A DNA stretch of 64,000 nucleotides, from positions 2,170,001 to 2,234,000 of the forward strand of contig NZ_CP094467.1 of the NCBI RefSeq assembly GCF_023347235.1, in the 5' to 3' direction. The notes beneath the pieces are model-generated. The model was given only the letters and a program-made list of their open reading frames with translations, made no database searches and was not told the origin of the DNA. This document shows, piece by piece, positions 1 to 64,000 of this stretch. The translations under genes and the position numbers were made by a program. Positions within the stretch are counted from its first letter, which is position 1; each line of letters opens with the position of its first letter. This DNA comes from Faecalibacterium sp. I4-1-79. GTDB taxonomy: Bacteria; Bacillota; Clostridia; Oscillospirales; Ruminococcaceae.

Positions 1-622
1 TATCCATGCGCACCACAGCGCTGGTCACCTTGGGGGCGGGGTAAAAGCTGCCCGGTGCAGCGGTGAACATCAGCTTGGAGGTGGCGTAGTAGTTCACCGC
101 GCAGCTGATGGCGCTGGAAGCGCGGGTGCCAGGCACCGCAGCCAGACGGTCGGCGGCTTCCTTCTGCACCATGACGGTCAGGCTCTCGATGGGCAGGCGG
201 TCGCCCAGCAGCTTCATCACGATGGGGCTGGTGATGTAGTAGGGCAGGTTTGCGCACACTGCCACCGGCATTCCCGGGAACTCCTCGGCGATGAGGGCTT
301 TCAGGTCCACCTTCAGCACATCCTGCAGCACCAACTTGAAATTGTCCACCCCAGCCATGGTCTCGGCCAGCAGGGGCGGCAGACGCTCGTCCACCTCAAT
401 GGACACCACTTTAGCGGCGCGCTTAGCCAGCTCCTTGGTCAGCACACCGATGCCGGGGCCGATCTCGATGACACCGTAGCGCTTGTCTACCCCGCTGGCA
501 TCCACGATCTTGGTGGGGATGCCCGGGTTGATGATAAAGTTCTGCCCAAAGCCCTTAGAAAGTGCAAAATCGTATTTTTCGCACAGGGCACGGATCACAG
601 AAAGGTCGGTCAGTTCCGGCAT
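1..622 (-). CDS. rsmA: 16S rRNA (adenine(1518)-N(6)/adenine(1519)-N(6))-dimethyltransferase RsmA, 3' end outside window
   Basis: KsgA/RsmA transfers four methyl groups from S-adenosylmethionine to two adjacent adenines near the 3' end of 16S rRNA during late 30S assembly. The first 207 codons are visible; the C-terminal part runs off the left edge. The SAM-binding motif EIGPGIG lies at residues 53-59 and the catalytic NLPYY motif at 125-129. The sequence FYPAPKVTSAVVRM near the edge is also typical of the family. The ATG at 620-622 is preceded by a GAAAGGA ribosome binding site. A bidirectional terminator separates it from the S41 protease gene downstream of the ftsEX group, so it is probably a separate unit. 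Confidence 0.95.
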   Translation of the reverse strand, partial: MPELTDLSVIRALCEKYDFALSKGFGQNFIINPGIPTKIVDASGVDKRYGVIEIGPGIGVLTKELAKRAAKVVSIEVDERLPPLLAETMAGVDNFKLVLQDVLKVDLKALIAEEFPGMPVAVCANLPYYITSPIVMKLLGDRLPIESLTVMVQKEAADRLAAVPGTRASSAISCAVNYYATSKLMFTAAPGSFYPAPKVTSAVVRMD

Positions 623-642
623 AGGGTCAATTCCTTTCTCAG

Positions 643-675
643 AAAAAGGCTGTTGCAGAACGCAGCAGCCTTTTT
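643..675. terminator. bidirectional intrinsic terminator
   Basis: A 12-bp stem (AAAGGCTGTTGC pairing with GCAGCAGCCTTT, one G-U) with a short loop is flanked by A and T runs. Read on the minus strand it ends in TTTTT and closes the ftsEX-S41 operon. Confidence 0.8.
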
Positions 676-702
676 GGTGTTTATGGTTCAGGATCGCGGG
701 GT

Positions 703-2067
703 TCACTCCGCTGCGCTTGCAGCCGTTTCCGGCTCAGACGCGGCAGTCTCACCCTCGGCGGGCTCCCCCTCCGCAGCTTCTGCGGGGGCGGTATCGTCTG
801 CTGCGGCAGAGGAAGCAGCACTGTCCGCTGCAGCGGCAGAGCTTGCGCCCGCCAGCGTAGTGGTGCCGCTCAGCTGCTGGGCAGCGCTGACAGCGCGCTG
901 TACCTGCGGGTCGGTCTGGGGAGTGTAGTCGTAGAAGTTCGTCGCTTCCTCTGTGCTCAGAGCGCGCTCCACGTCCACCGTCAGGCCGGTGCCGTCAAAG
1001 CAGCTGCCGTCGCCGCAGACCAGCTTTGCCACCGTGATGACCACGGCACTGCCGTCCGACAGGCGCTGCGGGCTGCTTTGAATAGTGCCCTTGCCCATGG
1101 TGGTGGTACCCACCAGACGGGCTCCGTTCATGTTGCGCAGGGTGGCTGCGAACAGCTCGGCTGCGCTGGCGGTGTTGCCGTTGACCAGACAGACCATCGG
1201 CAGGCTGACGGCACTTTCGGCATCGCTGCTGCCGATGACGGTGCGGTTGCCATTTTTATCCTCGGCGTAGGCCACAGTGCCCTCCGGGGCGATCAGGTCA
1301 ATGCAGTTGACAGCATCTTCCAGAATGCCGCCGCCGTTATCCCGCAGGTCAAACACCAGACTGGCCGCGCCGTTTGCGGTCAGGGTGCGCAGGGCGTAGT
1401 CCAGCTCGCTGGGCGTAGTGCCGTCGAACTGACGGATGTAGATATAGCCCACATTGTCCAGCAGCTGGTAATCCACGGTGGTGCTGGTGTAGCCGGAATG
1501 GGTCAGCTCAGCCGTTTTACTGGCGGCAGTGCTGTCCAGCCATGTCACGGTAACGGTAGTGCCGGCCTCGCCCTGCAGGGCTTTGTACACGGCATCTGCG
1601 CTGGACAGGCTCTTGACATCGGTATCGCCTACGGTGGTAATGTAGTCGCCCATGGCGATGCCTGCTTCCTGTGCGGGAGAGCCGTCGTAAACACGGGTGA
1701 CCTTGGCGTAACCGGTCTGGTCGATGCCAAGCTCCACGCCGATACCCAAAATCTTGCCGCCCTGGATGTTCATCAGCTCGGTGTAGGCGTTGGCGGTGTA
1801 GTAGCGGGCGTACTTGTCGCCCGTGCCCAGCAGATAACCGGCGGTCAGGCGGTCGTACAGGGTGGCCTCATCGATGGTGTAGTAATCGTTGCTGCGGACG
1901 TAGCGGTCCACCTCAGCGATCTTGTTGTACATACTTTCCTTTTCTTTTACGCTGTTGACCGTGCTGTCGAACAGACGCATGGCGATGAGCATCGTGATGG
2001 AAAAGGTCACGGTCATGGCAAGGATCACGATAGTGACCGCCATACCCAAAGAAATTTTACGGTTCAT
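703..2067 (-). CDS. S41 family C-terminal processing protease (CtpA-like)
   Basis: A secreted or membrane-anchored serine protease of the carboxy-terminal processing family (454 aa). Residues 9-31 form one hydrophobic anchor. A PDZ domain spans about 100-180. The S41 core carries DLRDNGGG at 240-247, the nucleophile Ser301 in TASAAE, and the general-base Lys326 in GKGTIQ, so the Ser/Lys dyad is intact. The last 50 residues are a low-complexity Ala/Ser/Glu tail. It is the last gene of the ftsE-ftsX-M23-small ORF group; CTPs beside FtsEX and M23 hydrolases are common in Firmicutes and may process cell-wall enzymes (inference). The start has GGAGG upstream. Confidence 0.92.
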   Translation of the reverse strand: MNRKISLGMAVTIVILAMTVTFSITMLIAMRLFDSTVNSVKEKESMYNKIAEVDRYVRSNDYYTIDEATLYDRLTAGYLLGTGDKYARYYTANAYTELMNIQGGKILGIGVELGIDQTGYAKVTRVYDGSPAQEAGIAMGDYITTVGDTDVKSLSSADAVYKALQGEAGTTVTVTWLDSTAASKTAELTHSGYTSTTVDYQLLDNVGYIYIRQFDGTTPSELDYALRTLTANGAASLVFDLRDNGGGILEDAVNCIDLIAPEGTVAYAEDKNGNRTVIGSSDAESAVSLPMVCLVNGNTASAAELFAATLRNMNGARLVGTTTMGKGTIQSSPQRLSDGSAVVITVAKLVCGDGSCFDGTGLTVDVERALSTEEATNFYDYTPQTDPQVQRAVSAAQQLSGTTTLAGASSAAAADSAASSAAADDTAPAEAAEGEPAEGETAASEPETAASAAE

Positions 2068-2083
2068 AGTTTGTTTCCTCCGG

Positions 2084-2191
2084 TCAGAGCAGCAGCATCA
2101 TAAGGATGCTGCCCAGCAGCGAGAGTACAAACACCCCTGCCAGAACCAGACAGCCGATGCGCAGCACGCGCTTGCGTTTTTGTTCGTTCAT
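2084..2191 (-). CDS. 35-aa single-pass membrane peptide in the ftsEX operon
   Basis: A small ORF of 35 codons plus stop sits between the M23 peptidase (stop at 2220) and the S41 protease (start 2067). It begins MNEQKRKRVLR and continues as one hydrophobic helix (about residues 12-35), giving a positively charged cytoplasmic N-terminus and a single transmembrane segment ending at the stop. AAGGAG lies about 11 nt before the ATG. No family is recognised. Its position suggests a small envelope protein co-expressed with FtsEX and its hydrolase, but function is unknown. Very hydrophobic short ORFs can arise by chance, so confidence is moderate. Confidence 0.6.
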   Translation of the reverse strand: MNEQKRKRVLRIGCLVLAGVFVLSLLGSILMMLLL

Positions 2192-2219
2192 AGATCAACC
2201 AGACTCCTTGCGTTGCTTG

Positions 2220-3584
2220 TTAGTTGTGGGGGATGGGGATGCAGCTGCGGGGGTTCACGGCGTTAGCCTTGGAGCCGCCCTTCCACACCTCCAGATGCAG
2301 GTGGTTGCCAGTGGAATTGCCGGTGGTGCCCACATAACCGATCAGTTCACCCTGCTTCACATACTTGCCTGCACTGGTAGCCACCGAGCGCATGTGCGCG
2401 TACAGGGTGGAATAGGTATTGCCATCGGACATTTTGCCGTGGTAGATGATAACGTAGTTGCCATAGCCGCCGGTAGACCAGCCTGCCACCTGCACATAGC
2501 CGCTGGCGGCTGCATAGATAGGCGTGCCGCCGGCTGCCGCAAAGTCGATACCGGCATGGAGCTTGTTCACGCCGGAGACCGGGTTTTTACGCCAGCCGTA
2601 CTCGCTGGAGATGCGGCTATAACTCTTCAGCGGGCAGGCAAAACCGCTAAAGCTCAGCTGCGGCTTGCTGGCAGAGGCTGCGGCGATCATCTTCTGGATC
2701 TCCTTTTTCACGGCCTCGTAGTTCAACTCGTCGGATTCAATGGCTGCCTGTGCCTTCTGCTGCGCCGCCTGTGCCTCGGCAGCGGAAAGTTTTGCCGCAG
2801 AGATGCTGTTGTTCAGCTCGCTCTGCTTGCCCTTCATCTGGGCGTTCTGGCTGTCCAACTCACTCTTCTGGCTTTGCAGCTCTGCCTTTTCGGCTTCCAG
2901 ACCAGCCTTCTGCTCTTCCAGCGCGGCTTTATCGTCCTCCAGCTCCTGCTTGGCGGACTTCATGTTGTTCATGATCTCGGTGTCCTTGATGGAGATATCC
3001 TGCATCACCTCGTTGAAGGTAAGCAGCTCGTACAGGTCGTTCACCGCGCTGAGCATAGCCACACTGCCGCCGTCCCGCAGCTCCTGCATGGCAGCCATGT
3101 GCTTTTTAAAATCATCCCACTGACCGTCGATCTCGTTCTGCTTTTCCTCGATCTGGGTCTGCTTGTCCGTGATCTGGGTCTGCATCACGCCGATCTGCTG
3201 TTCCTTCTCGCCAATGCTGTTCTGCACCGCAGCGATCTGCCCACCCAGCACGCTGATCTGATCCTGCAGGACGGTGACCCGCTCTTTCAGCTCACTTTCC
3301 AGCGCTTTTGCGGCAGATTCCTTCTTTTTGGCGTCCGAAAGTTCCTTTTTGTGCTGATTGATAGACTGGGAAAGCTTATCCAGCTTGGTCTGCAAACTGG
3401 CCATGCTGGTGCTATTGGTAGCTGCCGAGGCCGGGTACACCGTGGCTGTCAGCAGCAGGCAGACACAGGCCAGCCCAAGGCTGACCACACGGATCAGCTT
3501 GCTGCGGGGGCTTTCCGGCCGGGCGTGCCGGGCGGTATAAGGGCCTGTGAGCCGGAAGGGCTTTGCGTGCATTGCTTTACTCAT
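2220..3584 (-). CDS. M23 family peptidoglycan hydrolase with coiled coil (EnvC/CwlO-like partner of FtsEX)
   Basis: A 454-aa exported murein hydrolase. Residues 31-54 are a signal/anchor segment. Residues about 60-310 are a long charged heptad-rich coiled coil. A LytM/M23 domain runs from about 314 to the end. Zinc and catalytic residues are all visible: H343 and D347 in HAGID, H397 in YAH, H428 and H430 in HLHLE. It is therefore predicted to be an active endopeptidase, unlike E. coli EnvC, whose LytM domain is degenerate. The ATG at 3584 has AAAGGAG at ideal spacing; a more upstream ATG lacks one. It lies 19 bp after ftsX, matching the known pairing of FtsEX with coiled-coil hydrolases or activators. 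Confidence 0.9.
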   Translation of the reverse strand: MSKAMHAKPFRLTGPYTARHARPESPRSKLIRVVSLGLACVCLLLTATVYPASAATNSTSMASLQTKLDKLSQSINQHKKELSDAKKKESAAKALESELKERVTVLQDQISVLGGQIAAVQNSIGEKEQQIGVMQTQITDKQTQIEEKQNEIDGQWDDFKKHMAAMQELRDGGSVAMLSAVNDLYELLTFNEVMQDISIKDTEIMNNMKSAKQELEDDKAALEEQKAGLEAEKAELQSQKSELDSQNAQMKGKQSELNNSISAAKLSAAEAQAAQQKAQAAIESDELNYEAVKKEIQKMIAAASASKPQLSFSGFACPLKSYSRISSEYGWRKNPVSGVNKLHAGIDFAAAGGTPIYAAASGYVQVAGWSTGGYGNYVIIYHGKMSDGNTYSTLYAHMRSVATSAGKYVKQGELIGYVGTTGNSTGNHLHLEVWKGGSKANAVNPRSCIPIPHN

Positions 3585-3603
3585 AAAACGCGGCTCCTTT
3601 CGG

Positions 3604-4512
3604 TCACACATTCAGATGTTTGCGGATAGAGAACATACTGCCCACGCCGCCTACGATAGCACCGCTGAGCAGGCTTGTTACCACGATGGTCGGCAGCACG
3701 TTTGCCACCGGCACCAGTGCGCGGCCCATGAGCATCTGCCAGATGCCGCCCAGACCACCGGCAGCGTTGACCACATAGGTGTAGCAGCCAAGGCTGACCG
3801 CTGCGGTCAGGATACCGGAGATCAGACCCATGGTCAGGCCCTCCACAAAGAAAGGCAGGGTGACCATGCGGTTGGTGGCACCCACATACTTCATGATCTC
3901 AATCTCGCGGCGGCGGGCAAAAACGCTCAGACGGATGGTGCTGCCCACCGTGATGATGCTGACCACCATCAGCACCAGCACGATCATGCGGCCGCCCTTG
4001 GTGACGGCTTTCTGGATCTCCACAAAGATATTGGTCATCTCCACCGGGGCAGTAACGCTGACAACACCCGGGATGGCCTGCATCTTCACGCTCATGCGCT
4101 CCATCTGGGTCAGGTCGCTCAGGGTGACCCGGTAGTTGGCCTTAAAGGGGTTGTCGGTCTCAAATTCATCCCACAGGGAGGAATAATCCTGCATATAACC
4201 GCGGTAGGTGTCGAGCACGTCCTGCTTGGAAACGTACTGCACCCCGCTGACCCCCGGCATAGCCGAAAGGGCCTCGCCTACCTGCGCGGCGGTGGCATCA
4301 TCACATTCGGGGTCCAGATAGACCACTGTCTCGTTCTGGCTTCCCAGATAGGACACCATGCTGCCCACATTCACCTCGGCCAAGCTGGCAAAGATGTTCA
4401 GGGTCATACAAACACTCAAAGAAGCGATACAGGCAATGGTCATAGCCCAGTGCTTGCCCAAGTTGCGCACACCACGCCGGGTAAGGAAAAAGAAAGTAGA
4501 GGGTCGCATCAT
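3604..4512 (-). CDS. ftsX: permease-like cell division protein FtsX
   Basis: Membrane half of the FtsEX complex, which couples ATP hydrolysis in the cytoplasm to activation of peptidoglycan hydrolases outside. The 302-aa protein has the family layout: a cytoplasmic N-terminus, TM1 near residues 20-45, an extracellular domain to about residue 170, and three C-terminal TM helices with the sequence SIRLSVFARRREIEIMKYVG typical of FtsX. The start overlaps the ftsE stop (ATGATG), indicating translational coupling. The neighbouring M23 coiled-coil protein is the probable extracellular target. Confidence 0.95.
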   Translation of the reverse strand: MMRPSTFFFLTRRGVRNLGKHWAMTIACIASLSVCMTLNIFASLAEVNVGSMVSYLGSQNETVVYLDPECDDATAAQVGEALSAMPGVSGVQYVSKQDVLDTYRGYMQDYSSLWDEFETDNPFKANYRVTLSDLTQMERMSVKMQAIPGVVSVTAPVEMTNIFVEIQKAVTKGGRMIVLVLMVVSIITVGSTIRLSVFARRREIEIMKYVGATNRMVTLPFFVEGLTMGLISGILTAAVSLGCYTYVVNAAGGLGGIWQMLMGRALVPVANVLPTIVVTSLLSGAIVGGVGSMFSIRKHLNV

Positions 4513-5273
4513 ACGGCAGCCACCTCCTTTTTGGCAGCGGACGCATCGTCCGCATCAAAGGCGGCAACATCCAGCGAAAGATCGTCCTCGGCGGCAGCCA
4601 CAGGGTCTGCGGGCACATCCGAGACGATGCGCCCATGGCTCAGGGTGACCACACGCTGATGGAAACGGTGCACCAGCTCGTGCTCGTGGGTGACCACCAG
4701 CACCGTGATGCCCATTTTGCTCACCCGCTCCAGCAGCTGCATCATTTCCAAGCTCAGTTCCGGGTCAATGTTGCCGGTGGGCTCGTCCGCGATGACCAGC
4801 TTGGGGTTATGCACCAGCGCACGCGCCACAGCCACACGCTGCTGCTCGCCGCCGGAAAGGGTATCCGGGTAGCACTTGGCCTTATCCTCCAGATGCACCA
4901 GCTCCAGAATGTACTCCACGCGGGGACGGATCTCCTTGCGGGGCACGTTGAGCACGTGCATGGCAAAGGCCACGTTCTCGTACACGGTCATGCTGGGGAT
5001 CAGCCGGAAATCCTGAAAGATGATGCCCATCTGACGGCGCAGGTAAGGGATCTTGTGGCGGCGCAGCTTGGCAACGTCCTTGCCCAGCACGGTCACCTTG
5101 CCGGAGGTAGGCAAAGTCTCCCGCAGGATCAGCTTGAGCAGGGTGGATTTGCCCGCGCCGGAGTGACCCAGCAGAAAGACGAACTCGCCTTCATCCACAT
5201 GGAAGTTGATATCCTCCAGCGCAAGGCGGCCCCCCTTTTTATATTCTTTGGAAACGTGTTCAAAATCGATCAT
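4509..5273 (-). CDS. ftsE: cell division ATP-binding protein FtsE
   Basis: ABC-type ATPase of the FtsEX complex (254 aa). Walker A GHSGAGKS is at 36-43, the signature LSGGEQQR near 140, and Walker B VIADEPTGN near 160. The ATG at 5271-5273, giving the usual N-terminus MIDFEHVSKEY, has AGGAG 13 nt upstream; the in-frame upstream extension overlaps a terminator and is not coding. The C-terminus carries an unusual acidic Ala/Asp-rich tail of about 30 residues. First gene of the operon ftsE-ftsX-M23-small ORF-S41. Confidence 0.95.
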   Translation of the reverse strand: MIDFEHVSKEYKKGGRLALEDINFHVDEGEFVFLLGHSGAGKSTLLKLILRETLPTSGKVTVLGKDVAKLRRHKIPYLRRQMGIIFQDFRLIPSMTVYENVAFAMHVLNVPRKEIRPRVEYILELVHLEDKAKCYPDTLSGGEQQRVAVARALVHNPKLVIADEPTGNIDPELSLEMMQLLERVSKMGITVLVVTHEHELVHRFHQRVVTLSHGRIVSDVPADPVAAAEDDLSLDVAAFDADDASAAKKEVAAV

Positions 5274-5341
5274 GGAATCGTATTCGCTCCTGACATCAAG
5301 ATTTTTGACGGTCAAGACAACCCGTCCGCAGCCAACACTGC

Positions 5342-5380
5342 AAAAAGAACCGGCCAGCATCGGTTTCGAGCGGCCGGTTC
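5342..5380 (-). terminator. intrinsic terminator after the PucR/CdaR-type regulator
   Basis: On the minus strand GAACCGGCC pairs with GGCCGGTTC around a 16-nt loop and is followed by TTTTT. It ends the regulator transcript before ftsE. Confidence 0.85.
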
Positions 5381-5414
5381 GGCGCCGGCGGGGCAAAACC
5401 CGCACAGCGGAATA

Positions 5415-6500
5415 TCAGTATTTGGCCGGGTTGTTGGACAGGTACTTCTTTACCATCAGCGCTACCTTAAAGACGATAGCGTCGTCGAACTCACGCAGAT
5501 CCAGGCCGGTCAGTTTCTTGATCTTTTCCAGACGATACACCAGCGTATTGCGGTGCACAAACAGGCCGCGGCTGGTCTCGGACACATTCAGGTTATTCTC
5601 GAAGAAGCGCTGGATGGTGAACAGGGTCTCCTGATCCAGGCTTTCGATGCTGCCCTGCTTGAACACCTCGCGCAGGAACATCTCACACACGGTAGTGGGC
5701 AGCTGGTAGATCAGACGTGCAATGCCCAGATTATCGTAGCGGATGATCTGCTTTTCGGTATCGAACACCTTGCTCACTTCCATGGCGATCTGGGCTTCCT
5801 TAAAGGAGGTAGCCAGATCCTTCACGTTGGCAATGGGGGTACCAATGCCAACCACGGCCTTGATGTAGTGCTCGCCGGAGAGGGTATCCACGATGCTGGC
5901 AGCCAGCTTTTCCATATCGGTGCGGTCGATGCCCTTGCGGATCTCCTTGACCAGCACGGTGTCGGTCTCGCTGATATTGAACACAAAGTCCTTCTGCTTA
6001 TCGGGGAACAGGCTGCTGACCACATCGTAGGCAGAGATATCGCCGCCACTGATCACTCGCACAATGAACACCACGCGGGAAACATCGGTGGCAAAGTGCA
6101 GCTCCCGTGCCTTAGCGTAGATATCGCCGGGCAGGATGTTGTCCAGCACCACGTTCTTGATAAAGTTGGACTTGTCGAACTTTTCGTCGTGGTACTGCTT
6201 GATGCTCTGCAGGCTGATGGCCAGTACACCGGCAAACTGCCCTGCAGTCTCGTCGGCGCCCTCCACGAACACGGCATAATCGTTATGCTTGGCGTTGGAG
6301 AACTGCTGGTAAGTATAGCCGTCGCGCACAAAGCGGTCGCCTGCGGTCAGACGCTCGGCCATATAGCCCTCGCGCACCTCGCCGATCAGGTTCAGCTCCG
6401 AGCAGGAAATGACAGCGCCGGTCTCATCCACAACGCCGACCACCCGATTGATTGCGTCCTTCATCTGGTAGATCACGCTTTGAAATACTCTATTGGCCAT
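5415..6500 (-). CDS. PucR/CdaR family transcriptional regulator
   Basis: A 361-aa cytoplasmic regulator. The C-terminal helix-turn-helix (about residues 300-350, containing SETSRGLFVHRNTLVYRLEK) is the PucR/CdaR-type HTH. The N-terminal portion is a putative sensory domain followed by a GGDEF-like/CdaR central region. Family members sense sugar diacids, purine catabolites or similar ligands; the ligand here cannot be read. The start at 6500 follows GAGGAAAAGGGG; an upstream ATG in frame has no binding site. Flanking genes give no target, and a palindrome-rich promoter region precedes it, consistent with autoregulation. Confidence 0.85.
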   Translation of the reverse strand: MANRVFQSVIYQMKDAINRVVGVVDETGAVISCSELNLIGEVREGYMAERLTAGDRFVRDGYTYQQFSNAKHNDYAVFVEGADETAGQFAGVLAISLQSIKQYHDEKFDKSNFIKNVVLDNILPGDIYAKARELHFATDVSRVVFIVRVISGGDISAYDVVSSLFPDKQKDFVFNISETDTVLVKEIRKGIDRTDMEKLAASIVDTLSGEHYIKAVVGIGTPIANVKDLATSFKEAQIAMEVSKVFDTEKQIIRYDNLGIARLIYQLPTTVCEMFLREVFKQGSIESLDQETLFTIQRFFENNLNVSETSRGLFVHRNTLVYRLEKIKKLTGLDLREFDDAIVFKVALMVKKYLSNNPAKY

Positions 6501-6584
6501 AAATGGATACCCCTTTTCCTCGTTTGTGCAAGCCGCGGCGGCATGGGTTGTGATTTTAAACAATTTAGCCGCATTACAATCTAT

Positions 6585-6613
6585 ATTTTACACAAAAGAA
6601 TTTACTTTTGCAA
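6585..6613 (-). promoter_or_regulatory. promoter of the PucR/CdaR-type regulator
   Basis: On the minus strand TTGCAA, a 17-nt spacer and TAAAAT. Just upstream an inverted repeat TTCAACAA/TTGTTGAA (about 6622-6649) could be an operator. The rest of 6501-6764 is AT-rich with a second small palindrome, ATTTTA-CCGA-TAAAAT, at 6710-6725. Confidence 0.7.
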
Positions 6614-6764
6614 CAGTTTTCAACAAAAAAAATAATTCTTTCTTGTTGAAATTATCTTTCGGGGCCATTTTTTGCCAAAAAAGTGCCTTTTTGCGTGGTT
6701 CTTACCGTTATTTTACCGATAAAATGTGATACATTTTTGAAAACCGCGTGAAAAGCACAGCATT

Positions 6765-7466
6765 TTATCTGGTAATTTTTGCCACTTCTTCGTCAGAAAG
6801 CTCCCTCCACTGCCCCGGCGCAAGCTGTGCATCCAGTGCAAGGCCGCCAATGGCCTCCCGGTGCAAAGCATTCACCCCGGCACCGTACACGCCGAACATC
6901 CGTTTGATCTGATGGTACACCCCCTGCCGCAGCACTACCCGCACGGTGCATCCGTCCGGGGAAAGGGCGGTCACCTCGGCGGGCGAAAGAGCGGTGCCGT
7001 CCGCCAGCGTGACCCCCGCCGCAAAGCCGGTGCACATCTCCTGCGTGAGGGGCGTGTCGATGGTCACGGTGTAGGTCTTGGAAACATGGTGCCGCGGGGA
7101 CAGGATATCGTGGGCAAAGCCGCCGTCATCGGTCAGCAGCACAAAGCCGGTGCTGGTCTTATCCAGCCGCCCGGCCGGGAACAGCTCCCGCCGGGGGTAG
7201 GCATCCCCTACCAGATCAACCACGGTGGTGTCCCGCTTATCGGTAGAGGCGCTCACCACCCCCTCGGGCTTATTGAGCATGAGATAGACGAACTTCTGAT
7301 AGCGCAGCGGCGCGCCGTCCACAGCCACGGTGTCGGTACATTTCAGCTGGGTGTCCCCTTTTTTGCACACCGCGCCGTTTACCTGCACGCGGCCCTTTGC
7401 CAGCATGGTTTTGGCCTCGCTGCGGGTGCACTGGGCAGTCTCGGCCAGATATTTATCCAAACGCAT
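6765..7466 (-). CDS. pseudouridine synthase, RsuA/RluB/RluF family
   Basis: Isomerises uridine to pseudouridine in rRNA. The 233-aa protein has an N-terminal S4 RNA-binding domain (residues 1-60, starting MRLDKYLAE) and the catalytic domain with Asp102 in GRLDKTSTG. Length fits RsuA (16S U516) rather than the longer RluB. The ATG at 7464-7466 follows AAAGGAGAACCGCTT. Which site it modifies is not decidable from sequence. Confidence 0.9.
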   Translation of the reverse strand: MRLDKYLAETAQCTRSEAKTMLAKGRVQVNGAVCKKGDTQLKCTDTVAVDGAPLRYQKFVYLMLNKPEGVVSASTDKRDTTVVDLVGDAYPRRELFPAGRLDKTSTGFVLLTDDGGFAHDILSPRHHVSKTYTVTIDTPLTQEMCTGFAAGVTLADGTALSPAEVTALSPDGCTVRVVLRQGVYHQIKRMFGVYGAGVNALHREAIGGLALDAQLAPGQWRELSDEEVAKITR

Positions 7467-7496
7467 AAGCGGTTCTCCTTTGTTGATGATGCCCTC

Positions 7497-7525
7497 AGTG
7501 TAACATGACAGACAAAATCGTGCAA
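7497..7525 (-). promoter_or_regulatory. promoter of the pseudouridine synthase gene
   Basis: Minus strand TTGCAC, a 17-nt spacer and TACACT, ending about 30 nt before the start codon. It lies directly downstream of the purB terminator. Confidence 0.65.
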
Positions 7526-7535
7526 GGCACAAACG

Positions 7536-7570
7536 CAAAAAAGGAGAAGCCCGCGGGCTTCTCCTTTTTG
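7536..7570 (-). terminator. terminator of the purine operon
   Basis: A perfect palindrome (AAAAAGGAGAAGCCC and its complement) 16 nt after the purB stop, with T runs on both strands. It ends the purine operon and insulates the next promoter. Confidence 0.88.
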
Positions 7571-7585
7571 CAATTTATACTGTCA

Positions 7586-9031
7586 TCAGACGCTCAGGGA
7601 GGCGTGCTGCTCTACATCCTCGGGGTCAGCATCGAAAATGGGCTGCAGGACGTTGGCGATAAACTCCTCCACCTGCTGGGGTGCACGGCCCACAAAGTTT
7701 TCCGGCACAAGCCCCGCCACGATCTCCTCGCGGGTCAGGCCAAAGGCCGGGTCTGCGGCAATGCGGTCCACCATATCGTTGGGCAGACCCTCTTCCTTGA
7801 CCTGCTTACCGGCGGCGATGGCGTGCTGGCGCAGACGCTCGTGCAGTTCCTGACGGTTACCGCCCTTTTCCACAGCCTGCATCATGATGTTCTCACTGGC
7901 CATGAAGGGCAGCTCCGCCATCAGGCGGCTGCGTACCACCTTGGGGTACACCACCAGACCATCAGTAACGTTGAGCATGATGTTCAGGATGGCGTCAGTG
8001 GCAAGGAAGCCCTCGGCCATAGCCACGCGCTTGTTGGCGCTGTCGTCCAGCGTGCGCTCAAACCACTGGGTGCCGGTGGTAAAGCTGGGGTTCAGTACAT
8101 CCACCATCAGGTAGCGGGCAAGGGCGCAGATGCGCTCGCAGCGCATGGGGTTGCGCTTATAGGGCATAGCGGAAGAACCGATCTGGTTCTTCTCAAAGGG
8201 CTCCTCCATCTCCTTGAAGTTCGCCAGCAGGCGCAGGTCGGTGGCAAACTTCATGCAGCTCTGGCCAATACCGGCCAGTGCGTTCAGGATAAAGGCATCC
8301 ACCTTGCGGCTGTAAGTCTGACCGGACACCGGCACAACAGCCTTGGGGTCAAAGCCCATCTCCTTTGCAATGGAAGCATCCACGGCGCGGATCTTGTCGG
8401 CATCGCCCTTGAACAGCTCCATGAAGGAAGCCTGCGTGCCGGTGGTGCCCTTGACACCGCGCAGCTGCAGGGTAGCCAGACGATGGTCGATCTCAGCCAG
8501 ATCCATCACCAGCTCGTTGGCCCACAGGGTAGCGCGCTTGCCCACAGTGGTGGGCTGTGCGGGCTGGCAGTGGGTGTAGGCCATGCAGGGCATATCTTTG
8601 TACTCCTTGGCAAAGTGTGCCAGCTTTGCCAGCACACCCACCAGCTTTTTGCGCACCAGCTCAAGACCCTGCCGCATCACGATGATGTCGGTGTTATCGC
8701 CCACATAGCAGCTGGTGGCACCCAGATGGATGATACCGGCTGCCTTGGGGCACTGCTGACCGTAGGCGTAGACGTGGCTCATCACGTCGTGGCGCACCAG
8801 CTTTTCCCGCTCGATGGCCACTTCGTAGTTGATATCGTCCACATGGGCTTCCAGCTCGGCTACCATGTCCGGGGTGATGTTGGTCAGACCCTGATCCATT
8901 TCGGCACGAGCCAGTGCCACCCACAGCCGCCGCCATGTGCGGAACTTGTTGTCGTCCGAGAAGATGTACTGCATCTCATCGGAAGCGTAGCGGGTGGAAA
9001 AAGGGCTGATATAGCGATCATGCTGTGACAT
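7586..9031 (-). CDS. purB: adenylosuccinate lyase
   Basis: Catalyses two fumarate eliminations: SAICAR to AICAR and adenylosuccinate to AMP. The 481-aa protein has the fumarase/aspartase-superfamily signature GSSAMPYKRNP at 285-295, whose first serine is the catalytic residue of the flexible loop, and His154 in THCQPAQ. The start at 9031 follows AGGAGGAAAACAACC; upstream in-frame sequence lies inside an intergenic repeat and is not coding. Last gene of the purine operon. Confidence 0.97.
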   Translation of the reverse strand: MSQHDRYISPFSTRYASDEMQYIFSDDNKFRTWRRLWVALARAEMDQGLTNITPDMVAELEAHVDDINYEVAIEREKLVRHDVMSHVYAYGQQCPKAAGIIHLGATSCYVGDNTDIIVMRQGLELVRKKLVGVLAKLAHFAKEYKDMPCMAYTHCQPAQPTTVGKRATLWANELVMDLAEIDHRLATLQLRGVKGTTGTQASFMELFKGDADKIRAVDASIAKEMGFDPKAVVPVSGQTYSRKVDAFILNALAGIGQSCMKFATDLRLLANFKEMEEPFEKNQIGSSAMPYKRNPMRCERICALARYLMVDVLNPSFTTGTQWFERTLDDSANKRVAMAEGFLATDAILNIMLNVTDGLVVYPKVVRSRLMAELPFMASENIMMQAVEKGGNRQELHERLRQHAIAAGKQVKEEGLPNDMVDRIAADPAFGLTREEIVAGLVPENFVGRAPQQVEEFIANVLQPIFDADPEDVEQHASLSV

Positions 9032-9055
9032 TGGTTGTTTTCCTCCTGAAAATAA

Positions 9056-9179
9056 CCCTCTCAGTCTCGCTTTGCTCGCCAGCTCCCCCGAGGGGGGAGC
9101 TTTTTGCGCTCTGCGGGTCAGCACCGGAAAACCTCCCCCTTTCGGGGGAGGTGGCACGCCGCAGGCGTGACGGAGAGGG
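9056..9179. repeat. intergenic inverted-repeat element between purL and purB
   Basis: An element bounded by CCCTCTCAG at the left and CGGAGAGGG at the right. It holds two internal hairpins (CTCCCCCGAGGGGGGAG and CCTCCCCCTTTCGGGGGAGG). It is a shorter relative of the copies at 12926 and 14425. Confidence 0.8.
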
Positions 9180-9198
9180 TTTTCTTCTTATTCTACCA

Positions 9199-12100
9199 TC
9201 AAACCTTGAAATAGTCCACGCCGCCCTCAAAGATCGGCTGGTATTTATCGCCGGTGACGTTCTTGTACAGGTATTCGCCGCTGCGCTCGGAGTGACCCAT
9301 CTTGCCGAACACGCGACCGTCCGGGCTGGTGATGCCCTCGATAGCCAGCACAGAGCCGTTGGGGTTGAAGCTCTGATCCATGGTGGGCACGCCGGCAAGG
9401 TCTACATACTGGGTAGCCACCTGACCGTTGCGCAGCATGGTGTCCAGCACCTCCTGCGGAGCCACAAAGCGGCCCTCGCCGTGGCTGATGGCGATGGTGT
9501 GCATCTCGCCCACCTCACACTTGCTGAGCCACGGGCTGCCGGTGGAAGCCACGCGGGTATGCACCAGCATGCTCTGGTGACGGCCGATGGTGTTGAAGGT
9601 CAGGGTGGGGTCGCAGGCGGTGATGGGGCGGATATCGCCGTAGGGCACAAGACCCAGCTTGATCAGTGCCTGGAAGCCGTTGCAGATACCCAGCATCAGG
9701 CCGTCGCGCTGCTGCAGCAGACGGCGCACAGCCTCGGTGACCGCAGGATTGCGGAAGAAGGAGGCGATGAACTTGGCGCTGCCGTCCGGCTCGTCGCCGC
9801 CGGAGAATCCGCCGGGCAGCATGACGATCTGGCTTGCGTCAATGGCCTTGACCAGCGCCTCGCAGCTCTCGGCAACGTCGGCGGGGGTCAGGTTGCGCAC
9901 CACCAGAATTTCGGGGTCGGCACCGGCGCGGGCAAAGGCCTTGGCGGTGTCGTACTCGCAGTTGGTGCCGGGGAACACCGGGATGATGACCTTGGGCTTT
10001 GCCACACCGATCTTGGGTGCAGCGGGAGCGGTCAGGCTGCCGTTGATCTTCTCCACGGCAGGGCCGGCCTTGCGGTAGGGGTACACAGGCTCCAGCTTGC
10101 TCTCCCAGATCTCCTGCAGCTCGGCCATATCCAGCTTTTCGCCGCAGGATTCAAAGGTGTACTCCTTGGTGGTCTCGCCCAGCAGCATACCGGCGGGAGA
10201 ATCGGACACCATTTCCAGAATGATGGAGCCGTACATAGGCTCGAACATCTGGTGGGTGGTCATATCTGCACGCATCTTGAAGCCGATGCGGTTGCCCAGA
10301 CCCATCTTGAACAGTGCCTCGGCAATGCCGCCGTAGCCCACGGAGCAGGCAGAGGCGACCATGCCCTCCTCGATCATGTTCTCCACGATCTTGTAGTTTG
10401 CCTTCAGGGAGAAGAAGTTGGGGCAGCCGGTCTCCGGGTCGATGATGGGCCGCACGAGCACCACGGTGCTCTCAGGCTTCTTGAACTCGGTAGAAACTAC
10501 GCGGCTTGCCTTGCCGATGGCAGTGGCAAAGGACACCAGCGTAGGAGGCACATCCAGCTGCTCAAAGGAGCCGGACATACTGTCCTTGCCGCCGATGGAA
10601 GCAATGCCCAGACCGATCTGTGCATCCAGTGCGCCCAGCAGGGCAGCCAGCGGCTTGCCCCAGCGCTCGGGCTTGTTGCCCAGACGCTCGAAGTACTCCT
10701 GGAAGGTCAGGTAAGCGTCCTCGTAGCGGAAGCCGGTGGCTACCAGCTTGGTCACACTCTCAATAACAGCCATCCGTGCACCCACATACTGGTTGGCGCT
10801 CATCAGATAGGGGTTGTAGCCCCATGCCATGCCGGAGCAGGTGGTGGTCTCGCCGTCCACCGGCAGCTTGGCTACCATAGCGTTCTGGGGGGTCAGCTGG
10901 TATGCACCGCCAAAGGGCATGAGCACGGTGGCAGCGCCGATGGTGGAGTCGAACCGCTCGGAAAGGCCCTTCTTGCTGCAGACGTTCAGATCGCCCACCA
11001 TGGACTTCATCTTCTGGCTGAAGGTCAGGCCGGCCCACTGGGGCTGCCAGACGCTGCCCTTTTCCACATGGACGTTCTGGTGCTTTTCAGCACCGTTGGA
11101 GTTCAAAAACTCGCGGCTGATGTTCACGATGGAAACGCCGTTCCACACCATGTTCAGGCGCTTTTCCTCAGTGACCTTCGCCACAGGGGTAGCCTCGAGG
11201 TTCTCCTCGGTGGCAATGGCGATGAACTTGTCCACATCCTCCGGGGCAAGGGCCACAGCCATGCGCTCCTGGCTCTCGCTGATGGCCAGCTCGGTGCCGT
11301 CCAGACCCTCGTACTTCTTGGTGACCTTGTTCAGGTCGATGTACAGGCCGTCGGCCAGCTCACCGATGGCAACGGAAACGCCGCCGGCACCAAAGTCATT
11401 GCAGCGTTTGATCATCTTGCAGGCATCCTCGCGGCGGAACAGGCGCTGCAGCTTGCGCTCGATGGGCGCATTGCCCTTCTGCACCTCGGCACCACAGTGC
11501 TCCAGACTGTCCAGCTTGTGCGCCTTGGAGGAACCGGTAGCACCGCCGATGCCGTCACGGCCGGTGCGGCCGCCCAGCAGCACGATCACATCGCCGGGAG
11601 CGGGGCACTCGCGGCGGACGTGGGAGGCAGGGGTAGCGCCCACAACAGCGCCGATCTCCATGCGCTTTGCCACGTAGCCGGGGTGGTAGATCTCGTCCAC
11701 CTGACCGGTAGCCAGACCGATCTGGTTGCCGTAGGAGGAGTAACCGGCGGCTGCGGTGGTGACCAGCTTGCGCTGGGGCAGCTTGCCGGGCATGGTCTCG
11801 CTGACCGGCTTGAGCGGGTCGCCTGCGCCGGTGACGCGCATAGCCTGATAGACGTAGCTGCGGCCGGACAGCGGGTCGCGGATGGCACCGCCGATGCAGG
11901 TGGCAGCGCCGCCGAAGGGCTCGATCTCGGTGGGGTGGTTGTGGGTCTCGTTCTTGAACAGGAACAGCCAGTCCTCATCCTTGCCGTTGACGTCACACTT
12001 GATCTTAACGGTGCAGGCGTTGATCTCCTCAGACTCGTCCAGATTCTTCAGGATGCCCTGCTTCTTCAGCTCCTTGGCACCAATGGTGGCAAGATCCATC

Positions 12101-12891
12101 ATGCAGCGGGGCTTGTTCTCGCGGCCCAGCTCGGTGCGCATCGCCATGTAGCGGTCAAAGGCCTCCTGCACCACAGCATCGTCGATCTGCACATCGTCCA
12201 GAATGGTGCCGAAGGTGGTGTGGCGGCAGTGATCGGACCAGTAGGTATCGATCATCTTGATTTCGGTGATGGTGGGGTCGCGCTGCTCGGTGCGGAAGTA
12301 CTCCTGACAGAACTTGATATCCCCCAGATCCATGGCCAGACCCTTTTCCTCGATGAACTTGGCAAGACCTGCCTCATCCAGCTGGTTGAAGCCCTCCAGC
12401 ACTGCCACGGCAGTGGGCACGGGGTACTCCATCTTCAGGGTCTCTTTGGTCTCCAGAGAAGCCTCGCGGGCTTCCACGGGGTTGATGACATACTTTTTGA
12501 TCTCGGCCACCTGCTCGGGGGTCAGAGCACCCTCCAGCAGATAGACGCGGGCAGAGCGCACCAGCGGGCGCTCGCCCTGACTGATGAGCTGGATGCACTC
12601 GGCAGCAGATGCTGCGCGCTGGTCGAACTGACCGGGCAGGTACTCCACCGCGAAGGACACGCCCTCGGCAGCGGGCAGTTCGGCGTAGGTGTTATCCACC
12701 GGCGGCTCGCTGAATACGGTGCTGACGCACTGGTTGAACAGTGCCTCATCGATGCCTTCCACATCGTAGCGGTTCAGCAGGCGCAGACCGGTCAGGTCCT
12801 TGATGCCCAGCAGGCTGGTGAGTTCGTTTTTCAGACCGTTTGCCTCGACATCAAAGCCGGGCTTTTTTTCCACATAAATACGATAGACCAT
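9199..12891 (-). CDS. purL: phosphoribosylformylglycinamidine synthase, single-chain PurL/PurQ fusion
   Basis: Converts FGAR, ATP and glutamine to FGAM. At 1230 aa it combines the PurS-like N-terminus, the tandem AIR-synthase-like ATPase domains and a C-terminal class I glutaminase. The glutaminase nucleophile Cys1070 lies in GICNGFQ, and its His/Glu partners are H1137 and E1139 in ISHGEGRF. A single-chain enzyme of this length is the clostridial type; separate purS and purQ genes are absent from the window. It lies between inverted-repeat elements that fill the gaps to purD and purB. Confidence 0.96.
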   Translation of the reverse strand: MVYRIYVEKKPGFDVEANGLKNELTSLLGIKDLTGLRLLNRYDVEGIDEALFNQCVSTVFSEPPVDNTYAELPAAEGVSFAVEYLPGQFDQRAASAAECIQLISQGERPLVRSARVYLLEGALTPEQVAEIKKYVINPVEAREASLETKETLKMEYPVPTAVAVLEGFNQLDEAGLAKFIEEKGLAMDLGDIKFCQEYFRTEQRDPTITEIKMIDTYWSDHCRHTTFGTILDDVQIDDAVVQEAFDRYMAMRTELGRENKPRCMMDLATIGAKELKKQGILKNLDESEEINACTVKIKCDVNGKDEDWLFLFKNETHNHPTEIEPFGGAATCIGGAIRDPLSGRSYVYQAMRVTGAGDPLKPVSETMPGKLPQRKLVTTAAAGYSSYGNQIGLATGQVDEIYHPGYVAKRMEIGAVVGATPASHVRRECPAPGDVIVLLGGRTGRDGIGGATGSSKAHKLDSLEHCGAEVQKGNAPIERKLQRLFRREDACKMIKRCNDFGAGGVSVAIGELADGLYIDLNKVTKKYEGLDGTELAISESQERMAVALAPEDVDKFIAIATEENLEATPVAKVTEEKRLNMVWNGVSIVNISREFLNSNGAEKHQNVHVEKGSVWQPQWAGLTFSQKMKSMVGDLNVCSKKGLSERFDSTIGAATVLMPFGGAYQLTPQNAMVAKLPVDGETTTCSGMAWGYNPYLMSANQYVGARMAVIESVTKLVATGFRYEDAYLTFQEYFERLGNKPERWGKPLAALLGALDAQIGLGIASIGGKDSMSGSFEQLDVPPTLVSFATAIGKASRVVSTEFKKPESTVVLVRPIIDPETGCPNFFSLKANYKIVENMIEEGMVASACSVGYGGIAEALFKMGLGNRIGFKMRADMTTHQMFEPMYGSIILEMVSDSPAGMLLGETTKEYTFESCGEKLDMAELQEIWESKLEPVYPYRKAGPAVEKINGSLTAPAAPKIGVAKPKVIIPVFPGTNCEYDTAKAFARAGADPEILVVRNLTPADVAESCEALVKAIDASQIVMLPGGFSGGDEPDGSAKFIASFFRNPAVTEAVRRLLQQRDGLMLGICNGFQALIKLGLVPYGDIRPITACDPTLTFNTIGRHQSMLVHTRVASTGSPWLSKCEVGEMHTIAISHGEGRFVAPQEVLDTMLRNGQVATQYVDLAGVPTMDQSFNPNGSVLAIEGITSPDGRVFGKMGHSERSGEYLYKNVTGDKYQPIFEGGVDYFKV

Positions 12892-12925
12892 TGGGTAGGT
12901 TCCCCCTTTGTATTCTTTGAACCGA

Positions 12926-13083
12926 CCCTCTCAGTCACGGCTTGCGCCGTGCCAGCTCCCCCGAAAGGGGGAGCTTTTTCTGCTGACGGAAAGTACTGCG
13001 TTCGATGGAAAGCATAGGCTCATCCATTTTCTCGCATAAAGCTCCCCCCTCGGGGGAGCTGTCGCCGCAGGCGACTGAGAGGG
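12926..13083. repeat. 158-bp intergenic inverted-repeat element between purD and purL
   Basis: It begins CCCTCTCAGTC and ends GACTGAGAGGG, an 11-bp terminal inverted repeat. Inside are two hairpins, AGCTCCCCCGAAAGGGGGAGCT and a GC-rich partner of opposite orientation. The central section is clearly homologous to that of the copy at 14425. Confidence 0.85.
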
Positions 13084-13092
13084 TATTCTTTC

Positions 13093-14397
13093 TTACTGCT
13101 TCTCTGCCAGCGCTTTCAGGGCACGCAGGCCGATATCGCTGCGCTTATGCAGCTTTTCAAAGCTGATCTTCTCGGTCGCTTCATAGGCGTGGCTCAGGGC
13201 GTTGGTCAGGCGCGGGCCGGTGGCGGTAACGCCCAGCACGCGGCCGCCGTTGGTCACAAGCTGGCCGTCCTCGGTGATGGCAGTGCCGGAGTGGTACACC
13301 GTCACGTTCTCCTCGCCGGGCAGCTGACCATCCACAAGGCCGGAGATGGGCTTGCCCTTCTCATAGGCCACGGGGTAGCCGCCGGAGGCCAGAATCACGC
13401 AGGCCGCAGCACCATCGGAGAACTTGACCTCCTGCTCTGCCAGCGTGCCGTCGGTGCAGGCCTGCATGATGTGCAGCAGGTCGCTTTCCAGCAACGGCAG
13501 CACCACCTGCGTTTCGGGGTCGCCGAAGCGGCAGTTATACTCGATGACCTTGGGGCCGTCCGGGGTGAGCATGAGGCCGAAGTACAAACAGCCCTTGAAG
13601 GGGCAGCCCTCGGCGTTCATGGCGCGGATGGTGGGCAGGAAGATCTTTTCCATGCACTCCGCAGCCACCTCCGGGGTATAGTAGGGGTTGGGGGCGATGG
13701 TGCCCATACCGCCGGTGTTCAGACCGGTGTCGTGGTCGTTGGCGCGCTTATGGTCCATGCTGGAGACCATGGGCTTGACCACCTTGCCGTCCGTAAAGCT
13801 CAGCACACTGACCTCCGGCCCGGTGAGGAACTCTTCCACCACCACATGGTTGCCGGATGCGCCGAACTTTTTGTCCAGCATGATCTCCTTGACGCCATCA
13901 GCGGCCTGCTGCTCATTTTCACAGATGAGCACGCCCTTACCCAGTGCAAGGCCGTCTGCCTTGATGACCACCGGGTACTTGCCCTCGGCGCGGATGTAAT
14001 CCATGACCTTTGCGGGGTCATCGAAGGTCTCGTACTTTGCGGTGGGGATGCCGTATTTCTTCATCAGGTCCTTGGAGAACACCTTGGAAGCCTCGATGCG
14101 GGCAGCGGCCTTGTCCGGGCCAAAGGCGGGGATGCCCACCTTTGCCAGTGCGTCCACCATGCCCAGTGCAAGGGGGTCGTCCTGCGCCACTACAACGTAA
14201 TCAAACTTTTCTTCCACTGCAAAGCCCACCATGGTATCCACATCGGTGGCCTTGATGTTTTTGCACTTAGCGTCATAGCTGATGCCGCCGTTGCCCGGTG
14301 CGCACCAGATCTCGCCGCAGTCGGGGCTCTTTTTCAGTGCCTTGATGATGGCGTGCTCGCGGCCGCCGCCGCCCACTACCAAGATTTTTTCAGCCAT
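13093..14397 (-). CDS. purD: phosphoribosylamine-glycine ligase
   Basis: GAR synthetase, joining glycine to phosphoribosylamine with ATP. The 434-aa ATP-grasp enzyme has the N-terminal VGGGGREHAI motif, the ATP-grasp core VIKADGLALGKGV near 140-155 and the metal-binding region FGLMLTPDGPKVIEYNCRFG near 280. The ATG at 14397 (MAEKILVVGGGG) has AAGGTG six nt upstream; an ATG three codons earlier is too close to that site. Confidence 0.97.
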   Translation of the reverse strand: MAEKILVVGGGGREHAIIKALKKSPDCGEIWCAPGNGGISYDAKCKNIKATDVDTMVGFAVEEKFDYVVVAQDDPLALGMVDALAKVGIPAFGPDKAAARIEASKVFSKDLMKKYGIPTAKYETFDDPAKVMDYIRAEGKYPVVIKADGLALGKGVLICENEQQAADGVKEIMLDKKFGASGNHVVVEEFLTGPEVSVLSFTDGKVVKPMVSSMDHKRANDHDTGLNTGGMGTIAPNPYYTPEVAAECMEKIFLPTIRAMNAEGCPFKGCLYFGLMLTPDGPKVIEYNCRFGDPETQVVLPLLESDLLHIMQACTDGTLAEQEVKFSDGAAACVILASGGYPVAYEKGKPISGLVDGQLPGEENVTVYHSGTAITEDGQLVTNGGRVLGVTATGPRLTNALSHAYEATEKISFEKLHKRSDIGLRALKALAEKQ

Positions 14398-14424
14398 ATC
14401 ATTCACCTTCCCGTTTTTGAATGA

Positions 14425-14581
14425 CCCTCTCAGTCATTGCTGCGCAATGCCAGCTCCCCCGAAAGGGGGAGCTTTTCCGCTGACGACAGGTACTGCGTTC
14501 AACGGATGGAGCATTCCTGCCCGTTTTCCCGCATAAAGCTCCCCCCTCGGGGGAGCTGTCGCCGTCAGGTGACTGAGAGGG
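14425..14581. repeat. 157-bp intergenic inverted-repeat element between the AICAR transformylase gene and purD
   Basis: Same terminal inverted repeat (CCCTCTCAGTC/GACTGAGAGGG) and internal hairpins as the element at 12926. Length is almost identical while the middle has diverged. Confidence 0.85.
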
Positions 14582-14597
14582 TTCGTTCCTTTTTTCC

Positions 14598-15779
14598 TTA
14601 GTGATGGAACAGCCGCAGGCCGCAGAAGGCCATGGCGATGCCGTACTTGTTGCAGGTATCGATGACCTGCTGGTCGCGGATGGAGCCGCCGGGCTGCACG
14701 ATGGCGGTCACGCCGGAGCGGCGGGCGCGCTCGATGTTGTCACCGAAGGGGAAGAAGGCGTCCGAACCAAGGCAGACACCGGTCACCTTGCTGAGGTAAG
14801 CCTTCTTTTCCTCGGCGGTCAGCGGCTCGGGCTGGCGGGTGAAGGTCTCTGCCCAGACATCATCACCGATGACGTCCTCCGGGGTATCGCCGATGTAAAC
14901 ATCAATGGCGTTGTCGCGGTTGGGCTTTGCCACATCGTCACGGAAGGGCAGATCCAGCACCTTGTCCATGTGGCGCAGCTGCCAGTTGTCGGCCTTCTGA
15001 CCGGCCAGACGGGTGCAGTGGATGCGGCTCTGCTGGCCGGCGCCCACGCCGATGGTCTGACCATTATAGGTGTAGCACACGCTGTTGGACTGGGTGTACT
15101 TCAGGGTGATGAGAGCAATGACGAGGTCGCGCTTCTGCTCCTCGGTCACATTCTTATTCTCGGTGACCCAGTTGTTCAGCATGGTGTCGGCGTTGATGAC
15201 CAGCTCGTTGCGGCCCTGCTCGAAGGTGATGCCGTACACCTGCTTGTGCTCGATGGGAGCGGGCTTATAGGCGGGGTCAATGGCGACCACATTGTAGTTG
15301 CCCTTCTTTTTGCCGGACAGGATGGCCAGTGCCTCCGGCTCGTAGCCCGGGGCGATGATACCGTCAGAGACTTCGTGCTGGATCAGCTTTGCGGTGGGCA
15401 CATCGCAGATGTCGGACAGGGCGATCCAGTCGCCGAAGGAGGACATCCGGTCTGCGCCGCGGGCGCGGGCATAAGCACAGGCCAGCGGAGAAAGCTCGGT
15501 CTCCGGGGCAATGTGGTACATCCGGCGCTCCACCTCGGTCAGGGGCAGACCCAGTGCTGCGCCCGCCGGGGAAACGTGCTTGAAGGAGGCCGCTGCGGGC
15601 AGACCGCAGGCGGTTTTCAGTTCTTTGACCAGCTGGATGGAGTTGAGGGCATCCAGAAAGTTGATGTAGCCGGGCTTGCCGTTCAGCACGGTAACGGGCA
15701 GGTCGGAGCCATCTTCCATATAAATGCGGCTGGGCTTCTGGTTGGGGTTGCAGCCGTACTTCAGTGCGAGTTCATTCAT
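14598..15779 (-). CDS. purH: stand-alone AICAR formyltransferase (PurH C-terminal activity only)
   Basis: Transfers a formyl group from 10-formyl-THF to AICAR, the penultimate step of IMP synthesis. In most bacteria this is the C-terminal domain of bifunctional PurH (about 510-530 aa). Here the protein is 393 aa, starts directly with MNELALKYGCNPNQKPSRIY and lacks the IMP cyclohydrolase domain. The adjacent 266-aa gene supplies a separate cyclohydrolase, explaining the split. The start has AAGGAGG 7 nt upstream. Confidence 0.92.
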   Translation of the reverse strand: MNELALKYGCNPNQKPSRIYMEDGSDLPVTVLNGKPGYINFLDALNSIQLVKELKTACGLPAAASFKHVSPAGAALGLPLTEVERRMYHIAPETELSPLACAYARARGADRMSSFGDWIALSDICDVPTAKLIQHEVSDGIIAPGYEPEALAILSGKKKGNYNVVAIDPAYKPAPIEHKQVYGITFEQGRNELVINADTMLNNWVTENKNVTEEQKRDLVIALITLKYTQSNSVCYTYNGQTIGVGAGQQSRIHCTRLAGQKADNWQLRHMDKVLDLPFRDDVAKPNRDNAIDVYIGDTPEDVIGDDVWAETFTRQPEPLTAEEKKAYLSKVTGVCLGSDAFFPFGDNIERARRSGVTAIVQPGGSIRDQQVIDTCNKYGIAMAFCGLRLFHH

Positions 15780-15812
15780 TGGTGCATCCTCCTTATATCC
15801 TAAGGTTTACTC

Positions 15813-16613
15813 TTATTCTTCCTCGGCGTCAAGCTTTTTGAGCAGTTCCAGTTCCTCGGGCAGCAGTTCCGGCTCCTCAGGGTCGTCAAGGTCGCTGCAC
15901 ACCGGATCATATTTATTAAAGATCATATCGCCGCTCTCGCCGGTATCCAGATCGATGACCCGAGCAAACAGGCTCACCTTATTGTCCAGATTCAGGCTGC
16001 TCCACATATCGTGGGCAAAATCGCCGATGGTGCGGGGGCAGGCAAAGCGCAAAGGCTCACCCTCAAAGCTGGGGATGGGGTTGCCGTTGTGCTTGTAGGT
16101 GCTGATGAAGTGGCCCTCGCCTGCAACGGGCTGGGGGTAATCAAAGAAATAGCGCTGCACGCTGTCGCCGTTGCCATCGGCAGACTTGAGGATGCTCATC
16201 TGGTAGCTGCCGTCGGCGTACACCACCGCGGAGATGCGGGGGGTGTAGTTGGGGCAGTCCGGCTCAAAGGTGCGGGTGCGCAGGGCGTCTGCAAAGCTCT
16301 TGCCCTGACTCATCAGGTCAAAAATGGTGTCGGTCTGGTCGCCGTTGGTCACGATATGGGTCTTGCCAAGGGTCAGCACCGGGTTATAAATGATCAGGCT
16401 GGGATCCTCCAGCTTTGCGGGGTCTGCCGCCACGGTGCAGATGCCGCCGCGCTCGGGCACGGGGTCAAACACGCGGTTGCGGCTGTTCTCGCTGCGTCCC
16501 ATGATAAAGTAGCCGATAAACATCTGCCGTCCGTCCGGAGCCATTGCCACAGCAATGCCGCGGCCGGGGTACTCGTTGGAGGCCAGATACTCGTTCAGGT
16601 TGATCTTTTCCAT
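15813..16613 (-). CDS. IMP cyclohydrolase, PurO-like family
   Basis: Predicted to close the ring of FAICAR to give IMP, the last step of de novo purine synthesis. The 266-aa protein (MEKINLNEYLASNEYPGRGI) belongs to the IMP cyclohydrolase family first known from archaeal PurO, unrelated to the PurH N-terminal domain. It sits 33 bp upstream of the stand-alone AICAR transformylase, so the pair replaces bifunctional PurH. The ATG at 16613 follows AAGGGAGAACAACA; earlier in-frame ATGs lack a site. The C-terminus is acidic (EEPELLPEELELL). Confidence 0.88.
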   Translation of the reverse strand: MEKINLNEYLASNEYPGRGIAVAMAPDGRQMFIGYFIMGRSENSRNRVFDPVPERGGICTVAADPAKLEDPSLIIYNPVLTLGKTHIVTNGDQTDTIFDLMSQGKSFADALRTRTFEPDCPNYTPRISAVVYADGSYQMSILKSADGNGDSVQRYFFDYPQPVAGEGHFISTYKHNGNPIPSFEGEPLRFACPRTIGDFAHDMWSSLNLDNKVSLFARVIDLDTGESGDMIFNKYDPVCSDLDDPEEPELLPEELELLKKLDAEEE

Positions 16614-16650
16614 TGTTGTTCTCCCTTGCATTTTTGTTTTCAAAGAGCAA

Positions 16651-16779
16651 CTCTCGGCTCCCCCTTTGGGGGAGCTGGCGCGTCAGCGCCTGAGAGGGCG
16701 AACCTCTTTGCGGAGGCAACTTCCCCGCCCTCTCCGTCACGGCTTACGCCGTGCCACCTCTCCCAAAGGGAGAGGCAAG
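16651..16779. repeat. intergenic repeat pair between purN and the IMP cyclohydrolase gene
   Basis: Two facing members of the CCCTCTC/GAGAGGG family: one at about 16651-16699 (hairpin GGCTCCCCCTTTGGGGGAGC, ending TGAGAGGG) and one at about 16727-16779 (starting CCCTCTCCG, hairpin CCTCTCCCAAAGGGAGAGG). Confidence 0.8.
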
Positions 16780-16798
16780 AACAACGCTCTGCAAGCTT

Positions 16799-17395
16799 TC
16801 AGCAGATCTCTCCGCTGCACACCATAGCTACCGCCTTGGGCAGCAGCTTCCATTCAGCCTGCTCCATCACCCGTTTTTGCAGCACCTCGGGGGTGTCGCC
16901 GGGCAGGATGTCCACGGCCTTTTGCAGCAGGATGGGCCCGCCGTCGCACTCCTCGTTGACAAAGTGGACGGTGGCGCCGGTCACCTTGCAGCCACGAGCC
17001 AGTGCAGCCTCATGGGGACGCAGGCCGTACATTCCCGGCCCGCAGAAGGAAGGGATCAGCGCCGGGTGCACGTTCAGGATGCGGCGCGGATAGGCCGCGA
17101 TGACGCTGGGGCCCAGCACGGACAGAAAGCCTGCCAGCACCACCAGATCGATCTTGTGCGCCCGCAGCGTTTCCAGCAGCGCAGCGTCAAATTCCTCGCT
17201 GGCAGCGTAGTCCTTGCGGCGCACCACGCAGCCCTCTACGCCCGCCTTTGCGGCGCGTTCCAGCGCAAAGACGCCGGGCTTGGAGGCCACTACCAGCGTA
17301 ATTTTACCATTGGGGTTCTCGCCCCGGGCCTCGCTGTCCAGCAGCGCCTGCAGATTGGTGCCGCCGCCGGACACTAACACGGCAATGTTCAGCAC
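16799..17395 (-). CDS. purN: phosphoribosylglycinamide formyltransferase (10-formyl-THF dependent)
   Basis: Formylates GAR to FGAR. The 198-aa protein has catalytic Asn108 and His110 in NVHPALIPS and Asp151 in EECDGGPI. It starts with GTG at 17393-17395, overlapping the purM stop by a few bases, which indicates translational coupling. Confidence 0.96.
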   Translation of the reverse strand: MLNIAVLVSGGGTNLQALLDSEARGENPNGKITLVVASKPGVFALERAAKAGVEGCVVRRKDYAASEEFDAALLETLRAHKIDLVVLAGFLSVLGPSVIAAYPRRILNVHPALIPSFCGPGMYGLRPHEAALARGCKVTGATVHFVNEECDGGPILLQKAVDILPGDTPEVLQKRVMEQAEWKLLPKAVAMVCSGEIC

Positions 17396-18435
17396 AGCTC
17401 CACGCCCTCACCTTCTGCGATGACGCCCAGACGGTAAGCCTCCGGCTCGCCGTTGGCGTGCAGGATCTCCAGTGCCTTGTCGGCCTGCTCGGCGGGCACG
17501 GTGAGCACCATGCCCACGCCCATGTTGAAGGTGTTGAACATATCGTGCTCGGAGATGCCGCCCACCTTCTGCATCAGGTGGAACAGGGCGGGGGTGCGCA
17601 CGTCTGCCTTGTTGATGCGGGCGCAGCAGCCCTTTTTCAGGCTGCGGGGGATATTCTCGTAGAAGCCGCCGCCGGTGATGTGGGAGATGCCCTTGACCTG
17701 CACCTCTTCCAGCACCTTCAGCACGGGCTTGACGTAGATCTTGGTGGGAGCCAGCAGCGTCTCGCCAAGGGTCTTGCCGCCCAGCTCGGCGGGGGTGGAG
17801 AACAGCACATCGGGGTCGGCGTCGATGTTGAACACCTTGCGCACCAGCGAGAAGCCGTTGGAGTGCACACCGGTGGAGGGCAAGGCGAGGATCACGTCAC
17901 CGGCTGCCATGGTCTCGTTGTTCAGGATCTTCTCCTTGTCCACAACGCCTACGGTGAAGCCGGCCAGATCGTACTCGTCCTCTGGCATCATGCCCGGGTG
18001 CTCAGCAGTTTCGCCGCCCACCAGAGCGCAATCGGCCTGCACGCAGCCCTCGGCCACGCCCTTGACGATGTTGGCGATCTTTTCCGGCACGTTGCGGCCG
18101 CAGGCGATGTAATCCAGGAACACCAGCGGCTTTGCACCGGCGCAAATGACATCGTTGACGCACATGGCCACGCAGTCGATACCAATGGTATCGTGCTTAT
18201 CCATGATCATGGCTACCTTCAGCTTGGTGCCCACGCCATCGGTGCCGGAGATCAGCACCGGATGCTTGTAGCCGGTGCAGTCCAGCTCAAACAGGCCGCC
18301 AAAGCCGCCCAAGCCGCCGATGCAGTGCTCGTTCATGGTACGGGCGACATACTGCTTCATCAGCTCCACAGAGCGGTAACCGGCGGTAATGTCCACGCCT
18401 GCTGCGGCGTAGCTTTCAGAATAGCTCTTTTCCAT
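17389..18435 (-). CDS. purM: phosphoribosylformylglycinamidine cyclo-ligase
   Basis: AIR synthetase, closing the imidazole ring of FGAM with ATP. The 348-aa protein has the PurM signatures SGTDGVGTKLK near 63-73, VGGETAEHPGM near 139-149 and the C-terminal ITGGGFYENIPR. AGGAG lies upstream of the ATG; the gene follows purF by only four bases. Confidence 0.97.
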   Translation of the reverse strand: MEKSYSESYAAAGVDITAGYRSVELMKQYVARTMNEHCIGGLGGFGGLFELDCTGYKHPVLISGTDGVGTKLKVAMIMDKHDTIGIDCVAMCVNDVICAGAKPLVFLDYIACGRNVPEKIANIVKGVAEGCVQADCALVGGETAEHPGMMPEDEYDLAGFTVGVVDKEKILNNETMAAGDVILALPSTGVHSNGFSLVRKVFNIDADPDVLFSTPAELGGKTLGETLLAPTKIYVKPVLKVLEEVQVKGISHITGGGFYENIPRSLKKGCCARINKADVRTPALFHLMQKVGGISEHDMFNTFNMGVGMVLTVPAEQADKALEILHANGEPEAYRLGVIAEGEGVELC

Positions 18436-18439
18436 GTTC

Positions 18440-19918
18440 TTACTCTCCTAACTTTTTGGCGTCCTTGGGACGGTCGTTCAGGTGACGGTCGTGAATATCG
18501 GTAGAAAGCACACTTTCCGGCTCTACGGCATACTCGCCGGTAAAGCAGGCGGTGCAGAAACCGCATTTTGCGTTTTTGGCAAGCTGGACAACGTGCTCGT
18601 TAGACAAATAGCCCAGCGTATCGGCGCCGATGACCTCGTTGATCTGCTCCAGCGTGCGGCCGGTGGCCACCAGCAGCTTCTGGTCCGGGATATCGGTACC
18701 AAAGTAGCACGGATACTTGAAGGGAGGCGCAGAGACCATAAAGTGCACCTCGGCAGCACCGGCATCCCGCAGCAGCTTGATGATGCGGGCGGAGGTGGTG
18801 CCGCGCACGATGGAGTCATCCACCAGCACCACGCGCTTGCCTTTGACGGTGCTGGACACCACGTTCAGCTTGATGCGCACGCTGTTCTCGCGCTGCTTCT
18901 GGCTGCCCTGAATGAAGGTGCGACCGATGTATTTGTTTTTGATAAAGCCGATGCCGTAGGGGATGCCGCTCTCCTGCGAGTAGCCCAGTGCTGCATCCAA
19001 GCCGGAATCCGGCACGCCGATGACCACATCCGCCTCCACGGGGTGCTCCTGTGCAAGGAAGCGGCCTGCCTGCTTGCGGGCCTCGTGCACCGAGCTGCCC
19101 TCGATGACGCTGTCCGGGCGGGCGAAGTAGATGAACTCGAACACGCACATCTGGGTGTCCGGGCGGCCGCAGTGATCCTTGATGCTGCGCAGTTCGCCGG
19201 TCTTGGTGTCCACCACTACGATCTCGCCGGGCTCCACGTCCCGCAGCAGGGCGGCACCGGTGGCATCCAGTGCGCAGCTCTCGCTGGCAAAGACGTAGCC
19301 GCCGCCGGGCAGGGTGCCGATGCACAGGGGACGGTAGCCCCGGGGGTCGCGCACCGCGATGAGCTTGGTGGCAGACATGATCACAAGGCTGTACGCGCCC
19401 TCCAGCACGTCCATGGTCTTGCTGATGGCAGTTTCGATGCTGCCCATGCGCAGACGGTTGCGGGTGATGAGGTAGCAGATGACCTCGGTATCCGAGGAGC
19501 CGTGGAAGATGGCGCCCTCGTTTTCCAGCTGGCGGCGCAGCTCCACAGCGTTGGTCAGATTGCCGTTGTGGCACAGCGCCATGGTGCCGCGGCCATGCCG
19601 GACGATCATGGGCTGGGCGTTGGCGCGGACACGGGTGCCGGCGGTGGCGTAGCGCACATGGCCGGTAGCCATGTGTGCCGTGGTGGTGGACAGGCTTGCC
19701 AGCACCTCCGGGGTGAACACCTCGTTTACAAGGCCCAGATCCCGGTGGCCGGTGATCACGCCGTCATCGTTGACGGCAATACCGCAGCTCTCCTGCCCGC
19801 GGTGCTGCAGCGCATACAGGGCTGAATAAGCCGCTGCGGCCACATCCTCGGTACCGGCACGGTCGTAGATGCCGAAAACGCCGCACTCCTCATGCAGCGG
19901 ATATGCAAAATCAGACAT
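18440..19918 (-). CDS. purF: amidophosphoribosyltransferase (glutamine PRPP amidotransferase)
   Basis: Commits PRPP and glutamine to purine synthesis by making phosphoribosylamine. At 492 aa it is the Bacillus-type enzyme: an 11-residue propeptide precedes the Ntn nucleophile Cys12 (HEECGVFGIY). The PRPP-binding loop VVLVDDSIVRGTT lies near 350. Cysteines for a 4Fe-4S cluster are visible in MCVFEF, KYPCYFG and CGFCTACFTG. The iron-sulfur type is oxygen sensitive, fitting an anaerobe. AAAGGAG precedes the ATG. Confidence 0.97.
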   Translation of the reverse strand: MSDFAYPLHEECGVFGIYDRAGTEDVAAAAYSALYALQHRGQESCGIAVNDDGVITGHRDLGLVNEVFTPEVLASLSTTTAHMATGHVRYATAGTRVRANAQPMIVRHGRGTMALCHNGNLTNAVELRRQLENEGAIFHGSSDTEVICYLITRNRLRMGSIETAISKTMDVLEGAYSLVIMSATKLIAVRDPRGYRPLCIGTLPGGGYVFASESCALDATGAALLRDVEPGEIVVVDTKTGELRSIKDHCGRPDTQMCVFEFIYFARPDSVIEGSSVHEARKQAGRFLAQEHPVEADVVIGVPDSGLDAALGYSQESGIPYGIGFIKNKYIGRTFIQGSQKQRENSVRIKLNVVSSTVKGKRVVLVDDSIVRGTTSARIIKLLRDAGAAEVHFMVSAPPFKYPCYFGTDIPDQKLLVATGRTLEQINEVIGADTLGYLSNEHVVQLAKNAKCGFCTACFTGEYAVEPESVLSTDIHDRHLNDRPKDAKKLGE

Positions 19919-19928
19919 TGGTTCTCCT

Positions 19929-20429
19929 TTACAGCTCGTTCAGTTCGTTTTGCAGCTTTTCTTCCTTTGCTGCGATCTGCTGTGCCATGGATACGCGCTC
20001 AGCCTCCAGCTTTTCAGCCAGTGCGTCATCGCTCAGTGCCAGAATTTCAGCAGCCAGCCATGCGGCGTTTTTGGCACCGTTCAGTGCCACCGTTGCCACC
20101 GGGATGCCGCTGGGCATCTGCACGGTAGCCAGCAGAGCGTCCAAGCCATCCATCGCGCCGCCCTTCATGGGGATGCCAATGACCGGCAGGGTGGTGTTGG
20201 CGGCAAAAGCACCTGCCAGATGTGCTGCCATACCTGCCGCGCACAGGATAACGCCAAAGCCGTTGGCCTTTGCATTTTTTGCAAAGGCTGCTGCCTCGGC
20301 GGGGGTGCGGTGTGCCGAAAGGATATGTGCCTCAAAGGGGATATCCAGTGCTTTCAGCTGGGCACAGGCCCCCTTGACCACCGGCCAATCGCTGTCCGAA
20401 CCCATAATCACTGCCACTTTACGAACCAT
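19929..20429 (-). CDS. purE: 5-(carboxyamino)imidazole ribonucleotide mutase
   Basis: Converts N5-CAIR to CAIR. The 166-aa class I PurE has MGSDSDWPV at 9-17, SAHRTP near 38-43 and GIPMKGGAMDG in the active site. No purK is present in the window, so N5-CAIR synthesis or the class (I versus II) is not settled by context. It is the first gene of the operon and lies 46 bp after a leader terminator. Confidence 0.95.
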   Translation of the reverse strand: MVRKVAVIMGSDSDWPVVKGACAQLKALDIPFEAHILSAHRTPAEAAAFAKNAKANGFGVILCAAGMAAHLAGAFAANTTLPVIGIPMKGGAMDGLDALLATVQMPSGIPVATVALNGAKNAAWLAAEILALSDDALAEKLEAERVSMAQQIAAKEEKLQNELNEL

Positions 20430-20474
20430 TTTCCAAAGCCTCTCTTTCTCAACTGTCCAACAAGACCGACAAAC

Positions 20475-20512
20475 AAAAAAGGCTGCGGTACACCTGTACC
20501 ACGGCCTTTATT
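20475..20512 (-). terminator. leader terminator (attenuator) upstream of purE
   Basis: On the minus strand GGCCGTGGTAC pairs with GTACCGCAGCC and is followed by TTTTTTG. It sits between the probable promoter region and purE, so purine genes can be expressed only by readthrough or from a promoter inside the gap. It may instead be the 3' end of a separate small RNA. Confidence 0.75.
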
Positions 20513-20700
20513 TCCAGTTTTTCTGTCCGCGCATTTTGCACAAGGTTGCACCATGCCCCTGATTGCAGTGAATGTGACCCCATTCCATGCGACCCGGCAC
20601 CAGCAGCATCATTGAAGTTTCCCTCCGCAGTTTCCTGTGCAAGCGTTTTTTCAGGCGGCGATACAAGCCCGTTTTTTGGGGCATCGTCCCTGTACTAGAT
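20505..20700 (-). ncRNA. structured leader or small RNA upstream of purE (6S-like or purine attenuator; unproven)
   Basis: On the minus strand TTGCACAGG at about 20642-20634 pairs with CCTTGTGCAA at about 20545-20536 (one bulge), closing a region of about 100 nt. That region contains a second hairpin (GAATG/CATTC extended by GCA/TGC). An alternative 7-bp helix, ATGCCCC with GGGGCAT, would compete with it. A long, rod-like imperfect hairpin of this size followed by a terminator resembles 6S RNA; competing helices before a terminator resemble a regulated leader. The sequence does not match purine or ZTP riboswitch cores that I know. A possible promoter is TTGACG, 17 nt, AGAATT on the minus strand near 20743-20771. 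Confidence 0.4.
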
Positions 20701-20892
20701 ACAGTTTACGGCAAAAAAACCGCTTTGCAAAGAGCGTTTGGGCAAATTCTCCCTTGTGTTCCCATGCCGTCAAAAAACTTTCGAAAGTTTTGTGCAGTTT
20801 CGCCATCCTTTTTCTTTCTAAGTATGACTTATGCAGCAAGTATATTTTATGTAAAGGCCGTGTTGATGTATCCCAGATATCGCGTCGGATTT

Positions 20893-21375
20893 TTAAAAAA
20901 TGATCTTTGCGGTGGCGGCGCGTGCAGCGCGGATCAGATCCGCCGGGGCGCAGCACACCTGCGTACCGATGCGCCCACCGGAAACGTAGACCTTCTGCTG
21001 GGTCAGCACACTTTCGTCAAAGACGGTGCGGTACTGCTTTTTCATGCCCACCGGGCTGCAGCCGCCCCGCACATAGCCAGTGACCTTGTTGATATCCGCC
21101 ACATGGATCATTGCCACACTCTTTTCGCCCACGCTGCGGGCTGCGGCCTTTAAGTCCAGCTCTGCCGCCACCGGAATGACGAACACAAAATAGTTTTTGC
21201 TGCTGCCCTGCGTTACCAGCGTCTTATACACGCAGGCAGGGTCTTCGCCCATGCTGGCGGCTACGGTCACGCCGTCCACCGCCACCCCCTCCTCGTGGGG
21301 GTACTCGTGGGCGGTATAGGCCACCTTTTCCCGTTCCAGAATGCGCATTGCGTTGGTTTTAGCTTCTTTTCCCAT
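20893..21375 (-). CDS. ybaK: YbaK/EbsC family aminoacyl-tRNA deacylase (Cys-tRNA(Pro) deacylase)
   Basis: Hydrolyses mischarged Cys-tRNA(Pro) or related tRNAs in trans. The 160-aa protein covers the full YbaK domain, with the conserved Lys51 in VYKTLVTQG and the GGCSPVGMKK motif near 105-114. It is monocistronic. The 463 bp downstream to purE hold the purE leader and a perfect palindrome AAAACTTTCGAAAGTTTT at about 20774-20791. Confidence 0.9.
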   Translation of the reverse strand: MGKEAKTNAMRILEREKVAYTAHEYPHEEGVAVDGVTVAASMGEDPACVYKTLVTQGSSKNYFVFVIPVAAELDLKAAARSVGEKSVAMIHVADINKVTGYVRGGCSPVGMKKQYRTVFDESVLTQQKVYVSGGRIGTQVCCAPADLIRAARAATAKIIF

Positions 21376-21445
21376 TGTTATTCCCTCTTTTACATTTGCT
21401 CTGTTTCTATTCTACCACTTTTTCCGAAAAAATTCAAAATTTCTC

Positions 21446-21503
21446 TTGACTTCAGTTTCATGAAGTGATATCATAGCGTCACGTACTTCAGAGTACTGAA
21501 GTT
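21446..21503 (+). promoter_or_regulatory. aroF promoter with overlapping ACTTCA/TGAAGT operator-like repeats
   Basis: TTGACT (21446-21451), a 17-nt spacer and TATCAT (21469-21474). The spacer carries ACTTCA...TGAAGT (21450-21467). A second, tighter inverted repeat ACTTCAG-AGTA-CTGAAGT follows at about 21484-21501, just downstream of the expected start site. The repeated half-sites suggest a repressor. Confidence 0.75.
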
Positions 21504-21582
21504 TGACACTGCAAGCTGCGGCAAAGGAGCCGGTCTCCCTCGCCGTTTCACAGGATAGAAAAAGGCAAAGGAGACAAATACT

Positions 21583-22596
21583 ATGATCATCGTACTCAAA
21601 CAGGATGCCCCCGACGTACAGGTGCGCGAGTTCTGCCACGAGCTGGAGGATATGGGTCTGCAGATCAACGATTCCAAGGGCAGCGACACCCATATTCTGG
21701 GTCTGATCGGCGACACTAAGGCCATTGCAGAGAGCTGGGTGCTGGCAAACCCGGTTGTGGAGACCTGCCGCCGCGTGTCCGAGCCATACAAAAAAGCCAA
21801 CCGCAAATTCCACCCGGACGACAGCGTTATCGACGTGGAGGGTGTCAAGATCGGCGGCGGCAACTTTGCGGTCATTGCCGGGCCGTGCAGCATTGAGAGC
21901 GAGGAGCAGATCACCTACTGCGCCCAGCGGGTAAAGGCGGCAGGCGCTTCCCTGCTGCGCGGCGGTGCATTCAAGCCCCGCACCTCTCCCTACTCCTTTC
22001 AGGGTATGCGCAGCGAGGGTCTGGACCTGCTCAAGCTGGCGCGCCGCGCCACCGGTTCGCCCATCGTGACCGAGATCATGAACACCGAGCACCTGCCCCT
22101 GTTTGAAAACGTAGACCTGATTCAGGTAGGTGCCCGCAATATGCAGAACTTTGAGCTGCTCAAGGCTGTTGGCCGCCAGAAAAAGCCGGTGCTGCTCAAG
22201 CGCGGCCTTGCCAACACGCTGGAAGAGTTCGTGATGAGCGCCGAGTACATCATGGCAGAGGGCAACGAGAACGTCATCCTGTGCGAGCGCGGCATCCGCA
22301 CCTTTGAGACCAGTATGCGCAACACGCTGGACCTTGCCGGTGTGGTCATGCTGCACAAGATGACCCATCTGCCGGTGGTGGTAGACCCCAGCCACGCCTG
22401 CGGCCACGCATGGATGGTGCCGGATCTGGCGAAAGCTGCGGTCGCTGCCGGTGCCGATGGTCTGATGATCGAGGTGCACAACAACCCCGCCAAGGCCAAG
22501 TGCGACGGTGCACAGAGCCTGACCCCGGATCAGTTCGATGCGCTGATGCAGTTCATCGGCAAAGAGGTGGAGTTCTTCGGCAAAAAAATGAACTGA
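21583..22596 (+). CDS. aroF: 3-deoxy-7-phosphoheptulonate synthase (DAHP synthase, AroF/AroA(beta)-type)
   Basis: First enzyme of the shikimate pathway, condensing phosphoenolpyruvate and erythrose 4-phosphate. The 337-aa protein has an N-terminal ferredoxin-like regulatory domain (residues 1-70) followed by the catalytic barrel from about 85 with AGPCSIES near 103-110, GGAFKPRTSPYSFQG near 127-141 and DPSHACGH near 267-274. This is the Thermotoga/Bacillus-like type rather than the E. coli alpha type. Strong promoter upstream and strong terminator downstream indicate a single-gene unit. Confidence 0.95.
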   Translation: MIIVLKQDAPDVQVREFCHELEDMGLQINDSKGSDTHILGLIGDTKAIAESWVLANPVVETCRRVSEPYKKANRKFHPDDSVIDVEGVKIGGGNFAVIAGPCSIESEEQITYCAQRVKAAGASLLRGGAFKPRTSPYSFQGMRSEGLDLLKLARRATGSPIVTEIMNTEHLPLFENVDLIQVGARNMQNFELLKAVGRQKKPVLLKRGLANTLEEFVMSAEYIMAEGNENVILCERGIRTFETSMRNTLDLAGVVMLHKMTHLPVVVDPSHACGHAWMVPDLAKAAVAAGADGLMIEVHNNPAKAKCDGAQSLTPDQFDALMQFIGKEVEFFGKKMN

Positions 22597-22626
22597 GCCT
22601 GCCCGAAAGAATATTGTTATACGCAG

Positions 22627-22664
22627 GGACTGCTGTGCCGACCGGGTTCAGCAGTCCTTTTTTT
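22627..22664 (+). terminator. terminator of aroF
   Basis: GGACTGCTG pairs with CAGCAGTCC around a 13-nt loop and is followed by TTTTTTT. Confidence 0.9.
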
Positions 22665-22686
22665 GCCGGAAAGTTCGCCAAGCCGG

Positions 22687-22748
22687 AAGCCTTCCCCCGG
22701 TCGGGGGAAGGTGGCTGCGCGCGAAGCAAGCAGACGGATGAGGGCGCA
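22687..22748. repeat. intergenic hairpin repeat (GGATGAGGGCG subfamily)
   Basis: Contains CCTTCCCCCGGTCGGGGGAAGG and ends GACGGATGAGGGCGC. A related pair lies upstream of rbfA at 31917-32061. Confidence 0.7.
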
Positions 22749-22865
22749 GGCAAGCAGCATTTTACCTTAATTTCTGTGCACCGGCGGGTTTTCATTTTCT
22801 TTTCACGGGTTTTATGGTATACTATGGTGTATTTTGAAAATTCACTGCCGAAAGAGGTTTTAAAG

Positions 22866-23288
22866 ATGAAAGCACACATTGCACGCAACCAGAACGCCGG
22901 AGTGCCGCTGGCGCTGGGCTGGAACCTTTCCCCCGCCGACCGGGGCAAGCTGGAGGGCATGGCACCCGCCTTTGGCATGAAGCTGCTGCTCGTTGCCCCC
23001 GCCGATGCCGGCAAGACCGTTGCCCAGCTGCTGGGCGAGGTGGAGGTAAAAGCCCCCAGAACACTGGTGCTGGAACCGGGCGCCTATCCCCCGGCGCTGG
23101 TGCTGGCAAACTTCCGTGATAAGGACGTGGACACCCTGCTGGACCTGATGCGGCAGGCACAGGTGACCATCCCGCTCAAGGCGGTGGTCACCCCCGCAAA
23201 CCGCAACTGGATGTTTGCAGACCTGCTGGCACATTTGCAGGAGGAGCACACCGCCTTTAGCGCTGCAAAGGAGAGCCAGACCGTATGA
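22866..23288 (+). CDS. DUF3783 domain protein
   Basis: A 140-aa protein of unknown function. The C-terminal half (about residues 75-130) contains a block resembling DUF3783: PPALVLANFRDKDVDTLL followed by IPLKAVVTPANRNW. The N-terminal half (YP_ALGWNLSP-like start) resembles a small Rossmann-like fold. The ATG at 22866 is 22 nt after a TATACT -10-like hexamer region and overlaps nothing upstream. Its stop overlaps the apbE start (ATGA), so the two are translationally coupled. Confidence 0.75.
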   Translation: MKAHIARNQNAGVPLALGWNLSPADRGKLEGMAPAFGMKLLLVAPADAGKTVAQLLGEVEVKAPRTLVLEPGAYPPALVLANFRDKDVDTLLDLMRQAQVTIPLKAVVTPANRNWMFADLLAHLQEEHTAFSAAKESQTV

Positions 23289-24367
23289 AGAGCCGCATCA
23301 CCCGCATGACCGCTGCACTGCTGGCGGCGGTGCTGAGCCTTAGCCTGCTGGTCGGCTGCAAGCCCAAAAAGGAGCTGACCCGGTACACCACCATCTTTTA
23401 TGATGTGTTCGACACGGTGACGCAGGTCATCGCCTACTGCGAGAGCGAGGAAGAGTTCAACACCCAGATGCAGGCGCTGCATCAGGATCTGATCGCCTAC
23501 AACCAGCTCTACGATATCTATAACGACTACGACGGCGTTGTGAACGTTAAGACCATCAACGAAAACGCCGGGAAAGCCCCTGTACAGGTAGATGACCGCA
23601 TCCTCTCCATGCTGGAGCTGGCACAGCAGATGTACGAACTGACCGGCGGCAAGATCAACATCGCCATGGGCAGCGTACTGGGCATCTGGCACGACTACCG
23701 CGAAGCCGCCGAAAAAGACGCCTCTGACGCCGACAACACCCTGCCCACACAGGAGGAGTTGGAAGCCGCTGCACAGCACTGCAATATCAACGACCTTGTC
23801 ATTGACGAGGATGCCAAAACGGTCTACCTGTCCGACCCGGAGATGTCGCTGGACGTGGGCAGTGTGGGCAAGGGCTACGCCGTGGAGATGGTCTGCCGCG
23901 CCGCCGAAGCCCGGGGCCTGACCAGCGCACTGGTGAGCGTAGGCGGCAACCTGCGCGCCATCGGCACAAAGCCGGACGGCAGCCAGTGGACGGGCGGTGT
24001 GGAGAACCCGTGGAACGCTTCGGAGGTGTATACCAACACCAACTCCATCTTCGGCTCGCCCATTAACATGAGCGACCTTGCGCTGGTGACCAGCGGTGAC
24101 TACCAGCGCTACTTTGTGGTGGACGGCAAGCGCTATCATCACATTATCGACCCGGATACCCTGTGGCCCGCCGCCTACTACAACGGCGTCACCGTGCTGT
24201 GCCCGGACTCCGGCATGGCAGACTGCCTGACCACCGCCCTGTTCTGTATGCCGCTGGAAGAAGGGCAGAAGCTGGTGGAATCGCTGGACGGCGTAGAGGC
24301 CATGTGGTGCACGCCCGATAAGCAGGCCACCACCTCCAGCGGCTGGGACAGTCACCTGAAAAAGTAA
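23285..24367 (+). CDS. apbE: FAD:protein FMN transferase (ApbE), lipoprotein
   Basis: Covalently attaches FMN to threonine residues of extracytoplasmic flavoproteins such as Rnf and Nqr subunits. The 360-aa protein has a lipoprotein signal with lipobox LLVGC (Cys25). The ApbE core includes KINIAMGSVLGIWHDYRE, DVGSVGKGYAVEMV and the metal/FAD site VTSGDYQRYF. No Rnf or Nqr gene is in the window, so its client must be encoded elsewhere. Coupled to the DUF3783 gene by a four-base overlap. Confidence 0.93.
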   Translation: MKSRITRMTAALLAAVLSLSLLVGCKPKKELTRYTTIFYDVFDTVTQVIAYCESEEEFNTQMQALHQDLIAYNQLYDIYNDYDGVVNVKTINENAGKAPVQVDDRILSMLELAQQMYELTGGKINIAMGSVLGIWHDYREAAEKDASDADNTLPTQEELEAAAQHCNINDLVIDEDAKTVYLSDPEMSLDVGSVGKGYAVEMVCRAAEARGLTSALVSVGGNLRAIGTKPDGSQWTGGVENPWNASEVYTNTNSIFGSPINMSDLALVTSGDYQRYFVVDGKRYHHIIDPDTLWPAAYYNGVTVLCPDSGMADCLTTALFCMPLEEGQKLVESLDGVEAMWCTPDKQATTSSGWDSHLKK

Positions 24368-24392
24368 GCTTTGCCGTTTTGCAGGCGAACCG

Positions 24393-24500
24393 TTTTGAAT
24401 GGCCTCCGCGTGCGCTCTGGCCATCATCAGCGGAGAATCTATTTTTAATTTCAGAATAGCGGAGCGTCTGCGGACGCTCCGCTATTCCCTTTTCACGGAA
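24393..24500 (+). terminator. covarying hairpin element, copy A (terminator-like, after apbE)
   Basis: The left arm ATGGCC/GGCCAT encloses TCCGCGTGCGCTCT. The main hairpin at 24454-24487 has a 13-bp stem (GAATAGCGGAGCG) with loop TCTGCGGA, followed by TTTTCACGG. The loop and flanks match the copies at 43396, 44543 and 51909, while the stem differs. Confidence 0.75.
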
Positions 24501-24512
24501 ATTTTTCTTATG

Positions 24513-24552
24513 CAAAAAGGCTGCCGCACAAAATGTGCAGCAGCCTTTTGTT
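24513..24552 (-). terminator. terminator of the pgk-tpiA-gpmI operon
   Basis: On the minus strand GGCTGCTGCACA pairs with TGTGCGGCAGCC around a TTT-containing loop and is followed by TTTTTGC. Confidence 0.88.
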
Positions 24553-24578
24553 TGTTTATACGGTCATCCCGTCTGGCA

Positions 24579-26105
24579 TCACTCCACGATGATGCTCTTG
24601 CCGGTCATCTCGGCGGGAACGGGCAGGCCGATATAGGGCAGCATAGTGGGTGCGATATCGGCCAGGCAGCCGCCCTCGCGCAGCTTCACATCGCCGCAGC
24701 CAACTGCCACAAAGGGCACAACGTTGGTGGTGTGGGCGGTGAAGGGGGTGCCGTCCGGGTTCATCATCTTTTCGGCGTTGCCGTGGTCGGCGGTGATGAA
24801 AGCGCAGCCGCCGGCGTTCAGCACAGCGGTGACCACCTGATCCACGCAGGTATCCACAGCCTCAACGGCCTTGACGGCAGCCTCGAACACGCCGGTGTGG
24901 CCGACCATATCGCAGTTTGCGAAGTTCAGGATGACCACATCGTACTTGCCGCTCTCGATGCGCTTGACGCACTCGGCAGCGACTTCGGGGGCGCTCATCT
25001 CGGGCTTCAGGTCGTAGGTGGCAACCTTGGGGCTGGGGATGACGCAGCGATCCTCGCCCTCGTAGGGAGCCTCCACGCCGCCGTTGAAGAAGAAGGTGAC
25101 GTGGGCGTACTTCTCGGTCTCGGCGATGCGCAGCTGGGTCTTGCCGTGGGCAGACAGGTACTCGCCCAGAACGTTCTTCAGCTCCACCGGGGGATAAGCA
25201 ACCTCGCAGTTGGGCATGGTGGCATCGTACTCAGCCATGCAGACGTAGTTCACCTGCTTGCGGCCGCCGCGGCGCTCGAAGCCGGTAAAGGCATCGTCGC
25301 AGAAGATGCGGGTCATCTGGCGGGCACGGTCGGGGCGGAAGTTCATGAAGATGACGGTGTCGCCATCCTGCACGCGGCCACCCTCGCAGGTGACGCAGGG
25401 CAGCACAAACTCATCGGTCTTGTCTGCGGCATAGGAAGCCTCGATGGCCTCGGCAGCGTTGGCAGCGTGCTCACCCTCGCCGTAGACGAAAGCAGCGTAG
25501 GCCTTCTCCTCGCGGTCCCAGTTGTTATCACGGTCCATGGCGTAGTAACGGCCGGAAACGCTGGCGATCTTGCCCACGCCCAGCTCATCCAGCTTGGCCT
25601 GCAGGTCAGCAAGGAAGCCCTTGCCGGAGTGGGGGTCGGTGTCGCGGCCGTCGGTGATGCAGTGCAGGTAAACTTCCTTTGCACCCAGATGCTTTGCCAT
25701 TTCCAGCACGCCAAACCAGTGGTCGGCATGGCTGTGCACGCCGCCGGTGCCCACCAGACCCATCAGATGGATGGCCTTGCCGGCCTCGATGGCGGCCTTC
25801 ATGTTCTTGACCAGCACAGGGTTCTTGAGCATCTCGCCATCGTGGATGGACTTGGTGATGAGGGTCAGCTGCTGGTACACGATGCGGCCTGCGCCCATGT
25901 TGGTGTGGCCGACCTCGGAGTTGCCCATCTGGCCATCGGGCAAACCGACAGCCATGCCGGAAGCATCAATGGTAGTCATGGGGTACTTTGCCATCAGAGC
26001 ATCCAGATGGGGGGTCTTGGCAGCCACCACGGCGTTGCCAAAGGTCTCGTTCGGCACCCAGCCGAAGCCATCCATGATGCACAGAAGAACAGGTTTCTTT
26101 GCCAT
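24579..26105 (-). CDS. gpmI: 2,3-bisphosphoglycerate-independent phosphoglycerate mutase
   Basis: Interconverts 3- and 2-phosphoglycerate in glycolysis using two Mn2+ ions. The 508-aa protein has Asp12 in IMDGFGW, the phosphorylated Ser63 in MGNSEVGHTNMG, and the C-terminal metal site FITADHGNAEKM. AAAGGAG precedes the ATG. Third gene of the lower-glycolysis operon with pgk and tpiA. Confidence 0.97.
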   Translation of the reverse strand: MAKKPVLLCIMDGFGWVPNETFGNAVVAAKTPHLDALMAKYPMTTIDASGMAVGLPDGQMGNSEVGHTNMGAGRIVYQQLTLITKSIHDGEMLKNPVLVKNMKAAIEAGKAIHLMGLVGTGGVHSHADHWFGVLEMAKHLGAKEVYLHCITDGRDTDPHSGKGFLADLQAKLDELGVGKIASVSGRYYAMDRDNNWDREEKAYAAFVYGEGEHAANAAEAIEASYAADKTDEFVLPCVTCEGGRVQDGDTVIFMNFRPDRARQMTRIFCDDAFTGFERRGGRKQVNYVCMAEYDATMPNCEVAYPPVELKNVLGEYLSAHGKTQLRIAETEKYAHVTFFFNGGVEAPYEGEDRCVIPSPKVATYDLKPEMSAPEVAAECVKRIESGKYDVVILNFANCDMVGHTGVFEAAVKAVEAVDTCVDQVVTAVLNAGGCAFITADHGNAEKMMNPDGTPFTAHTTNVVPFVAVGCGDVKLREGGCLADIAPTMLPYIGLPVPAEMTGKSIIVE

Positions 26106-26215
26106 AAAATTGAATCTCCTTTGAATTTATCACGCGTTGCGGGCAAGGCTAAGTGCCCCGCCTGCGGGTGCAGCCTGCGGGTGCATAACACCCGAGCGGC
26201 TGCTGTAAAAACAGA

Positions 26216-26263
26216 TCAGCGCCCGGCTCAGCGCTGAAAAAACGGCGCAGCCGGGCGCTGAAA
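26216..26263. promoter_or_regulatory. intercistronic hairpin between tpiA and gpmI
   Basis: A 13-bp inverted repeat (TCAGCGCCCGGCT and its complement) lies in the 184-bp tpiA-gpmI gap. There is no T run after it on the minus strand, so a role in mRNA processing or stability is more likely than termination (inference). Confidence 0.5.
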
Positions 26264-26289
26264 CAGCTTAGTTAAGAAAAGGCAGTTGC

Positions 26290-27060
26290 TCAGCCCTTGG
26301 TGGCTGCATTGACGATGACTGCAAAGTCAGGAGCCTTCAGGGATGCGCCGCCAATCAGGCCGCCGTCCACGTCCTTCTTGCTCAGCAGCTCCTCGCAGTT
26401 CTTGGCGTTCATGCTGCCGCCGTACTGCACGGTGGTAGCCTCGGCCACAGCCTCGCCGTACAGCTCGCCCACCACCTTGCGGATCTGAGCGCAGACTTCC
26501 TCTGCCTGATCAGCGGTAGCGGTCTTGCCGGTGCCGATGGCCCAGACAGGCTCGTAGGCGATGACAACGTTTGCCATCTGCTCAGCGGTCACATCACGCA
26601 GAGCGATCTTGGTCTGCATACGGACCAGCTCCTCGGTAACGCCCTCCTCGCGCTGCTGCAGGCTCTCGCCCACGCACAGAATGACCTTCAGACCGGCGTT
26701 CAGGGCAGCCAGCGCGCGCTTGTTGACGGTCTGGTCGGTCTCTGCAAAGTACTGACGGCGCTCAGAGTGGCCGACGATGACGTACTCCACGCCCAGATCC
26801 ACCAGCATATCGGCGCTGATCTCGCCGGTGAAAGCACCGGACTTCTCAAAGTGGACGTTCTCGGCGCCAACATGGATGTTGGTGCCCTTGGTCTTAGCCA
26901 CAGCGGTGACCAGATCGGTAAACGGGGTGCAGATGACCACCTCGCAGGTAGCGTCCTTCACAGCGGGGATCAGCTCGTCCACCAGAACAGCAGCCTCGGA
27001 GGCGGTCTTGTTCATCTTCCAGTTGCCAGCGATAATAGCCTTGCGCTTTGCCTTATCCAT
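26290..27060 (-). CDS. tpiA: triose-phosphate isomerase
   Basis: Interconverts dihydroxyacetone phosphate and glyceraldehyde 3-phosphate. The 256-aa TIM barrel has Lys15 in AGNWKMNK, catalytic His98 in VGHSERR and Glu170 in [16 protein letters not shown] precedes the ATG. Confidence 0.97.
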
Positions 27061-27102
27061 TGTTATTTTCTCCTTACCTTCGTAAATATTTACAAATTAC
27101 CT

Positions 27103-27143
27103 GCACAAAAAGAAAAGATGCGGCGGCGTAAATGCCGCCGCAC
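27103..27143 (-). terminator. partial terminator between pgk and tpiA
   Basis: On the minus strand TGCGGCGGC pairs with GCCGCCGCA and is followed by TCTTTTCTTTTTG. The imperfect T tract suggests partial termination that would lower tpiA and gpmI relative to pgk. Confidence 0.55.
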
Positions 27144-27163
27144 CCATTGTGATGCCGGAAAAA

Positions 27164-28372
<1,209 letters not shown>

Positions 28373-28448
28373 GGTAAAAACTCCTCTCAAATTATAATTC
28401 TGAACCAGAGTCTCGCTCACAATCGGGGCGTTGCCCCGTACAGCTACT

Positions 28449-28477
28449 ATTATAAACAAAAACTGCGTGCATTGCAA
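28449..28477 (-). promoter_or_regulatory. promoter of the pgk operon
   Basis: Minus strand TTGCAA, a 17-nt spacer and a consensus TATAAT, about 80 nt upstream of pgk. Confidence 0.8.
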
Positions 28478-28603
28478 GGATATGAGATAGATAATTGTTT
28501 AACAAACATTTGCCGTTGTTGCACAGAAATGTGTCTATTTTGCCCGAAGTGCGGTTTTTTCTGCCCGCAGACGCCGGAAATGCTGTTTTCCTTCACGACA
28601 AAA

Positions 28604-28639
28604 GGGGTCGAAAAACGCCCACAGGCGTTTCTCGACCCC
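28604..28639 (-). terminator. covarying hairpin element, copy E (after ribF)
   Basis: The stem GGGGTCGAGAAACG with loop CCTGTGGG is preceded on the minus strand by CAGCGGAAAAATTATTTTTATTT and followed by a T-rich tract. It lies 31 bp after the ribF stop in sense orientation and should end the nusA-infB-ribF operon. Confidence 0.75.
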
Positions 28640-28670
28640 AAATAAAAATAATTTTTCCGCTGTTGATGCG

Positions 28671-29588
28671 TTATGCAAAATACTCCTGTGCGCGGCGGGC
28701 GGCATTGTTGATGCAATCCCGCAGCTGGTCCAGCGTATCAAACTTTTTGCTGGGGCTCAGGTAGGCGTGGAACTCCACCACCGGGTCGGTGCCGTACAAG
28801 TTGCCGGAAAAGCCCGGGATAAAGGTCTCGCAGGTCACCTTGGTGGCGTCATCGTTCACGGTAGGGCGGCTGCCCAGACCGGTGGCCGAGGGATACCACA
28901 CCCCGTTGATACAGGTGCGGGTGATATAAATGCCGCTGCGGGGCATCTGGAAGCCCTGCGGGTACAGCTGGTTGATGGTGGGCACCCCGAGGGTGTGCCC
29001 CAGCCCTGCCCCGTGCTGCACCGCAAAGCGGATGGCATAGGGCATGCCCAGCATGGCGTTGGCGGCGGGGATGTCCCCGCCCTCCAGCGCGGTGCGGATG
29101 CGGGTGGAGGACACCGGCTTTTCCTCAAACTGTGCCATGGGCACCACCACTACCTCTACCCCAAGAGGGGCACAGAGGGTGCGCAGCAGCTCCGGCGTAC
29201 CGGCAGCCTTTGCACCAAAGGTGAAGTTCTCGCCACAGAACAGCGCCCGTGCGTGGCAGTTTTCCACGATGCCGCGCACAAACTCCTCCGGGCTCAGTGC
29301 CTTGATTGCCTCAAAGTCCGGGGTAAGGTAATACTCCACCCCAAGGCTGTGGATCAAAGCGTGCTTATCCTCGGTGGAGAGCAGGCGCTTGCCCTTCATT
29401 TTGTTTTCCACCGGCAGGCGGAAGGTGAACACCGCCGGAGCTGCATCATGGTTCTTTGCCCATTGTACCGCCCCTTCGATCACCGCCCGGTGGCCGATAT
29501 GGATACCGTCAAAGTAGCCCATTGCCACGGCGGTACCCTTTGCGGGCTGTGCCAGCGGCAGCGGGGCAAACTGAGAAATGATCTGCAT
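28671..29588 (-). CDS. ribF: bifunctional riboflavin kinase/FAD synthetase
   Basis: Phosphorylates riboflavin to FMN and adenylates FMN to FAD. The 305-aa protein has the nucleotidyltransferase motif GYFDGIHIGH at 24-33 and SSTRIRTAL near 145-153, then the C-terminal riboflavin kinase domain with GVPTINQLYP and the ...FIPGFSGNLYG region. Last gene of the nusA-infB operon, 21 bp after truB. Confidence 0.95.
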   Translation of the reverse strand: MQIISQFAPLPLAQPAKGTAVAMGYFDGIHIGHRAVIEGAVQWAKNHDAAPAVFTFRLPVENKMKGKRLLSTEDKHALIHSLGVEYYLTPDFEAIKALSPEEFVRGIVENCHARALFCGENFTFGAKAAGTPELLRTLCAPLGVEVVVVPMAQFEEKPVSSTRIRTALEGGDIPAANAMLGMPYAIRFAVQHGAGLGHTLGVPTINQLYPQGFQMPRSGIYITRTCINGVWYPSATGLGSRPTVNDDATKVTCETFIPGFSGNLYGTDPVVEFHAYLSPSKKFDTLDQLRDCINNAARRAQEYFA

Positions 29589-29609
29589 GGGTCTTGTTTC
29601 CTTTATTGC

Positions 29610-30494
29610 TCAATTACGTTCCACGAACAGTTTTTCCACCCGGAGCACCCCGCCGGTGATGTTGGCAAGGCCAAGGAACTGCCCGGCGGCATTGCGCACC
29701 CGGTAGCGTCCGTCTGCTGCGGGGTAGCGGCTGGTGGGACAGCCGTTGTACAGGTGCTGCTCCACCCATGGCTCCACCATCAGCAGCGGCAGCGGGGTGA
29801 ACACACTTTCCACCGGCAGCATCAGTGCTTCCAGTGCAGCGCTCCCCTGCTCCTTTGCGGCAAGAATTTCTTCCAGCGTGTGGGCGTCTGCTTCGGTGTA
29901 CAGACCGGCAGCAGTGCGGCGCAGAGCGCTCATAGTGCCCTTCTGCCCCATGGCGGCGGAGATCTCCTCCAGCAGCGTGCGGATATAGGTGCCCTTGGAG
30001 CAGCGCACCGTCAGTACATACTCGTTTTCTGCCAGACTGCCGCCGTACTCGATGCCGTAAATTTCAATAGGGCGCGCCTTGCGCTCCACTGTCATGCCCT
30101 CGCGCGCCAGCTTATACAGCGGCTGGCCGTTGATCTTGACTGCCGAGTACATGGGCGGCACCTGCATCTGCGGGCCGACAAACTGCGGCAGCACAGCCAG
30201 CAGTTCCTTTTCCCCGGCGGTAACAGGCGCGGTTTCCAGCACCGTACCGGTGCTATCGCCGGTATCGGTGCGTGCGCCCAGGCGCAGGGTGGCGCGGTAG
30301 GTCTTGTCGTGGTTCAGCTGCAGGTCCACCGCCTTGCTGGCGCCGCCGCAGAACACCGGCAGCACACCGGTGGCCATGGGGTCCAGCGTACCGCTGTGTC
30401 CCAGCTTGCGGGTGCCCAGCACGCCGCGCAGCTTTGCCACCACGTCAAAACTGGTCCAGTCCATGGGCTTGTCTACGATCAGGATGCCCTGCAT
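29610..30494 (-). CDS. truB: tRNA pseudouridine(55) synthase TruB
   Basis: Makes pseudouridine 55 in the T loop of tRNAs. The protein of about 294 aa has the catalytic Asp38 in GHSGTLDPMATG. Two ATGs are adjacent (30497 and 30494); the second lies 7 nt after AGGAGG and is preferred. It overlaps the nrnA stop, showing coupling. Confidence 0.95.
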   Translation of the reverse strand: MQGILIVDKPMDWTSFDVVAKLRGVLGTRKLGHSGTLDPMATGVLPVFCGGASKAVDLQLNHDKTYRATLRLGARTDTGDSTGTVLETAPVTAGEKELLAVLPQFVGPQMQVPPMYSAVKINGQPLYKLAREGMTVERKARPIEIYGIEYGGSLAENEYVLTVRCSKGTYIRTLLEEISAAMGQKGTMSALRRTAAGLYTEADAHTLEEILAAKEQGSAALEALMLPVESVFTPLPLLMVEPWVEQHLYNGCPTSRYPAADGRYRVRNAAGQFLGLANITGGVLRVEKLFVERN

Positions 30495-31471
30495 CATGCT
30501 TCCTCCTGTGGCGCGTCCAGCTCGGCTTCCACCTCTGCAAGGATCGCGTTTTTGGCGTTTTCAAGGTCGCCCAGCAGTTCACAGCCCGCTGCGCGGGTGT
30601 GGCCGCCGCCGCCCAGACGCCGGGCGATGGCACAGGCATCCACGCCCTTTGCGGTACGCACGCTGATGCGGTAGCTGCCGCCGGGCTGCTGGCGCAGGGT
30701 CAAACCCACCTTGACCCCCTCGATGCTGATGGGCAGGCCGGTCAGCTCCTCCAGATCTGCGGGGTCTACCCCGCTCTGCCGGATCTCGTCCCTTGTCAGG
30801 TAGATCAGGGCGCAGCGGCCGTCCAGATAGTATTCCAGATGGTTGCGGGCGATGCGCTCGGCCTCCATGCGGGCACGGGGCTTGGTGTCGAAGAGCAGGG
30901 TGTTCAGCTCCTCCACATGGCAGCCGGCTTCAATAAGCTTTGCAGCAACCGTGTGGGTGTTGGCTGTGGTGGAGGAGAACTTGAAGCAGCCGGTGTCGGT
31001 GGCAATGCCGGTGTACAGGCAGTCGGCAATGTGGGGGGTGATAGTCACCCCCATCTCCACGATGACCTGATACAGCAGCTCTGCTGCCGCAGCGGCACTG
31101 GCATCCAGAAGGGTAAAATCGGCATAGCCGTTGTTGCCCGCGTGGTGGTCGATGCACAGGTCCACATGGCGTGCAAACTGCGGCACACCGTTATTTTCTC
31201 CAAACAGCTGCAGGCCGGCCACATCCACTGCGATCACCGTGCGGGGCTCGAACTCGCCCTTGAACAGCCGTGGATTCGTAAAGGCGTAGCGGGACGGAAT
31301 GGCATCGGAGCAGAGCACCGCCGTTGTTTTTTCCAGCGCTTTGAGCGCATAGTACAGGGCGCTGCCGCAGCCGATGGTGTCACCGTCCGGGTTTTTGTGG
31401 CACAGAATCAAAATGTTGTCCGCAGTCAGCAGGCGCTGCGCCATCTGCTGCACATCCAGTTGTTCTGTCAT
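30494..31471 (-). CDS. nrnA: DHH family phosphoesterase, NrnA-like (nanoRNase/pAp phosphatase)
   Basis: Degrades 2-5-mers of RNA and dephosphorylates 3'-phosphoadenosine 5'-phosphate. The 325-aa protein has the DHH metal motifs CHKNPDGDT at 24-32, VAVDVA, and DHHAGN near 106-111. A DHHA1 domain at the C-terminus carries GGGGHTRAAG. It lies between rbfA and truB, the usual Firmicutes order. The start at 31471 (MTEQL) has AAAGGA at better spacing than the upstream ATG. Confidence 0.92.
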   Translation of the reverse strand: MTEQLDVQQMAQRLLTADNILILCHKNPDGDTIGCGSALYYALKALEKTTAVLCSDAIPSRYAFTNPRLFKGEFEPRTVIAVDVAGLQLFGENNGVPQFARHVDLCIDHHAGNNGYADFTLLDASAAAAAELLYQVIVEMGVTITPHIADCLYTGIATDTGCFKFSSTTANTHTVAAKLIEAGCHVEELNTLLFDTKPRARMEAERIARNHLEYYLDGRCALIYLTRDEIRQSGVDPADLEELTGLPISIEGVKVGLTLRQQPGGSYRISVRTAKGVDACAIARRLGGGGHTRAAGCELLGDLENAKNAILAEVEAELDAPQEEA

Positions 31472-31500
31472 CCAATGATCCATCCTTTCCGCAAAGGCAG

Positions 31501-31893
31501 TCAGTCCTCGGTCTGTTCGGTATCGGCAGGCTGTGCTTCTTCCTCGCCGTTCACGTTCAGGCTGCGCAGCAGCTCGTTGATGTGGGCGGCGTAGGCGGCA
31601 CCGTCATCCTCCACAAAGATGAAGCGGGGTGCCTTGCGGATGTGCATTTTTTTGCTGACCTCGGTGCGCACATGGCCTGCGGCACGGTTCAGCGCTTCAA
31701 TAGCGGGCTTGGGGCCGTCTGCGCGGCCCATCACGCTTACATACACTTTTGCCACATCCAGATCCGGCGTCACGTCCAGACGGGTGACGGTCAGCAGACC
31801 GCCCTCCAGCCGCGGGTCCTTCAGCCGGCCGATGATGGCAATGACCTCGCGCTTCATATCCTGCGCAAGACGGCCCATATTTTTCTGAGACAT
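31501..31893 (-). CDS. rbfA: 30S ribosome-binding factor A
   Basis: Late 30S assembly factor that binds helix 1 of 16S rRNA. The 130-aa protein covers the KH-type fold (KREVIAIIGRLKDPRL, then VYVSVMG, then RKAPRFIFVED) and has a short acidic tail ending EQTED. The ATG at 31893 follows TTTGGAGAAAACT; a longer reading frame upstream runs through an intergenic repeat. Confidence 0.94.
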   Translation of the reverse strand: MSQKNMGRLAQDMKREVIAIIGRLKDPRLEGGLLTVTRLDVTPDLDVAKVYVSVMGRADGPKPAIEALNRAAGHVRTEVSKKMHIRKAPRFIFVEDDGAAYAAHINELLRSLNVNGEEEAQPADTEQTED

Positions 31894-31916
31894 AGTTTTC
31901 TCCAAATTCTGTCCGG

Positions 31917-32061
31917 CAGCTTCCCAAAGCCTTGCCCCGGCCGGGGCAAGGCGGCATTTGTCTGCCAAAACGACGGATGAGGGCGCACGCTCCACACCTG
32001 CGAAAGATACGCCCTCATCAGTCTCACTTCGTTCGACAGCTTCCCCCGTCCGGGGGAAGCC
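31917..32061. repeat. facing pair of hairpin repeats between infB and rbfA
   Basis: CCTTGCCCCGGCCGGGGCAAGG is followed by GACGGATGAGGGCG, then about 25 nt, then CGCCCTCATC and the hairpin GCTTCCCCCGTCCGGGGGAAGC. The outer arms are reverse complements, as in the purine-operon elements, but belong to the GGATGAGGGCG subfamily. Confidence 0.75.
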
Positions 32062-32098
32062 TTTTCTGCCGGGAAGCTGTTATATATTCGGTTTTTGC

Positions 32099-34579
32099 TT
32101 AGTCGCGGTACTCTTCCATCTTGAAGGCCTCGTACACGTCGCCTTCCTTGACGTCCGCAAACTTCTCCAGCGTCACGCCGCACTCGTAGCCCTCGGCCAC
32201 TTCCTTGGCGTCATCCTTGAAGCGCTTCAGGGATGCGATCTCGTCCTCGGCAATGACGATGCCGTCACGCACCACGCGCACCTTGCTGTCGCGGGTGATC
32301 TTGCCGCTGGTCACGCGGCAGCCTGCAACGGTGCCCACGTTGGAGATCTTGTACACCTGACGCACCTGCAGCTCACCCAGAGCGACCTCGCGGAACTTAG
32401 GTGCCAGCATACCCTTCATAGCGTCGGTGACATCGTTGATGGCGTCGTAAATGACGCGGTACATACGCATTTCCACCTTGGTGGCAGCGGCTTCTTCCTT
32501 GGCCACGTTGTCCGGGCGGACGTTGAAGCCGATGATGATGGCGTTGGAGGCATCGGCCAGATCCACGTCGGACTTGCTGATGGCGCCGACACCGGCGTGG
32601 ATGACGCGCACGCGCACCTCATCGTTGGAGATCTTCTCCAAACTCTGCTTCACAGCCTCGGCAGAGCCCTGCACATCGGCCTTGACCACGATGGCCAGTT
32701 CCTTCATGTCGTTCTGTGCCATCTGGCTGAACAGGTTATCCAGCGTGACCTTCTGGAAGGAGGAGAACTGCTTTTCCTTGGCGGCAGCAACGCGCTGCTC
32801 AGCCAGTTCACGGGCCAGACGCTCGTCCTCAACAGCCTCGAACAGGTCGCCGGCCTCGGGCACGGCGGTCAGGCCGGTGATCTCCACAGGGGTGGAGGGG
32901 CCGGCATCGGTCAGCAGCTGACCCTTGTCGTTGCGCATGGTACGCACACGGCCCACGGCGGTACCGGCGATGATGACATCACCGGAGTGCAGGGTGCCGT
33001 TCTGCACCAGAATGGTGGCAATGGGGCCCTGGCCCTTGTCCAGACGGGCCTCGACCACAGCACCCTTGGCGCGGCGGTTGGGGTTGGCCTTCAGCTCCAT
33101 GACCTCAGCTTCCAGAGCAATGCGCTCCAGCAGGTCGTTGATGCCCATGCCGGTCAGGGCAGACACCGGGATGCAGGCCACATCGCCGCCCCAGTCCTCG
33201 GTGATGATGCCGTACTTGGTCAGGCCTTCCATCACGCGCTCGGGGTTTGCGGTGGGCTTATCCATCTTGTTCATTGCCACGATAATCTTGACATTTGCAG
33301 CCTTGGCGTGGTTGATGGACTCGATGGTCTGGGGCATGATGCCGTCGTCGGCAGCAACCACCAGAACTGCAATATCGGTCATGTTGGCACCGCGGGCACG
33401 CATGGAGGTGAACGCCTCGTGGCCCGGGGTATCCAGGAAGGTGATGAGGCTGTCGTTGATCTTGACCTGATATGCACCGATGGCCTGCGTGATGCCGCCG
33501 GCCTCGCCTGCGGTGACGTTGGTCTTACGGATGGCATCCAGAATACTGGTCTTGCCGTGGTCAACGTGACCCATGACACAGACCACCGGGGGACGCTCCA
33601 CCAGATCCTCCTGTGCATCCTCTTCCTGCGTGAACAGGCGCTCCTCGATGGTCACATGCACCTCATGCTCGACCTTTGCGTGGAACTCCTCTGCCAGCAG
33701 AGCTGCGGTATCGAAATCGATCACGTCGTTGATGGCGTGCATCTCACCCATCTGCATGAACTTGGCAATGACCTTACCGGCCTGCTGCTTCAGGCGGGCA
33801 GCCAACTCGCCCACGGTGATCTCGTCAGGGATCATCACCTTCAGCTGGGCGTTGCGTGCCTTCTCCAGCTGGATGCGCTGCAGGCGCTCGAACTCGGTCT
33901 CGCGCTTGCCCTTCTGGAACTGCTGGCGCTGGCGCTGGCCGCGCTGGGTGAACTTCTGCTTGTTGCCCTGCGGAGTGGGCTTGCGGCGGTTCTCGGTGTT
34001 CTTGGTCGAGGCCAGATCATCGTAACGGGCATCAAAGCGATCCACGTTCATATCCACCGTGCGGGTATCCACGGTGACCTGATTGTCCTCACGGCGGACA
34101 GAAACTGCCTGTGCGGGGGCAGCAGTAGCCTTTGCGCCGGTCTCGCGTGCCAGCTCGCTGAAGGAAACGGTCTTTTCCTCGCGCTTCTTATGCTGCTCGG
34201 GCTTCTTGTCGCCGTGCTTGCCGTTATTGTTATTATTGTTTGCCTTGGGCTGCTCGGCCTTTGCGGCGGGCTGCTGGGGCTTTTTGTCAGCCTTGGGAGC
34301 CTCGGGCTTCTTCTCAGCCTTCTTTTCGACCTTCTGGTCAGCCTTCTTCTCGGCCTTGGGCTCCTCTTTGGGAGCCTTGGCGCTGTTCAAAAACTCGTCC
34401 AGATTTGCCACGCTGTTATCCTTGCTGAACTTTTCCAGCAGGTAGTTCAGCTCGTTCTCCTCCAGATTGGAGCTGTTCTTCTTGCCGGTGCTGCCCATAG
34501 CGGCCAGCTCGTCCAGCACCTTCTTTGCAGAAAGGTTCAGATCCTTTGCAAAGTCACTCACTTTATATTTTACGATCAT
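32099..34579 (-). CDS. infB: translation initiation factor IF-2
   Basis: GTPase that brings initiator tRNA to the 30S subunit and promotes subunit joining. The 826-aa protein has an N-terminal IF2_N domain, a low-complexity linker (about 65-230; Lys/Ala/Glu/Gln-rich with a run of Asn), a second IF2_N domain, then the G domain with GHVDHGKTS at 337-345, DTPGHEAF and NKMDKP, and C-terminal domains II-IV. Start overlaps the ylxQ stop. Confidence 0.97.
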   Translation of the reverse strand: MIVKYKVSDFAKDLNLSAKKVLDELAAMGSTGKKNSSNLEENELNYLLEKFSKDNSVANLDEFLNSAKAPKEEPKAEKKADQKVEKKAEKKPEAPKADKKPQQPAAKAEQPKANNNNNNGKHGDKKPEQHKKREEKTVSFSELARETGAKATAAPAQAVSVRREDNQVTVDTRTVDMNVDRFDARYDDLASTKNTENRRKPTPQGNKQKFTQRGQRQRQQFQKGKRETEFERLQRIQLEKARNAQLKVMIPDEITVGELAARLKQQAGKVIAKFMQMGEMHAINDVIDFDTAALLAEEFHAKVEHEVHVTIEERLFTQEEDAQEDLVERPPVVCVMGHVDHGKTSILDAIRKTNVTAGEAGGITQAIGAYQVKINDSLITFLDTPGHEAFTSMRARGANMTDIAVLVVAADDGIMPQTIESINHAKAANVKIIVAMNKMDKPTANPERVMEGLTKYGIITEDWGGDVACIPVSALTGMGINDLLERIALEAEVMELKANPNRRAKGAVVEARLDKGQGPIATILVQNGTLHSGDVIIAGTAVGRVRTMRNDKGQLLTDAGPSTPVEITGLTAVPEAGDLFEAVEDERLARELAEQRVAAAKEKQFSSFQKVTLDNLFSQMAQNDMKELAIVVKADVQGSAEAVKQSLEKISNDEVRVRVIHAGVGAISKSDVDLADASNAIIIGFNVRPDNVAKEEAAATKVEMRMYRVIYDAINDVTDAMKGMLAPKFREVALGELQVRQVYKISNVGTVAGCRVTSGKITRDSKVRVVRDGIVIAEDEIASLKRFKDDAKEVAEGYECGVTLEKFADVKEGDVYEAFKMEEYRD

Positions 34580-34953
34580 TCGCTCATATCCTCCTCATTT
34601 TTGATTGCTCCGCAGTCCGACAGACGGTCGAAGCAGAGCTTTGCGAGGTTGCGGTCGGTCACCGCGTAAACAGCCACAGGCTTGTGGCTGATATCGGCCA
34701 GCTTATCCTGCGTCAGCGGCATGGTGAACACATCCACCAAGTCCCCCACGGCGTAGTTCAAACGCTGCAAAGTCTTAGGGCTGATGTCCGATGCGGTCAT
34801 CACCAGCCATGCCTTGCTTTTGACGCAGGCTTCCTCTACGGCATCAAAGCCCATGGTCAGCGCACCGGCCTTGCGGCACAGACTCACGGCCTGATACAGC
34901 GCTTCCTCCGGGGGCAGCTTGGGTTTTGCGGGGGCGTTATTCTTTTTTGCCAT
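34576..34953 (-). CDS. ylxQ: L7Ae/L30e-type RNA-binding protein, YlxQ
   Basis: A 125-aa ribosomal L7Ae-family protein (LCRKAGALTMGFDAVEEA, then KAWLVMTASDISPKTLQRL) found in nusA operons of Firmicutes. Its exact role is not established; RNA binding is expected from the fold. The ATG at 34953 follows AGGAGG and overlaps the end of ylxR by 17 bp. N- and C-termini carry short charged extensions. Confidence 0.88.
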   Translation of the reverse strand: MAKKNNAPAKPKLPPEEALYQAVSLCRKAGALTMGFDAVEEACVKSKAWLVMTASDISPKTLQRLNYAVGDLVDVFTMPLTQDKLADISHKPVAVYAVTDRNLAKLCFDRLSDCGAIKNEEDMSE

Positions 34954-35236
34954 CGGCTGCGGCCTCCTTTGTGGCTGCGGCCAGCTGTACAGCCAGCGCG
35001 TCGTATACCTCGGCGGGAACCGGCTGCTCAAAGCAGCGCTCCAGCGCCTTTTTCTTTTTTGCCTTGGTCAGGCAGTCCGGGTCCGGGCAGAGATATGCGC
35101 CGCGCCCCGGCTTTTTGCCTACCAGATCGATGCTGATCTCCCCGCTGGGTGCGCGCACCACGCGCACCAGCTCCTTTTTGGGGCGGCTGGTCATGCAGCC
35201 GATGCACTGGCGGGCAGGGATCTTTTTTTGTGCCAT
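34937..35236 (-). CDS. ylxR: YlxR/RnpM family RNA-binding protein (DUF448)
   Basis: A 99-aa protein with the family signature PARQCIGCM at the N-terminus, ELVRVVR, and GRGAYLCPDPDCL. Homologues modulate RNase P activity (RnpM in B. subtilis). It lies between nusA and ylxQ in the conserved operon. Confidence 0.93.
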   Translation of the reverse strand: MAQKKIPARQCIGCMTSRPKKELVRVVRAPSGEISIDLVGKKPGRGAYLCPDPDCLTKAKKKKALERCFEQPVPAEVYDALAVQLAAATKEAAADGKKE

Positions 35237-35269
35237 CCGGTTTCCCTCCTTCGGCAGATGGTGCCGGGC

Positions 35270-36376
35270 TTATTCAGCGTCTGCTGCGTCCTTCTTGGGC
35301 TCCTCGTCCTCGCCGTAGTAGCCGCTCTCGGGACGGATATCAATGTTGTAACCGGTCAGGCGGGCGCACAGGCGGGCGTTCTGACCCTTGTTGCCAATGG
35401 CAAGGCTCAGCTGCTGGTCGGGCACGGTGACGCGGCAGGAGCGGGTCTCGCCGGGCAGCAGCTCTACCTTGACCACCTTGGCGGGGCTCAGGGCTGCGGA
35501 GATGAACTCCGAGATATCCTCGCTCCACTTGACGATATCGATCTTCTCGCCGCCCAGCTTTTCCACAACAGCGGCCACGCGGGCGCCGTGCTCGCCGATG
35601 CAGGCGGAAACAGGGTTCACGTTGGGGTCCTTGGACCAGACAGCCATCTTGGTGCGGGCACCGGCTTCGCGGCTGATGGCCTTTACCTCCACGGTGCCGT
35701 CAAAAATCTCGGGCACTTCCAGCTCAAACAGGCGCTTGACAAGGCCGGGATGGGTGCGGCTGATCATCACGCGGGGGCCGCGCTCGGTGCTGACCACGTC
35801 CACGATGTAGACCTGCAGGGTCTCGCCCTCGGTGTACACCTCGCCGGGCACCTGCTCGTTGCGGGGCAGAACAGCCTCGCCGCCCTTGCCCAGATCCAAC
35901 GCTACGATGCCCTTCTCGGTATCCACGCGGGTAACGGTGGCCTGCACGATGTCATGTGCGCGGGACTGGATCTCGCTGAGCTGCTGGTTGCGCTCGGCCT
36001 CGCGGATGCCCTGACGGATGACGTGCTTTGCGGTCTGGGCGGCAATACGGCCAAAATCGCGGGTCTTGAGCGGGGTGATGATGCGGTCGCCCACCTCGTA
36101 GCTGCTGCGGATCTTGCGTGCCTCGGTCACACCGATCTCGGCGTGCTCGTCGTACCAGTCCTCGTCTGCCACGATGTCCTGGATCAGTGCCACATCAAAG
36201 CGGCCGGTGTCGGGGTCGATGTCCACACGGATGTGATCCTCCTCGACCTCGTAGTTCTTCTTGACGGCAATGATGATAGCCGCCTTGATCTTTTCGATCA
36301 GGTACTCTGCGGTGATGCCGCGCTCATGCTCCAGCATGGAGAGCGCTTCAAAAAAGTCCTTATTCTCTGCTGTCAT
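35270..36376 (-). CDS. nusA: transcription termination/antitermination factor NusA
   Basis: Binds RNA polymerase and nascent RNA to influence pausing, termination and antitermination. The 368-aa protein has the N-terminal RNAP-binding domain (1-125), an S1 domain (about 130-200), and two KH domains (about 205-345; PVSACIGEHGARV is the KH1 loop). It has the short Gram-positive form without the C-terminal acidic repeats of E. coli NusA. AGGAGG precedes the ATG. Confidence 0.96.
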   Translation of the reverse strand: MTAENKDFFEALSMLEHERGITAEYLIEKIKAAIIIAVKKNYEVEEDHIRVDIDPDTGRFDVALIQDIVADEDWYDEHAEIGVTEARKIRSSYEVGDRIITPLKTRDFGRIAAQTAKHVIRQGIREAERNQQLSEIQSRAHDIVQATVTRVDTEKGIVALDLGKGGEAVLPRNEQVPGEVYTEGETLQVYIVDVVSTERGPRVMISRTHPGLVKRLFELEVPEIFDGTVEVKAISREAGARTKMAVWSKDPNVNPVSACIGEHGARVAAVVEKLGGEKIDIVKWSEDISEFISAALSPAKVVKVELLPGETRSCRVTVPDQQLSLAIGNKGQNARLCARLTGYNIDIRPESGYYGEDEEPKKDAADAE

Positions 36377-36432
36377 TTTTCGGGTTCCTCCTATATATTT
36401 TGTTCTCTTTTCTCTCTCAGAGACGGTTATTT

Positions 36433-36918
36433 TCAGTTGAACAGATCCTCGTCGTCGCACAACTGCACGCCGGAGGCTGCATTCACCTCAAAGGTCACGG
36501 GGCCGTTCTCGGTTTCCAGCGTCACGGTGCTGCCCTCGCGGCCGGTCAGGATGCCGGACAGCTCCCGCACGCCGTCGGCGTTGGGGCGGATGAGCTTTGC
36601 CCGCACCTTCTGGCCCTTCAGTGCCTCGTAGTGCTCCGGGCGGGTCAGCTTGCGGCCAAGGCCGGGGCTGCCTACTTCCAGATAATAGCTCTGGTCGATG
36701 GGGTCTGCCTCATCCAGAATGGGGTCCAGTGCGTGGGACACCTCTGCACAGGTGTCGGTATCCATGGTGCCGTCCCGGTCGATGAGGATGCGAAGATACC
36801 AGTCCGGCCCTTCCTTCTCAAAAACCACATCCCACAGGCGCAGACCCATGCCTTCCACCGTGGGACGGACAAGCGCTTCCACTCTCTGCGCGGTGTTGCC
36901 GCCAGACTGCTTCGCCAT
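36433..36918 (-). CDS. rimP: ribosome maturation factor RimP
   Basis: Needed for 30S maturation. The 161-aa protein has the two RimP domains, with LRILIDRDGTMDTDTC near 44-59 and YYLEVGSPGLGRKLTRPEHY near 79-98. TTTGGAGG precedes the ATG. First gene of the nusA-infB operon. Confidence 0.95.
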   Translation of the reverse strand: MAKQSGGNTAQRVEALVRPTVEGMGLRLWDVVFEKEGPDWYLRILIDRDGTMDTDTCAEVSHALDPILDEADPIDQSYYLEVGSPGLGRKLTRPEHYEALKGQKVRAKLIRPNADGVRELSGILTGREGSTVTLETENGPVTFEVNAASGVQLCDDEDLFN

Positions 36919-36940
36919 AAAAAACCTCCAAACAAACAAG

Positions 36941-36966
36941 AAACGCGGACCTTGCGGCCCACGTTT
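36941..36966 (-). promoter_or_regulatory. rimP 5' UTR hairpin with GCAA tetraloop
   Basis: On the minus strand AAACGTGGGCC, a GCAA loop, then GGTCCGCGTTT: an 11-bp stem with two G-U pairs, 23 nt before the rimP start. There is no strong T tract, so it is more likely a regulatory or stabilising element than a terminator. Confidence 0.55.
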
Positions 36967-36992
36967 CAGGTTAAAGTATATCGTACTACTAG

Positions 36993-37021
36993 AATATAGC
37001 ATACTCTTGCGATTTATGCAA
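36993..37021 (-). promoter_or_regulatory. promoter of the rimP-nusA-infB operon
   Basis: Minus strand TTGCAT, a 17-nt spacer and TATATT, about 75 nt upstream of rimP. Confidence 0.75.
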
Positions 37022-37064
37022 GCATTTTCGCAATTTTTTTGCAGTTGCGCGCCCTTTGGGGTTT

Positions 37065-38306
37065 TTACAGCACCCAGACGCCGTTTTCAAACAGCGACAC
37101 GGTGCGGCCGTCGCGGCATTTACCGGTGATGCGGCTGTCCTCTGCACCGATCATCACGTCCTCGTGCAGGGAGGAGTGGTTCATGCCGCGGGCTGCCAGC
37201 TCCTCCTTGGAAAGGCCGGTGCCGCCCACGGTGGTGCCGGGGTAGCTGTCGCCAAAAGCGATGTGGCAGGCGGCGTTCTCGTCAAACAGGGTGTTGTAGA
37301 ACAGCTTGCCGCTGCGGTTGATGGGGCTGGAGGCGGGCACCAGTGCCACCTCACCGATGTGGCGTGCGCCCTCGTCGGTGTCCAACAGCTGACCCAGCAG
37401 GTCTGCGCCCTCATCGGCGCCGTGCTCCACCACCTTGCCGTCCTTGAAGGTGACGTGGAAATTCTTGATGAGCTGTCCATTAAAGACGTAGGGCTTTGTG
37501 CCGTAAACGATGCCGTCCACCTTATCCTTATGGGGCGCGGTGAACACCTCCTCGGTGGGGATGTTGGGCAGGAAGGGCACACCCTTCTCGTTTTTGCTGC
37601 CGGCGCTCTCCCACACGGCCTGTTCCGCCAAACCCACGGTCAGGTCGGTGCCGTTGGCGCTTTCAAAATGCACGCTTTCCAGATCCAAGGCGTTCATCTT
37701 TGCGCCCAGCTCATTCAGGCGGTCCAGATGCTTCTGCCACTCCCCTACCGGGTCGCCGCCGGTCACACGGCAGGTATCAAAGATCAGCTTCCACTGTGCT
37801 TCAATGGCGGCGGCAGTGTCCAGCTCCGGGAACATCTTCTTTGCCCACGGCTCGGCGGGCAGAGCGGCGATGGACCACTGCACCCGGTCGTTCATGGTGT
37901 ACTCCCGCCACGGCTGCATAAAGCTGCGGTTCGCGCTGTTCACCCGGCTGATCTTGGCACCGTCCAGCCCGGCAAACAGTTCCGGGTCGTCCGCGATGAG
38001 GTGCAGCACGCACACACCGCCCTCGCTCTCGGCGTAGTCCAGATAGCGGCGCAGCTGCCAGCCCTTGTGGTCGGTCAGGGCGTCCTCGCTGCCCAGCTCC
38101 ATGCGGATGCGGGTAACGGCATCATCCTGCCAGTTCACCTGCACGTCCCGCGCACCGGCTTCGTAGGCGCTGCGCACGCACAGCCGTGCCAGCGGCGCAC
38201 CCTCCAGCGGGCAGTTGATGATCAGGGTCTGTCCCGGCTGCGGGTTCACACCCACCCGGACGATAAAATCTGCATACTTTTGCAGTAATTCGTTAAAGTT
38301 TTCCAC
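37065..38306 (-). CDS. M29 family aminopeptidase
   Basis: A 413-aa cytoplasmic metallo-aminopeptidase of the thermophilic aminopeptidase family (AmpS/PepS-like), removing N-terminal residues from peptides. Family hallmarks include the N-terminal region GQTLIINCPLEGAPLARL, the central NLPTEEVF-like metal motif (here NIPTEEVFTAPHKD), and the C-terminal HIAFGDSYPG and MNHSSLHEDVMIG segments with the metal-binding His and Asp. The start is GTG at 38306, 7 nt after AGGAGG; the longer frame upstream has no site. Confidence 0.92.
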   Translation of the reverse strand: MENFNELLQKYADFIVRVGVNPQPGQTLIINCPLEGAPLARLCVRSAYEAGARDVQVNWQDDAVTRIRMELGSEDALTDHKGWQLRRYLDYAESEGGVCVLHLIADDPELFAGLDGAKISRVNSANRSFMQPWREYTMNDRVQWSIAALPAEPWAKKMFPELDTAAAIEAQWKLIFDTCRVTGGDPVGEWQKHLDRLNELGAKMNALDLESVHFESANGTDLTVGLAEQAVWESAGSKNEKGVPFLPNIPTEEVFTAPHKDKVDGIVYGTKPYVFNGQLIKNFHVTFKDGKVVEHGADEGADLLGQLLDTDEGARHIGEVALVPASSPINRSGKLFYNTLFDENAACHIAFGDSYPGTTVGGTGLSKEELAARGMNHSSLHEDVMIGAEDSRITGKCRDGRTVSLFENGVWVL

Positions 38307-38348
38307 GTTAGAACCTCCTGTGGTGCATAGCCACCGTTGTTTTTTCTC

Positions 38349-38377
38349 AGTATACCGCGTTCCGGCGTTTCTGTCCA
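38349..38377 (-). promoter_or_regulatory. promoter of the aminopeptidase gene
   Basis: Minus strand TGGACA, a 17-nt spacer and TATACT, about 40 nt before the GTG start. Confidence 0.65.
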
Positions 38378-38396
38378 CTATGGGCAGAGCTGCCGC

Positions 38397-39788
38397 TCAC
38401 CCTTCCGATTCAAAAAAGGCGCGGGTCATCTGCACCACCGTGCCGGAAAGCAGCAGCAATGCAATGAGGTTGGGAATGCTCATCAGGCCGTTGAAGGTGT
38501 CGGCGATGCTCCACAGCAGACCAAGATCCATGGTAGCGCCCAGAATGGCTACCAGAGCATACACCACAAAGAAGGGGCGCGCCACCTTGTTGCTCTTGCA
38601 CAGGAACACCAGAAAGCGGGAGCCGTACAGACCCCAGCCGATGATGGTGGAAAAGGCAAAGCAGCACAGCGCCACGGCAGTAAAGATAGACGCCCAGCCG
38701 CCGTAGGTGGTGGTAAAGCCGGAGATGGTCAGCTCAGCACCCGCCGCTGCGCCGTAGCTGACCTGGGTGCCGCTGCACAGGATGACCAGCGCGGTCAGGG
38801 TGCAGATGACAATGGTATCGGCAAACACCTCAAAAATACCGAACATGCCCTGCTTGACCGGCTTTTTGGTGTCGGCGCAGGCATGGGCGATAGAACCGGT
38901 GCCAAGACCTGCCTCGTTGGAAAAGATGCCGCGGGAAACACCCTTTTGCATACTGACGAACAGACTGCCGATGGTGCCGCCGGTAAAGGCAGCGGGGTTA
39001 AACGCACCCGCCACAATGGATTCCAGCACATAGGGCAGGCGGGAGAAGTTGAGCACCACCACGCCCACCGACAGCACAATGTAGAACAGTGCCATAAAGG
39101 GCACCAACTTCTCGCTTACGCTGCCAATGCGCTTGATGCCGCCCAGCAGCACCAGCGCCACCAGCACCGCCACAAGGATGCCCACGATGAGGTTGAGGGT
39201 GGGCAGAAAGCTGCCGCCCACCAGCCCGTATTCCAGCAGGGCGGTATCCACTGCTGCCACGATGGTATTCACCTGCGTTGCGTTGCCGGTGCCGAACACG
39301 GTCAGCACGCCGAACAGCGCGTACAGCACGGCCAGAAACTGCCAGCGGCGGCCAAGGCCGTTTTTAATATAGTACATCGGGCCGCCCACCCACTCGCCGG
39401 TGTCGCTGCGCTCCCGGAAATGCACGGCCAGCGTCACCTCGGCAAACTTGGTGCACATACCCAGCAGCGCAGAGCACCACATCCAGAACACGGCACCCGG
39501 GCCGCCGATGGCGATAGCGCCCGCCACACCGGCAATGTTGCCGGTGCCCACTGTGCCCGCCAGTGCGGTGCACACCGCCTGAAAAGGGGTCATGGCACCG
39601 TCCGAAGCATCCCGCTTGCGGAACATCCGTCCAACGGTGGTGCGGATGGCGTAAGGGAATTTGCGGATCTGCAAAAAGCCCGTGCGGACACTGAGCAGCA
39701 GCCCCACGCCAATGATGCACACCATGGCGGGGATGCCCCAGATAAAGCTGTTCACCGCCTGATTGACGGCGGCAATGGTCTCGATCAT
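38397..39788 (-). CDS. AGCS family alanine or glycine:Na+ symporter
   Basis: Sodium-coupled amino acid importer with about 10 transmembrane segments (463 aa from the preferred start). The sequence GTVGTGNIAGVAGAIAIGGPG near 80-100 and ISRGIFSNEAGLGTG-like VSRGIFSNEAGLGTG near 265 are family signatures. The ATG at 39788 (MIETIAAVNQAVN) has AGAGGA upstream; an ATG 11 codons earlier is possible. A strong promoter lies 60 nt upstream. Confidence 0.93.
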   Translation of the reverse strand: MIETIAAVNQAVNSFIWGIPAMVCIIGVGLLLSVRTGFLQIRKFPYAIRTTVGRMFRKRDASDGAMTPFQAVCTALAGTVGTGNIAGVAGAIAIGGPGAVFWMWCSALLGMCTKFAEVTLAVHFRERSDTGEWVGGPMYYIKNGLGRRWQFLAVLYALFGVLTVFGTGNATQVNTIVAAVDTALLEYGLVGGSFLPTLNLIVGILVAVLVALVLLGGIKRIGSVSEKLVPFMALFYIVLSVGVVVLNFSRLPYVLESIVAGAFNPAAFTGGTIGSLFVSMQKGVSRGIFSNEAGLGTGSIAHACADTKKPVKQGMFGIFEVFADTIVICTLTALVILCSGTQVSYGAAAGAELTISGFTTTYGGWASIFTAVALCCFAFSTIIGWGLYGSRFLVFLCKSNKVARPFFVVYALVAILGATMDLGLLWSIADTFNGLMSIPNLIALLLLSGTVVQMTRAFFESEG

Positions 39789-39849
39789 ATACTTCCACAT
39801 CCTCTGTAATATCTTGCGCACTGACAGTTTTTGTCAAAACACGAAAATT

Positions 39850-39878
39850 ATTTTACCGTACTTTTCCCGTAGTGTCAA
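39850..39878 (-). promoter_or_regulatory. promoter of the AGCS symporter gene
   Basis: Minus strand TTGACA, a 17-nt spacer and TAAAAT. A small hairpin TGACA/TGTCA follows in the leader. Confidence 0.8.
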
Positions 39879-39880
39879 TG

Positions 39881-39911
39881 AAAAATAGGGACGTTATGTA
39901 ACGCCCCTATC
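39881..39911 (-). terminator. terminator of the MATE gene
   Basis: On the minus strand ATAGGGGCGTTA pairs with TAACGTCCCTAT and is followed by TTTTTC, 8 bp after the MATE stop region. It directly abuts the next promoter. Confidence 0.85.
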
Positions 39912-39919
39912 AGAAATTC

Positions 39920-41254
39920 TTATTTTTTATGTGTGACCGCCCTGCGGTAAACGATGCCGGAGACCACCGCTGCCAGCACTTCGGTGATCCAGAAGGCGTG
40001 CCATGCGCCGTCTGCGCCCAGCCAGTTACACAGCAGTGCAGCCAGCGGCATGATGAAAACGACGTACCGGCACAGGGCGATGACCAGCGATTCTGCGCCC
40101 TTGCCCAGCCCCTCCAGTGCACCGGAAGCGGTGGTGGAGACTGCCGAGATGACAAAGCCGATGCTGATGATGCGCAGTGCGGTCTGTCCGGCGGCGATGG
40201 TTTCGGGGTTCTGGGTGAACAGCCCCATCAGCTGCCCGGAAGCAACCTGACAGATCACCGTGCCCGCCGCCATGATGGCAGCGCTCATGAGCAGGGTCAG
40301 TTGGAACAGCTTTTTCACCCGGGCGTGCTCCCGCGCACCGTAGTTATAGCCAATAAGGGGGCGCATTCCCTGCACGAAGCCGTTGGCGGGCAGGTACAAA
40401 AAGGTCTGCAATTTATAATAGATGCCCAGCACCACCACATAGCTCTGAGAAAAAGCCGCCAGCAATCCGTTAAGGAAGGTGACCAGCAGTGAGGGCAGCG
40501 CCAGATTCAGGATGGCCGGAATGCCGATGGCGTACAGTCTGCCGTCCAGCGCCGCGTCTGGGCGCAGGCAGCTGCGGCGCAGCCGCACCGGCAGCTCGGT
40601 GCGCAGATAGACCACAAGATAGACCACCACGCTGAGCATCTGACCGATACCGGTAGCCAGTGCTGCGCCTGCAATGCCCATGGCAGGCACCGGCCCCAGC
40701 CCGAAGATGAGCACCGGGTCCAGCAGAATATTGCACACGCAGCCGGTGATCAGCGCGACCATGGACACCTTCATGCGGCCCACCGCCTGAAAGGTCTTTT
40801 CAAAGGCCAGCGAGGCCATGTTCACGACCAAAAACAGGAACACGATGGTGGAATAGGTGATGCCGGCGGCGATCAGCGCCTCGTCCTGCGTAAAGCGGCG
40901 CAGAAAGCCGGGCATGATGGCAATGCTGACCGCCATCATCACCACGCCGTGCACAAGGCTGAGCACAAAGCCGTGGGTGGCGGCTATCTCGGCCTTTTCG
41001 CGGTCGCCCGCGCCCAGATACAGCGCGATCATGGCGTTGATGCCGATGCCAAAGCCGATGGCAATGGCATTGGAAAAGTTCTGGATGGGGAACACCAGAC
41101 TTAACGCGGTCATGGCGTCCTCGCTGATGCGCGCCACAAACAGGCTGTCCACAATGTTGTAGAGGCTGTTCACCAGCATGGAGATCACGTTGGGCAGCGC
41201 CATCGAGAGCAGCAGCGGCAGCACCGGCTTCTCCTTCATAAAAGTTTCGTTCAT
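39920..41254 (-). CDS. MATE family efflux transporter
   Basis: A 444-aa exporter with 12 predicted transmembrane helices in two halves; cation-coupled efflux of drugs or metabolites is typical. The N-terminal PLLLSMALPNVISMLVNSLY and the family-typical VNGFVQGMRPLIGYNYGA-like segment (PANGFVQGMRPLIGYNYG) are present. The substrate is unknown. The gene has a 213-nt leader with a strong intrinsic terminator, which indicates regulated readthrough. Confidence 0.92.
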   Translation of the reverse strand: MNETFMKEKPVLPLLLSMALPNVISMLVNSLYNIVDSLFVARISEDAMTALSLVFPIQNFSNAIAIGFGIGINAMIALYLGAGDREKAEIAATHGFVLSLVHGVVMMAVSIAIMPGFLRRFTQDEALIAAGITYSTIVFLFLVVNMASLAFEKTFQAVGRMKVSMVALITGCVCNILLDPVLIFGLGPVPAMGIAGAALATGIGQMLSVVVYLVVYLRTELPVRLRRSCLRPDAALDGRLYAIGIPAILNLALPSLLVTFLNGLLAAFSQSYVVVLGIYYKLQTFLYLPANGFVQGMRPLIGYNYGAREHARVKKLFQLTLLMSAAIMAAGTVICQVASGQLMGLFTQNPETIAAGQTALRIISIGFVISAVSTTASGALEGLGKGAESLVIALCRYVVFIMPLAALLCNWLGADGAWHAFWITEVLAAVVSGIVYRRAVTHKK

Positions 41255-41320
41255 TGAAAAAATTCACCTGCTATCTGTAAAAAGTAAAAATATGGCGGGC
41301 ACAGCATCGGCTTGCAGACG

Positions 41321-41466
41321 GTTTCCGGCGCACAAAAAAGCCACACAATGACCCTTGTGAGGTCATTGTGTGGCGAAAAGTAGCAATATTGCTGTAAAAA
41401 TCCACACGGTTTTTATGATCGCGGCAGCTGTCCGCGATATGCAGCCTGCGCACTTGCGCACTGCAA
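41321..41466 (-). promoter_or_regulatory. attenuator-like leader of the MATE gene
   Basis: On the minus strand a 14-bp perfect stem (GCCACACAATGACC and its complement, about 41338-41373) is followed by TTTTTTG: a strong terminator 85 nt upstream of the start codon. Upstream, ATCGCGG/CCGCGAT forms a 7-bp hairpin. GTGTGG (about 41403-41408) is complementary to CCACAC in the terminator's left arm, giving a possible antiterminator. A 32-codon GTG-initiated frame (41461-41363) ends inside the terminator stem, but its AGGAG-like site lies at or before the predicted start of transcription, so ribosome-mediated control is uncertain. Confidence 0.55.
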
Positions 41467-41473
41467 CTCCAGC

Positions 41474-41502
41474 AGAATACCACATCCTCAGCGGCATGTC
41501 AA
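41474..41502 (-). promoter_or_regulatory. promoter of the MATE leader
   Basis: Minus strand TTGACA, a 17-nt spacer and TATTCT, predicting transcription from about 41467. Confidence 0.8.
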
Positions 41503-41538
41503 GGGGTTTTGGCGCGAAAGTATGACTTTTGTAATCAC

Positions 41539-41567
41539 TTGACCATTTTTACAGCAGGCGCTACAAT
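41539..41567 (+). promoter_or_regulatory. promoter of the YfcE-family phosphodiesterase gene
   Basis: TTGACC, a 17-nt spacer and TACAAT, 33 nt before the ATG. It is divergent from the MATE promoter. Confidence 0.8.
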
Positions 41568-41600
41568 AAGGCAAACCGGCTCTGAGGGAGGACATTGTAT

Positions 41601-42146
41601 ATGAAATGGATGATCGCATCAGACCTGCACGGCTCCTATTATTATGCGCAGCAGCTGCAGCAGGCCTTTGAACGGGAGCAGGCCGACCGCCTGCTGTTTC
41701 TGGGAGACCTGCTCTACCACGGCCCCCGCAACGACCTGCCCCGGGATTACGCCCCCAAAAAGGTGATTCCGCTGCTGAACAGCCTTGCGCCCAAGCTGCT
41801 GTGTGTGCGCGGCAACTGCGATGCCGAGGTAGACCAGATGGTGCTCAATTTCCCGGTGCTGGCGGATTACGCCGTGCTGCCGGTGGGGCAGCGGCTGGTC
41901 TACGTCACCCACGGCCATGTGTTCAACCTGAACCATCTGCCGCCCCTTGCCCCGGGGGATATTTTGCTCCACGGTCACACCCATGTGCCCGCATGGACAA
42001 ACTTCGGGCAGGGGAACCTTTACCTGAACCCCGGCTCCGTGAGCATTCCCAAGGAAAACACCGCCCACAGCTACATGACCTTGGAGGGAAGCACCGCCTG
42101 TTGGAAGACCATGGAGGGCGCGTGCTACCACCAGCTGCAGTTGTGA
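41601..42146 (+). CDS. yfcE: YfcE/MJ0936 family metallophosphodiesterase
   Basis: A 181-aa binuclear-metal phosphodiesterase. Metal ligands are visible in SDLHGSY (D8, H10), FLGDLLYHG, VRGNCD, THGH and HGHTHVP. E. coli YfcE acts on model phosphodiesters; the physiological substrate is unknown. The ATG at 41601 lies 9 nt after GGAGG; a TTG two codons earlier is less likely. Confidence 0.9.
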   Translation: MKWMIASDLHGSYYYAQQLQQAFEREQADRLLFLGDLLYHGPRNDLPRDYAPKKVIPLLNSLAPKLLCVRGNCDAEVDQMVLNFPVLADYAVLPVGQRLVYVTHGHVFNLNHLPPLAPGDILLHGHTHVPAWTNFGQGNLYLNPGSVSIPKENTAHSYMTLEGSTACWKTMEGACYHQLQL

Positions 42147-42184
42147 TAATGTTGTGATATTCCTTTTTTTGCCTGCAAAAGCCC

Positions 42185-42213
42185 TTGACGAAATGCCCGA
42201 AATGCTGTAAACT
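42185..42213 (+). promoter_or_regulatory. promoter of a possible small RNA
   Basis: TTGACG, a 17-nt spacer and TAAACT. No convincing ORF follows before the terminator at 42311. Confidence 0.65.
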
Positions 42214-42219
42214 AAGTAC

Positions 42220-42347
42220 AACCTTTAAAAATAGAGGGAGCTGTAAGCTTTGTACTGAACGCAGGCGGTGCACAGTGTAACAGTAAACCCCATAAGGCAT
42301 CATAAAAAGGCACCGGAGGCTTTGCATCAGCTTCCGGTGTTTTTTTA
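42220..42347 (+). ncRNA. possible small RNA or leader upstream of the pyruvate kinase-like gene
   Basis: A promoter at 42185-42213 and an intrinsic terminator at 42311-42347 bound about 128 nt with no supported ORF. The pyruvate kinase-like gene has its own extended -10 promoter further down. The segment could be a trans-acting RNA or a leader attenuator. I do not recognise a known RNA family in it. Confidence 0.4.
42311..42347 (+). terminator. intrinsic terminator upstream of the pyruvate kinase-like gene
   Basis: CACCGGAGGC pairs with GCTTCCGGTG (one G-U) and is followed by TTTTTTT. Confidence 0.85.
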
Positions 42348-42383
42348 TGCGCAGCCGGGCTATCTTTTGCTGCGCGGTCATGC

Positions 42384-42389
42384 TACAAT
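42384..42389 (+). promoter_or_regulatory. extended -10 promoter of the pyruvate kinase-like gene
   Basis: TGCTACAAT gives a TG-extended -10 with no good -35 hexamer, 31 nt before the start codon. Confidence 0.5.
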
Positions 42390-42419
42390 AGAAAGAAAAC
42401 GCGAATTGCAGGAGGAATT

Positions 42420-43373
42420 ATGGATTTTTACGGAACCATCGGCCCTGCCTGTGCCGATGTAAAGCTTTTGCAGCAGATGGTGGAAGCCGGCATGACCGGC
42501 ATCCGCATGAACCTTTCTCATGGCCCGCTGGCAGCGCACAAGGACTGGCTGGAGATGCTGCATAAAGCCGGGGTCAAAAAGCTGCTCATTGATTTGCAGG
42601 GGCCGGAATTGCGCATCGGTCGTCTGCCGCAGCCGCTGTCCCTGACCGCCGGGCAGACCGTGCGTCTGGGCGCGCAGGGCATCCCCTGCCCTGCTGCACT
42701 AGTACAGGGCGTGCAGCCCGGGCAGGAGCTGCTGCTGGATGACGGCAAGCTGCTGGCACGGGTGGACGCTGTGGAGTCGGACGCGCTCGTGTGCACCGTA
42801 GTGCGGGGCGGCGTGCTGCAAAGCCGCAAAAGTCTTGCAGCACCGGGGGCAAACATCCAGATGCCCACCCTGACCACCGAGGACAAGGAGAACCTTACCA
42901 TCGCCGCCGGTTGCGGCGTTACCGGCGTGATGCTGCCCTTTGTGCGCGGCGCTGAAGATATCCGCAGCCTGCGGCAGGCACTGGCAGAGGCCGGTGCGCC
43001 GCAGCTGAAAATTCTTGCCAAAATTGAAAACCTTGCGGGCGTGCAGGCACTGCCGGAGTTTTTGCCGCTGGTGGATGAGGTGGTCATTGCCCGGGGCGAC
43101 CTTGGCAACGCCATGCCCCTATGGGAGCTGCCCCGCTGCCAGAAGCAGCTTTCTGCCGCCTGCCGGGCAGCCGGGGTGCCCTTTATGGTGGTGACCCAGA
43201 TGCTGGACAGCATGCACACCCGGGCGGTACCCACCCGCGCCGAGGTGAGCGACATCTACAACGCCGTACTGGACGGCGCATCCAGCCTGATGCTCACCGG
43301 CGAGACCGCCGCCGGGCAGTACCCGGTGCAGGCCATGGAGTATCTGGTGCGCACCGCCCGCACGGCGATGTAA
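42420..43373 (+). CDS. pyruvate kinase-like protein lacking the C-terminal domain
   Basis: A 317-aa protein homologous to the A and B domains of pyruvate kinase (normally about 470-580 aa). Visible conserved residues: R29, N31, S33 in IRMNLSHG; LQGPELRIG where the family has TKGPEIR, so the usual Lys is Gln; K201 and E203 in AKIEN; D227 in ARGDLG; PTRAEVSDIYNAVLDG and MLTGETAAGQYP. The barrel therefore looks nearly complete, the B domain is short, and the effector-binding C domain is absent. It may be an unregulated or repurposed phosphotransferase. GCAGGAGG precedes the ATG. Not an obvious frameshift: the stop follows a natural helix end. Confidence 0.8.
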   Translation: MDFYGTIGPACADVKLLQQMVEAGMTGIRMNLSHGPLAAHKDWLEMLHKAGVKKLLIDLQGPELRIGRLPQPLSLTAGQTVRLGAQGIPCPAALVQGVQPGQELLLDDGKLLARVDAVESDALVCTVVRGGVLQSRKSLAAPGANIQMPTLTTEDKENLTIAAGCGVTGVMLPFVRGAEDIRSLRQALAEAGAPQLKILAKIENLAGVQALPEFLPLVDEVVIARGDLGNAMPLWELPRCQKQLSAACRAAGVPFMVVTQMLDSMHTRAVPTRAEVSDIYNAVLDGASSLMLTGETAAGQYPVQAMEYLVRTARTAM

Positions 43374-43395
43374 GAGGAAGAATTATTTTTTATTT

Positions 43396-43431
43396 GGGCT
43401 TCCGAAAAGTCTGCGGACTTTTCGGAAGCCC
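43396..43431 (+). terminator. covarying hairpin element, copy B (after the pyruvate kinase-like gene)
   Basis: A 14-bp stem GGGCTTCCGAAAAG with loop TCTGCGGA is preceded by AATTATTTTTTATTT and followed by TTTTTCACGG. Confidence 0.8.
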
Positions 43432-43503
43432 TTTTTCACGGAAAGGGGTCGTGACCGAGAGATATTTTTCCGCAAAAGGATAGCATCTTTTGTCTGCTTC
43501 CTG

Positions 43504-43509
43504 TATAAT
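43504..43509 (+). promoter_or_regulatory. -10 element of the PfkB kinase gene
   Basis: Consensus TATAAT 40 nt before the ATG; the -35 region (TAGCAT at 17 nt) is weak. Confidence 0.5.
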
Positions 43510-43548
43510 ACAGGTAAAATCAACTGAAGTCAGAAAGGTTTATCGTTT

Positions 43549-44481
43549 ATGGGCATCGTAGTCATCGGAGCTGTTTTTGTGGACATCAAGGGCTATCCCC
43601 TTTCCACCTATATCCCCGGCGGACGCAACGCCGGACGCATCGAGCAGGTACACGGCGGCGTGAGCCGCAATGTGGTGGAGGATATCGCCAACGTGGAGCT
43701 GCGCCCCACCTTTGTGGGTCTGGTGGACGACACCGGTATGGGACAGGACGTCATCGACAAGCTGGCAAGGCACAAGGTCAACACCCGCTTTATCCAGAAA
43801 AAGCCGGACGGCATGGGCACATGGCTGGCCATTTTTGACAACGATGGCGATGTGCACGCCGCCATCTCCAAGCGGCCGGACACCACCCCGCTGACCGGTC
43901 TGCTGCAGGAGCAGGGCGACGCCATTTTTGCAAACTGCGATTCCATTGCGCTGGAGCTGGACCTCGAAAAAGAAACGGTAAAGCAGACCCTGCGCTACGC
44001 TAAAAAGTACGGCAAAAAGGTGTTTGCCGCAGTCTCCAACATGAGCATCGCCATGGAGCGGCGGGATTTTTTGCAGCAGATCGATTGTTTTGTATGCAAC
44101 CAGCAGGAGGCCGGGCTGCTGTTCTCGGACGACTACGACCACCTCTCCCCGGACGAGATGTGCCGGGTGCTCACGGGCAACGTGCGCAGCGCCAACATTC
44201 CCAGCATGGTGGTGACCATGGGCGGGCAGGGCGCGGTATACGCCTGTGCAGACGGTGACTGCGGCATCGTACCCGCCAAAAAGGTGGACGTTATGGACAC
44301 CACCGGTGCGGGGGACGCCTTCTTTGCCGGCACGGTCATCGGCCTGACCTACGGCAAAACGCTGGCAGAATCCTGCGAGATCGGCAGCCGTCTGGCCGCT
44401 TCGGTCATCTGCATCACCGAGAACGTCTGTCCCCGCTTCCGCCCGCAGGAGTTCGGGCTGGATGTGCCGGTGGTGGATTAA
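43549..44481 (+). CDS. PfkB family carbohydrate/nucleoside kinase
   Basis: A 310-aa ribokinase-superfamily kinase. The N-terminal glycine-rich motif GGVSRNVVEDIA (36-47) and the C-terminal signature DTTGAGDAFFAG (250-261, catalytic Asp256) are intact. Substrate specificity is not decidable; ribokinase, pseudouridine kinase and fructokinase relatives are all possible. AGAAAGG precedes the ATG. It is flanked by two covarying terminator elements, so it is monocistronic. Confidence 0.88.
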   Translation: MGIVVIGAVFVDIKGYPLSTYIPGGRNAGRIEQVHGGVSRNVVEDIANVELRPTFVGLVDDTGMGQDVIDKLARHKVNTRFIQKKPDGMGTWLAIFDNDGDVHAAISKRPDTTPLTGLLQEQGDAIFANCDSIALELDLEKETVKQTLRYAKKYGKKVFAAVSNMSIAMERRDFLQQIDCFVCNQQEAGLLFSDDYDHLSPDEMCRVLTGNVRSANIPSMVVTMGGQGAVYACADGDCGIVPAKKVDVMDTTGAGDAFFAGTVIGLTYGKTLAESCEIGSRLAASVICITENVCPRFRPQEFGLDVPVVD

Positions 44482-44484
44482 CGG

Positions 44485-44590
44485 TTTGGAATGGTCTCCG
44501 CTGCGCTCTGACCATTTTCAGCGGAAAAATTATTTATATTTTGCCAACCGGGAAAATCTGCGGATTTTCCCGGTTGGCCTTTTCACGGTT
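44485..44590 (+). terminator. covarying hairpin element, copy C (after the PfkB kinase gene)
   Basis: The left hairpin ATGGTC/GACCAT encloses TCCGCTGCGCTCT. The main hairpin at 44543-44578 (stem GCCAACCGGGAAAA, loop TCTGCGGA) is followed by TTTTCACGG. The left stem differs from copy A by a compensatory base-pair change (C-G versus T-A). Confidence 0.85.
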
Positions 44591-44620
44591 GGATTTTTGC
44601 GAAAAACCGCATTTTCCCCC

Positions 44621-44649
44621 TTGACAGAAGCGGCAGTTTCTGGTATCAA
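44621..44649 (+). promoter_or_regulatory. promoter of the riboswitch/decarboxylase beta-subunit unit
   Basis: TTGACA, a 17-nt spacer and TATCAA, predicting transcription from about 44656. Confidence 0.75.
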
Positions 44650-44654
44650 TAAAA

Positions 44655-44804
44655 ATGATAAAGGGGAGTAAAGGGCAGCCCGCCGGTCAAGGCTTTTTCC
44701 GGCAGGCCGCTGCATGGCAGCGTCATCACGGCAGCAATGCCCGATGTCATGTGTTCGCTTGAGACTTTTGTCACAGATCTTACGCTGTGGCAAGGGTCTT
44801 TTTT
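44655..44804 (+). promoter_or_regulatory. cation riboswitch (yybP-ykoY-like) with terminator platform
   Basis: The aptamer begins TGATAAAGGGGAGTA, contains CCGGTCAAGGC then TTCCGGC, and ends CTTGAGACTTTTGTCA. These blocks match the order of the Mn2+ yybP-ykoY core as I know it (AAGGGGAGTA; GTCAA; CCGGC; GAGACCTTT). P1 pairs TGATAAAG with CTTTTGTCA. A 15-bp terminator (AGACTTTTGTCACAG with CTGTGGCAAGGGTCT, then TTTTTT; 44762-44804) re-uses the P1 3' strand, so ligand-stabilised P1 should allow readthrough. The downstream gene is a Na+ pump subunit, which also makes a Na+-sensing class a candidate. A second copy lies at 53185-53340. Confidence 0.7.
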
Positions 44805-44844
44805 CTTGCCGCAGCATCAGAACAAAAGGAGGCAGAAAAACAAT

Positions 44845-45975
44845 ATGAATTTCTGGAACACATTCGCCGCGCTCTTTTCAAATTTCGGGGCGCTGACATG
44901 GCAGATGGTGGTCATGTGGGGCATCGGTGCCCTGCTCATTTACCTTGCCATCGTCAAAAAGATGGAGCCCAGTCTGCTGCTGCCCATGGGGTTCGGTGCC
45001 ATTCTGGTCAATCTTCCCGCATCCGGTGCCATCACGCAGGGAGACACCGTTGGCCCCATCTCTGCCCTGTTCGAGGCAGGTATGTCCAACGAGCTGTTCC
45101 CGCTGCTGCTGTTCATCGGCATCGGTGCCATGATCGATTTTGGCCCGCTGCTGGAAAAGCCGTGGCTCATGCTGTTTGGCGCAGCGGCACAGTTCGGCAT
45201 CTTTTTCACCCTGTTTCTTGCCGGGTTCTTCTTTGATATGAAGGACGCCGCGTCCATTGCGGTCATCGGCGCAGCGGACGGCCCCACCGCCATTTTTGTG
45301 GCAAACACCCTGAAATCCCAGTATCTGGGCGCAATTATGGTGGCAGCTTACAGCTACATGGCGCTGGTGCCCATCGTGCAGCCGCCGGTCATCCGTCTGC
45401 TGACCACCCAGAAGGAGCGCCGCATCCGTATGCCCTACGAAAAAGGCAACGTCACCCAGCTGACCAAGATCCTGTTCCCCGTTGTGGTCACAGTGGTCGC
45501 CGGTCTGGTAGCCCCGGCCAGCGTGGCGCTGGTAGGCTTTTTGATGTTCGGCAACCTGCTGCGGGAGTGCGGGGTGCTGAACTCCCTGAGCGAGACCGCC
45601 CAGAACGTGCTGGCAAACCTCATCACCCTGCTGCTGGGTCTGACCGTTGCCGGGCAGATGACCGCCGACAAGTTCGTCCGGCCGGATACTTTGCTCATCA
45701 TGGCGCTGGGTCTTGTGGCCTTTATCTTTGATACTGCTGGCGGCGTGCTGTTCGCTAAGCTGCTTAACCTCTTCCTGCCCGAGGGCAAAAAGCTGAACCC
45801 CATGATCGGCGCGGCAGGCATTTCGGCCTTCCCCATGAGCGGACGCGTGGTCAACAAGATGGGTCTGGCCGAGGACAACCAGAATTTCCTGCTGATGTAT
45901 TCCATCAGCGTCAACGTTTCCGGGCAGATCGCATCCGTCCTTGCCGGCGGACTGATCCTTTCCCTGATGGCTTAA
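44845..45975 (+). CDS. oadB: sodium ion-translocating decarboxylase, beta subunit
   Basis: Membrane subunit that couples decarboxylation of a biotin-bound carboxyl group to Na+ export (oxaloacetate, glutaconyl-CoA or methylmalonyl-CoA decarboxylases). The 376-aa protein has about 10 TM segments, the essential Asp145 in GAADGPTAIF, and the C-terminal NVSGQIASVLAGG. The ATG at 44845 follows AAAGGAGG. Only beta and a gamma-like peptide are here; the alpha and biotin-carrier subunits must lie elsewhere, so the substrate is not known and the symbol is by family only. Confidence 0.9.
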   Translation: MNFWNTFAALFSNFGALTWQMVVMWGIGALLIYLAIVKKMEPSLLLPMGFGAILVNLPASGAITQGDTVGPISALFEAGMSNELFPLLLFIGIGAMIDFGPLLEKPWLMLFGAAAQFGIFFTLFLAGFFFDMKDAASIAVIGAADGPTAIFVANTLKSQYLGAIMVAAYSYMALVPIVQPPVIRLLTTQKERRIRMPYEKGNVTQLTKILFPVVVTVVAGLVAPASVALVGFLMFGNLLRECGVLNSLSETAQNVLANLITLLLGLTVAGQMTADKFVRPDTLLIMALGLVAFIFDTAGGVLFAKLLNLFLPEGKKLNPMIGAAGISAFPMSGRVVNKMGLAEDNQNFLLMYSISVNVSGQIASVLAGGLILSLMA

Positions 45976-45988
45976 CGGAGGTGCCTTT

Positions 45989-46117
45989 ATGCTTCATCTT
46001 TCTTCCTGGATGACCACCCTGCCCATGATGCTCATCGGCATGACCGGTATCCTGCTGGTCATCGGCTTTCTCGTGCTGGTTGTGATGGCGCTGAACTGCC
46101 TCACCCGCCGCAAGTAA
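45989..46117 (+). CDS. 42-aa OadG-like gamma subunit of the decarboxylase
   Basis: A 42-codon gene 13 bp after the beta subunit with GGAGG upstream. It encodes a single transmembrane helix (about residues 12-37) and ends NCLTRRK. OadG gamma subunits are small one-helix proteins (usually about 80 aa), so this is a plausible minimal gamma, though family membership cannot be shown from 42 residues. Confidence 0.65.
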   Translation: MLHLSSWMTTLPMMLIGMTGILLVIGFLVLVVMALNCLTRRK

Positions 46118-46138
46118 AAGAAAAAATAGGATAAGCAA

Positions 46139-46180
46139 GCCGCCCGGGAGGATCTGCGGATCTTCCCGGGCGGCTTTTTT
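46139..46180 (+). terminator. covarying hairpin element, copy G (after the decarboxylase genes)
   Basis: A 14-bp stem GCCGCCCGGGAGGA with loop TCTGCGGA is followed by TTTTTTCAC. It ends the beta/gamma unit. Confidence 0.85.
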
Positions 46181-46212
46181 CACAGGCGCAGACGGCGCTG
46201 CTTTTGCCGGCT

Positions 46213-47043
46213 TCATCCCCGGGCGTCCTGCCGGGTGGTATGGAAGTACTCCTTGGGGGTCATGCCGTACTCCTTTTTAAAGGCGCGGAAAAAGTGGTTG
46301 TAACCGCCAAAGCCGCTGGTCTTGTACACCTCGGTGATGGGAAGCCCCTGCTCGATGAGGGTGCAGCAGCGGTCTAACCGCGCCTTTACGATATAGCGGT
46401 GCACCGTCTGCCCGGTCTGGCGTTTAAATTCCCGGGCAATATGTTCCCGGGAGACGAAAAACTCCTTTTCCAGCCGCTCCAGCGTCAGCTCCTCGGTAAG
46501 GTGCGCCTGAATAAACAAAAACACCTCATCCAGCATCAGGTGGTGGCGGCTGACCGATGCGGTGTGGAACTCCGCATGGATGCAGGCGCGCAGCGCCAGC
46601 ACCACGAACATCTGCAGAATACCGTGCTCGAATACCGCTGCGCCGAACTGGGTGCGCTCCTGCGGGAGCATCAGCAGCTTCCGGGCAAGGTTTTTCAGCA
46701 GCATATAGATCTGGCTGTCCGGGCGGACGGCTACCTGCCGGAAGGGCACCACGTTGAAGCTTTTTTCAAGGTCGGTGTCCGCGTCCGAAAGCTGCGCCAG
46801 CGTCTGGGGAGACAGCTGCACCCGAATAAGTTCCAGCGGGCCGTAAGCACCGGCGTATTCCAGCCTGCCGCCCTGACCGGGCTTGAAGATGATGAGGTTC
46901 TGCTGCTGTGCGGGCAGCACCACCTCGCTGCACCGGAACACACCACTGCCCCGCATGACCAGAAACAAATCATAATACGCGCCGGAATAAAATTCCCGGA
47001 CGGCGCTCTGCTCAAAAAAATAACGCTTGACTGTATAGTTCAC
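46213..47043 (-). CDS. AraC family transcriptional regulator
   Basis: A 276-aa regulator: an N-terminal cupin-like sensing region (about 1-150) and a C-terminal AraC double HTH (about 175-275; LERLEKEFFVSREHIAREF, then YNHFFRAFKKEYGMTPKEY). The start is GTG at 47043, 8 nt after GGAGG; the longer ORF runs through the promoter region. It is divergent from the transporter-esterase-reductase genes and is their likely activator (inference from position). The ligand is unknown. Confidence 0.9.
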   Translation of the reverse strand: MNYTVKRYFFEQSAVREFYSGAYYDLFLVMRGSGVFRCSEVVLPAQQQNLIIFKPGQGGRLEYAGAYGPLELIRVQLSPQTLAQLSDADTDLEKSFNVVPFRQVAVRPDSQIYMLLKNLARKLLMLPQERTQFGAAVFEHGILQMFVVLALRACIHAEFHTASVSRHHLMLDEVFLFIQAHLTEELTLERLEKEFFVSREHIAREFKRQTGQTVHRYIVKARLDRCCTLIEQGLPITEVYKTSGFGGYNHFFRAFKKEYGMTPKEYFHTTRQDARG

Positions 47044-47080
47044 CAAAAAAACCTCCGTGAAACTGTCATGTGTAACAGAT

Positions 47081-47188
47081 TGTTGTACACAACAGAAAAG
47101 TACAACTGTTATAATTGCATAATACATCAATTTGTGATAGTTTTCAATCATTTTTTGGATATGTATTGATGGAAATTTAACGTATAAT
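47081..47188. promoter_or_regulatory. divergent control region of the AraC gene and the transporter operon
   Basis: Minus promoter TTGAAA, 17 nt, TATTAT at 47119-47147 for the AraC gene. A perfect palindrome TGTTGT-AC-ACAACA at 47081-47094 lies just downstream of it, with AACAG/CTGTT-type half-sites around (47071-47112). On the plus strand TATAAT at 47183-47188 has no -35 at the right distance, consistent with activator dependence of the operon. Confidence 0.65.
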
Positions 47189-47258
47189 GCAAAGTGTAGA
47201 AAAGAGACTTGTGCGAAAAGTCTCGTGGTTTCACTGTTTTTAAGGAGGATAAAACACA

Positions 47259-48647
47259 ATGGACCAGAAAAAGACCGTCCGACCCTTCTCCATGAAGGAC
47301 AAGATCGGCTATACACTGGGCGATCTGGGCTGCTGCTTTACTGAGCAGTACCGCGCCATGTATCTGTCGATCTTCTACACCCTGATCCTGCAGGTCAACC
47401 CCTTCCATGTGGGTATCCTGCTGCTGGTCACCAAGATCTGGGACGCCGTGAACGACCCCATCATCGGCGCGATCGTGGACTCCCGCAAGGCCACCAAGGG
47501 CGGCAAGTTCATCCCGTGGATCCGCGCCTTCTCCTTCCCCATGGCAGTGCTGTGCATACTGGGCTTTGTCAATGTGGGCAACATCAACTACGGCCTGCGT
47601 CTGGCCTACATGTTCGTCACCTACGTTCTGTACGAGGCACTGTACACCTGCGTCAACGTGCCCTTCGGTACCCTGTCCAGCGTGATGACCGATGATGTCA
47701 GCCAGCGCACCGCACTGTCCCGCTACCGCAGCCTTGGCGGCACCATCTTCATGACCGTCATGGTCATGATCGGCCCCCTGTTCCTGTATGTGGACAACAA
47801 GCCCGTGGCTGGCCGCTTCCTGATGCTGGCCTGCATCTGCGCTATGCTGGGCCTGCTGTGCCTGCAGATCACCTGCGTGTGGTGCAAGGAGCGCGTGGAA
47901 GTGCCCGAGCGTCCGCAGGGCGAAAAGCTGAACTACCTGCACGTGCTCAAGGAGATCTCTCACAATAAGGCTCTGCTGGGCGTTATGTTCTTCAGCCTGA
48001 CCGGCATGATCGGTGCTTCCGTGGTCAACGGTCTGAACACCTACCTGTATAAGGACTTCTTCGGCAACGTTAAAATTCAGGCTGTCTCTGGCATGCTGAG
48101 CGTGCTGTACGCTGTGCTGTCCTTTGCCATCACCCAGCCTCTTGCCAACAAGTTCGGCAAGAAGGAGTGGTGCTGCATGGGCGCCGGCTTTGCCGCCATC
48201 GTGTTTGGCATCCTGTTCTTCTTCCCCGTCCATAACCCCGTGGCCTTCATCGTCATCAACGGTATCTGCTATCTGGGCGCTTCCGGCATGCAGGTGCTGA
48301 TCTGGGCTATGGTCAACGACGCCATCGACTACCACGAGCTGCAGACCGGCGAGCGCAACGAGGGCATCGTTTACTCCACCTATTCCTTCTTCCGCAAGCT
48401 TGCAAGCGCCATTTCCGGCAGCCTGTCCAACTTTGTGCTGGGTGCCATCGGCTACAACGTGACCGCAGGCGCTGTGCAGACCGCAGGCGTTGTGAACGCC
48501 ATCTGGAAGAGCTACACCGGCGTCTACTTCCTGGGCTACGGCATTGCAGTTGCCATCCTGTTCTTCGTCTATCCCCTGACCAAGCAGAAGACTGCCGAGA
48601 TGCTGACCGAGCTGAAGACTCGCCGCGCCGCAAAGGAGAGCAAGTAA
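47259..48647 (+). CDS. GPH family (MFS) glycoside/pentoside/hexuronide:cation symporter
   Basis: A 462-aa transporter with 12 predicted TM helices. The N-terminal region (KIGYTLGDLGCCFTEQYRAMY, then TKIWDAVNDPIIGAIVDSR) is typical of MelB/UidB-type symporters. These carry sugars or sugar conjugates with Na+ or H+. First gene of an operon with the esterase and the ene-reductase; AAGGAGG precedes the ATG. The partner enzymes suggest the cargo is an esterified or conjugated compound rather than a plain disaccharide. Confidence 0.9.
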   Translation: MDQKKTVRPFSMKDKIGYTLGDLGCCFTEQYRAMYLSIFYTLILQVNPFHVGILLLVTKIWDAVNDPIIGAIVDSRKATKGGKFIPWIRAFSFPMAVLCILGFVNVGNINYGLRLAYMFVTYVLYEALYTCVNVPFGTLSSVMTDDVSQRTALSRYRSLGGTIFMTVMVMIGPLFLYVDNKPVAGRFLMLACICAMLGLLCLQITCVWCKERVEVPERPQGEKLNYLHVLKEISHNKALLGVMFFSLTGMIGASVVNGLNTYLYKDFFGNVKIQAVSGMLSVLYAVLSFAITQPLANKFGKKEWCCMGAGFAAIVFGILFFFPVHNPVAFIVINGICYLGASGMQVLIWAMVNDAIDYHELQTGERNEGIVYSTYSFFRKLASAISGSLSNFVLGAIGYNVTAGAVQTAGVVNAIWKSYTGVYFLGYGIAVAILFFVYPLTKQKTAEMLTELKTRRAAKESK

Positions 48648-48650
48648 ACC

Positions 48651-49406
48651 ATGAAGATCTTACAGGTTCAGTTTAAAAACCGCAATGGCCACACCCTGCG
48701 CGGCATCGTGACCCTGCCCGACACCGAGGGCAAGGTACCCTTTGTGGTGCATCTGCACGGCTTTGCCGGCAGCTGCAGCGGCTACAAGTCCATGTACACT
48801 CACCTGTCCCGCGCTCTGGCAGCGCAGGGCATCGGCAGCGCCCGGTTCGATTTCTACGGCAACGGCGAGAGCGACGGCGAGTTCGAGGATATGAGCTTCG
48901 ACGGCCTGCACACCGATGCACAGGATATCTTTGCATGGGCCGCTGAGCAGCCCTATGTGGACAGCGAAAAGCTGTTCCTCTCCGGCCAGAGCATGGGCGG
49001 CTACATTGCCGCTTCCTGCGCACCGGTCATTCAGCCCCACGGCCTGATCCTGCTGTGCCCGGGCGCCGGGATGTGGTTCGGCTGCGCACAACGTGCCGAC
49101 GGCGTTGTGCAGACCGGCAGGGACTACACCGACATGGAGGGTCTGTGCTACAAGATGGCCTTTAACTACGAGATGGCCAAGCACCCCGACCCCTTTACCG
49201 AGGCCAAGGGCTACAACGGCCCGGTGCTGCTGCTGCGCGCCGACGATGACCGTCTGGTGGACGAGGGCACCTGCAGCCGTTACGCACAGGTGTACACCGC
49301 ACCCGAGGTGGACACCATTGCGGGCGGTGGCCACAACTTTGCCACGCTGGCAGCCCGTGCCGCCGTGGAGAAAAAGACCGCAGCATTCATCAAAGCAAAT
49401 CTGTAA
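48651..49406 (+). CDS. alpha/beta hydrolase, cinnamoyl (feruloyl) esterase-like
   Basis: A 251-aa cytoplasmic serine hydrolase. Nucleophile Ser114 in SGQSMGG, acid Asp198/199 in RADDDRLV, His228 in GGGHNF; oxyanion region HLHGFAG at 34-40. The block FDFYGNGESDGEFEDM (about 67-82) closely resembles gut cinnamoyl/feruloyl esterases such as Lactobacillus LJ0536 and Butyrivibrio Est1E (family knowledge). No signal peptide, so it acts after uptake by the neighbouring transporter. It starts 4 bp after that gene. Confidence 0.82.
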   Translation: MKILQVQFKNRNGHTLRGIVTLPDTEGKVPFVVHLHGFAGSCSGYKSMYTHLSRALAAQGIGSARFDFYGNGESDGEFEDMSFDGLHTDAQDIFAWAAEQPYVDSEKLFLSGQSMGGYIAASCAPVIQPHGLILLCPGAGMWFGCAQRADGVVQTGRDYTDMEGLCYKMAFNYEMAKHPDPFTEAKGYNGPVLLLRADDDRLVDEGTCSRYAQVYTAPEVDTIAGGGHNFATLAARAAVEKKTAAFIKANL

Positions 49407-49436
49407 AGCAAAGCGTATCTGCAAGGAGGCTTTTGT

Positions 49437-51362
49437 ATGGAAAACGTAATTCTGCAGCCCATCGAGGTGGGCGGACAGACCTTTAAAAACCGCATCATGT
49501 TCCCCCCGCTGACCACCGGCTACGAGAAAAACGGCATGATCAGCGAGCAGGACATGGGCTTCTACACCCGTCTGGCAAAGGGCGGCGTGGGCTACATCGT
49601 TATGGGCGATGTGGCACCCATCAACAGCTTTTCTCCCACCCCCAAGCTGTTTGACGACAGCCAGATTCCTGCCTTCAAGGCACTGGCCGACAGCGTACAC
49701 GCCTACGGCACCAAGCTGGGCATCCAGATCTTCCACCCGGAGTACGATGTGGACGCCATCAACAGCCTGTTTATGCAGAAGAAGTTTGACGAAATGCGTC
49801 AGCGCCTGCATCATGACATGATGTTCTTCACCGATGAGGTCACCGAGGAGATGCTGATGGCTATCATCGATAAGATGTGCGCCTGCGCAGTGCGTGCACA
49901 GAAGGCCGGTGTGGACGTCATCCAGATCCACGGCGACCGCCTGAACGGCTGCCTTTGCTCCACCCGCATGAACCACCGCACCGATAAGTTCGGCGGCAGT
50001 CTGGAGAACCGCGTCCGCTTTGCCCGCATGCTGACCCGCGCCATCCGCAAGGCTGTGCCGGATATGGTCATCGACTACAAGCTGTCCATCGTCACCCCGC
50101 AGCGCGGCAAGGGCGGCATTGACGAAGCCGACGCCGTGCAGTTTGCCCAGTGGCTGGTGGAGGACGGCGTGGATATGTTCCACGTTGCCCAGGCCAACCA
50201 CACCGGCAACATGGCCGACACCATTCCTCCCATGGGCGTACAGCCCTACGGCTTCTTCGTCAAGATCGCCGGGGACATCAAAAAGGCCGTCAATGTGCCG
50301 GTCAGCGCCGTGGGTCGTATCGTGGACGCCGACATGGCTGCGCGTGTCATCGAGAGCGGCATGGCCGACATAGTTGCCATGGGTCGCCCGCTGCTGGCAG
50401 ACCCCGACTGGGGCACCAAGATCGCTGCCGGGAAGGCCTGCGATATCCGCCGCTGCATCAGCTGCAACAAGGGCTGCACCGATGCCATCCAGAACCGCCA
50501 GTTCCTCTCCTGCGTGCTGAACGCGGAGAACGGCTACGAGAACACCCGCAGCATCCAGCCCGCAGCACAGAAAAAGAAGATCGCCGTCCTCGGCGGCGGC
50601 CCTGCCGGTCTGGAAGCCGCCCGTGTGGCAGCGTTGCGCGGCCATGACGTGACACTGTTTGAAAAGACCACCACTCTGGGCGGTCAGCTGAACATTGCCT
50701 GCGTGCCTCCCCGCAAGGAGGAGATGCGCCGCGCCACACAGGACCTGATCCACGCGGTCTGCAACGCCGGTGTGCACCTGTGCATGGGTCAGACCCGCAC
50801 CGCCGAGCAGCTGAAGGACGCCGGTTTTGAGGCCGTCATCAACGCTGTGGGCGCACACAGCGCCGCACCCCGCATTCCCGGCATTGACAGCGTGAACGTT
50901 GCCGACGCGTGGAAGGTTCTGGCGGGCGAGCAGCAGGTATATGGCACGGTTGCCGTCATCGGCGGCGGTATGGTGGGCTGCGAGACCGCAGAGTATCTGG
51001 CTGCCCGCGGCTGCAAGGTGTCCGTTATCGAGATGATGGACAAGATCGCCGCAGGCGAGAGCACCACCATTCTGCCCACCCTGCTGGAAAACTACAAGAC
51101 CTACGGCGTGGAGCAGTACCCCAGCCACAAGGTCAAGGAGTTCCGCATGGATGCCGTCGTCTGCGAGAACAAGGACGGCGCAGAGGTGACCATCCCCTGC
51201 GATTACATCGTACTGGCCATGGGCGCACGCTCCAACGCATTTGACGCTGCTGCGCTGGAAGCTGCCGGTATCCCGGTGTATTCCATCGGCGATGCCGCCG
51301 GTAAGGCTGCAGATATCTCCAACGCCATCCGCACCGGTTACGATACCGCCTGCCAGCTGTAA
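49437..51362 (+). CDS. FMN/4Fe-4S/FAD ene-reductase (2,4-dienoyl-CoA reductase/enoate reductase/BaiCD family)
   Basis: A 641-aa oxidoreductase. Residues 1-335 form an Old Yellow Enzyme-type FMN barrel. Cys340, 343, 347 and 359 (C-x2-C-x3-C-x11-C) should bind a 4Fe-4S cluster. A FAD motif GGGPAG is at 386-391 and a second dinucleotide motif VIGGGMVGCE near 507. The family reduces activated C=C bonds with NAD(P)H. The stretch equivalent to the catalytic Tyr loop in FadH (GYLIN) reads HGDRLNGCLCS, so the Tyr is absent and the pocket differs. Third gene of the AraC-controlled cluster. The substrate is unknown. Confidence 0.88.
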   Translation: MENVILQPIEVGGQTFKNRIMFPPLTTGYEKNGMISEQDMGFYTRLAKGGVGYIVMGDVAPINSFSPTPKLFDDSQIPAFKALADSVHAYGTKLGIQIFHPEYDVDAINSLFMQKKFDEMRQRLHHDMMFFTDEVTEEMLMAIIDKMCACAVRAQKAGVDVIQIHGDRLNGCLCSTRMNHRTDKFGGSLENRVRFARMLTRAIRKAVPDMVIDYKLSIVTPQRGKGGIDEADAVQFAQWLVEDGVDMFHVAQANHTGNMADTIPPMGVQPYGFFVKIAGDIKKAVNVPVSAVGRIVDADMAARVIESGMADIVAMGRPLLADPDWGTKIAAGKACDIRRCISCNKGCTDAIQNRQFLSCVLNAENGYENTRSIQPAAQKKKIAVLGGGPAGLEAARVAALRGHDVTLFEKTTTLGGQLNIACVPPRKEEMRRATQDLIHAVCNAGVHLCMGQTRTAEQLKDAGFEAVINAVGAHSAAPRIPGIDSVNVADAWKVLAGEQQVYGTVAVIGGGMVGCETAEYLAARGCKVSVIEMMDKIAAGESTTILPTLLENYKTYGVEQYPSHKVKEFRMDAVVCENKDGAEVTIPCDYIVLAMGARSNAFDAAALEAAGIPVYSIGDAAGKAADISNAIRTGYDTACQL

Positions 51363-51385
51363 AACAAAAAAATATCGTTTTATTT

Positions 51386-51428
51386 GTGGGTCAGAAACGT
51401 CTGTGGGCGCTTCTGACCCACTTTTTTT
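51386..51428 (+). terminator. covarying hairpin element, copy F (after the ene-reductase gene)
   Basis: Stem GTGGGTCAGAA..TTCTGACCCAC with loop containing TCTGTGGG, followed by TTTTTTT. Confidence 0.8.
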
Positions 51429-51429
51429 A

Positions 51430-51890
51430 CCCTCTCAGGCAAAGCCGTCAGGGTTTTGCCTTGCCCTCTCAGGCGCTAACGCGCCAGATTCCCCTTTTTG
51501 TCACCTACGGTGACATCTTCCCCCGGAGCGGGGGAAGTCTTTCCTCAAAGGGAGAGCCAAGGTTTAAAGTCCGTTGCTAAAGTATTAGGCGCAATGAGGA
51601 AGCTTCCGGTGGTGCTCTTGCCTCTCCCTTTGGGAGAGGTGGCATCGCGCAGCGATGACGGAGAGGGCGCACGTCGCTGAACTCCCCCAGTCGCCTATGG
51701 CGACAGATTTCCCTTTTTGTCACCTGCGGCGACATCTTCCCCCGGCCGGGGGAAGTCGTCCTCTGAGATGGGGCCTTTGGCATGACGGTATAGTTTCCGG
51801 CTAAAGCGCAAAGCTTGCGGGCGCGTCAGAGGCTCCCTCCCAGAGGGAGCTGGCAAAGCCGTCAGGCTTTGACTGAGGGAGTTCGTTCCA
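51430..51890. repeat. cluster of intergenic hairpin repeats
   Basis: At least five members of the CCCTCTC/GAGAGGG and CTTCCCCCGG families lie side by side, some nested: CCTCTCAGGC pairs, TTCCCCCGGAGCGGGGGAA, CCTCTCCCTTTGGGAGAGG followed by GACGGAGAGGGC, TTCCCCCGGCCGGGGGAA, and CTCCCTCCCAGAGGGAG followed by GACTGAGGGAG. Two direct copies of TTTGTCACCT-CGG-GACATCTTCCCCCGG (about 51498 and 51717) show duplication. No credible ORF. Confidence 0.8.
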
Positions 51891-51908
51891 AACCCTTCCC
51901 GTGAAAAT

Positions 51909-51944
51909 GGAATACCGGAGCGTCCGCAGACGCTCCGGTATTCC
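51909..51944 (-). terminator. covarying hairpin element, copy D
   Basis: On the minus strand GGAATACCGGAGCG with loop TCTGCGGA, preceded by TTCAGCGGAAAAATTATTT and followed by ATTTTCACGG. It lies downstream of the antiporter terminator. The segment 51945-52130 holds no supported feature. Confidence 0.75.
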
Positions 51945-52130
51945 GAAATTATAAAATAATTTTTCCGCTGAATATGGCCAAAGTGCAACGACGACGACCG
52001 CCGCCAGTGGCGGAAACAGGGAGGAGTTGTTGGGGCAGCGGCCAGCAAAACGCAAGTGCCGCCCAAGGCACGATGCGGATGCTGGGTGCCGCAACCCGAT
52101 AGCGGCGGCCATTCCAAATCGTCCTACATA

Positions 52131-52166
52131 AAAAGGCTGCTGCACAGTGCTTTGTGCAGCAGCCTT
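52131..52166 (-). terminator. terminator of the CaCA antiporter gene
   Basis: AAGGCTGCTGCACA pairs with TGTGCAGCAGCCTT; on the minus strand it is followed by TTTTT. Confidence 0.88.
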
Positions 52167-52189
52167 AAATATTTTACGTTTACAACAGA

Positions 52190-53149
52190 TCAGATGCTGA
52201 ACTGCACGGCGCAGAAAGCGGCATAGATGCACAGCAGTGCAATGCCCTGCGGGCGGCTCAGCTTGCCCTTGATCAGAGCGGGCAGGGTGAGCAGCAGCAT
52301 CACGGCAAACATGACCGGGATATCCATCACCAGCGAGGCGTTCATGCCTGCGATGGTGGAGTTCTGCGGGATGCTGAAGGGTGCCAGCGTGACGGACACG
52401 CCGCTGACCAGCACCAGATTGAACACGTTTGCACCGATGACGTTGCCCAGCGACAGCGCACCGTGACCCTTTGCCAGCGAGGTAATGGCGGTGACCAGCT
52501 CCGGCAGCGAGGTGCCCAGTGCCACAAAGGTCAGCGCAATGACAGACTCCGGCACGCCCAGCGCCTGTGCGATGAGGGTGCCGTTGTCCACCAGCAGGTC
52601 AGCGCCCACAGCAATGAGCACCGCACCGATGGCCAGCAGCCCCAGCTCCTTGGCAAAGGAGCCTTCCTCAGCCTGCTCTTCCTCTTCCGGGGCGGTGGCG
52701 TTTTTCATAGCCAGCACGTTGCACACGATGTAAGCCACGAACATGGCCAGCAGGATCAGACCCACCGGGCGGGTGAAGGAGCCGGTGGTGTAGGCCACAC
52801 CGGCATAGAAAGCGGCAGCCACAAAGAAGAAGGCCACCGGGGTGCGCAGGCTCTTGGGGTCAACCTTGCCCGGGCGCACCGCAATGGTGATGGCGGCGAT
52901 CAGAGCAGAGTTGCAGATGACCGAGCCGATGGCGTTGCCGTAGGCGATCTCGCCGTGACCGGTGAGGGCAGAGGTAGTGGACACCATGACCTCCGGCAGG
53001 GTGGTACCGATGGACACCACCGTGGCACCGATGAGCAGCTCCGGCACATGGAAGCGGCGGGCGATGCCGGTGGCACCGTCTACAAACCAGTCGCCGCCCT
53101 TGATCAGGCACAGCAGACCCACGATAAATAACAGAACAGGGATCAGCAT
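52190..53149 (-). CDS. CaCA family calcium (cation)/Na+ antiporter, YrbG-like
   Basis: A 319-aa inner-membrane antiporter with about 10 TM helices and the two inverted alpha-repeats: GTTLPEVMVS near 50-60 and GTSLPELVTA near 205-215. It exchanges Ca2+ (or possibly Mn2+ or another cation) for Na+ or H+. The ATG at 53149 follows AAAAAGGAGAGATATT. A riboswitch with terminator precedes it, so expression responds to a cation (see 53185-53340). Confidence 0.92.
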   Translation of the reverse strand: MLIPVLLFIVGLLCLIKGGDWFVDGATGIARRFHVPELLIGATVVSIGTTLPEVMVSTTSALTGHGEIAYGNAIGSVICNSALIAAITIAVRPGKVDPKSLRTPVAFFFVAAAFYAGVAYTTGSFTRPVGLILLAMFVAYIVCNVLAMKNATAPEEEEQAEEGSFAKELGLLAIGAVLIAVGADLLVDNGTLIAQALGVPESVIALTFVALGTSLPELVTAITSLAKGHGALSLGNVIGANVFNLVLVSGVSVTLAPFSIPQNSTIAGMNASLVMDIPVMFAVMLLLTLPALIKGKLSRPQGIALLCIYAAFCAVQFSI

Positions 53150-53184
53150 AATATCTCTCCTTTTTAATAATAGCGGCAGAGGCA

Positions 53185-53340
53185 CAAAAAAAGACCCTTA
53201 TCACATCCAGCCCAAAACGGGGAAATGTGATAAAAGTCTCAAGCATCCGGTACTGCATCGGGCATTTCTGCCGGGACTGTCGCTACAGCACAGCGCACCG
53301 GTTTTTCAACCAAGGTACGCCCCTTACTCCCTTTTATCCA
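53185..53340 (-). promoter_or_regulatory. cation riboswitch (yybP-ykoY-like), second copy, with terminator platform
   Basis: On the minus strand: GGATAAAAGGGAGTA at the 5' end, GGTTGAAAAACCGGTGC, CGGCAGAAATGCCCGATG, and GCTTGAGACTTTTATCACA at the 3' end. P1 pairs GATAAAAG with CTTTTATC (8 bp). The terminator at 53185-53238 pairs AGACTTTTATCACAT with ATGTGATAAGGGTCT (15 bp) and ends in TTTTTTT, sharing the P1 3' strand. Blocks CGGCAG-AATGCCCGATG and GCTTGAGACTTTT-TCAC are almost identical to the copy at 44655-44804. Confidence 0.72.
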
Positions 53341-53346
53341 GAGAAT

Positions 53347-53375
53347 ATTATACCTGTTTTCCGGCAAAAGCGCAA
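53347..53375 (-). promoter_or_regulatory. promoter of the antiporter riboswitch unit
   Basis: Minus strand TTGCGC, a 17-nt spacer and consensus TATAAT, ending just after the stop codon of the upstream gene. Confidence 0.75.
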
Positions 53376-53390
53376 GGGGAAATATGGGAT

Positions 53391-54698
53391 TTATTCTGCC
53401 TTGGTCACTTTTTTGGCGTTGGGGTAAATGCGCTCCATGCGGGCGTTGTCGAAATGCTCGTCAAGGAACACTTCCAGCTGGCCGTTGGGTGCTTCGCCGC
53501 TGGTGCGGGCATCGTACCGCGCCAGTGCCAGCGCGCTGGTAAGCACATTCACCACCATGAACACCGCCAGCGCCGCTGTCATCCACGGACGGATATGGCT
53601 GCGCACCTTTTTCATCAGCTTCAGCACCAGCGGATAGCCGTAGCGCATCCACATCACCGCCGCAATGCCCCAGAAAAAGCAGTACAGCAGGTTGATGCGC
53701 CCGCCCAGATTGAACTTGAACTTGCTGTAATCCCAGAACACGGTACCGAACAATAGCTCTGTGACAGCGCTGCACACATATTCATATACGCCGCCCAGCA
53801 CCGTGCCGAAAGCAAAGAGATAGCGGTCGCTTTTATCCTGATTTTGCCGCAGCAGCACGGTAGCCATGGCCAGCGCCAGCCCCCACACCACGCTGAAAGG
53901 CCCCCACACCAGACTGGAACGGCTCATCCACACCCCGGCGGTCAGGCGGCAGAACACGGTCTCCACCATGTCGCCCAGAAACGCCCCGATGACGAACAGC
54001 CACAGCAGGTCTGCCGCGCTGAGGAAGTCGGTTTTCCCCTTTTGCACTGCCGTGGGCTGCTGCCGGGCGGCTTCCGGGTAGGCGCGCTGGATACGCTTTT
54101 CCACATACACGGCAATGCGGCGGCGCAAGGTGTCGGAGCGCGCCTCCAGTTTCTGGTTCAGCTGTTCCAGCACTGGGTGCTGCGCCGCGTACCGCCCCAC
54201 CAGAACCGCCGAGCCCAGCTGATCCAGCGCCGCGATGCCAAGCGCAGCCCACACCAGCGGATGCAGCAGCCAGTCCGGCACAAGGGCGCACAGCCGCAGC
54301 AGCAGCCCATTGCCCCAAAGCACGGTCACCATGCCCAGCGCACCCCACAGCACCGAGTACTGCAGGCAGACGTAACCGTTCAGGTTGAGCTTTTTATCCG
54401 AGTAGTCCCACCATTTGCGGTTGTGCAGCCGCTCCAGCAGCTTTGCCGTGAGCCACTCCACCACGGTAGCCGTAAGCATACAGGCCACGAACAGCACCAC
54501 CGGCTTTGTGCGCATATCTGCAAAGCCCACTGCCATCAGGATGGCCGTAGTGCCATACACAAAGCAAAACGGCCCCGCCGCCATGCCGCGGTTTGCAAAC
54601 CGCTTGCCCCGGAAGGTAGCTACCACGGTCTCCCCTACCCACCCAAGGAAGGAATAGACCAGATACAGCACGCCCAGCGTGTAGAAGTTCAGTGTCAT
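53391..54698 (-). CDS. CmpB-family (putative ABC transporter permease) membrane protein, internally duplicated
   Basis: A 435-aa integral membrane protein of the PF06541-type family annotated as putative ABC transporter permease; function is unknown. Two homologous halves are visible: WDYSDKKLNLNGYVCLQYSV (about 96-115) and WDYSKFKFNLGGRINLLYCF (about 325-345), each within a five-helix bundle, joined by a charged linker (about 170-225). No ATPase gene is adjacent. GAGGAAAGCGCG precedes the ATG. Confidence 0.8.
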   Translation of the reverse strand: MTLNFYTLGVLYLVYSFLGWVGETVVATFRGKRFANRGMAAGPFCFVYGTTAILMAVGFADMRTKPVVLFVACMLTATVVEWLTAKLLERLHNRKWWDYSDKKLNLNGYVCLQYSVLWGALGMVTVLWGNGLLLRLCALVPDWLLHPLVWAALGIAALDQLGSAVLVGRYAAQHPVLEQLNQKLEARSDTLRRRIAVYVEKRIQRAYPEAARQQPTAVQKGKTDFLSAADLLWLFVIGAFLGDMVETVFCRLTAGVWMSRSSLVWGPFSVVWGLALAMATVLLRQNQDKSDRYLFAFGTVLGGVYEYVCSAVTELLFGTVFWDYSKFKFNLGGRINLLYCFFWGIAAVMWMRYGYPLVLKLMKKVRSHIRPWMTAALAVFMVVNVLTSALALARYDARTSGEAPNGQLEVFLDEHFDNARMERIYPNAKKVTKAE

Positions 54699-54810
54699 CG
54701 CGCTTTCCTCGCCTTCTGTTTTTATGCTCTAATTGTACTCGCTTGCGCCGGTTTGCACAAGAGGACGGCAGAAAAATGTTACAATTGGCGTGCGTTTTCA
54801 TTTTACGAAC

Positions 54811-54850
54811 GCATCATTCCGGGCAGACCGCAGTCTGCCCGGAATAATGC
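54811..54850 (-). terminator. covarying hairpin element, copy H
   Basis: On the minus strand GCATTATTCCGGGCAGAC, loop TGCG, GTCTGCCCGGAATGATGC, preceded by AACGGAAAAATG. It follows the fucO terminator. Confidence 0.7.
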
Positions 54851-54871
54851 AATTAAAAACATTTTTCCGTT

Positions 54872-54906
54872 AAAAAAGCCGCTGCACAAGCACGGTGCAG
54901 CGGCTC
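54872..54906 (-). terminator. terminator of fucO
   Basis: On the minus strand GCCGCTGCAC pairs with GTGCAGCGGC and is followed by TTTTTT. Confidence 0.88.
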
Positions 54907-54926
54907 TCAAGGTCATTTTTTACAGC

Positions 54927-56075
54927 TTACAGCTGGCTCTTATACAGCTCCACGATCTCCTCCACGCTGGTGTCGCGGGGGTTGCCGGGACGGCAGGCGT
55001 CTGCAAAAGCGGACTCAGCGAGGAACTGGATGTCCTCTTCCTTCAGGATGCCGTGCAGGTTTGCCGGGATGCCCACGTCTGCGCTCAGCTGCTTGACGGC
55101 GGCGATGGTAGCATCAGCGGCTTCCACATCGTTCATCTCGTCGATGCCCATAACGCCCATGGCCTTGCCCACGGCACGGTAGCGCTCGCCGGCAACGCTC
55201 TTGTTGTACTCCAGACCCACCGGCAGCAGGATGGCGCAGGCCACACCATGGGGAGTGTCATACAGGGCAGACAGGCCGTGTGCCATGGAGTGCACGATGC
55301 CCAGACCCACGTTAGAGAAGCCCATACCGGCAATGTACTGACCCAGAGCCATGCCCTCGCGACCCTCCGGGGTGTTCTGCACAGCGCCGCGCAGGCTCTG
55401 GCTGATCAGCTTGATGGCTTCCAGATGGAACATATCGGAAATGACGCAGTGACCCTTGGTGATGTAACCCTCGATGGCGTGGGTCAGAGCATCCATACCG
55501 GTGGCGGCAGTCAGACCCTTGGGCATGGAGGACATCATATCGGGGTCGACCACAGCGATCTCGGGGATATCATTGGTATCCACGCAGACGAACTTGCGCT
55601 TCTTCTCCACATCGGTGATGACGTAGTTGATGGTGACCTCAGCAGCAGTACCGGCAGTGGTGGGCACTGCGATGGTGAACACCGCGTGCTTCTTGGTGGG
55701 GGCAACGCCTTCCAGAGAGCGGACATCTGCAAACTCGGGGTTATTGATGATGATGCCAATGGCCTTTGCGGTATCCATGGAGGAGCCGCCGCCGATGGTC
55801 ACGATGCAGTCAGCCTCGGCAGCCTTGAAGGCAGCCACGCCGTCCTGTACGTTGGCGATGGTGGGGTTGGGCTTGATCTCGCTGTAAACAGCGTAGGCAA
55901 AGTTTGCGGCATCCAGCAGGTCGGTGACCTTTTTGGTAACACCAAACTTGATCAGGTCGGGGTCGGAGCAGACGAAAGCCTTCTTGTAGCCACGGGCGGT
56001 CAGCTCGGGAACGATGTTCTCGATAGCACCGTGGCCGTGGTAAGAGATGGTATTCAGAACAATGCGGTCAGCCAT
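54927..56075 (-). CDS. fucO: iron-containing alcohol dehydrogenase, lactaldehyde reductase-like
   Basis: Group III alcohol dehydrogenase reducing lactaldehyde to 1,2-propanediol or a similar aldehyde. The 382-aa protein has the NAD site GGGSSMDTAK (95-104) and the Fe2+ ligands Asp195 and His199 (GMDALTHAIEGY), His262 and His276, matching FucO numbering within one residue. GGAGG precedes the ATG. It is monocistronic, so no fucose or rhamnose pathway context is visible; other aldehydes are possible. Confidence 0.92.
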   Translation of the reverse strand: MADRIVLNTISYHGHGAIENIVPELTARGYKKAFVCSDPDLIKFGVTKKVTDLLDAANFAYAVYSEIKPNPTIANVQDGVAAFKAAEADCIVTIGGGSSMDTAKAIGIIINNPEFADVRSLEGVAPTKKHAVFTIAVPTTAGTAAEVTINYVITDVEKKRKFVCVDTNDIPEIAVVDPDMMSSMPKGLTAATGMDALTHAIEGYITKGHCVISDMFHLEAIKLISQSLRGAVQNTPEGREGMALGQYIAGMGFSNVGLGIVHSMAHGLSALYDTPHGVACAILLPVGLEYNKSVAGERYRAVGKAMGVMGIDEMNDVEAADATIAAVKQLSADVGIPANLHGILKEEDIQFLAESAFADACRPGNPRDTSVEEIVELYKSQL

Positions 56076-56134
56076 AATACAAATCCTCCAAATCTGTTTG
56101 CAGCCGCCTTTCCGGCGGCGTTCCTCTACGTTTC

Positions 56135-56200
56135 AGCATAACACATTGTCAAAAAATTTGCAATGTAAAATTGTTTAAAATTGTAGTATATTTTTATACT
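56135..56200 (-). promoter_or_regulatory. fucO promoter with overlapping inverted repeats
   Basis: Minus strand TTGCAA (56158-56163), a 17-nt spacer and TATGCT (56135-56140). The spacer and -35 are covered by ACATTG-12 nt-CAATGT (about 56143-56166). A second palindrome AGTATA-TTTT-TATACT lies at 56185-56200. Probable operator sites. Confidence 0.65.
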
Positions 56201-56266
56201 TGTGTATTGTTTTCTATCATTTTTGTCCGTTTTTCCGGCATTATTATCCCATGCAAAAAACAATCC

Positions 56267-56295
56267 TTGCCAAATAGCCGTGCCTGTGTTATACT
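56267..56295 (+). promoter_or_regulatory. promoter of tRNA-Thr
   Basis: TTGCCA, a 17-nt spacer and TATACT, 15 nt before the tRNA. Confidence 0.75.
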
Positions 56296-56310
56296 ATTCA
56301 AGTAACCTTT

Positions 56311-56385
56311 GCTGGTGTGGCGCAATGGCAGCGCAACTGATTTGTAATCAGTGGGTTGCAGGTTCAACTCCTGTCACCAGCTCCA
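56311..56385 (+). tRNA. tRNA-Thr(TGT)
   Basis: Acceptor stem GCTGGTG/CACCAGC, anticodon stem ACTGA/TCAGT enclosing TTTGTAA (anticodon TGT, threonine ACA), T arm GGTTCAACTCC, discriminator T and an encoded CCA at 56383-56385. A terminator follows. Confidence 0.95.
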
Positions 56386-56387
56386 AG

Positions 56388-56435
56388 AAAAGCCGCTTAG
56401 ATTCGTAGAAATCTAGGCGGCTTTTGCTATGTGGA
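56388..56435 (+). terminator. terminator of tRNA-Thr
   Basis: AAAAGCCGC..TAGATT pairs with AATCTA..GCGGCTTTT. Confidence 0.8.
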
Positions 56436-56544
56436 CAACATTTCGCGCTTTAAAGCAGCTTCTAAAAAAGTTTAAAGTGTTCCCCCGCAGACAGTTTTGG
56501 TGTATAATGGTAAAAACGCACCCAAACCAAAGGAGGAACCAAGC

Positions 56545-57393
56545 ATGATCCAATTCGGTCTGCGTCTGCACGACGCGGAAAAGCTACCCATTGAGCAGGT
56601 GCTGCCGCTGGTGCGTCAGAAGGGCTTTTCCTGCGTGCATCTGGCACTGAGCAAATCCCTGAAGGAGGTGCCCAACACCCCCTCTGCTCTCACCCCCGGC
56701 TACGCGGCCTATCTGCGCCGCCTGTTTGCCAAAAACGAGCTGGACATTGCGGTGCTGGGCAACTACCTGAATCTGGCGCACCCGGATACGGATGCTCTGC
56801 ACGCCATTCAGGAAAAGTACTACGCGCATATCCGCTTTGCCAGCCTGCTGGGCTGCGGCATGGTGGGCACCGAGACCGGTGCACCCAACGCAGAGTACAA
56901 GTTCTGCCCGGAGTGCCGCAGTGATGCCGCCCTTGCCACCTTTATCAAAAACTTCAAGCCGGTGGTGCGCTGCGCCGAGCAATACGGCGTGACCATTGCC
57001 ATTGAGCCGGTGGTCAAGCATATCGTGTATGACGCCCGCCGCGCCCGCACCGTGCTGGACGAGATTGGCAGCCCCAATCTGCAGATCCTGCTGGACCCGG
57101 TGAACCTTTTGAACATGGAAAACGTGGACCGCCAGGAGGAAGTGTTTGCCGAGGCCATCGAGCTGCTGGGCAAGGATGTTGCCATGATCCACTTCAAGGA
57201 CTTTTTGCGGCAGGACGCCGGCGGGCAGCTGGCTGCCACCGGTGCCGGACAGGGCGACATGGGCGACTACCGCACCATTCTGCGGTTTGCCAAGGAGCAG
57301 AAGCCCTATGTGTTCGCCACCTTGGAGAACACCACCCCGGAAAACGCCGTCCAATGCTTGCAATACCTGCAAAAGCAGTACGACGAGTGCTGA
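56545..57393 (+). CDS. sugar phosphate isomerase/epimerase-like TIM barrel protein
   Basis: A 282-aa AP-endonuclease-2-type TIM barrel (xylose isomerase-like superfamily). Probable metal ligands are Glu in IAIEPVVKH, Asp in LLDPVNLL, His/Asp in MIHFKDF and Glu in ATLENTTPEN. Such proteins isomerise or epimerise sugars, inositols or hydroxypyruvate; the substrate is unknown. The ATG at 56545 follows AAAGGAGG. A TATAAT hexamer lies about 35 nt upstream. Monocistronic. Confidence 0.85.
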   Translation: MIQFGLRLHDAEKLPIEQVLPLVRQKGFSCVHLALSKSLKEVPNTPSALTPGYAAYLRRLFAKNELDIAVLGNYLNLAHPDTDALHAIQEKYYAHIRFASLLGCGMVGTETGAPNAEYKFCPECRSDAALATFIKNFKPVVRCAEQYGVTIAIEPVVKHIVYDARRARTVLDEIGSPNLQILLDPVNLLNMENVDRQEEVFAEAIELLGKDVAMIHFKDFLRQDAGGQLAATGAGQGDMGDYRTILRFAKEQKPYVFATLENTTPENAVQCLQYLQKQYDEC

Positions 57394-57402
57394 CAGTAAC
57401 TC

Positions 57403-57485
57403 AAGGCAACACCGCACAATTCCCGCCTTACGGCTTAAGCACCACTCCGGCGGCTGCGGCACCTAGAATTATGCGGTATTGCCTT
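57403..57485. mobile_element. MITE-like element (83 bp)
   Basis: 20-bp terminal inverted repeats: AAGGCAACACCGCACAATTC at the left and, reversed, AAGGCAATACCGCATAATTC at the right (18 of 20 match). The interior is 43 nt, GC-rich, with no ORF. No target-site duplication is obvious. Confidence 0.65.
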
Positions 57486-57527
57486 AAACTGCACGCTGCT
57501 GTCCGCAGCCGTCTGTGGTTTTATGGT

Positions 57528-57574
57528 ATAAAAAAGTCTGAACCGGTGGCGGATGCCTCAGTTCAGACTTTTTT
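57528..57574. terminator. bidirectional terminator
   Basis: AAAAAAGTCTGAAC pairs with GTTCAGACTTTTTT around a 17-nt loop. It ends the epimerase-like gene on the plus strand and can stop minus-strand transcripts from the GNAT gene. Confidence 0.85.
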
Positions 57575-57596
57575 GTTATTCTATGTCAGCAGGTCG

Positions 57597-57676
57597 TCAG
57601 ACTCTTGCCAAGCCGTCCACACTCAGCACAACGCCGGTGATGCAGGATGCCTTCTCCGAGGCATCAAGAATTGTTT
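57597..57676 (-). pseudogene. C-terminal remnant of a short-chain dehydrogenase/reductase
   Basis: Between two in-frame stops the minus strand reads ILDASEKASCITGVVL followed by SVDGLARV and a stop. This matches the ending of SDR proteins (FLASDEASYITG..L.VDGG). Only about 25 codons remain and the 5' part is missing, cut by the GNAT gene end at 57678. It is a decayed fragment. Confidence 0.6.
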
Positions 57677-57677
57677 G

Positions 57678-58196
57678 TCAATTTTCGGAAGCCGATGGCA
57701 GGATGTTCTCGTAAGAGCTGTCCAGCCGCATCTGGTACCACACTACCCCGCCGTGGGTGGAAGCGGAAACGCCCTCGTTCACAAAGCCGAACTTTGCGTA
57801 ATAGTGCAAAAGTTTCTCCTTGCAGGTCAGCACCAGCCCTTTGCGCCCCTGTGTGTGGGCATCTGCGATGGCTCTTTGCAGCAGCAGCCCGGCATAGCCC
57901 CGGCGGCGGCAGCGCGGGAGGGTGTTCACCCCAAAGATCATCTGCCATGCGCCATTTTCATCATGCAGGGCGGCATCTGCGTACATCTCATCGGTCAGGT
58001 CGGGCATATCGGTGCAAAAGCCGTCCACAAAGGCCACCAACTCCCCCTGCTCAAACAACAGCCAGAAATGATCGGCATAGTGTGCCAGCCGCCCGGCAAA
58101 TTCTTCTGCTGTGGCAGCCTCCGCTGCCGGAAAACAGGCCGCCTCCACGGCGGCAATGGCCTGTAAATCGTCCATAGTTGCGTTGCGTATTTCCAC
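57678..58196 (-). CDS. GNAT family N-acetyltransferase
   Basis: A 172-aa acetyl-CoA-dependent acetyltransferase. The acetyl-CoA loop reads RCRRRGYAGLLLQRAI (about 103-118) and the C-terminal YAKFGFVNEG (about 138-147) is typical. The substrate is unknown. The start is GTG at 58196, 9 nt after GGGAGGAG. The 3' end abuts an SDR remnant, and the stop may be at a rearrangement junction: the last residues (SSYENILPSASEN) follow the domain end. Confidence 0.85.
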   Translation of the reverse strand: MEIRNATMDDLQAIAAVEAACFPAAEAATAEEFAGRLAHYADHFWLLFEQGELVAFVDGFCTDMPDLTDEMYADAALHDENGAWQMIFGVNTLPRCRRRGYAGLLLQRAIADAHTQGRKGLVLTCKEKLLHYYAKFGFVNEGVSASTHGGVVWYQMRLDSSYENILPSASEN

Positions 58197-58321
58197 AGTA
58201 TCTCTCCTCCCTTTTTGTAATGTCAGTATACCACAGCTGCCGCGCAAGGGCAAAATATTTGCATCTGTTCCCCGTCCGTGTTACAATGGCTATACTACGC
58301 TTGGAAGGGAGTTGAAACACC

Positions 58322-60382
58322 ATGCCCACCGAAAATCGCACCACCTTAACGCCGGACACCCCGGTGCGCTACTTGAAAGGGGTGGGGCCCAAGACCGCAG
58401 AGCGGTTCGAAAAACTGGGCATCGTGACGCTGGCAGACCTGCTGTGCCATTACCCCCGGCGGTACATCGACTTTTCCAAGCCCTACTCCATTGCGGAAGC
58501 TCCCGCCGACACCGAATGTGTGGTAAAGGCCGAGGTATTCGCAAAGCCCGGCGGGCGCATTTTGCCGGGTGGGCGGCGGATGGAGCGCATCACCGCCGGG
58601 GACGATGTAGCCAGTCTGGAGATCACATGGTTCAATAACCCCTACGCCACCCAAAAATTGCAGCTGGGACAGGAATACTATTTTCAGGGCATCGTGACCG
58701 GCGGGATGCTGCGCCGCCAGATGGTCAACCCACAGGTGCGCACCGCCGAGCAGATACAAGCCGCGCCCTTTGAGGCCGTTTACCCCCAGACCGAGGGACT
58801 GCCCAGCAGCGCCATCTCCCGCTGCATCCGGCAGCTTTTGCCCCACGCGGAGCTGCTGCCCGACCCGCTGCCGCCGGAGATGCTGCAAAAATACCGTCTG
58901 CTGCCCAAGGCCGAGGCGGTGCGTGCCATCCACTGCCCTGCCACCGAGGAACAGGCCGCAGCAGCGCGGCGGCGGCTCATCTACGAGGAGCTTTTGGTGC
59001 TGCAATTGGGCATCGGGCGGATGCGCAGCCGGGGCGCTGCGGCCACCGGGGCACCCATGCGCCGCGCCGACCCAGCCCCTTTCTGGCGGAGCCTATCCTT
59101 TGCCCCCACCGGGGCGCAGCGCCGCGCAGTGGAGGAGATTTTAAACGATATGGCGGGCGATACCGCCATGAACCGCCTGTTGCAGGGCGATGTAGGCAGC
59201 GGCAAAACGCTGGTAGCTGCTGCCGCCATCTGGGCGTGCATCCGGGCGGGGTATCAGGCTGCGCTGCTGGCCCCTACCGAAATTCTGGCCGCGCAGCACG
59301 CCGAGGGGCTCAACCGGCTGCTTGCCCCCTTCGGGATGCGGGTCGCCCTGCTGACCGGCGGCATGAAGGCCGCCGCCCGCCGCACCACGCTGGCTGCCAT
59401 CCGCAAGGACGAAGCCGACCTTGTGGTGGGCACCCACGCCCTGATGAGCGATGGGGTGGAATTTGCCCGGCTGGGTCTGGCGGTCATTGACGAGCAGCAC
59501 CGCTTTGGGGTGCGTCAGCGCGGTGCACTGGCAGAAAAAGCCGCGAACCCGCACCTGCTGGTCATGAGTGCCACCCCTATCCCCCGCACGCTGGGGCTTT
59601 TGATCTACGGCGACTTGGACATCTCCATTCTGGACGAGTTGCCCCCCGGGCGCACCCCGGTCAAGACCCGGTGCATCACCGGCAAGCGGCGGCGAGACCT
59701 GTACCGTTTTCTGGACAGCGAGATCGACAAGGGGCGGCAGGTGTATCTGGTCTGCCCCGCCATTGAGGATGTGCCGGACGGCGGGCTGAACGCCGTCAAG
59801 ACCTACTATGAGGACATTGCCAAGACGCTGCTGCCCGACCGCCGGGTGGGGCTGATGCACGGCAAGCTGAAACCCAAGGAAAAAGCCGCCGTCATGGAGG
59901 ATTTCAAGACCGGGCGGTTGGACGCACTGGTGTCCACCACCGTCATCGAGGTGGGTGTGGACGTGCCCAACGCCAGCGTGATGGTGATCGAAAACGCCGA
60001 GCGCTACGGTCTGAGCGCCCTGCACCAGCTGCGCGGGCGTGTAGGGCGCGGCGCTGCCGAGAGCTGGTGCTTTCTTGTCAGCGACAACACCAGCGAAGCC
60101 GTGCAGAAGCGGCTGAAATTTCTCTGCTCCACCACCGACGGCTTTGCCGTGGCACAGTACGACCTGGAGACCCGCGGCCCCGGCGACTTTTTCGGCAGCC
60201 GTCAGCACGGTCTGCCCACCTTGCAGATCGCCGACCTGATGAATGACACCCGTACCCTGCACGCCGCTCAGAGCGAGGCCGCCGCATTGCTTGCCGCTGA
60301 CCCACTGCTGGAAAGCCCGGCTCACGCTTTGCTGGCCGCGCAGGTGCAGCAGATGTTCGACAAGGCCTGGCCGATGAACTAA
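58322..60382 (+). CDS. recG: ATP-dependent DNA helicase RecG
   Basis: Remodels stalled replication forks and branched recombination intermediates. The 686-aa protein has the N-terminal wedge/OB domain (about 55-150), Walker A GDVGSGKT at 289-296, DEQH at 390-393, and C-terminal helicase motifs including TTVIEVGVDVPNAS and the TRG region LETRGPGDFFGSRQHG. The ATG follows GGAAGGGAG. Confidence 0.97.
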   Translation: MPTENRTTLTPDTPVRYLKGVGPKTAERFEKLGIVTLADLLCHYPRRYIDFSKPYSIAEAPADTECVVKAEVFAKPGGRILPGGRRMERITAGDDVASLEITWFNNPYATQKLQLGQEYYFQGIVTGGMLRRQMVNPQVRTAEQIQAAPFEAVYPQTEGLPSSAISRCIRQLLPHAELLPDPLPPEMLQKYRLLPKAEAVRAIHCPATEEQAAAARRRLIYEELLVLQLGIGRMRSRGAAATGAPMRRADPAPFWRSLSFAPTGAQRRAVEEILNDMAGDTAMNRLLQGDVGSGKTLVAAAAIWACIRAGYQAALLAPTEILAAQHAEGLNRLLAPFGMRVALLTGGMKAAARRTTLAAIRKDEADLVVGTHALMSDGVEFARLGLAVIDEQHRFGVRQRGALAEKAANPHLLVMSATPIPRTLGLLIYGDLDISILDELPPGRTPVKTRCITGKRRRDLYRFLDSEIDKGRQVYLVCPAIEDVPDGGLNAVKTYYEDIAKTLLPDRRVGLMHGKLKPKEKAAVMEDFKTGRLDALVSTTVIEVGVDVPNASVMVIENAERYGLSALHQLRGRVGRGAAESWCFLVSDNTSEAVQKRLKFLCSTTDGFAVAQYDLETRGPGDFFGSRQHGLPTLQIADLMNDTRTLHAAQSEAAALLAADPLLESPAHALLAAQVQQMFDKAWPMN

Positions 60383-60424
60383 AAAAGCGCTGTCGCACAA
60401 AAAAACGTGCGATAGCGCTTTTCT
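60382..60424. terminator. bidirectional terminator between recG and the acyltransferase gene
   Basis: AAAAGCGCTGTCGCAC pairs with GTGCGATAGCGCTTTT (one G-U), starting at the recG stop; it serves both convergent genes. Confidence 0.88.
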
Positions 60425-61537
60425 TTACACTTCTTTGCTCCCGACAATGTTTTGCAGGATGCGGGCGGTCAGGGCGTCCAGCTTTGTTTCCAGTGCGGGC
60501 AGGTGCAGCAGGCGGTAGAGCCGCTGATACACGGCATCCACCGCGTAGCCCGCAGCGGCAACCAGCAGCATCACGCCGGTCAGGTAAGCCAGCGAGGGCA
60601 GCAGCGCCCCGCCGAACCGTGGCAGATCTACCCACTGCCACAGCAGTGCCCGGGTAAAATCGCTATCGTGCAGCAGATATACCCCAAAGGACAGCGGTGC
60701 CAGCCGAAAGACCCAGCGCCGCCAGTAGTCCGAGCGGATGCGGATATTCTGGAACATCAGAAACATTGCAGCCGAGGCGATGACCGTATCCAGTGCCTGA
60801 TAGCCGTTGACGGTATTCACAAAACCGTTCAGGTGCAGGGCGTTTTCCACCCGCAGCGCCAGCATCCGGTTGAACAGCCCCGCCGCCGAAGCTGCCAGAT
60901 ATGCCAGCAAACACAGCCCGCTGGGCACGGTCACCCGGTATTTGCGGAAATAGGCTGCCATAAAATACAGGATATAGAACCAGATAAAGCTGTACCCGTT
61001 ATTTACAAGGGTCACATCCGTTGCCCAGTAGAACAGCGTGCCCCACACGCTTTGCAGCAGCAGCGCCACCAGCAGCAGCGTTTTGTACTGCCGCCGGTCA
61101 AGGCTTTGCACCACCGCGTTCAACACCGGCACCGAGAGGTACATCAGAAAATAAGCCGAGGCAAACCAGTAGCCGTTGGAGGTAAGGGGCAGCAGCGCCC
61201 GAAGCAGCTTGACCGCCGAAAGCGGCACTGCCCCCGCCCTGACCGCAACGCAGAAGGTGAGCATGGAGTAAAACCACACCTGTGCCCCAATGCGGAACAG
61301 CCGCCCGGCGCGGACAGCCCCCTTGCGCTCCGACAGGTAATAGCCGGAAAGCATTACAAAACAGTTTGTGGATACACGCGCCAGAATAAACAGCAGCCAG
61401 TAGATCCAGAATGCCACCGACCCCTGCGGTGCCGCACTGCCCAGCCCGCCGTGCCCGATGCCGTGCATCAGCACGATCATTACCATACTGAGGATGCGCA
61501 TCGTCTCAAAGCCGCTATGCCGTTTCTGCTCTTCCAT
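60425..61537 (-). CDS. acyltransferase 3 family membrane protein
   Basis: A 370-aa polytopic membrane O-acyltransferase with about 10 TM helices. The N-terminal GFETMRILSMVMIVLMHGIGH contains the family's catalytic-type histidine in TM1, and VSTNCFVMLSGYYLSERK is a second conserved segment. Members acylate surface polysaccharides or peptidoglycan. It lies 15 bp after a glycosyltransferase-like gene, which supports a role in surface glycan decoration (inference). Confidence 0.87.
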   Translation of the reverse strand: MEEQKRHSGFETMRILSMVMIVLMHGIGHGGLGSAAPQGSVAFWIYWLLFILARVSTNCFVMLSGYYLSERKGAVRAGRLFRIGAQVWFYSMLTFCVAVRAGAVPLSAVKLLRALLPLTSNGYWFASAYFLMYLSVPVLNAVVQSLDRRQYKTLLLVALLLQSVWGTLFYWATDVTLVNNGYSFIWFYILYFMAAYFRKYRVTVPSGLCLLAYLAASAAGLFNRMLALRVENALHLNGFVNTVNGYQALDTVIASAAMFLMFQNIRIRSDYWRRWVFRLAPLSFGVYLLHDSDFTRALLWQWVDLPRFGGALLPSLAYLTGVMLLVAAAGYAVDAVYQRLYRLLHLPALETKLDALTARILQNIVGSKEV

Positions 61538-61552
61538 ACCCCATTTTCCCCC

Positions 61553-62587
61553 TTACATTTCCCCTGTTTCCAGCTGCCGCAAAGCCTGCCGCACCTGCTG
61601 CTCCGGCCGCAGCCATGCTTGATAGTACGCCGCATTGTGCTGTGCCATAGCCAGTATCGCCGCCGGGTCTGCCAGCAGCTGCCGCAGCTGCTCCTCACAC
61701 TCTGCCGGGGAGGTATACGTTTTATAGTTTTTTCCTTCTTCAAAGCCGCCCGGCAGGGTATACCGCAGCGGCTCGGTGACGATCGCGCGCCCCGCCGCCA
61801 CATACTCGGCCAGCTTCCAGCCGGTAGAGCCGTGCAGTCCGGTAGATGCCACACAAACTTCCGTGTGCTGCATCCGGTGCAGGTAGGCGCGTTTGCCGGT
61901 CAGCTTGTCCGGCAAAATCAGTTCTGGGCACAGCCGCCGGGCGCAGGCGTTGTCGGACACGCCGCCGGTGAACTGCGCCGGGAAGGCACTTTGCAGCCGG
62001 TGCAGCAGCTCGATGCGGTCTGCATTCACCTGCCGCCACTCTGCCTGTAACTCCGGGTATTGCTGCACCGCCGGTTCCTCCGGGTCCCACAGACGGGTCA
62101 GGAAGAGGATGCGTGGCTTTTTGCGCACCCGGGTCAGCCGGGCTTCAAAGTCCTGCGGGTAGCAGCGGGTGGAAAGCGCCCACTGCTTCAGGCGGCTCTT
62201 TGCGTTGCGCTCCGCTTCCAGCGGCGAGCCCGGACAGGTAACGTAGTAGTTCAGCCCCAATGGCCGCAGCTTTGCGGAGATATCGCCCGGGAACTGCCGG
62301 TTCTTCTCCGCCGAAAAGCTGCGCTTGAACACCACATCCGCCCGGTGGAACAGCGCCAGCACCGCCGCTGGGTCGTTATAAAAGTAGCCGTCCATCAGGT
62401 CAAATACCACCGTGCGGCCGTCAATTTCCGTTTCCAGCAGCGCCTCCCGGGCAATGGGACTGCCCCGCCGCTCGTCCTGTACCCGCAAAGTCAGTTCCCC
62501 GCGCTTTGCCAGCAGGATAAAGCCCGCCAGAATGCCGCTGATGTGCGCCGCGCCCTCCCGGGTGGCAAGTTTTACCGTAACTTCCAT
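61553..62587 (-). CDS. glycosyltransferase-like protein (GT-B, CgeB-like C-terminus)
   Basis: A 344-aa protein. The second half resembles GT-B glycosyltransferases: PRILFLTRLWDPEE (about 159-172), then SDNACARRLCPELILP and a C-terminal SGTGWKLAEYVAAGRAIVTEPL-like block (GSTGWKLAEYVAAGRAIVTE) where a nucleotide sugar would bind. The N-terminal half has no recognised domain. The donor and acceptor are unknown. GGGAGGG precedes the ATG. Confidence 0.7.
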   Translation of the reverse strand: MEVTVKLATREGAAHISGILAGFILLAKRGELTLRVQDERRGSPIAREALLETEIDGRTVVFDLMDGYFYNDPAAVLALFHRADVVFKRSFSAEKNRQFPGDISAKLRPLGLNYYVTCPGSPLEAERNAKSRLKQWALSTRCYPQDFEARLTRVRKKPRILFLTRLWDPEEPAVQQYPELQAEWRQVNADRIELLHRLQSAFPAQFTGGVSDNACARRLCPELILPDKLTGKRAYLHRMQHTEVCVASTGLHGSTGWKLAEYVAAGRAIVTEPLRYTLPGGFEEGKNYKTYTSPAECEEQLRQLLADPAAILAMAQHNAAYYQAWLRPEQQVRQALRQLETGEM

Positions 62588-62598
62588 ATTCCCTCCCG

Positions 62599-63288
62599 TC
62601 AGCGGAACAGCCCGGTGCGTCGCTCGCCCATGGGGATGAGGTCACAGAACACACACCGGCTCTTGGTGGAAAGCTGCACATCCTTGTGATAGCAGCCGAA
62701 AAACCATTTTTCGTAGGTCAGTTTGAGCAAGATCTCGTCCAGAAACAGGTGCAGACGGTTGCTCTCGCCAAGGGCAAGGGCGGTAAAATCCAAAAATCTG
62801 CTTGGTGCATCGTGGGTCAGCACATAATCTACCTTGTAGTCTACTTTCTCTAAGTTGCGGCGGCAGGTGTCGTACTCCTCGTCACTGGGCATCTCCTGCT
62901 TCCACCAGTTCACGCCCGGCTCCCGGTCGTCCTTATCCTGACTTTCCGCGCCGCCGAAGCAGAGATAGGTCTTGCCCTCCAGCTCCAGCACGCTGCCCCG
63001 GCACACATGGTACACGTTGCCGCCAAGGCTCTGCACCCTGCCGCCGAACAGCTCCGTCTCCGGGTACTGTGCCAGCAGGTCATAGTTTTCGTGGCTGCCG
63101 TCCAGAAACAGAATCGTGTAGGGGCGCTTGCGCAGCCAGTCCAGCCGCTTGCGCTCTGCGGCGCTGCCGTCCCACACAAAGCCGAAATCTCCCAGCACCA
63201 CCACGGTGTCCTTCTTGCCCAGCCAGCGCAGCTTGCCCTGCTTGAAGCGCTGGATATCGCCGTGGGTATCCCCTGTAAGATATACCAT
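62599..63288 (-). CDS. calcineurin-like metallophosphoesterase
   Basis: A 229-aa phosphoesterase with the metal motifs TGDTHGD (Asp7, His9), VVLGDFGFVWDG and DGSHEN (the GNHE variant), and a later LTHDAPSR segment. Substrate unknown. The ATG at 63288 follows GGGAGGACAGGA; the longer frame upstream is not coding. First gene of a minus-strand unit with the glycosyltransferase-like and acyltransferase genes. Confidence 0.88.
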   Translation of the reverse strand: MVYLTGDTHGDIQRFKQGKLRWLGKKDTVVVLGDFGFVWDGSAAERKRLDWLRKRPYTILFLDGSHENYDLLAQYPETELFGGRVQSLGGNVYHVCRGSVLELEGKTYLCFGGAESQDKDDREPGVNWWKQEMPSDEEYDTCRRNLEKVDYKVDYVLTHDAPSRFLDFTALALGESNRLHLFLDEILLKLTYEKWFFGCYHKDVQLSTKSRCVFCDLIPMGERRTGLFR

Positions 63289-63339
63289 TCCTGTCCTCCC
63301 TGCCGGAGCGAAAGAACGGTGTAAAACACCGCAAGGCTC

Positions 63340-63368
63340 TTGTAACACCCCGGCAAACCTGTTATTAT
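63340..63368 (+). promoter_or_regulatory. promoter of the D,D-carboxypeptidase-like gene
   Basis: TTGTAA, a 17-nt spacer and TATTAT, about 100 nt before the ATG. Confidence 0.65.
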
Positions 63369-63468
63369 TATAGAACACAGCACACTTGCTGCATAATTGA
63401 TCTTCCGGCGCGCCGCACAGCGCAGCCTTATCTCGTATATTTTATCGCTTTTTAAAGGAATTGTCCAC

Positions 63469-64000
63469 ATGAAACGTATTTTTGCACTGGTTCTTTCATT
63501 TGTATTTCTGCTCAGCTGCCTTGTGCTGCCCGCCGGGGCCATGTTCGACCCCAGTCCGGTATATCAGGTGCAGGCTGCAAGCGCCTATATCGTGAACACC
63601 GATACCAACATCATCGTCTATGATAAGGACAGCACAAAGCAGGTGTCTGCCGGCGGTCTGACCAAATATATGACCCTTGCCGTGCTGCTGACCAACTACG
63701 CCGACCAGCTGGACAGCACCTTCCAGATGCCCTTTGCCATCTCGGACTATGTTTATAACACCAATAACGCAGATATGCGCTCCAACGAGACTTTCACCTA
63801 CCGGGAAGCCATGTACGCCATGCTTACCCGCAACGCCAACGAGGCAGCCATGGGTGTGGCGTACACCCTTGCCGGCGGCGATCTGGACGGCTGGGTGGCG
63901 CAGATGAACACCCTGTCCCAGCGCATCGGCACCACCGCCAGCAGCTGGACGGACGCCTGCGGCATCGACAGCGGCAACACCACCTGCGCCGTGGATATGT
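63469..64000 (+). CDS. D-alanyl-D-alanine carboxypeptidase (PBP5-type) homologue with altered active site, 3' end outside window
   Basis: The first 177 codons are visible. A signal peptide (about 1-24, ending LPAGA) is followed by the S11 peptidase fold: SAYIVNTDTNIIVYDKDSTKQ, then SAGGLTKYMTL, and NANEAAMGVAY. The catalytic SxxK serine is Gly (GGLTK instead of ASLTK), while the Lys remains. The SxN serine is Asn (NAN). It is probably a non-catalytic penicillin-binding-protein homologue, perhaps structural or regulatory. AAAGGAATTGTCCAC precedes the ATG. Confidence 0.85.
   Translation, partial: MKRIFALVLSFVFLLSCLVLPAGAMFDPSPVYQVQAASAYIVNTDTNIIVYDKDSTKQVSAGGLTKYMTLAVLLTNYADQLDSTFQMPFAISDYVYNTNNADMRSNETFTYREAMYAMLTRNANEAAMGVAYTLAGGDLDGWVAQMNTLSQRIGTTASSWTDACGIDSGNTTCAVDM

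Follow-up and report, generated by a model that had tools for sequence, protein, structure and literature searches.

Layout of the locus

Within the window (i.e., the whole 64,000-nucleotide stretch of the Faecalibacterium sp. I4-1-79 genome that was analysed), four genes follow one another in the order divergent AraC-family regulator, GPH-family transporter, alpha/beta hydrolase and bilR, the last of which is well supported as encoding a long-form bilirubin reductase. The transporter and hydrolase genes are separated by 3 bp and the hydrolase and reductase genes by 30 bp, in agreement with the 3–30 bp gaps of the first-pass annotation, which had also correctly placed a divergent AraC gene at this locus. 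Its span of 47044–51362 nevertheless misses both that AraC gene (46213–47043) and the terminator (51386–51428), and the locus is delineated here as:

46213–47043, minus strand: AraC-family regulator, divergent; start uncertain, with an open frame extending to 47316 (sequence, families, relatives beside bilR)
47125–47164, plus strand: putative operator for AraC, a direct repeat spaced by 21 bp (operator model)
47183–47188, plus strand: –10 hexamer TATAAT, 58 bp from the operator start (sequence, operator set)
47242–47248, plus strand: ribosome-binding site AAGGAGG, upstream of the transporter gene (sequence)
47259–48647, plus strand: GPH-family cation symporter, 462 aa, candidate bile-pigment conjugate importer (families, trees, alignment)
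48651–49406, plus strand: alpha/beta hydrolase, 251 aa, candidate bile-pigment ester hydrolase (families, triad, profiles)
49437–51362, plus strand: long-form bilirubin reductase (BilR), 641 aa (NCBIfam, HGDR, domains)
51386–51428, plus strand: intrinsic terminator, stem-loop at 51386–51421 and U run at 51422–51428 (folding, –24.8 kcal/mol, z of –6.48)

The reductase is predicted to act on bilirubin

The reductase scored 1026.2 bits against NF045599, i.e., the NCBIfam model of long-form bilirubin reductase (cut-off of 750), while its N-terminal domain scored 529.6 bits against NF045592 (cut-off of 425). An FMN barrel and an FAD/NAD(P) part (Oxidored_FMN and Pyr_redox_2 domains), together with four cysteines that were invariant in the alignment (C340, C343, C347 and C359, which we take to be the ligands of the 4Fe-4S cluster), bear out its earlier designation as an ene-reductase, but not the cinnamate/enoate type proposed with it. 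An HGDR motif (residues 165–168; D166/R167 in Ruminococcus gnavus numbering) was invariant in a six-row alignment, and the stretch HGDRLNG is found where dienoyl-CoA and enoate reductases have their catalytic Tyr. R167 of R. gnavus BilR is described as corresponding to the catalytic Tyr of dienoyl-CoA reductase, Y166, and the D and R of HGDR as critical in the R. gnavus enzyme (PMC10769871). Since the Arg of HGDR replaces the catalytic Tyr and the scores lie far above the BilR cut-offs, an enoate/cinnamate reductase was rejected, and reduction of cinnamate or other enoates is unlikely. The bile acid reductase BaiCD was likewise rejected (442.8 bits against NF041087, under the cut-off of 825). 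Close relatives of bilR were also seen in Flavobacterium, Psychrobacter and Acinetobacter.

Because a single Oxidored_FMN gene was found in the window genome, BilV seems to be absent from it, and divinyl-urobilinogen would be the predicted product. Moreover, none of the 21 cassette rows of the bilR tree had a BilV-like neighbour within 5 kb. This tree omitted L077–L082 and L208 (contigs shared with named rows), L206 (a 4-kb contig), L205 (a further insertion-like row, without cassette), L127, L152, L156–L159, L168 and L175 (on short contigs or with incomplete or interrupted frames), the no-HGDR rows L167, L171, L173 and L176 (three no-HGDR outgroups being kept) and additional short-bilR loci. 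Finally, visual inspection showed no evident signal peptide at the start of the hydrolase or of BilR, and polar conjugates would therefore have to be imported.

A predicted operator precedes the operon

The regulator belongs to the HTH_18/HTH_AraC families, and AraC relatives encoded beside other bilR genes were 35–50% identical to it (near copies excluded). The putative operator is a 40-bp direct repeat whose second half lies partly over the position expected for the –35 element, and it precedes either the whole operon or, in loci without transporter and hydrolase, bilR alone. Its mean leave-one-out score was 30.5, vs. a maximum of 6.6 for shuffles, which started at random and ignore relatedness, whereas the model itself was seeded from the window site. 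In all 23 loci of the operator set, a –10-like hexamer was located +58 to +60 from the operator start; this set left out near copies (L098–L101, L161, L105, L164 and L174) as well as L148 (with a weak AraC match), and one follow-up analysis covered 22/23 loci, with L128 omitted. Among the 31 genomes of the genus, the operator pattern matched once per genome in the 10 with the cassette and nowhere in the other 21. Together, gph, the hydrolase gene and bilR are well supported as a regulated unit under this predicted operator.

The cassette is conserved beyond Faecalibacterium

A locus scan with bilR alone as the query found 119 loci, 80 of which were kept (71 with and 9 without HGDR). The co-conservation in relatives on which the first-pass annotation had let its reading depend was indeed observed, with the four genes ordered and oriented as in the window in 19/80 loci, including six near copies of the window (L098–L101, L128 and L161), and with no full cassette in the nine loci without HGDR. 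The cassette also occurs in Lachnospiraceae, Clostridium and Romboutsia, and further examples were encountered in L202, L203 and a Subdoligranulum record labelled as a plasmid. Outside the near copies, cassette proteins were 35–73% identical (46–73% for the structural proteins), and the distances of the four proteins correlated with an r of 0.80–0.86 across 16 cassettes, while single-gene trees disagreed in places (e.g., L111). The bilR gene does not depend on its partners, since in 10/71 HGDR loci it is accompanied by AraC but by neither transporter nor hydrolase, and 41/71 (some on short contigs) have none of the three partners in the stretch covered.

Transporter and hydrolase

The transporter matched MFS_2 and, at 290.5 bits, TIGR00792 gph (cut-off of 231.35), confirming the GPH type assigned earlier. 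Its D62 and D66 align with the WDAINDP stretch of MelB and form a MelB-type Asp pair, while its top PDB match was the lysolipid carrier MFSD2A. At 26% identity to UidB, the protein is not supported by sequence as a UidB-type glucuronide carrier (210 bits against NF007353, cut-off of 528), and in an 18-row tree the bil GPHs formed a clade of their own (support 100/99), to which neither UidB nor the GUS-linked GPHs were sister. Despite this distance from UidB, the cargo may be of a glucuronide type. In a search that scored only prescreened candidates of each genome, cassette-class GPHs (877–883 bits; next-best match 319) were found in 10/31 genomes of the genus, which are the same 10 genomes that carry a cassette bilR.

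The hydrolase belongs to Hydrolase_4 and carries FDFYGNGESDGEFEDM; the Ser/Asp/His triad that had been read from its sequence corresponds to S114/D200/H228, which is invariant in 15 aligned cassette hydrolases. W142 and R196 are invariant in these as well, whereas His occupies the position of R196 in 7q4h, 7wwh and two genomic outgroups. With regard to the earlier label of a cinnamoyl/feruloyl esterase-like enzyme, the relatedness and the triad stand, and the narrower name feruloyl esterase is not established: in profile comparisons, the long-chain monoacylglycerol lipase (205 bits) ranked above the archaeal feruloyl esterase PET46 (7wwh, 168 bits) and the cinnamoyl esterase 3pf8 (104 bits), and is thus the best solved relative. 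The lipase (7q4h/7q4j/8b9s; PMC10682391) thus acts on substrates in which a small polyol is esterified with a hydrophobic acyl group; like PET46 and the cinnamoyl esterases, it shares the alpha/beta fold and Ser-Asp-His triad with the cassette hydrolases. ABHD10 has been described as an alpha/beta hydrolase precedent for acyl glucuronide cleavage, and a comparison with 6ny9_B for an ABHD10-like function gave a weak match (E of 2e-4).

In profile searches that likewise scored only prescreened candidates of each genome, with absences holding at that sensitivity, cassette-class hydrolases (385–433 bits; next-best match 187) were found in 6/715 genomes of two families (4/396 and 2/319), and adjoined bilR in all six. 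Used as a lone query against 398 genomes of the phylum, the window hydrolase recovered only its own genome at a strict E of 1e-40. Since the hydrolase was found only beside bilR, its product is suggested to be the BilR substrate.

Bilirubin glucuronides are acyl esters, and beta-glucuronidase (GUS) is commonly held responsible for splitting them. The window genome does encode a GUS (678.9 bits, 43% identical to UidA), so the esterase may be unneeded. At the same search sensitivity, the GUS cut-off was passed by 18/31 genomes of the genus, including six of the 10 cassette genomes (G000, G003, G008, G009, G014 and G015); the other four (G012, G016, G018 and G030) fell below it, with weaker glycosidase matches. 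Cassette and GUS are therefore neither exclusive nor tied, and the idea of GUS as sole deconjugase was rejected. Literature searched on bilirubin-conjugate esterases and bilirubin sugar conjugates yielded nothing usable.

A candidate operon for conjugated bile pigment

We regard it as somewhat probable that the locus is a bile-pigment operon, in which the GPH transporter imports a bilirubin ester conjugate, the hydrolase deconjugates it and BilR reduces the pigment. A local AraC-family activator would sense bile pigment and bind the direct-repeat operator over the –35 region, thereby switching on gph-hydrolase-bilR. The symporter would import a polar bilirubin ester (a mono- or diglucuronide or other sugar ester), the acyl ester of which would be cleaved by the cytoplasmic hydrolase into free bilirubin and sugar, and BilR would reduce the methine bridges with electrons running from NAD(P)H over FAD and 4Fe-4S to FMN. 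The acyl-ester nature of bilirubin glucuronides, the ABHD10 precedent and the chemistry of the lipase speak for the deconjugation step, whereas the GUS of the window genome, the bilR loci without partners, the distance of the GPH clade from UidB and the tree conflicts weigh against this reading. The gene families, BilR membership, co-conservation, the common operator sequence with its one match per cassette genome and the terminator are direct results; we infer what the enzymes and the transporter do, what induces the operon, that it is activated rather than repressed, and a bilirubin conjugate as the substrate of transporter and hydrolase. The wider proposal of a GUS-independent route for conjugated bilirubin, comprising importer, acyl-sugar esterase, BilR and pigment-sensing AraC and transferred among gut Clostridia, is more tentative.

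An unlikely but serious alternative is that the GPH protein moves free bilirubin, biliverdin or a reduced product (uptake or export), with the hydrolase in an accessory job such as removal of pigment-carrying lipid esters and no conjugate involved. The MFSD2A and monoacylglycerol lipase matches and the GUS of the window genome would fit this. Nevertheless, transporter and hydrolase are mostly gained or lost together (19 with both, 10 with neither and one with the hydrolase alone, among the 30 loci where either a hydrolase was matched or AraC scored at least 85 bits), and the confinement of the hydrolase to bilR loci points to its product as the BilR substrate.

Improbable, too, is another ester-bearing linear tetrapyrrole (chlorophyll-derived phyllobilins or food phycobilins), from which the hydrolase would remove a methyl or sugar ester before the BilR homologue reduced the bilin. 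BilR is described as accepting biliverdin as well, so bilins in general may serve, and bilirubin is not an obvious substrate for its relatives in Flavobacterium, Psychrobacter and Acinetobacter. Those environmental bilR loci, however, lack the cassette, and the named cassette carriers are mostly bacteria of the gut, where bilins come chiefly from host bile pigment.

The plant phenolic ester favoured by the first-pass annotation, to be imported, hydrolysed and reduced at its cinnamate side chain, can draw on the superfamily that the hydrolase shares with 3pf8 and PET46, but is very hard to reconcile with the curated BilR scores and HGDR, and with a hydrolase that lies nearer to the lipase and conserves the clade-specific W142 and R196. 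Least credible are accidental or hitch-hiking neighbours without common function, for although the block sits at different genomic places in Faecalibacterium and one Gemmiger, so that linkage could be passive, its order is kept across several families at the structural-protein identities given above, a single operator precedes it, divergence is correlated, and in the genomes searched the hydrolase occurs only beside bilR and the GPH and operator only in cassette genomes.

Relation to known systems and significance

As a bilirubin-reductase operon, the AraC-GPH-hydrolase-bilR arrangement is of a type for which no description was found in the literature searched. The long BilR of R. gnavus (NF045599; Hall et al. 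2024, PMC10769871) has the same domain layout and HGDR and likewise scores above the curated cut-off, and F. prausnitzii is named there among bilR carriers; R. gnavus CC55_001C, however, has bilR only, whereas in the window it is the last gene of an operon. The bilQRS operon (MarR regulator, short BilR, flavodoxin-like BilS; PMC10769871) is also a regulated bilirubin-reductase operon, but the window has AraC instead of MarR, an FAD part of its own instead of BilS, and an additional transporter and hydrolase; membership of bilQRS was rejected given this regulator and an operon running from GPH to the terminator after bilR. The bilR-bilV pair (preprint PMC13252198, 2026) similarly joins bilR to an accessory gene, which is a second OYE there, unlike the window genome with its one Oxidored_FMN gene. 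The words "uptake" and "transporter" are absent from the main text of both PMC10769871 and the BilV preprint. Finally, uidAB-type pairs also couple a GPH carrier to a conjugate-splitting hydrolase, yet use a glycosidase and the UidB clade rather than an alpha/beta serine hydrolase and another GPH clade.

This operon names a candidate importer, deconjugase and bile-pigment sensor with its operator in Faecalibacterium, so that four genes suffice to put the question to the test. Should the hydrolase prove to be a deconjugase, metagenomic counts of GUS genes would underestimate bilirubin deconjugation. If the proposed route is true, one cell would turn liver-made bilirubin glucuronide into urobilinogen-type products, with no reabsorbable bilirubin released.

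The locus and its reductase

The first-pass annotation had described an AraC gene, a GPH transporter, a hydrolase and a reductase separated by short gaps. All four genes were present, and their families agreed in Pfam and NCBIfam:

46213–47043, minus strand: divergent AraC-type gene (Pfam and NCBIfam)
47259–48647, plus strand: GPH-family transporter (Pfam and NCBIfam)
48651–49406, plus strand: alpha/beta hydrolase (Pfam and NCBIfam)
49437–51362, plus strand: flavin reductase, 641 residues (Pfam and NCBIfam)
51386–51428: strong stem-loop with a U run, 3′ of the reductase gene

The gaps measured 3 bp (GPH to hydrolase) and 30 bp (hydrolase to reductase), in a genome (G000) consisting of a single contig of 3.23 Mb. 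A PfkB-family kinase gene and one for a sodium-pump decarboxylase beta subunit lie upstream of this cassette (43549–45975); since, among the nine other loci of the genus, these adjoin the cassette in L034 and L035 only, they are probably unrelated to it.

The best model for the reductase was NF045599 (bilirubin reductase, long form; 1026.2 bits vs. a cut-off of 750, residues 5–641), and residues 165–168 carry the HGDR motif by which BilR is defined (Hall et al. 2024, PMC10769871). The same paper names F. prausnitzii among the bilR carriers and reports significantly reduced activity of R. gnavus BilR with two alanine substitutions in this motif. The reductase is thus almost certainly BilR, and the enoate (cinnamate) reductase proposed in the first-pass annotation gives way to this assignment. 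A bile-acid reductase of the BaiCD type was rejected (443 bits vs. a cut-off of 825). Because bilR was the only Oxidored_FMN gene found in a genome-wide search of G000, neither an enoate reductase nor BilV, the second enzyme of PMC13252198, was evident there. In that preprint (2026), R. gnavus bilR alone in E. coli yielded divinyl-urobilinogen and divinyl-urobilin. Unlike short-form BilR systems, the window's enzyme has its own FAD part, so that the flavodoxin-like partner BilS should not be required.

Conservation and specificity of the cassette

Among 31 genomes of the genus, 10 carried the 641-residue BilR together with the cassette (the window's, G003, G008, G009, G012, G014, G015, G016, G018, and G030), and the cassette neighbours were absent at a longer BilR form (G021) and at nine short-BilR loci. 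Within the window's family, six Gemmiger/Fournierella-type genomes had AraC and bilR without the other two genes, and the complete cassette occurred in one other genus (G377, on the same contig as L111; 40–65% identity). A collection of 84,980 species was scanned with a bilR alignment, and 80 of 119 loci were kept, 71 of them with HGDR. The full AraC-GPH-hydrolase-bilR set recurred in identical order and orientation in 19 of these 80, bearing out the co-conservation in relatives on which the first-pass annotation depended. Ten others had AraC (at least 85 bits) and bilR only, one (Collinsella sp. BA40) had hydrolase and bilR only, and 41 had none of the three partners in the stretch examined, some of them on short contigs. 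Near copies made up six of the 19, namely five from Faecalibacterium and one Gemmiger record. The remaining 13, among them Faecalimonas umbilicata, Mediterraneibacter glycyrrhizinilyticus, Clostridium thermobutyricum, Romboutsia timonensis, and Roseburia/Agathobacter MAGs, showed identities of 54–67% (bilR), 64–73% (GPH), 46–55% (hydrolase), and 35–50% (AraC).

Pairwise distances of the four proteins correlated across 16 cassettes (r 0.80–0.86), and the main groups recurred in all four protein trees, with some conflicts (e.g., the placement of L111). On the bilR tree, seven changes of cassette state were needed (80 rows, quick method), pointing to a history of several gains, losses or transfers.

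The Collinsella locus (L113, 9109–15153) encodes a hydrolase 59% identical to the window's and bilR, lacks GPH and AraC, and is followed by genes that by eye resemble FeoA, FeoA, and FeoB. Close relatives of bilR (58–68%) that lack the cassette also occur in Flavobacterium, Bizionia, Gelidibacter, Psychrobacter, Acinetobacter, and Lysobacter (L107, L109, L112, L115–L117, L119, L124–L126, L129, and L154); some of these carriers bear Antarctic names. In two Psychrobacter loci (L157 and L158), bilR is split into two overlapping frames and is apparently broken or misassembled.

When the window's family was searched with a profile built from 15 cassette hydrolases, 4 of 396 genomes gave a match (E 1e-35 or better, 395–433 bits), all adjoining bilR; two of these (the window and G377) were part of the profile and two were near copies of the window's hydrolase. 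Matches of bilR type occurred in 39 of the same 396 genomes (E 1e-100), 34 above the cut-off. In a second family (f7, that of G561), with bilR in 12 of 319 genomes, the profile matched four genomes (E 1e-30): two matches from outside the profile set (385 and 427 bits) lay immediately upstream of bilR, and two (187 and 113 bits) were in genomes without a bilR match. W142 and R196 mark the clade of cassette hydrolases; R196 stands beside the triad acid, where the monoacylglycerol lipase 7q4h, the feruloyl esterase 7wwh, and two genomic outgroups carry His instead.

The cassette-class GPH (877–883 bits; next best 319) occurred in precisely the 10 cassette genomes of the genus. Cassette GPHs form a separate clade (100/99), apart from GUS-adjacent GPHs and outside the part of the tree that holds UidB. 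At three beta-glucuronidase (GUS) loci (L216–L218, of G015, G008, and G003), GUS adjoins another, lower-scoring GPH carrier, and the two likely serve together in glucuronide uptake, separately from the bil GPH.

A shared predicted operator upstream of the operon

A 40-bp element is common to 23 loci in the region separating AraC from the first structural gene: the window's, 16 further cassette loci, and 6 AraC-bilR loci, with most near copies omitted. Its consensus is tATCAATTTtTGatAgTTtTnnAtCAAnaaaTGgATATgt, and it forms a direct repeat spaced at 21 bp. Its mean leave-one-out score was 30.5 vs. a maximum of 6.6 in 30 Markov shuffles. The shuffles, which leave relatedness uncontrolled, took the best of three random starts, while the window's site served as the seed for the real data. 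Scores exceeded 10 in 21 of the 23 loci; in the other two (L111, 8.4; L110, –2.8) the 21-bp repeat was nonetheless visible by eye. A –10-like hexamer stood at +58 in 20 loci (16 TATAAT, 3 GATAAT, and 1 GACAAT); the remaining three have TATAAT one or two positions further on (+59 or +60). An additional TATAAT lies at +35 in L118, L121, and L123. Mean pairwise identity over 22 loci was 66 and 57% in the half-sites and 78% in the –10, vs. 42% upstream, 35% in the spacer, and 34% downstream.

The second half-site of the predicted operator covers part of the position where the –35 is expected, as at araI, which suggests that the AraC protein activates the operon. A degenerate operator pattern (up to three mismatches) gave a single hit in every one of the 10 cassette genomes and none in the other 21 genomes of the genus; weaker sites elsewhere would escape such a pattern. 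The reversed pattern matched none of the 31. Where bilR has neither transporter nor hydrolase beside it, the operator precedes bilR itself (a strong site in L140 and L143, a weaker one in L104, L106, and L108), which links AraC with bilR instead of the GPH or the hydrolase. Operon and regulon very likely form one unit.

Mobility of the cassette

Seven of the nine other genus loci align with the window only from 45972–46213 to 51363–51493, with different surroundings; five of these align again from about 52110, across a cation exchanger gene. The window's surroundings are common to L034 and L035, and L040 has the cassette inverted relative to the exchanger gene. The stretch 51494–52109, between bilR and the exchanger, was unaligned in 10 of 11 loci (hits >250 bp; exception L034), contains repeats of the type GTCACCTACGGTGACATCTTCCCCCGG, and may represent a small repeat element inserted there.

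In Gemmiger formicilis MCC627 (L099, 6659–13490), a block of ~6.8 kb with cassette and cation exchanger (window 46096–53444) was 94.5–99.5% identical to three Faecalibacterium loci, nearest to F. hattorii APC922/41-1 (up to 98.9–99.5%). Its flanks had no further match to those three loci (E 1e-20), which, with the high identity, marks the block as a recent transfer. The complete cassette was also found on a circular 93.6-kb Subdoligranulum variabile record labelled plasmid 7 (OY725841.1, L226; AraC 57, GPH 85, hydrolase 67, and bilR 74% identity). Kept out of the operator model as an independent check, this locus has the operator, with TATAAT at +58.

A possible route for bilirubin conjugates

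Literature searches combining bilR or bilirubin with operon partners returned, in the parts of texts covered, no description of an AraC-GPH-hydrolase bilR operon. The words transporter, hydrolase, and AraC are absent from the main text of a GTDB survey of bilR neighbourhoods (PMC13252198); a mention in supplementary material or in the BilR-clade literature is possible. The common view is that beta-glucuronidase strips bilirubin glucuronides, which counts against the uptake and de-esterification of a conjugate proposed below. A GUS gene is present in the window's genome, and GUS above the cut-off was missing in 4 of the 10 cassette genomes.

Bilirubin exits the liver as acyl (ester) glucuronides. 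Because such conjugates are polar, and an ester hydrolase and a symporter gene directly precede bilR, we reason that the GPH symporter would take up a bilirubin conjugate, which the candidate hydrolase would de-esterify inside the cell. The enzyme class of the hydrolase fits acyl-conjugate cleavage by analogy: acyl glucuronides are cleaved by another alpha/beta hydrolase, ABHD10 (PMC8389839), and the closest relative of known structure is a monoacylglycerol lipase, which has a hydrophobic lid tunnel (PMC10682391). With no signal peptide evident on either, hydrolase and BilR probably work intracellularly. BilR, encoded by the last gene of the operon, would then act on the pigment after de-esterification, and the released glucuronate could be used by the cell, whose genome carries a uronate isomerase gene.
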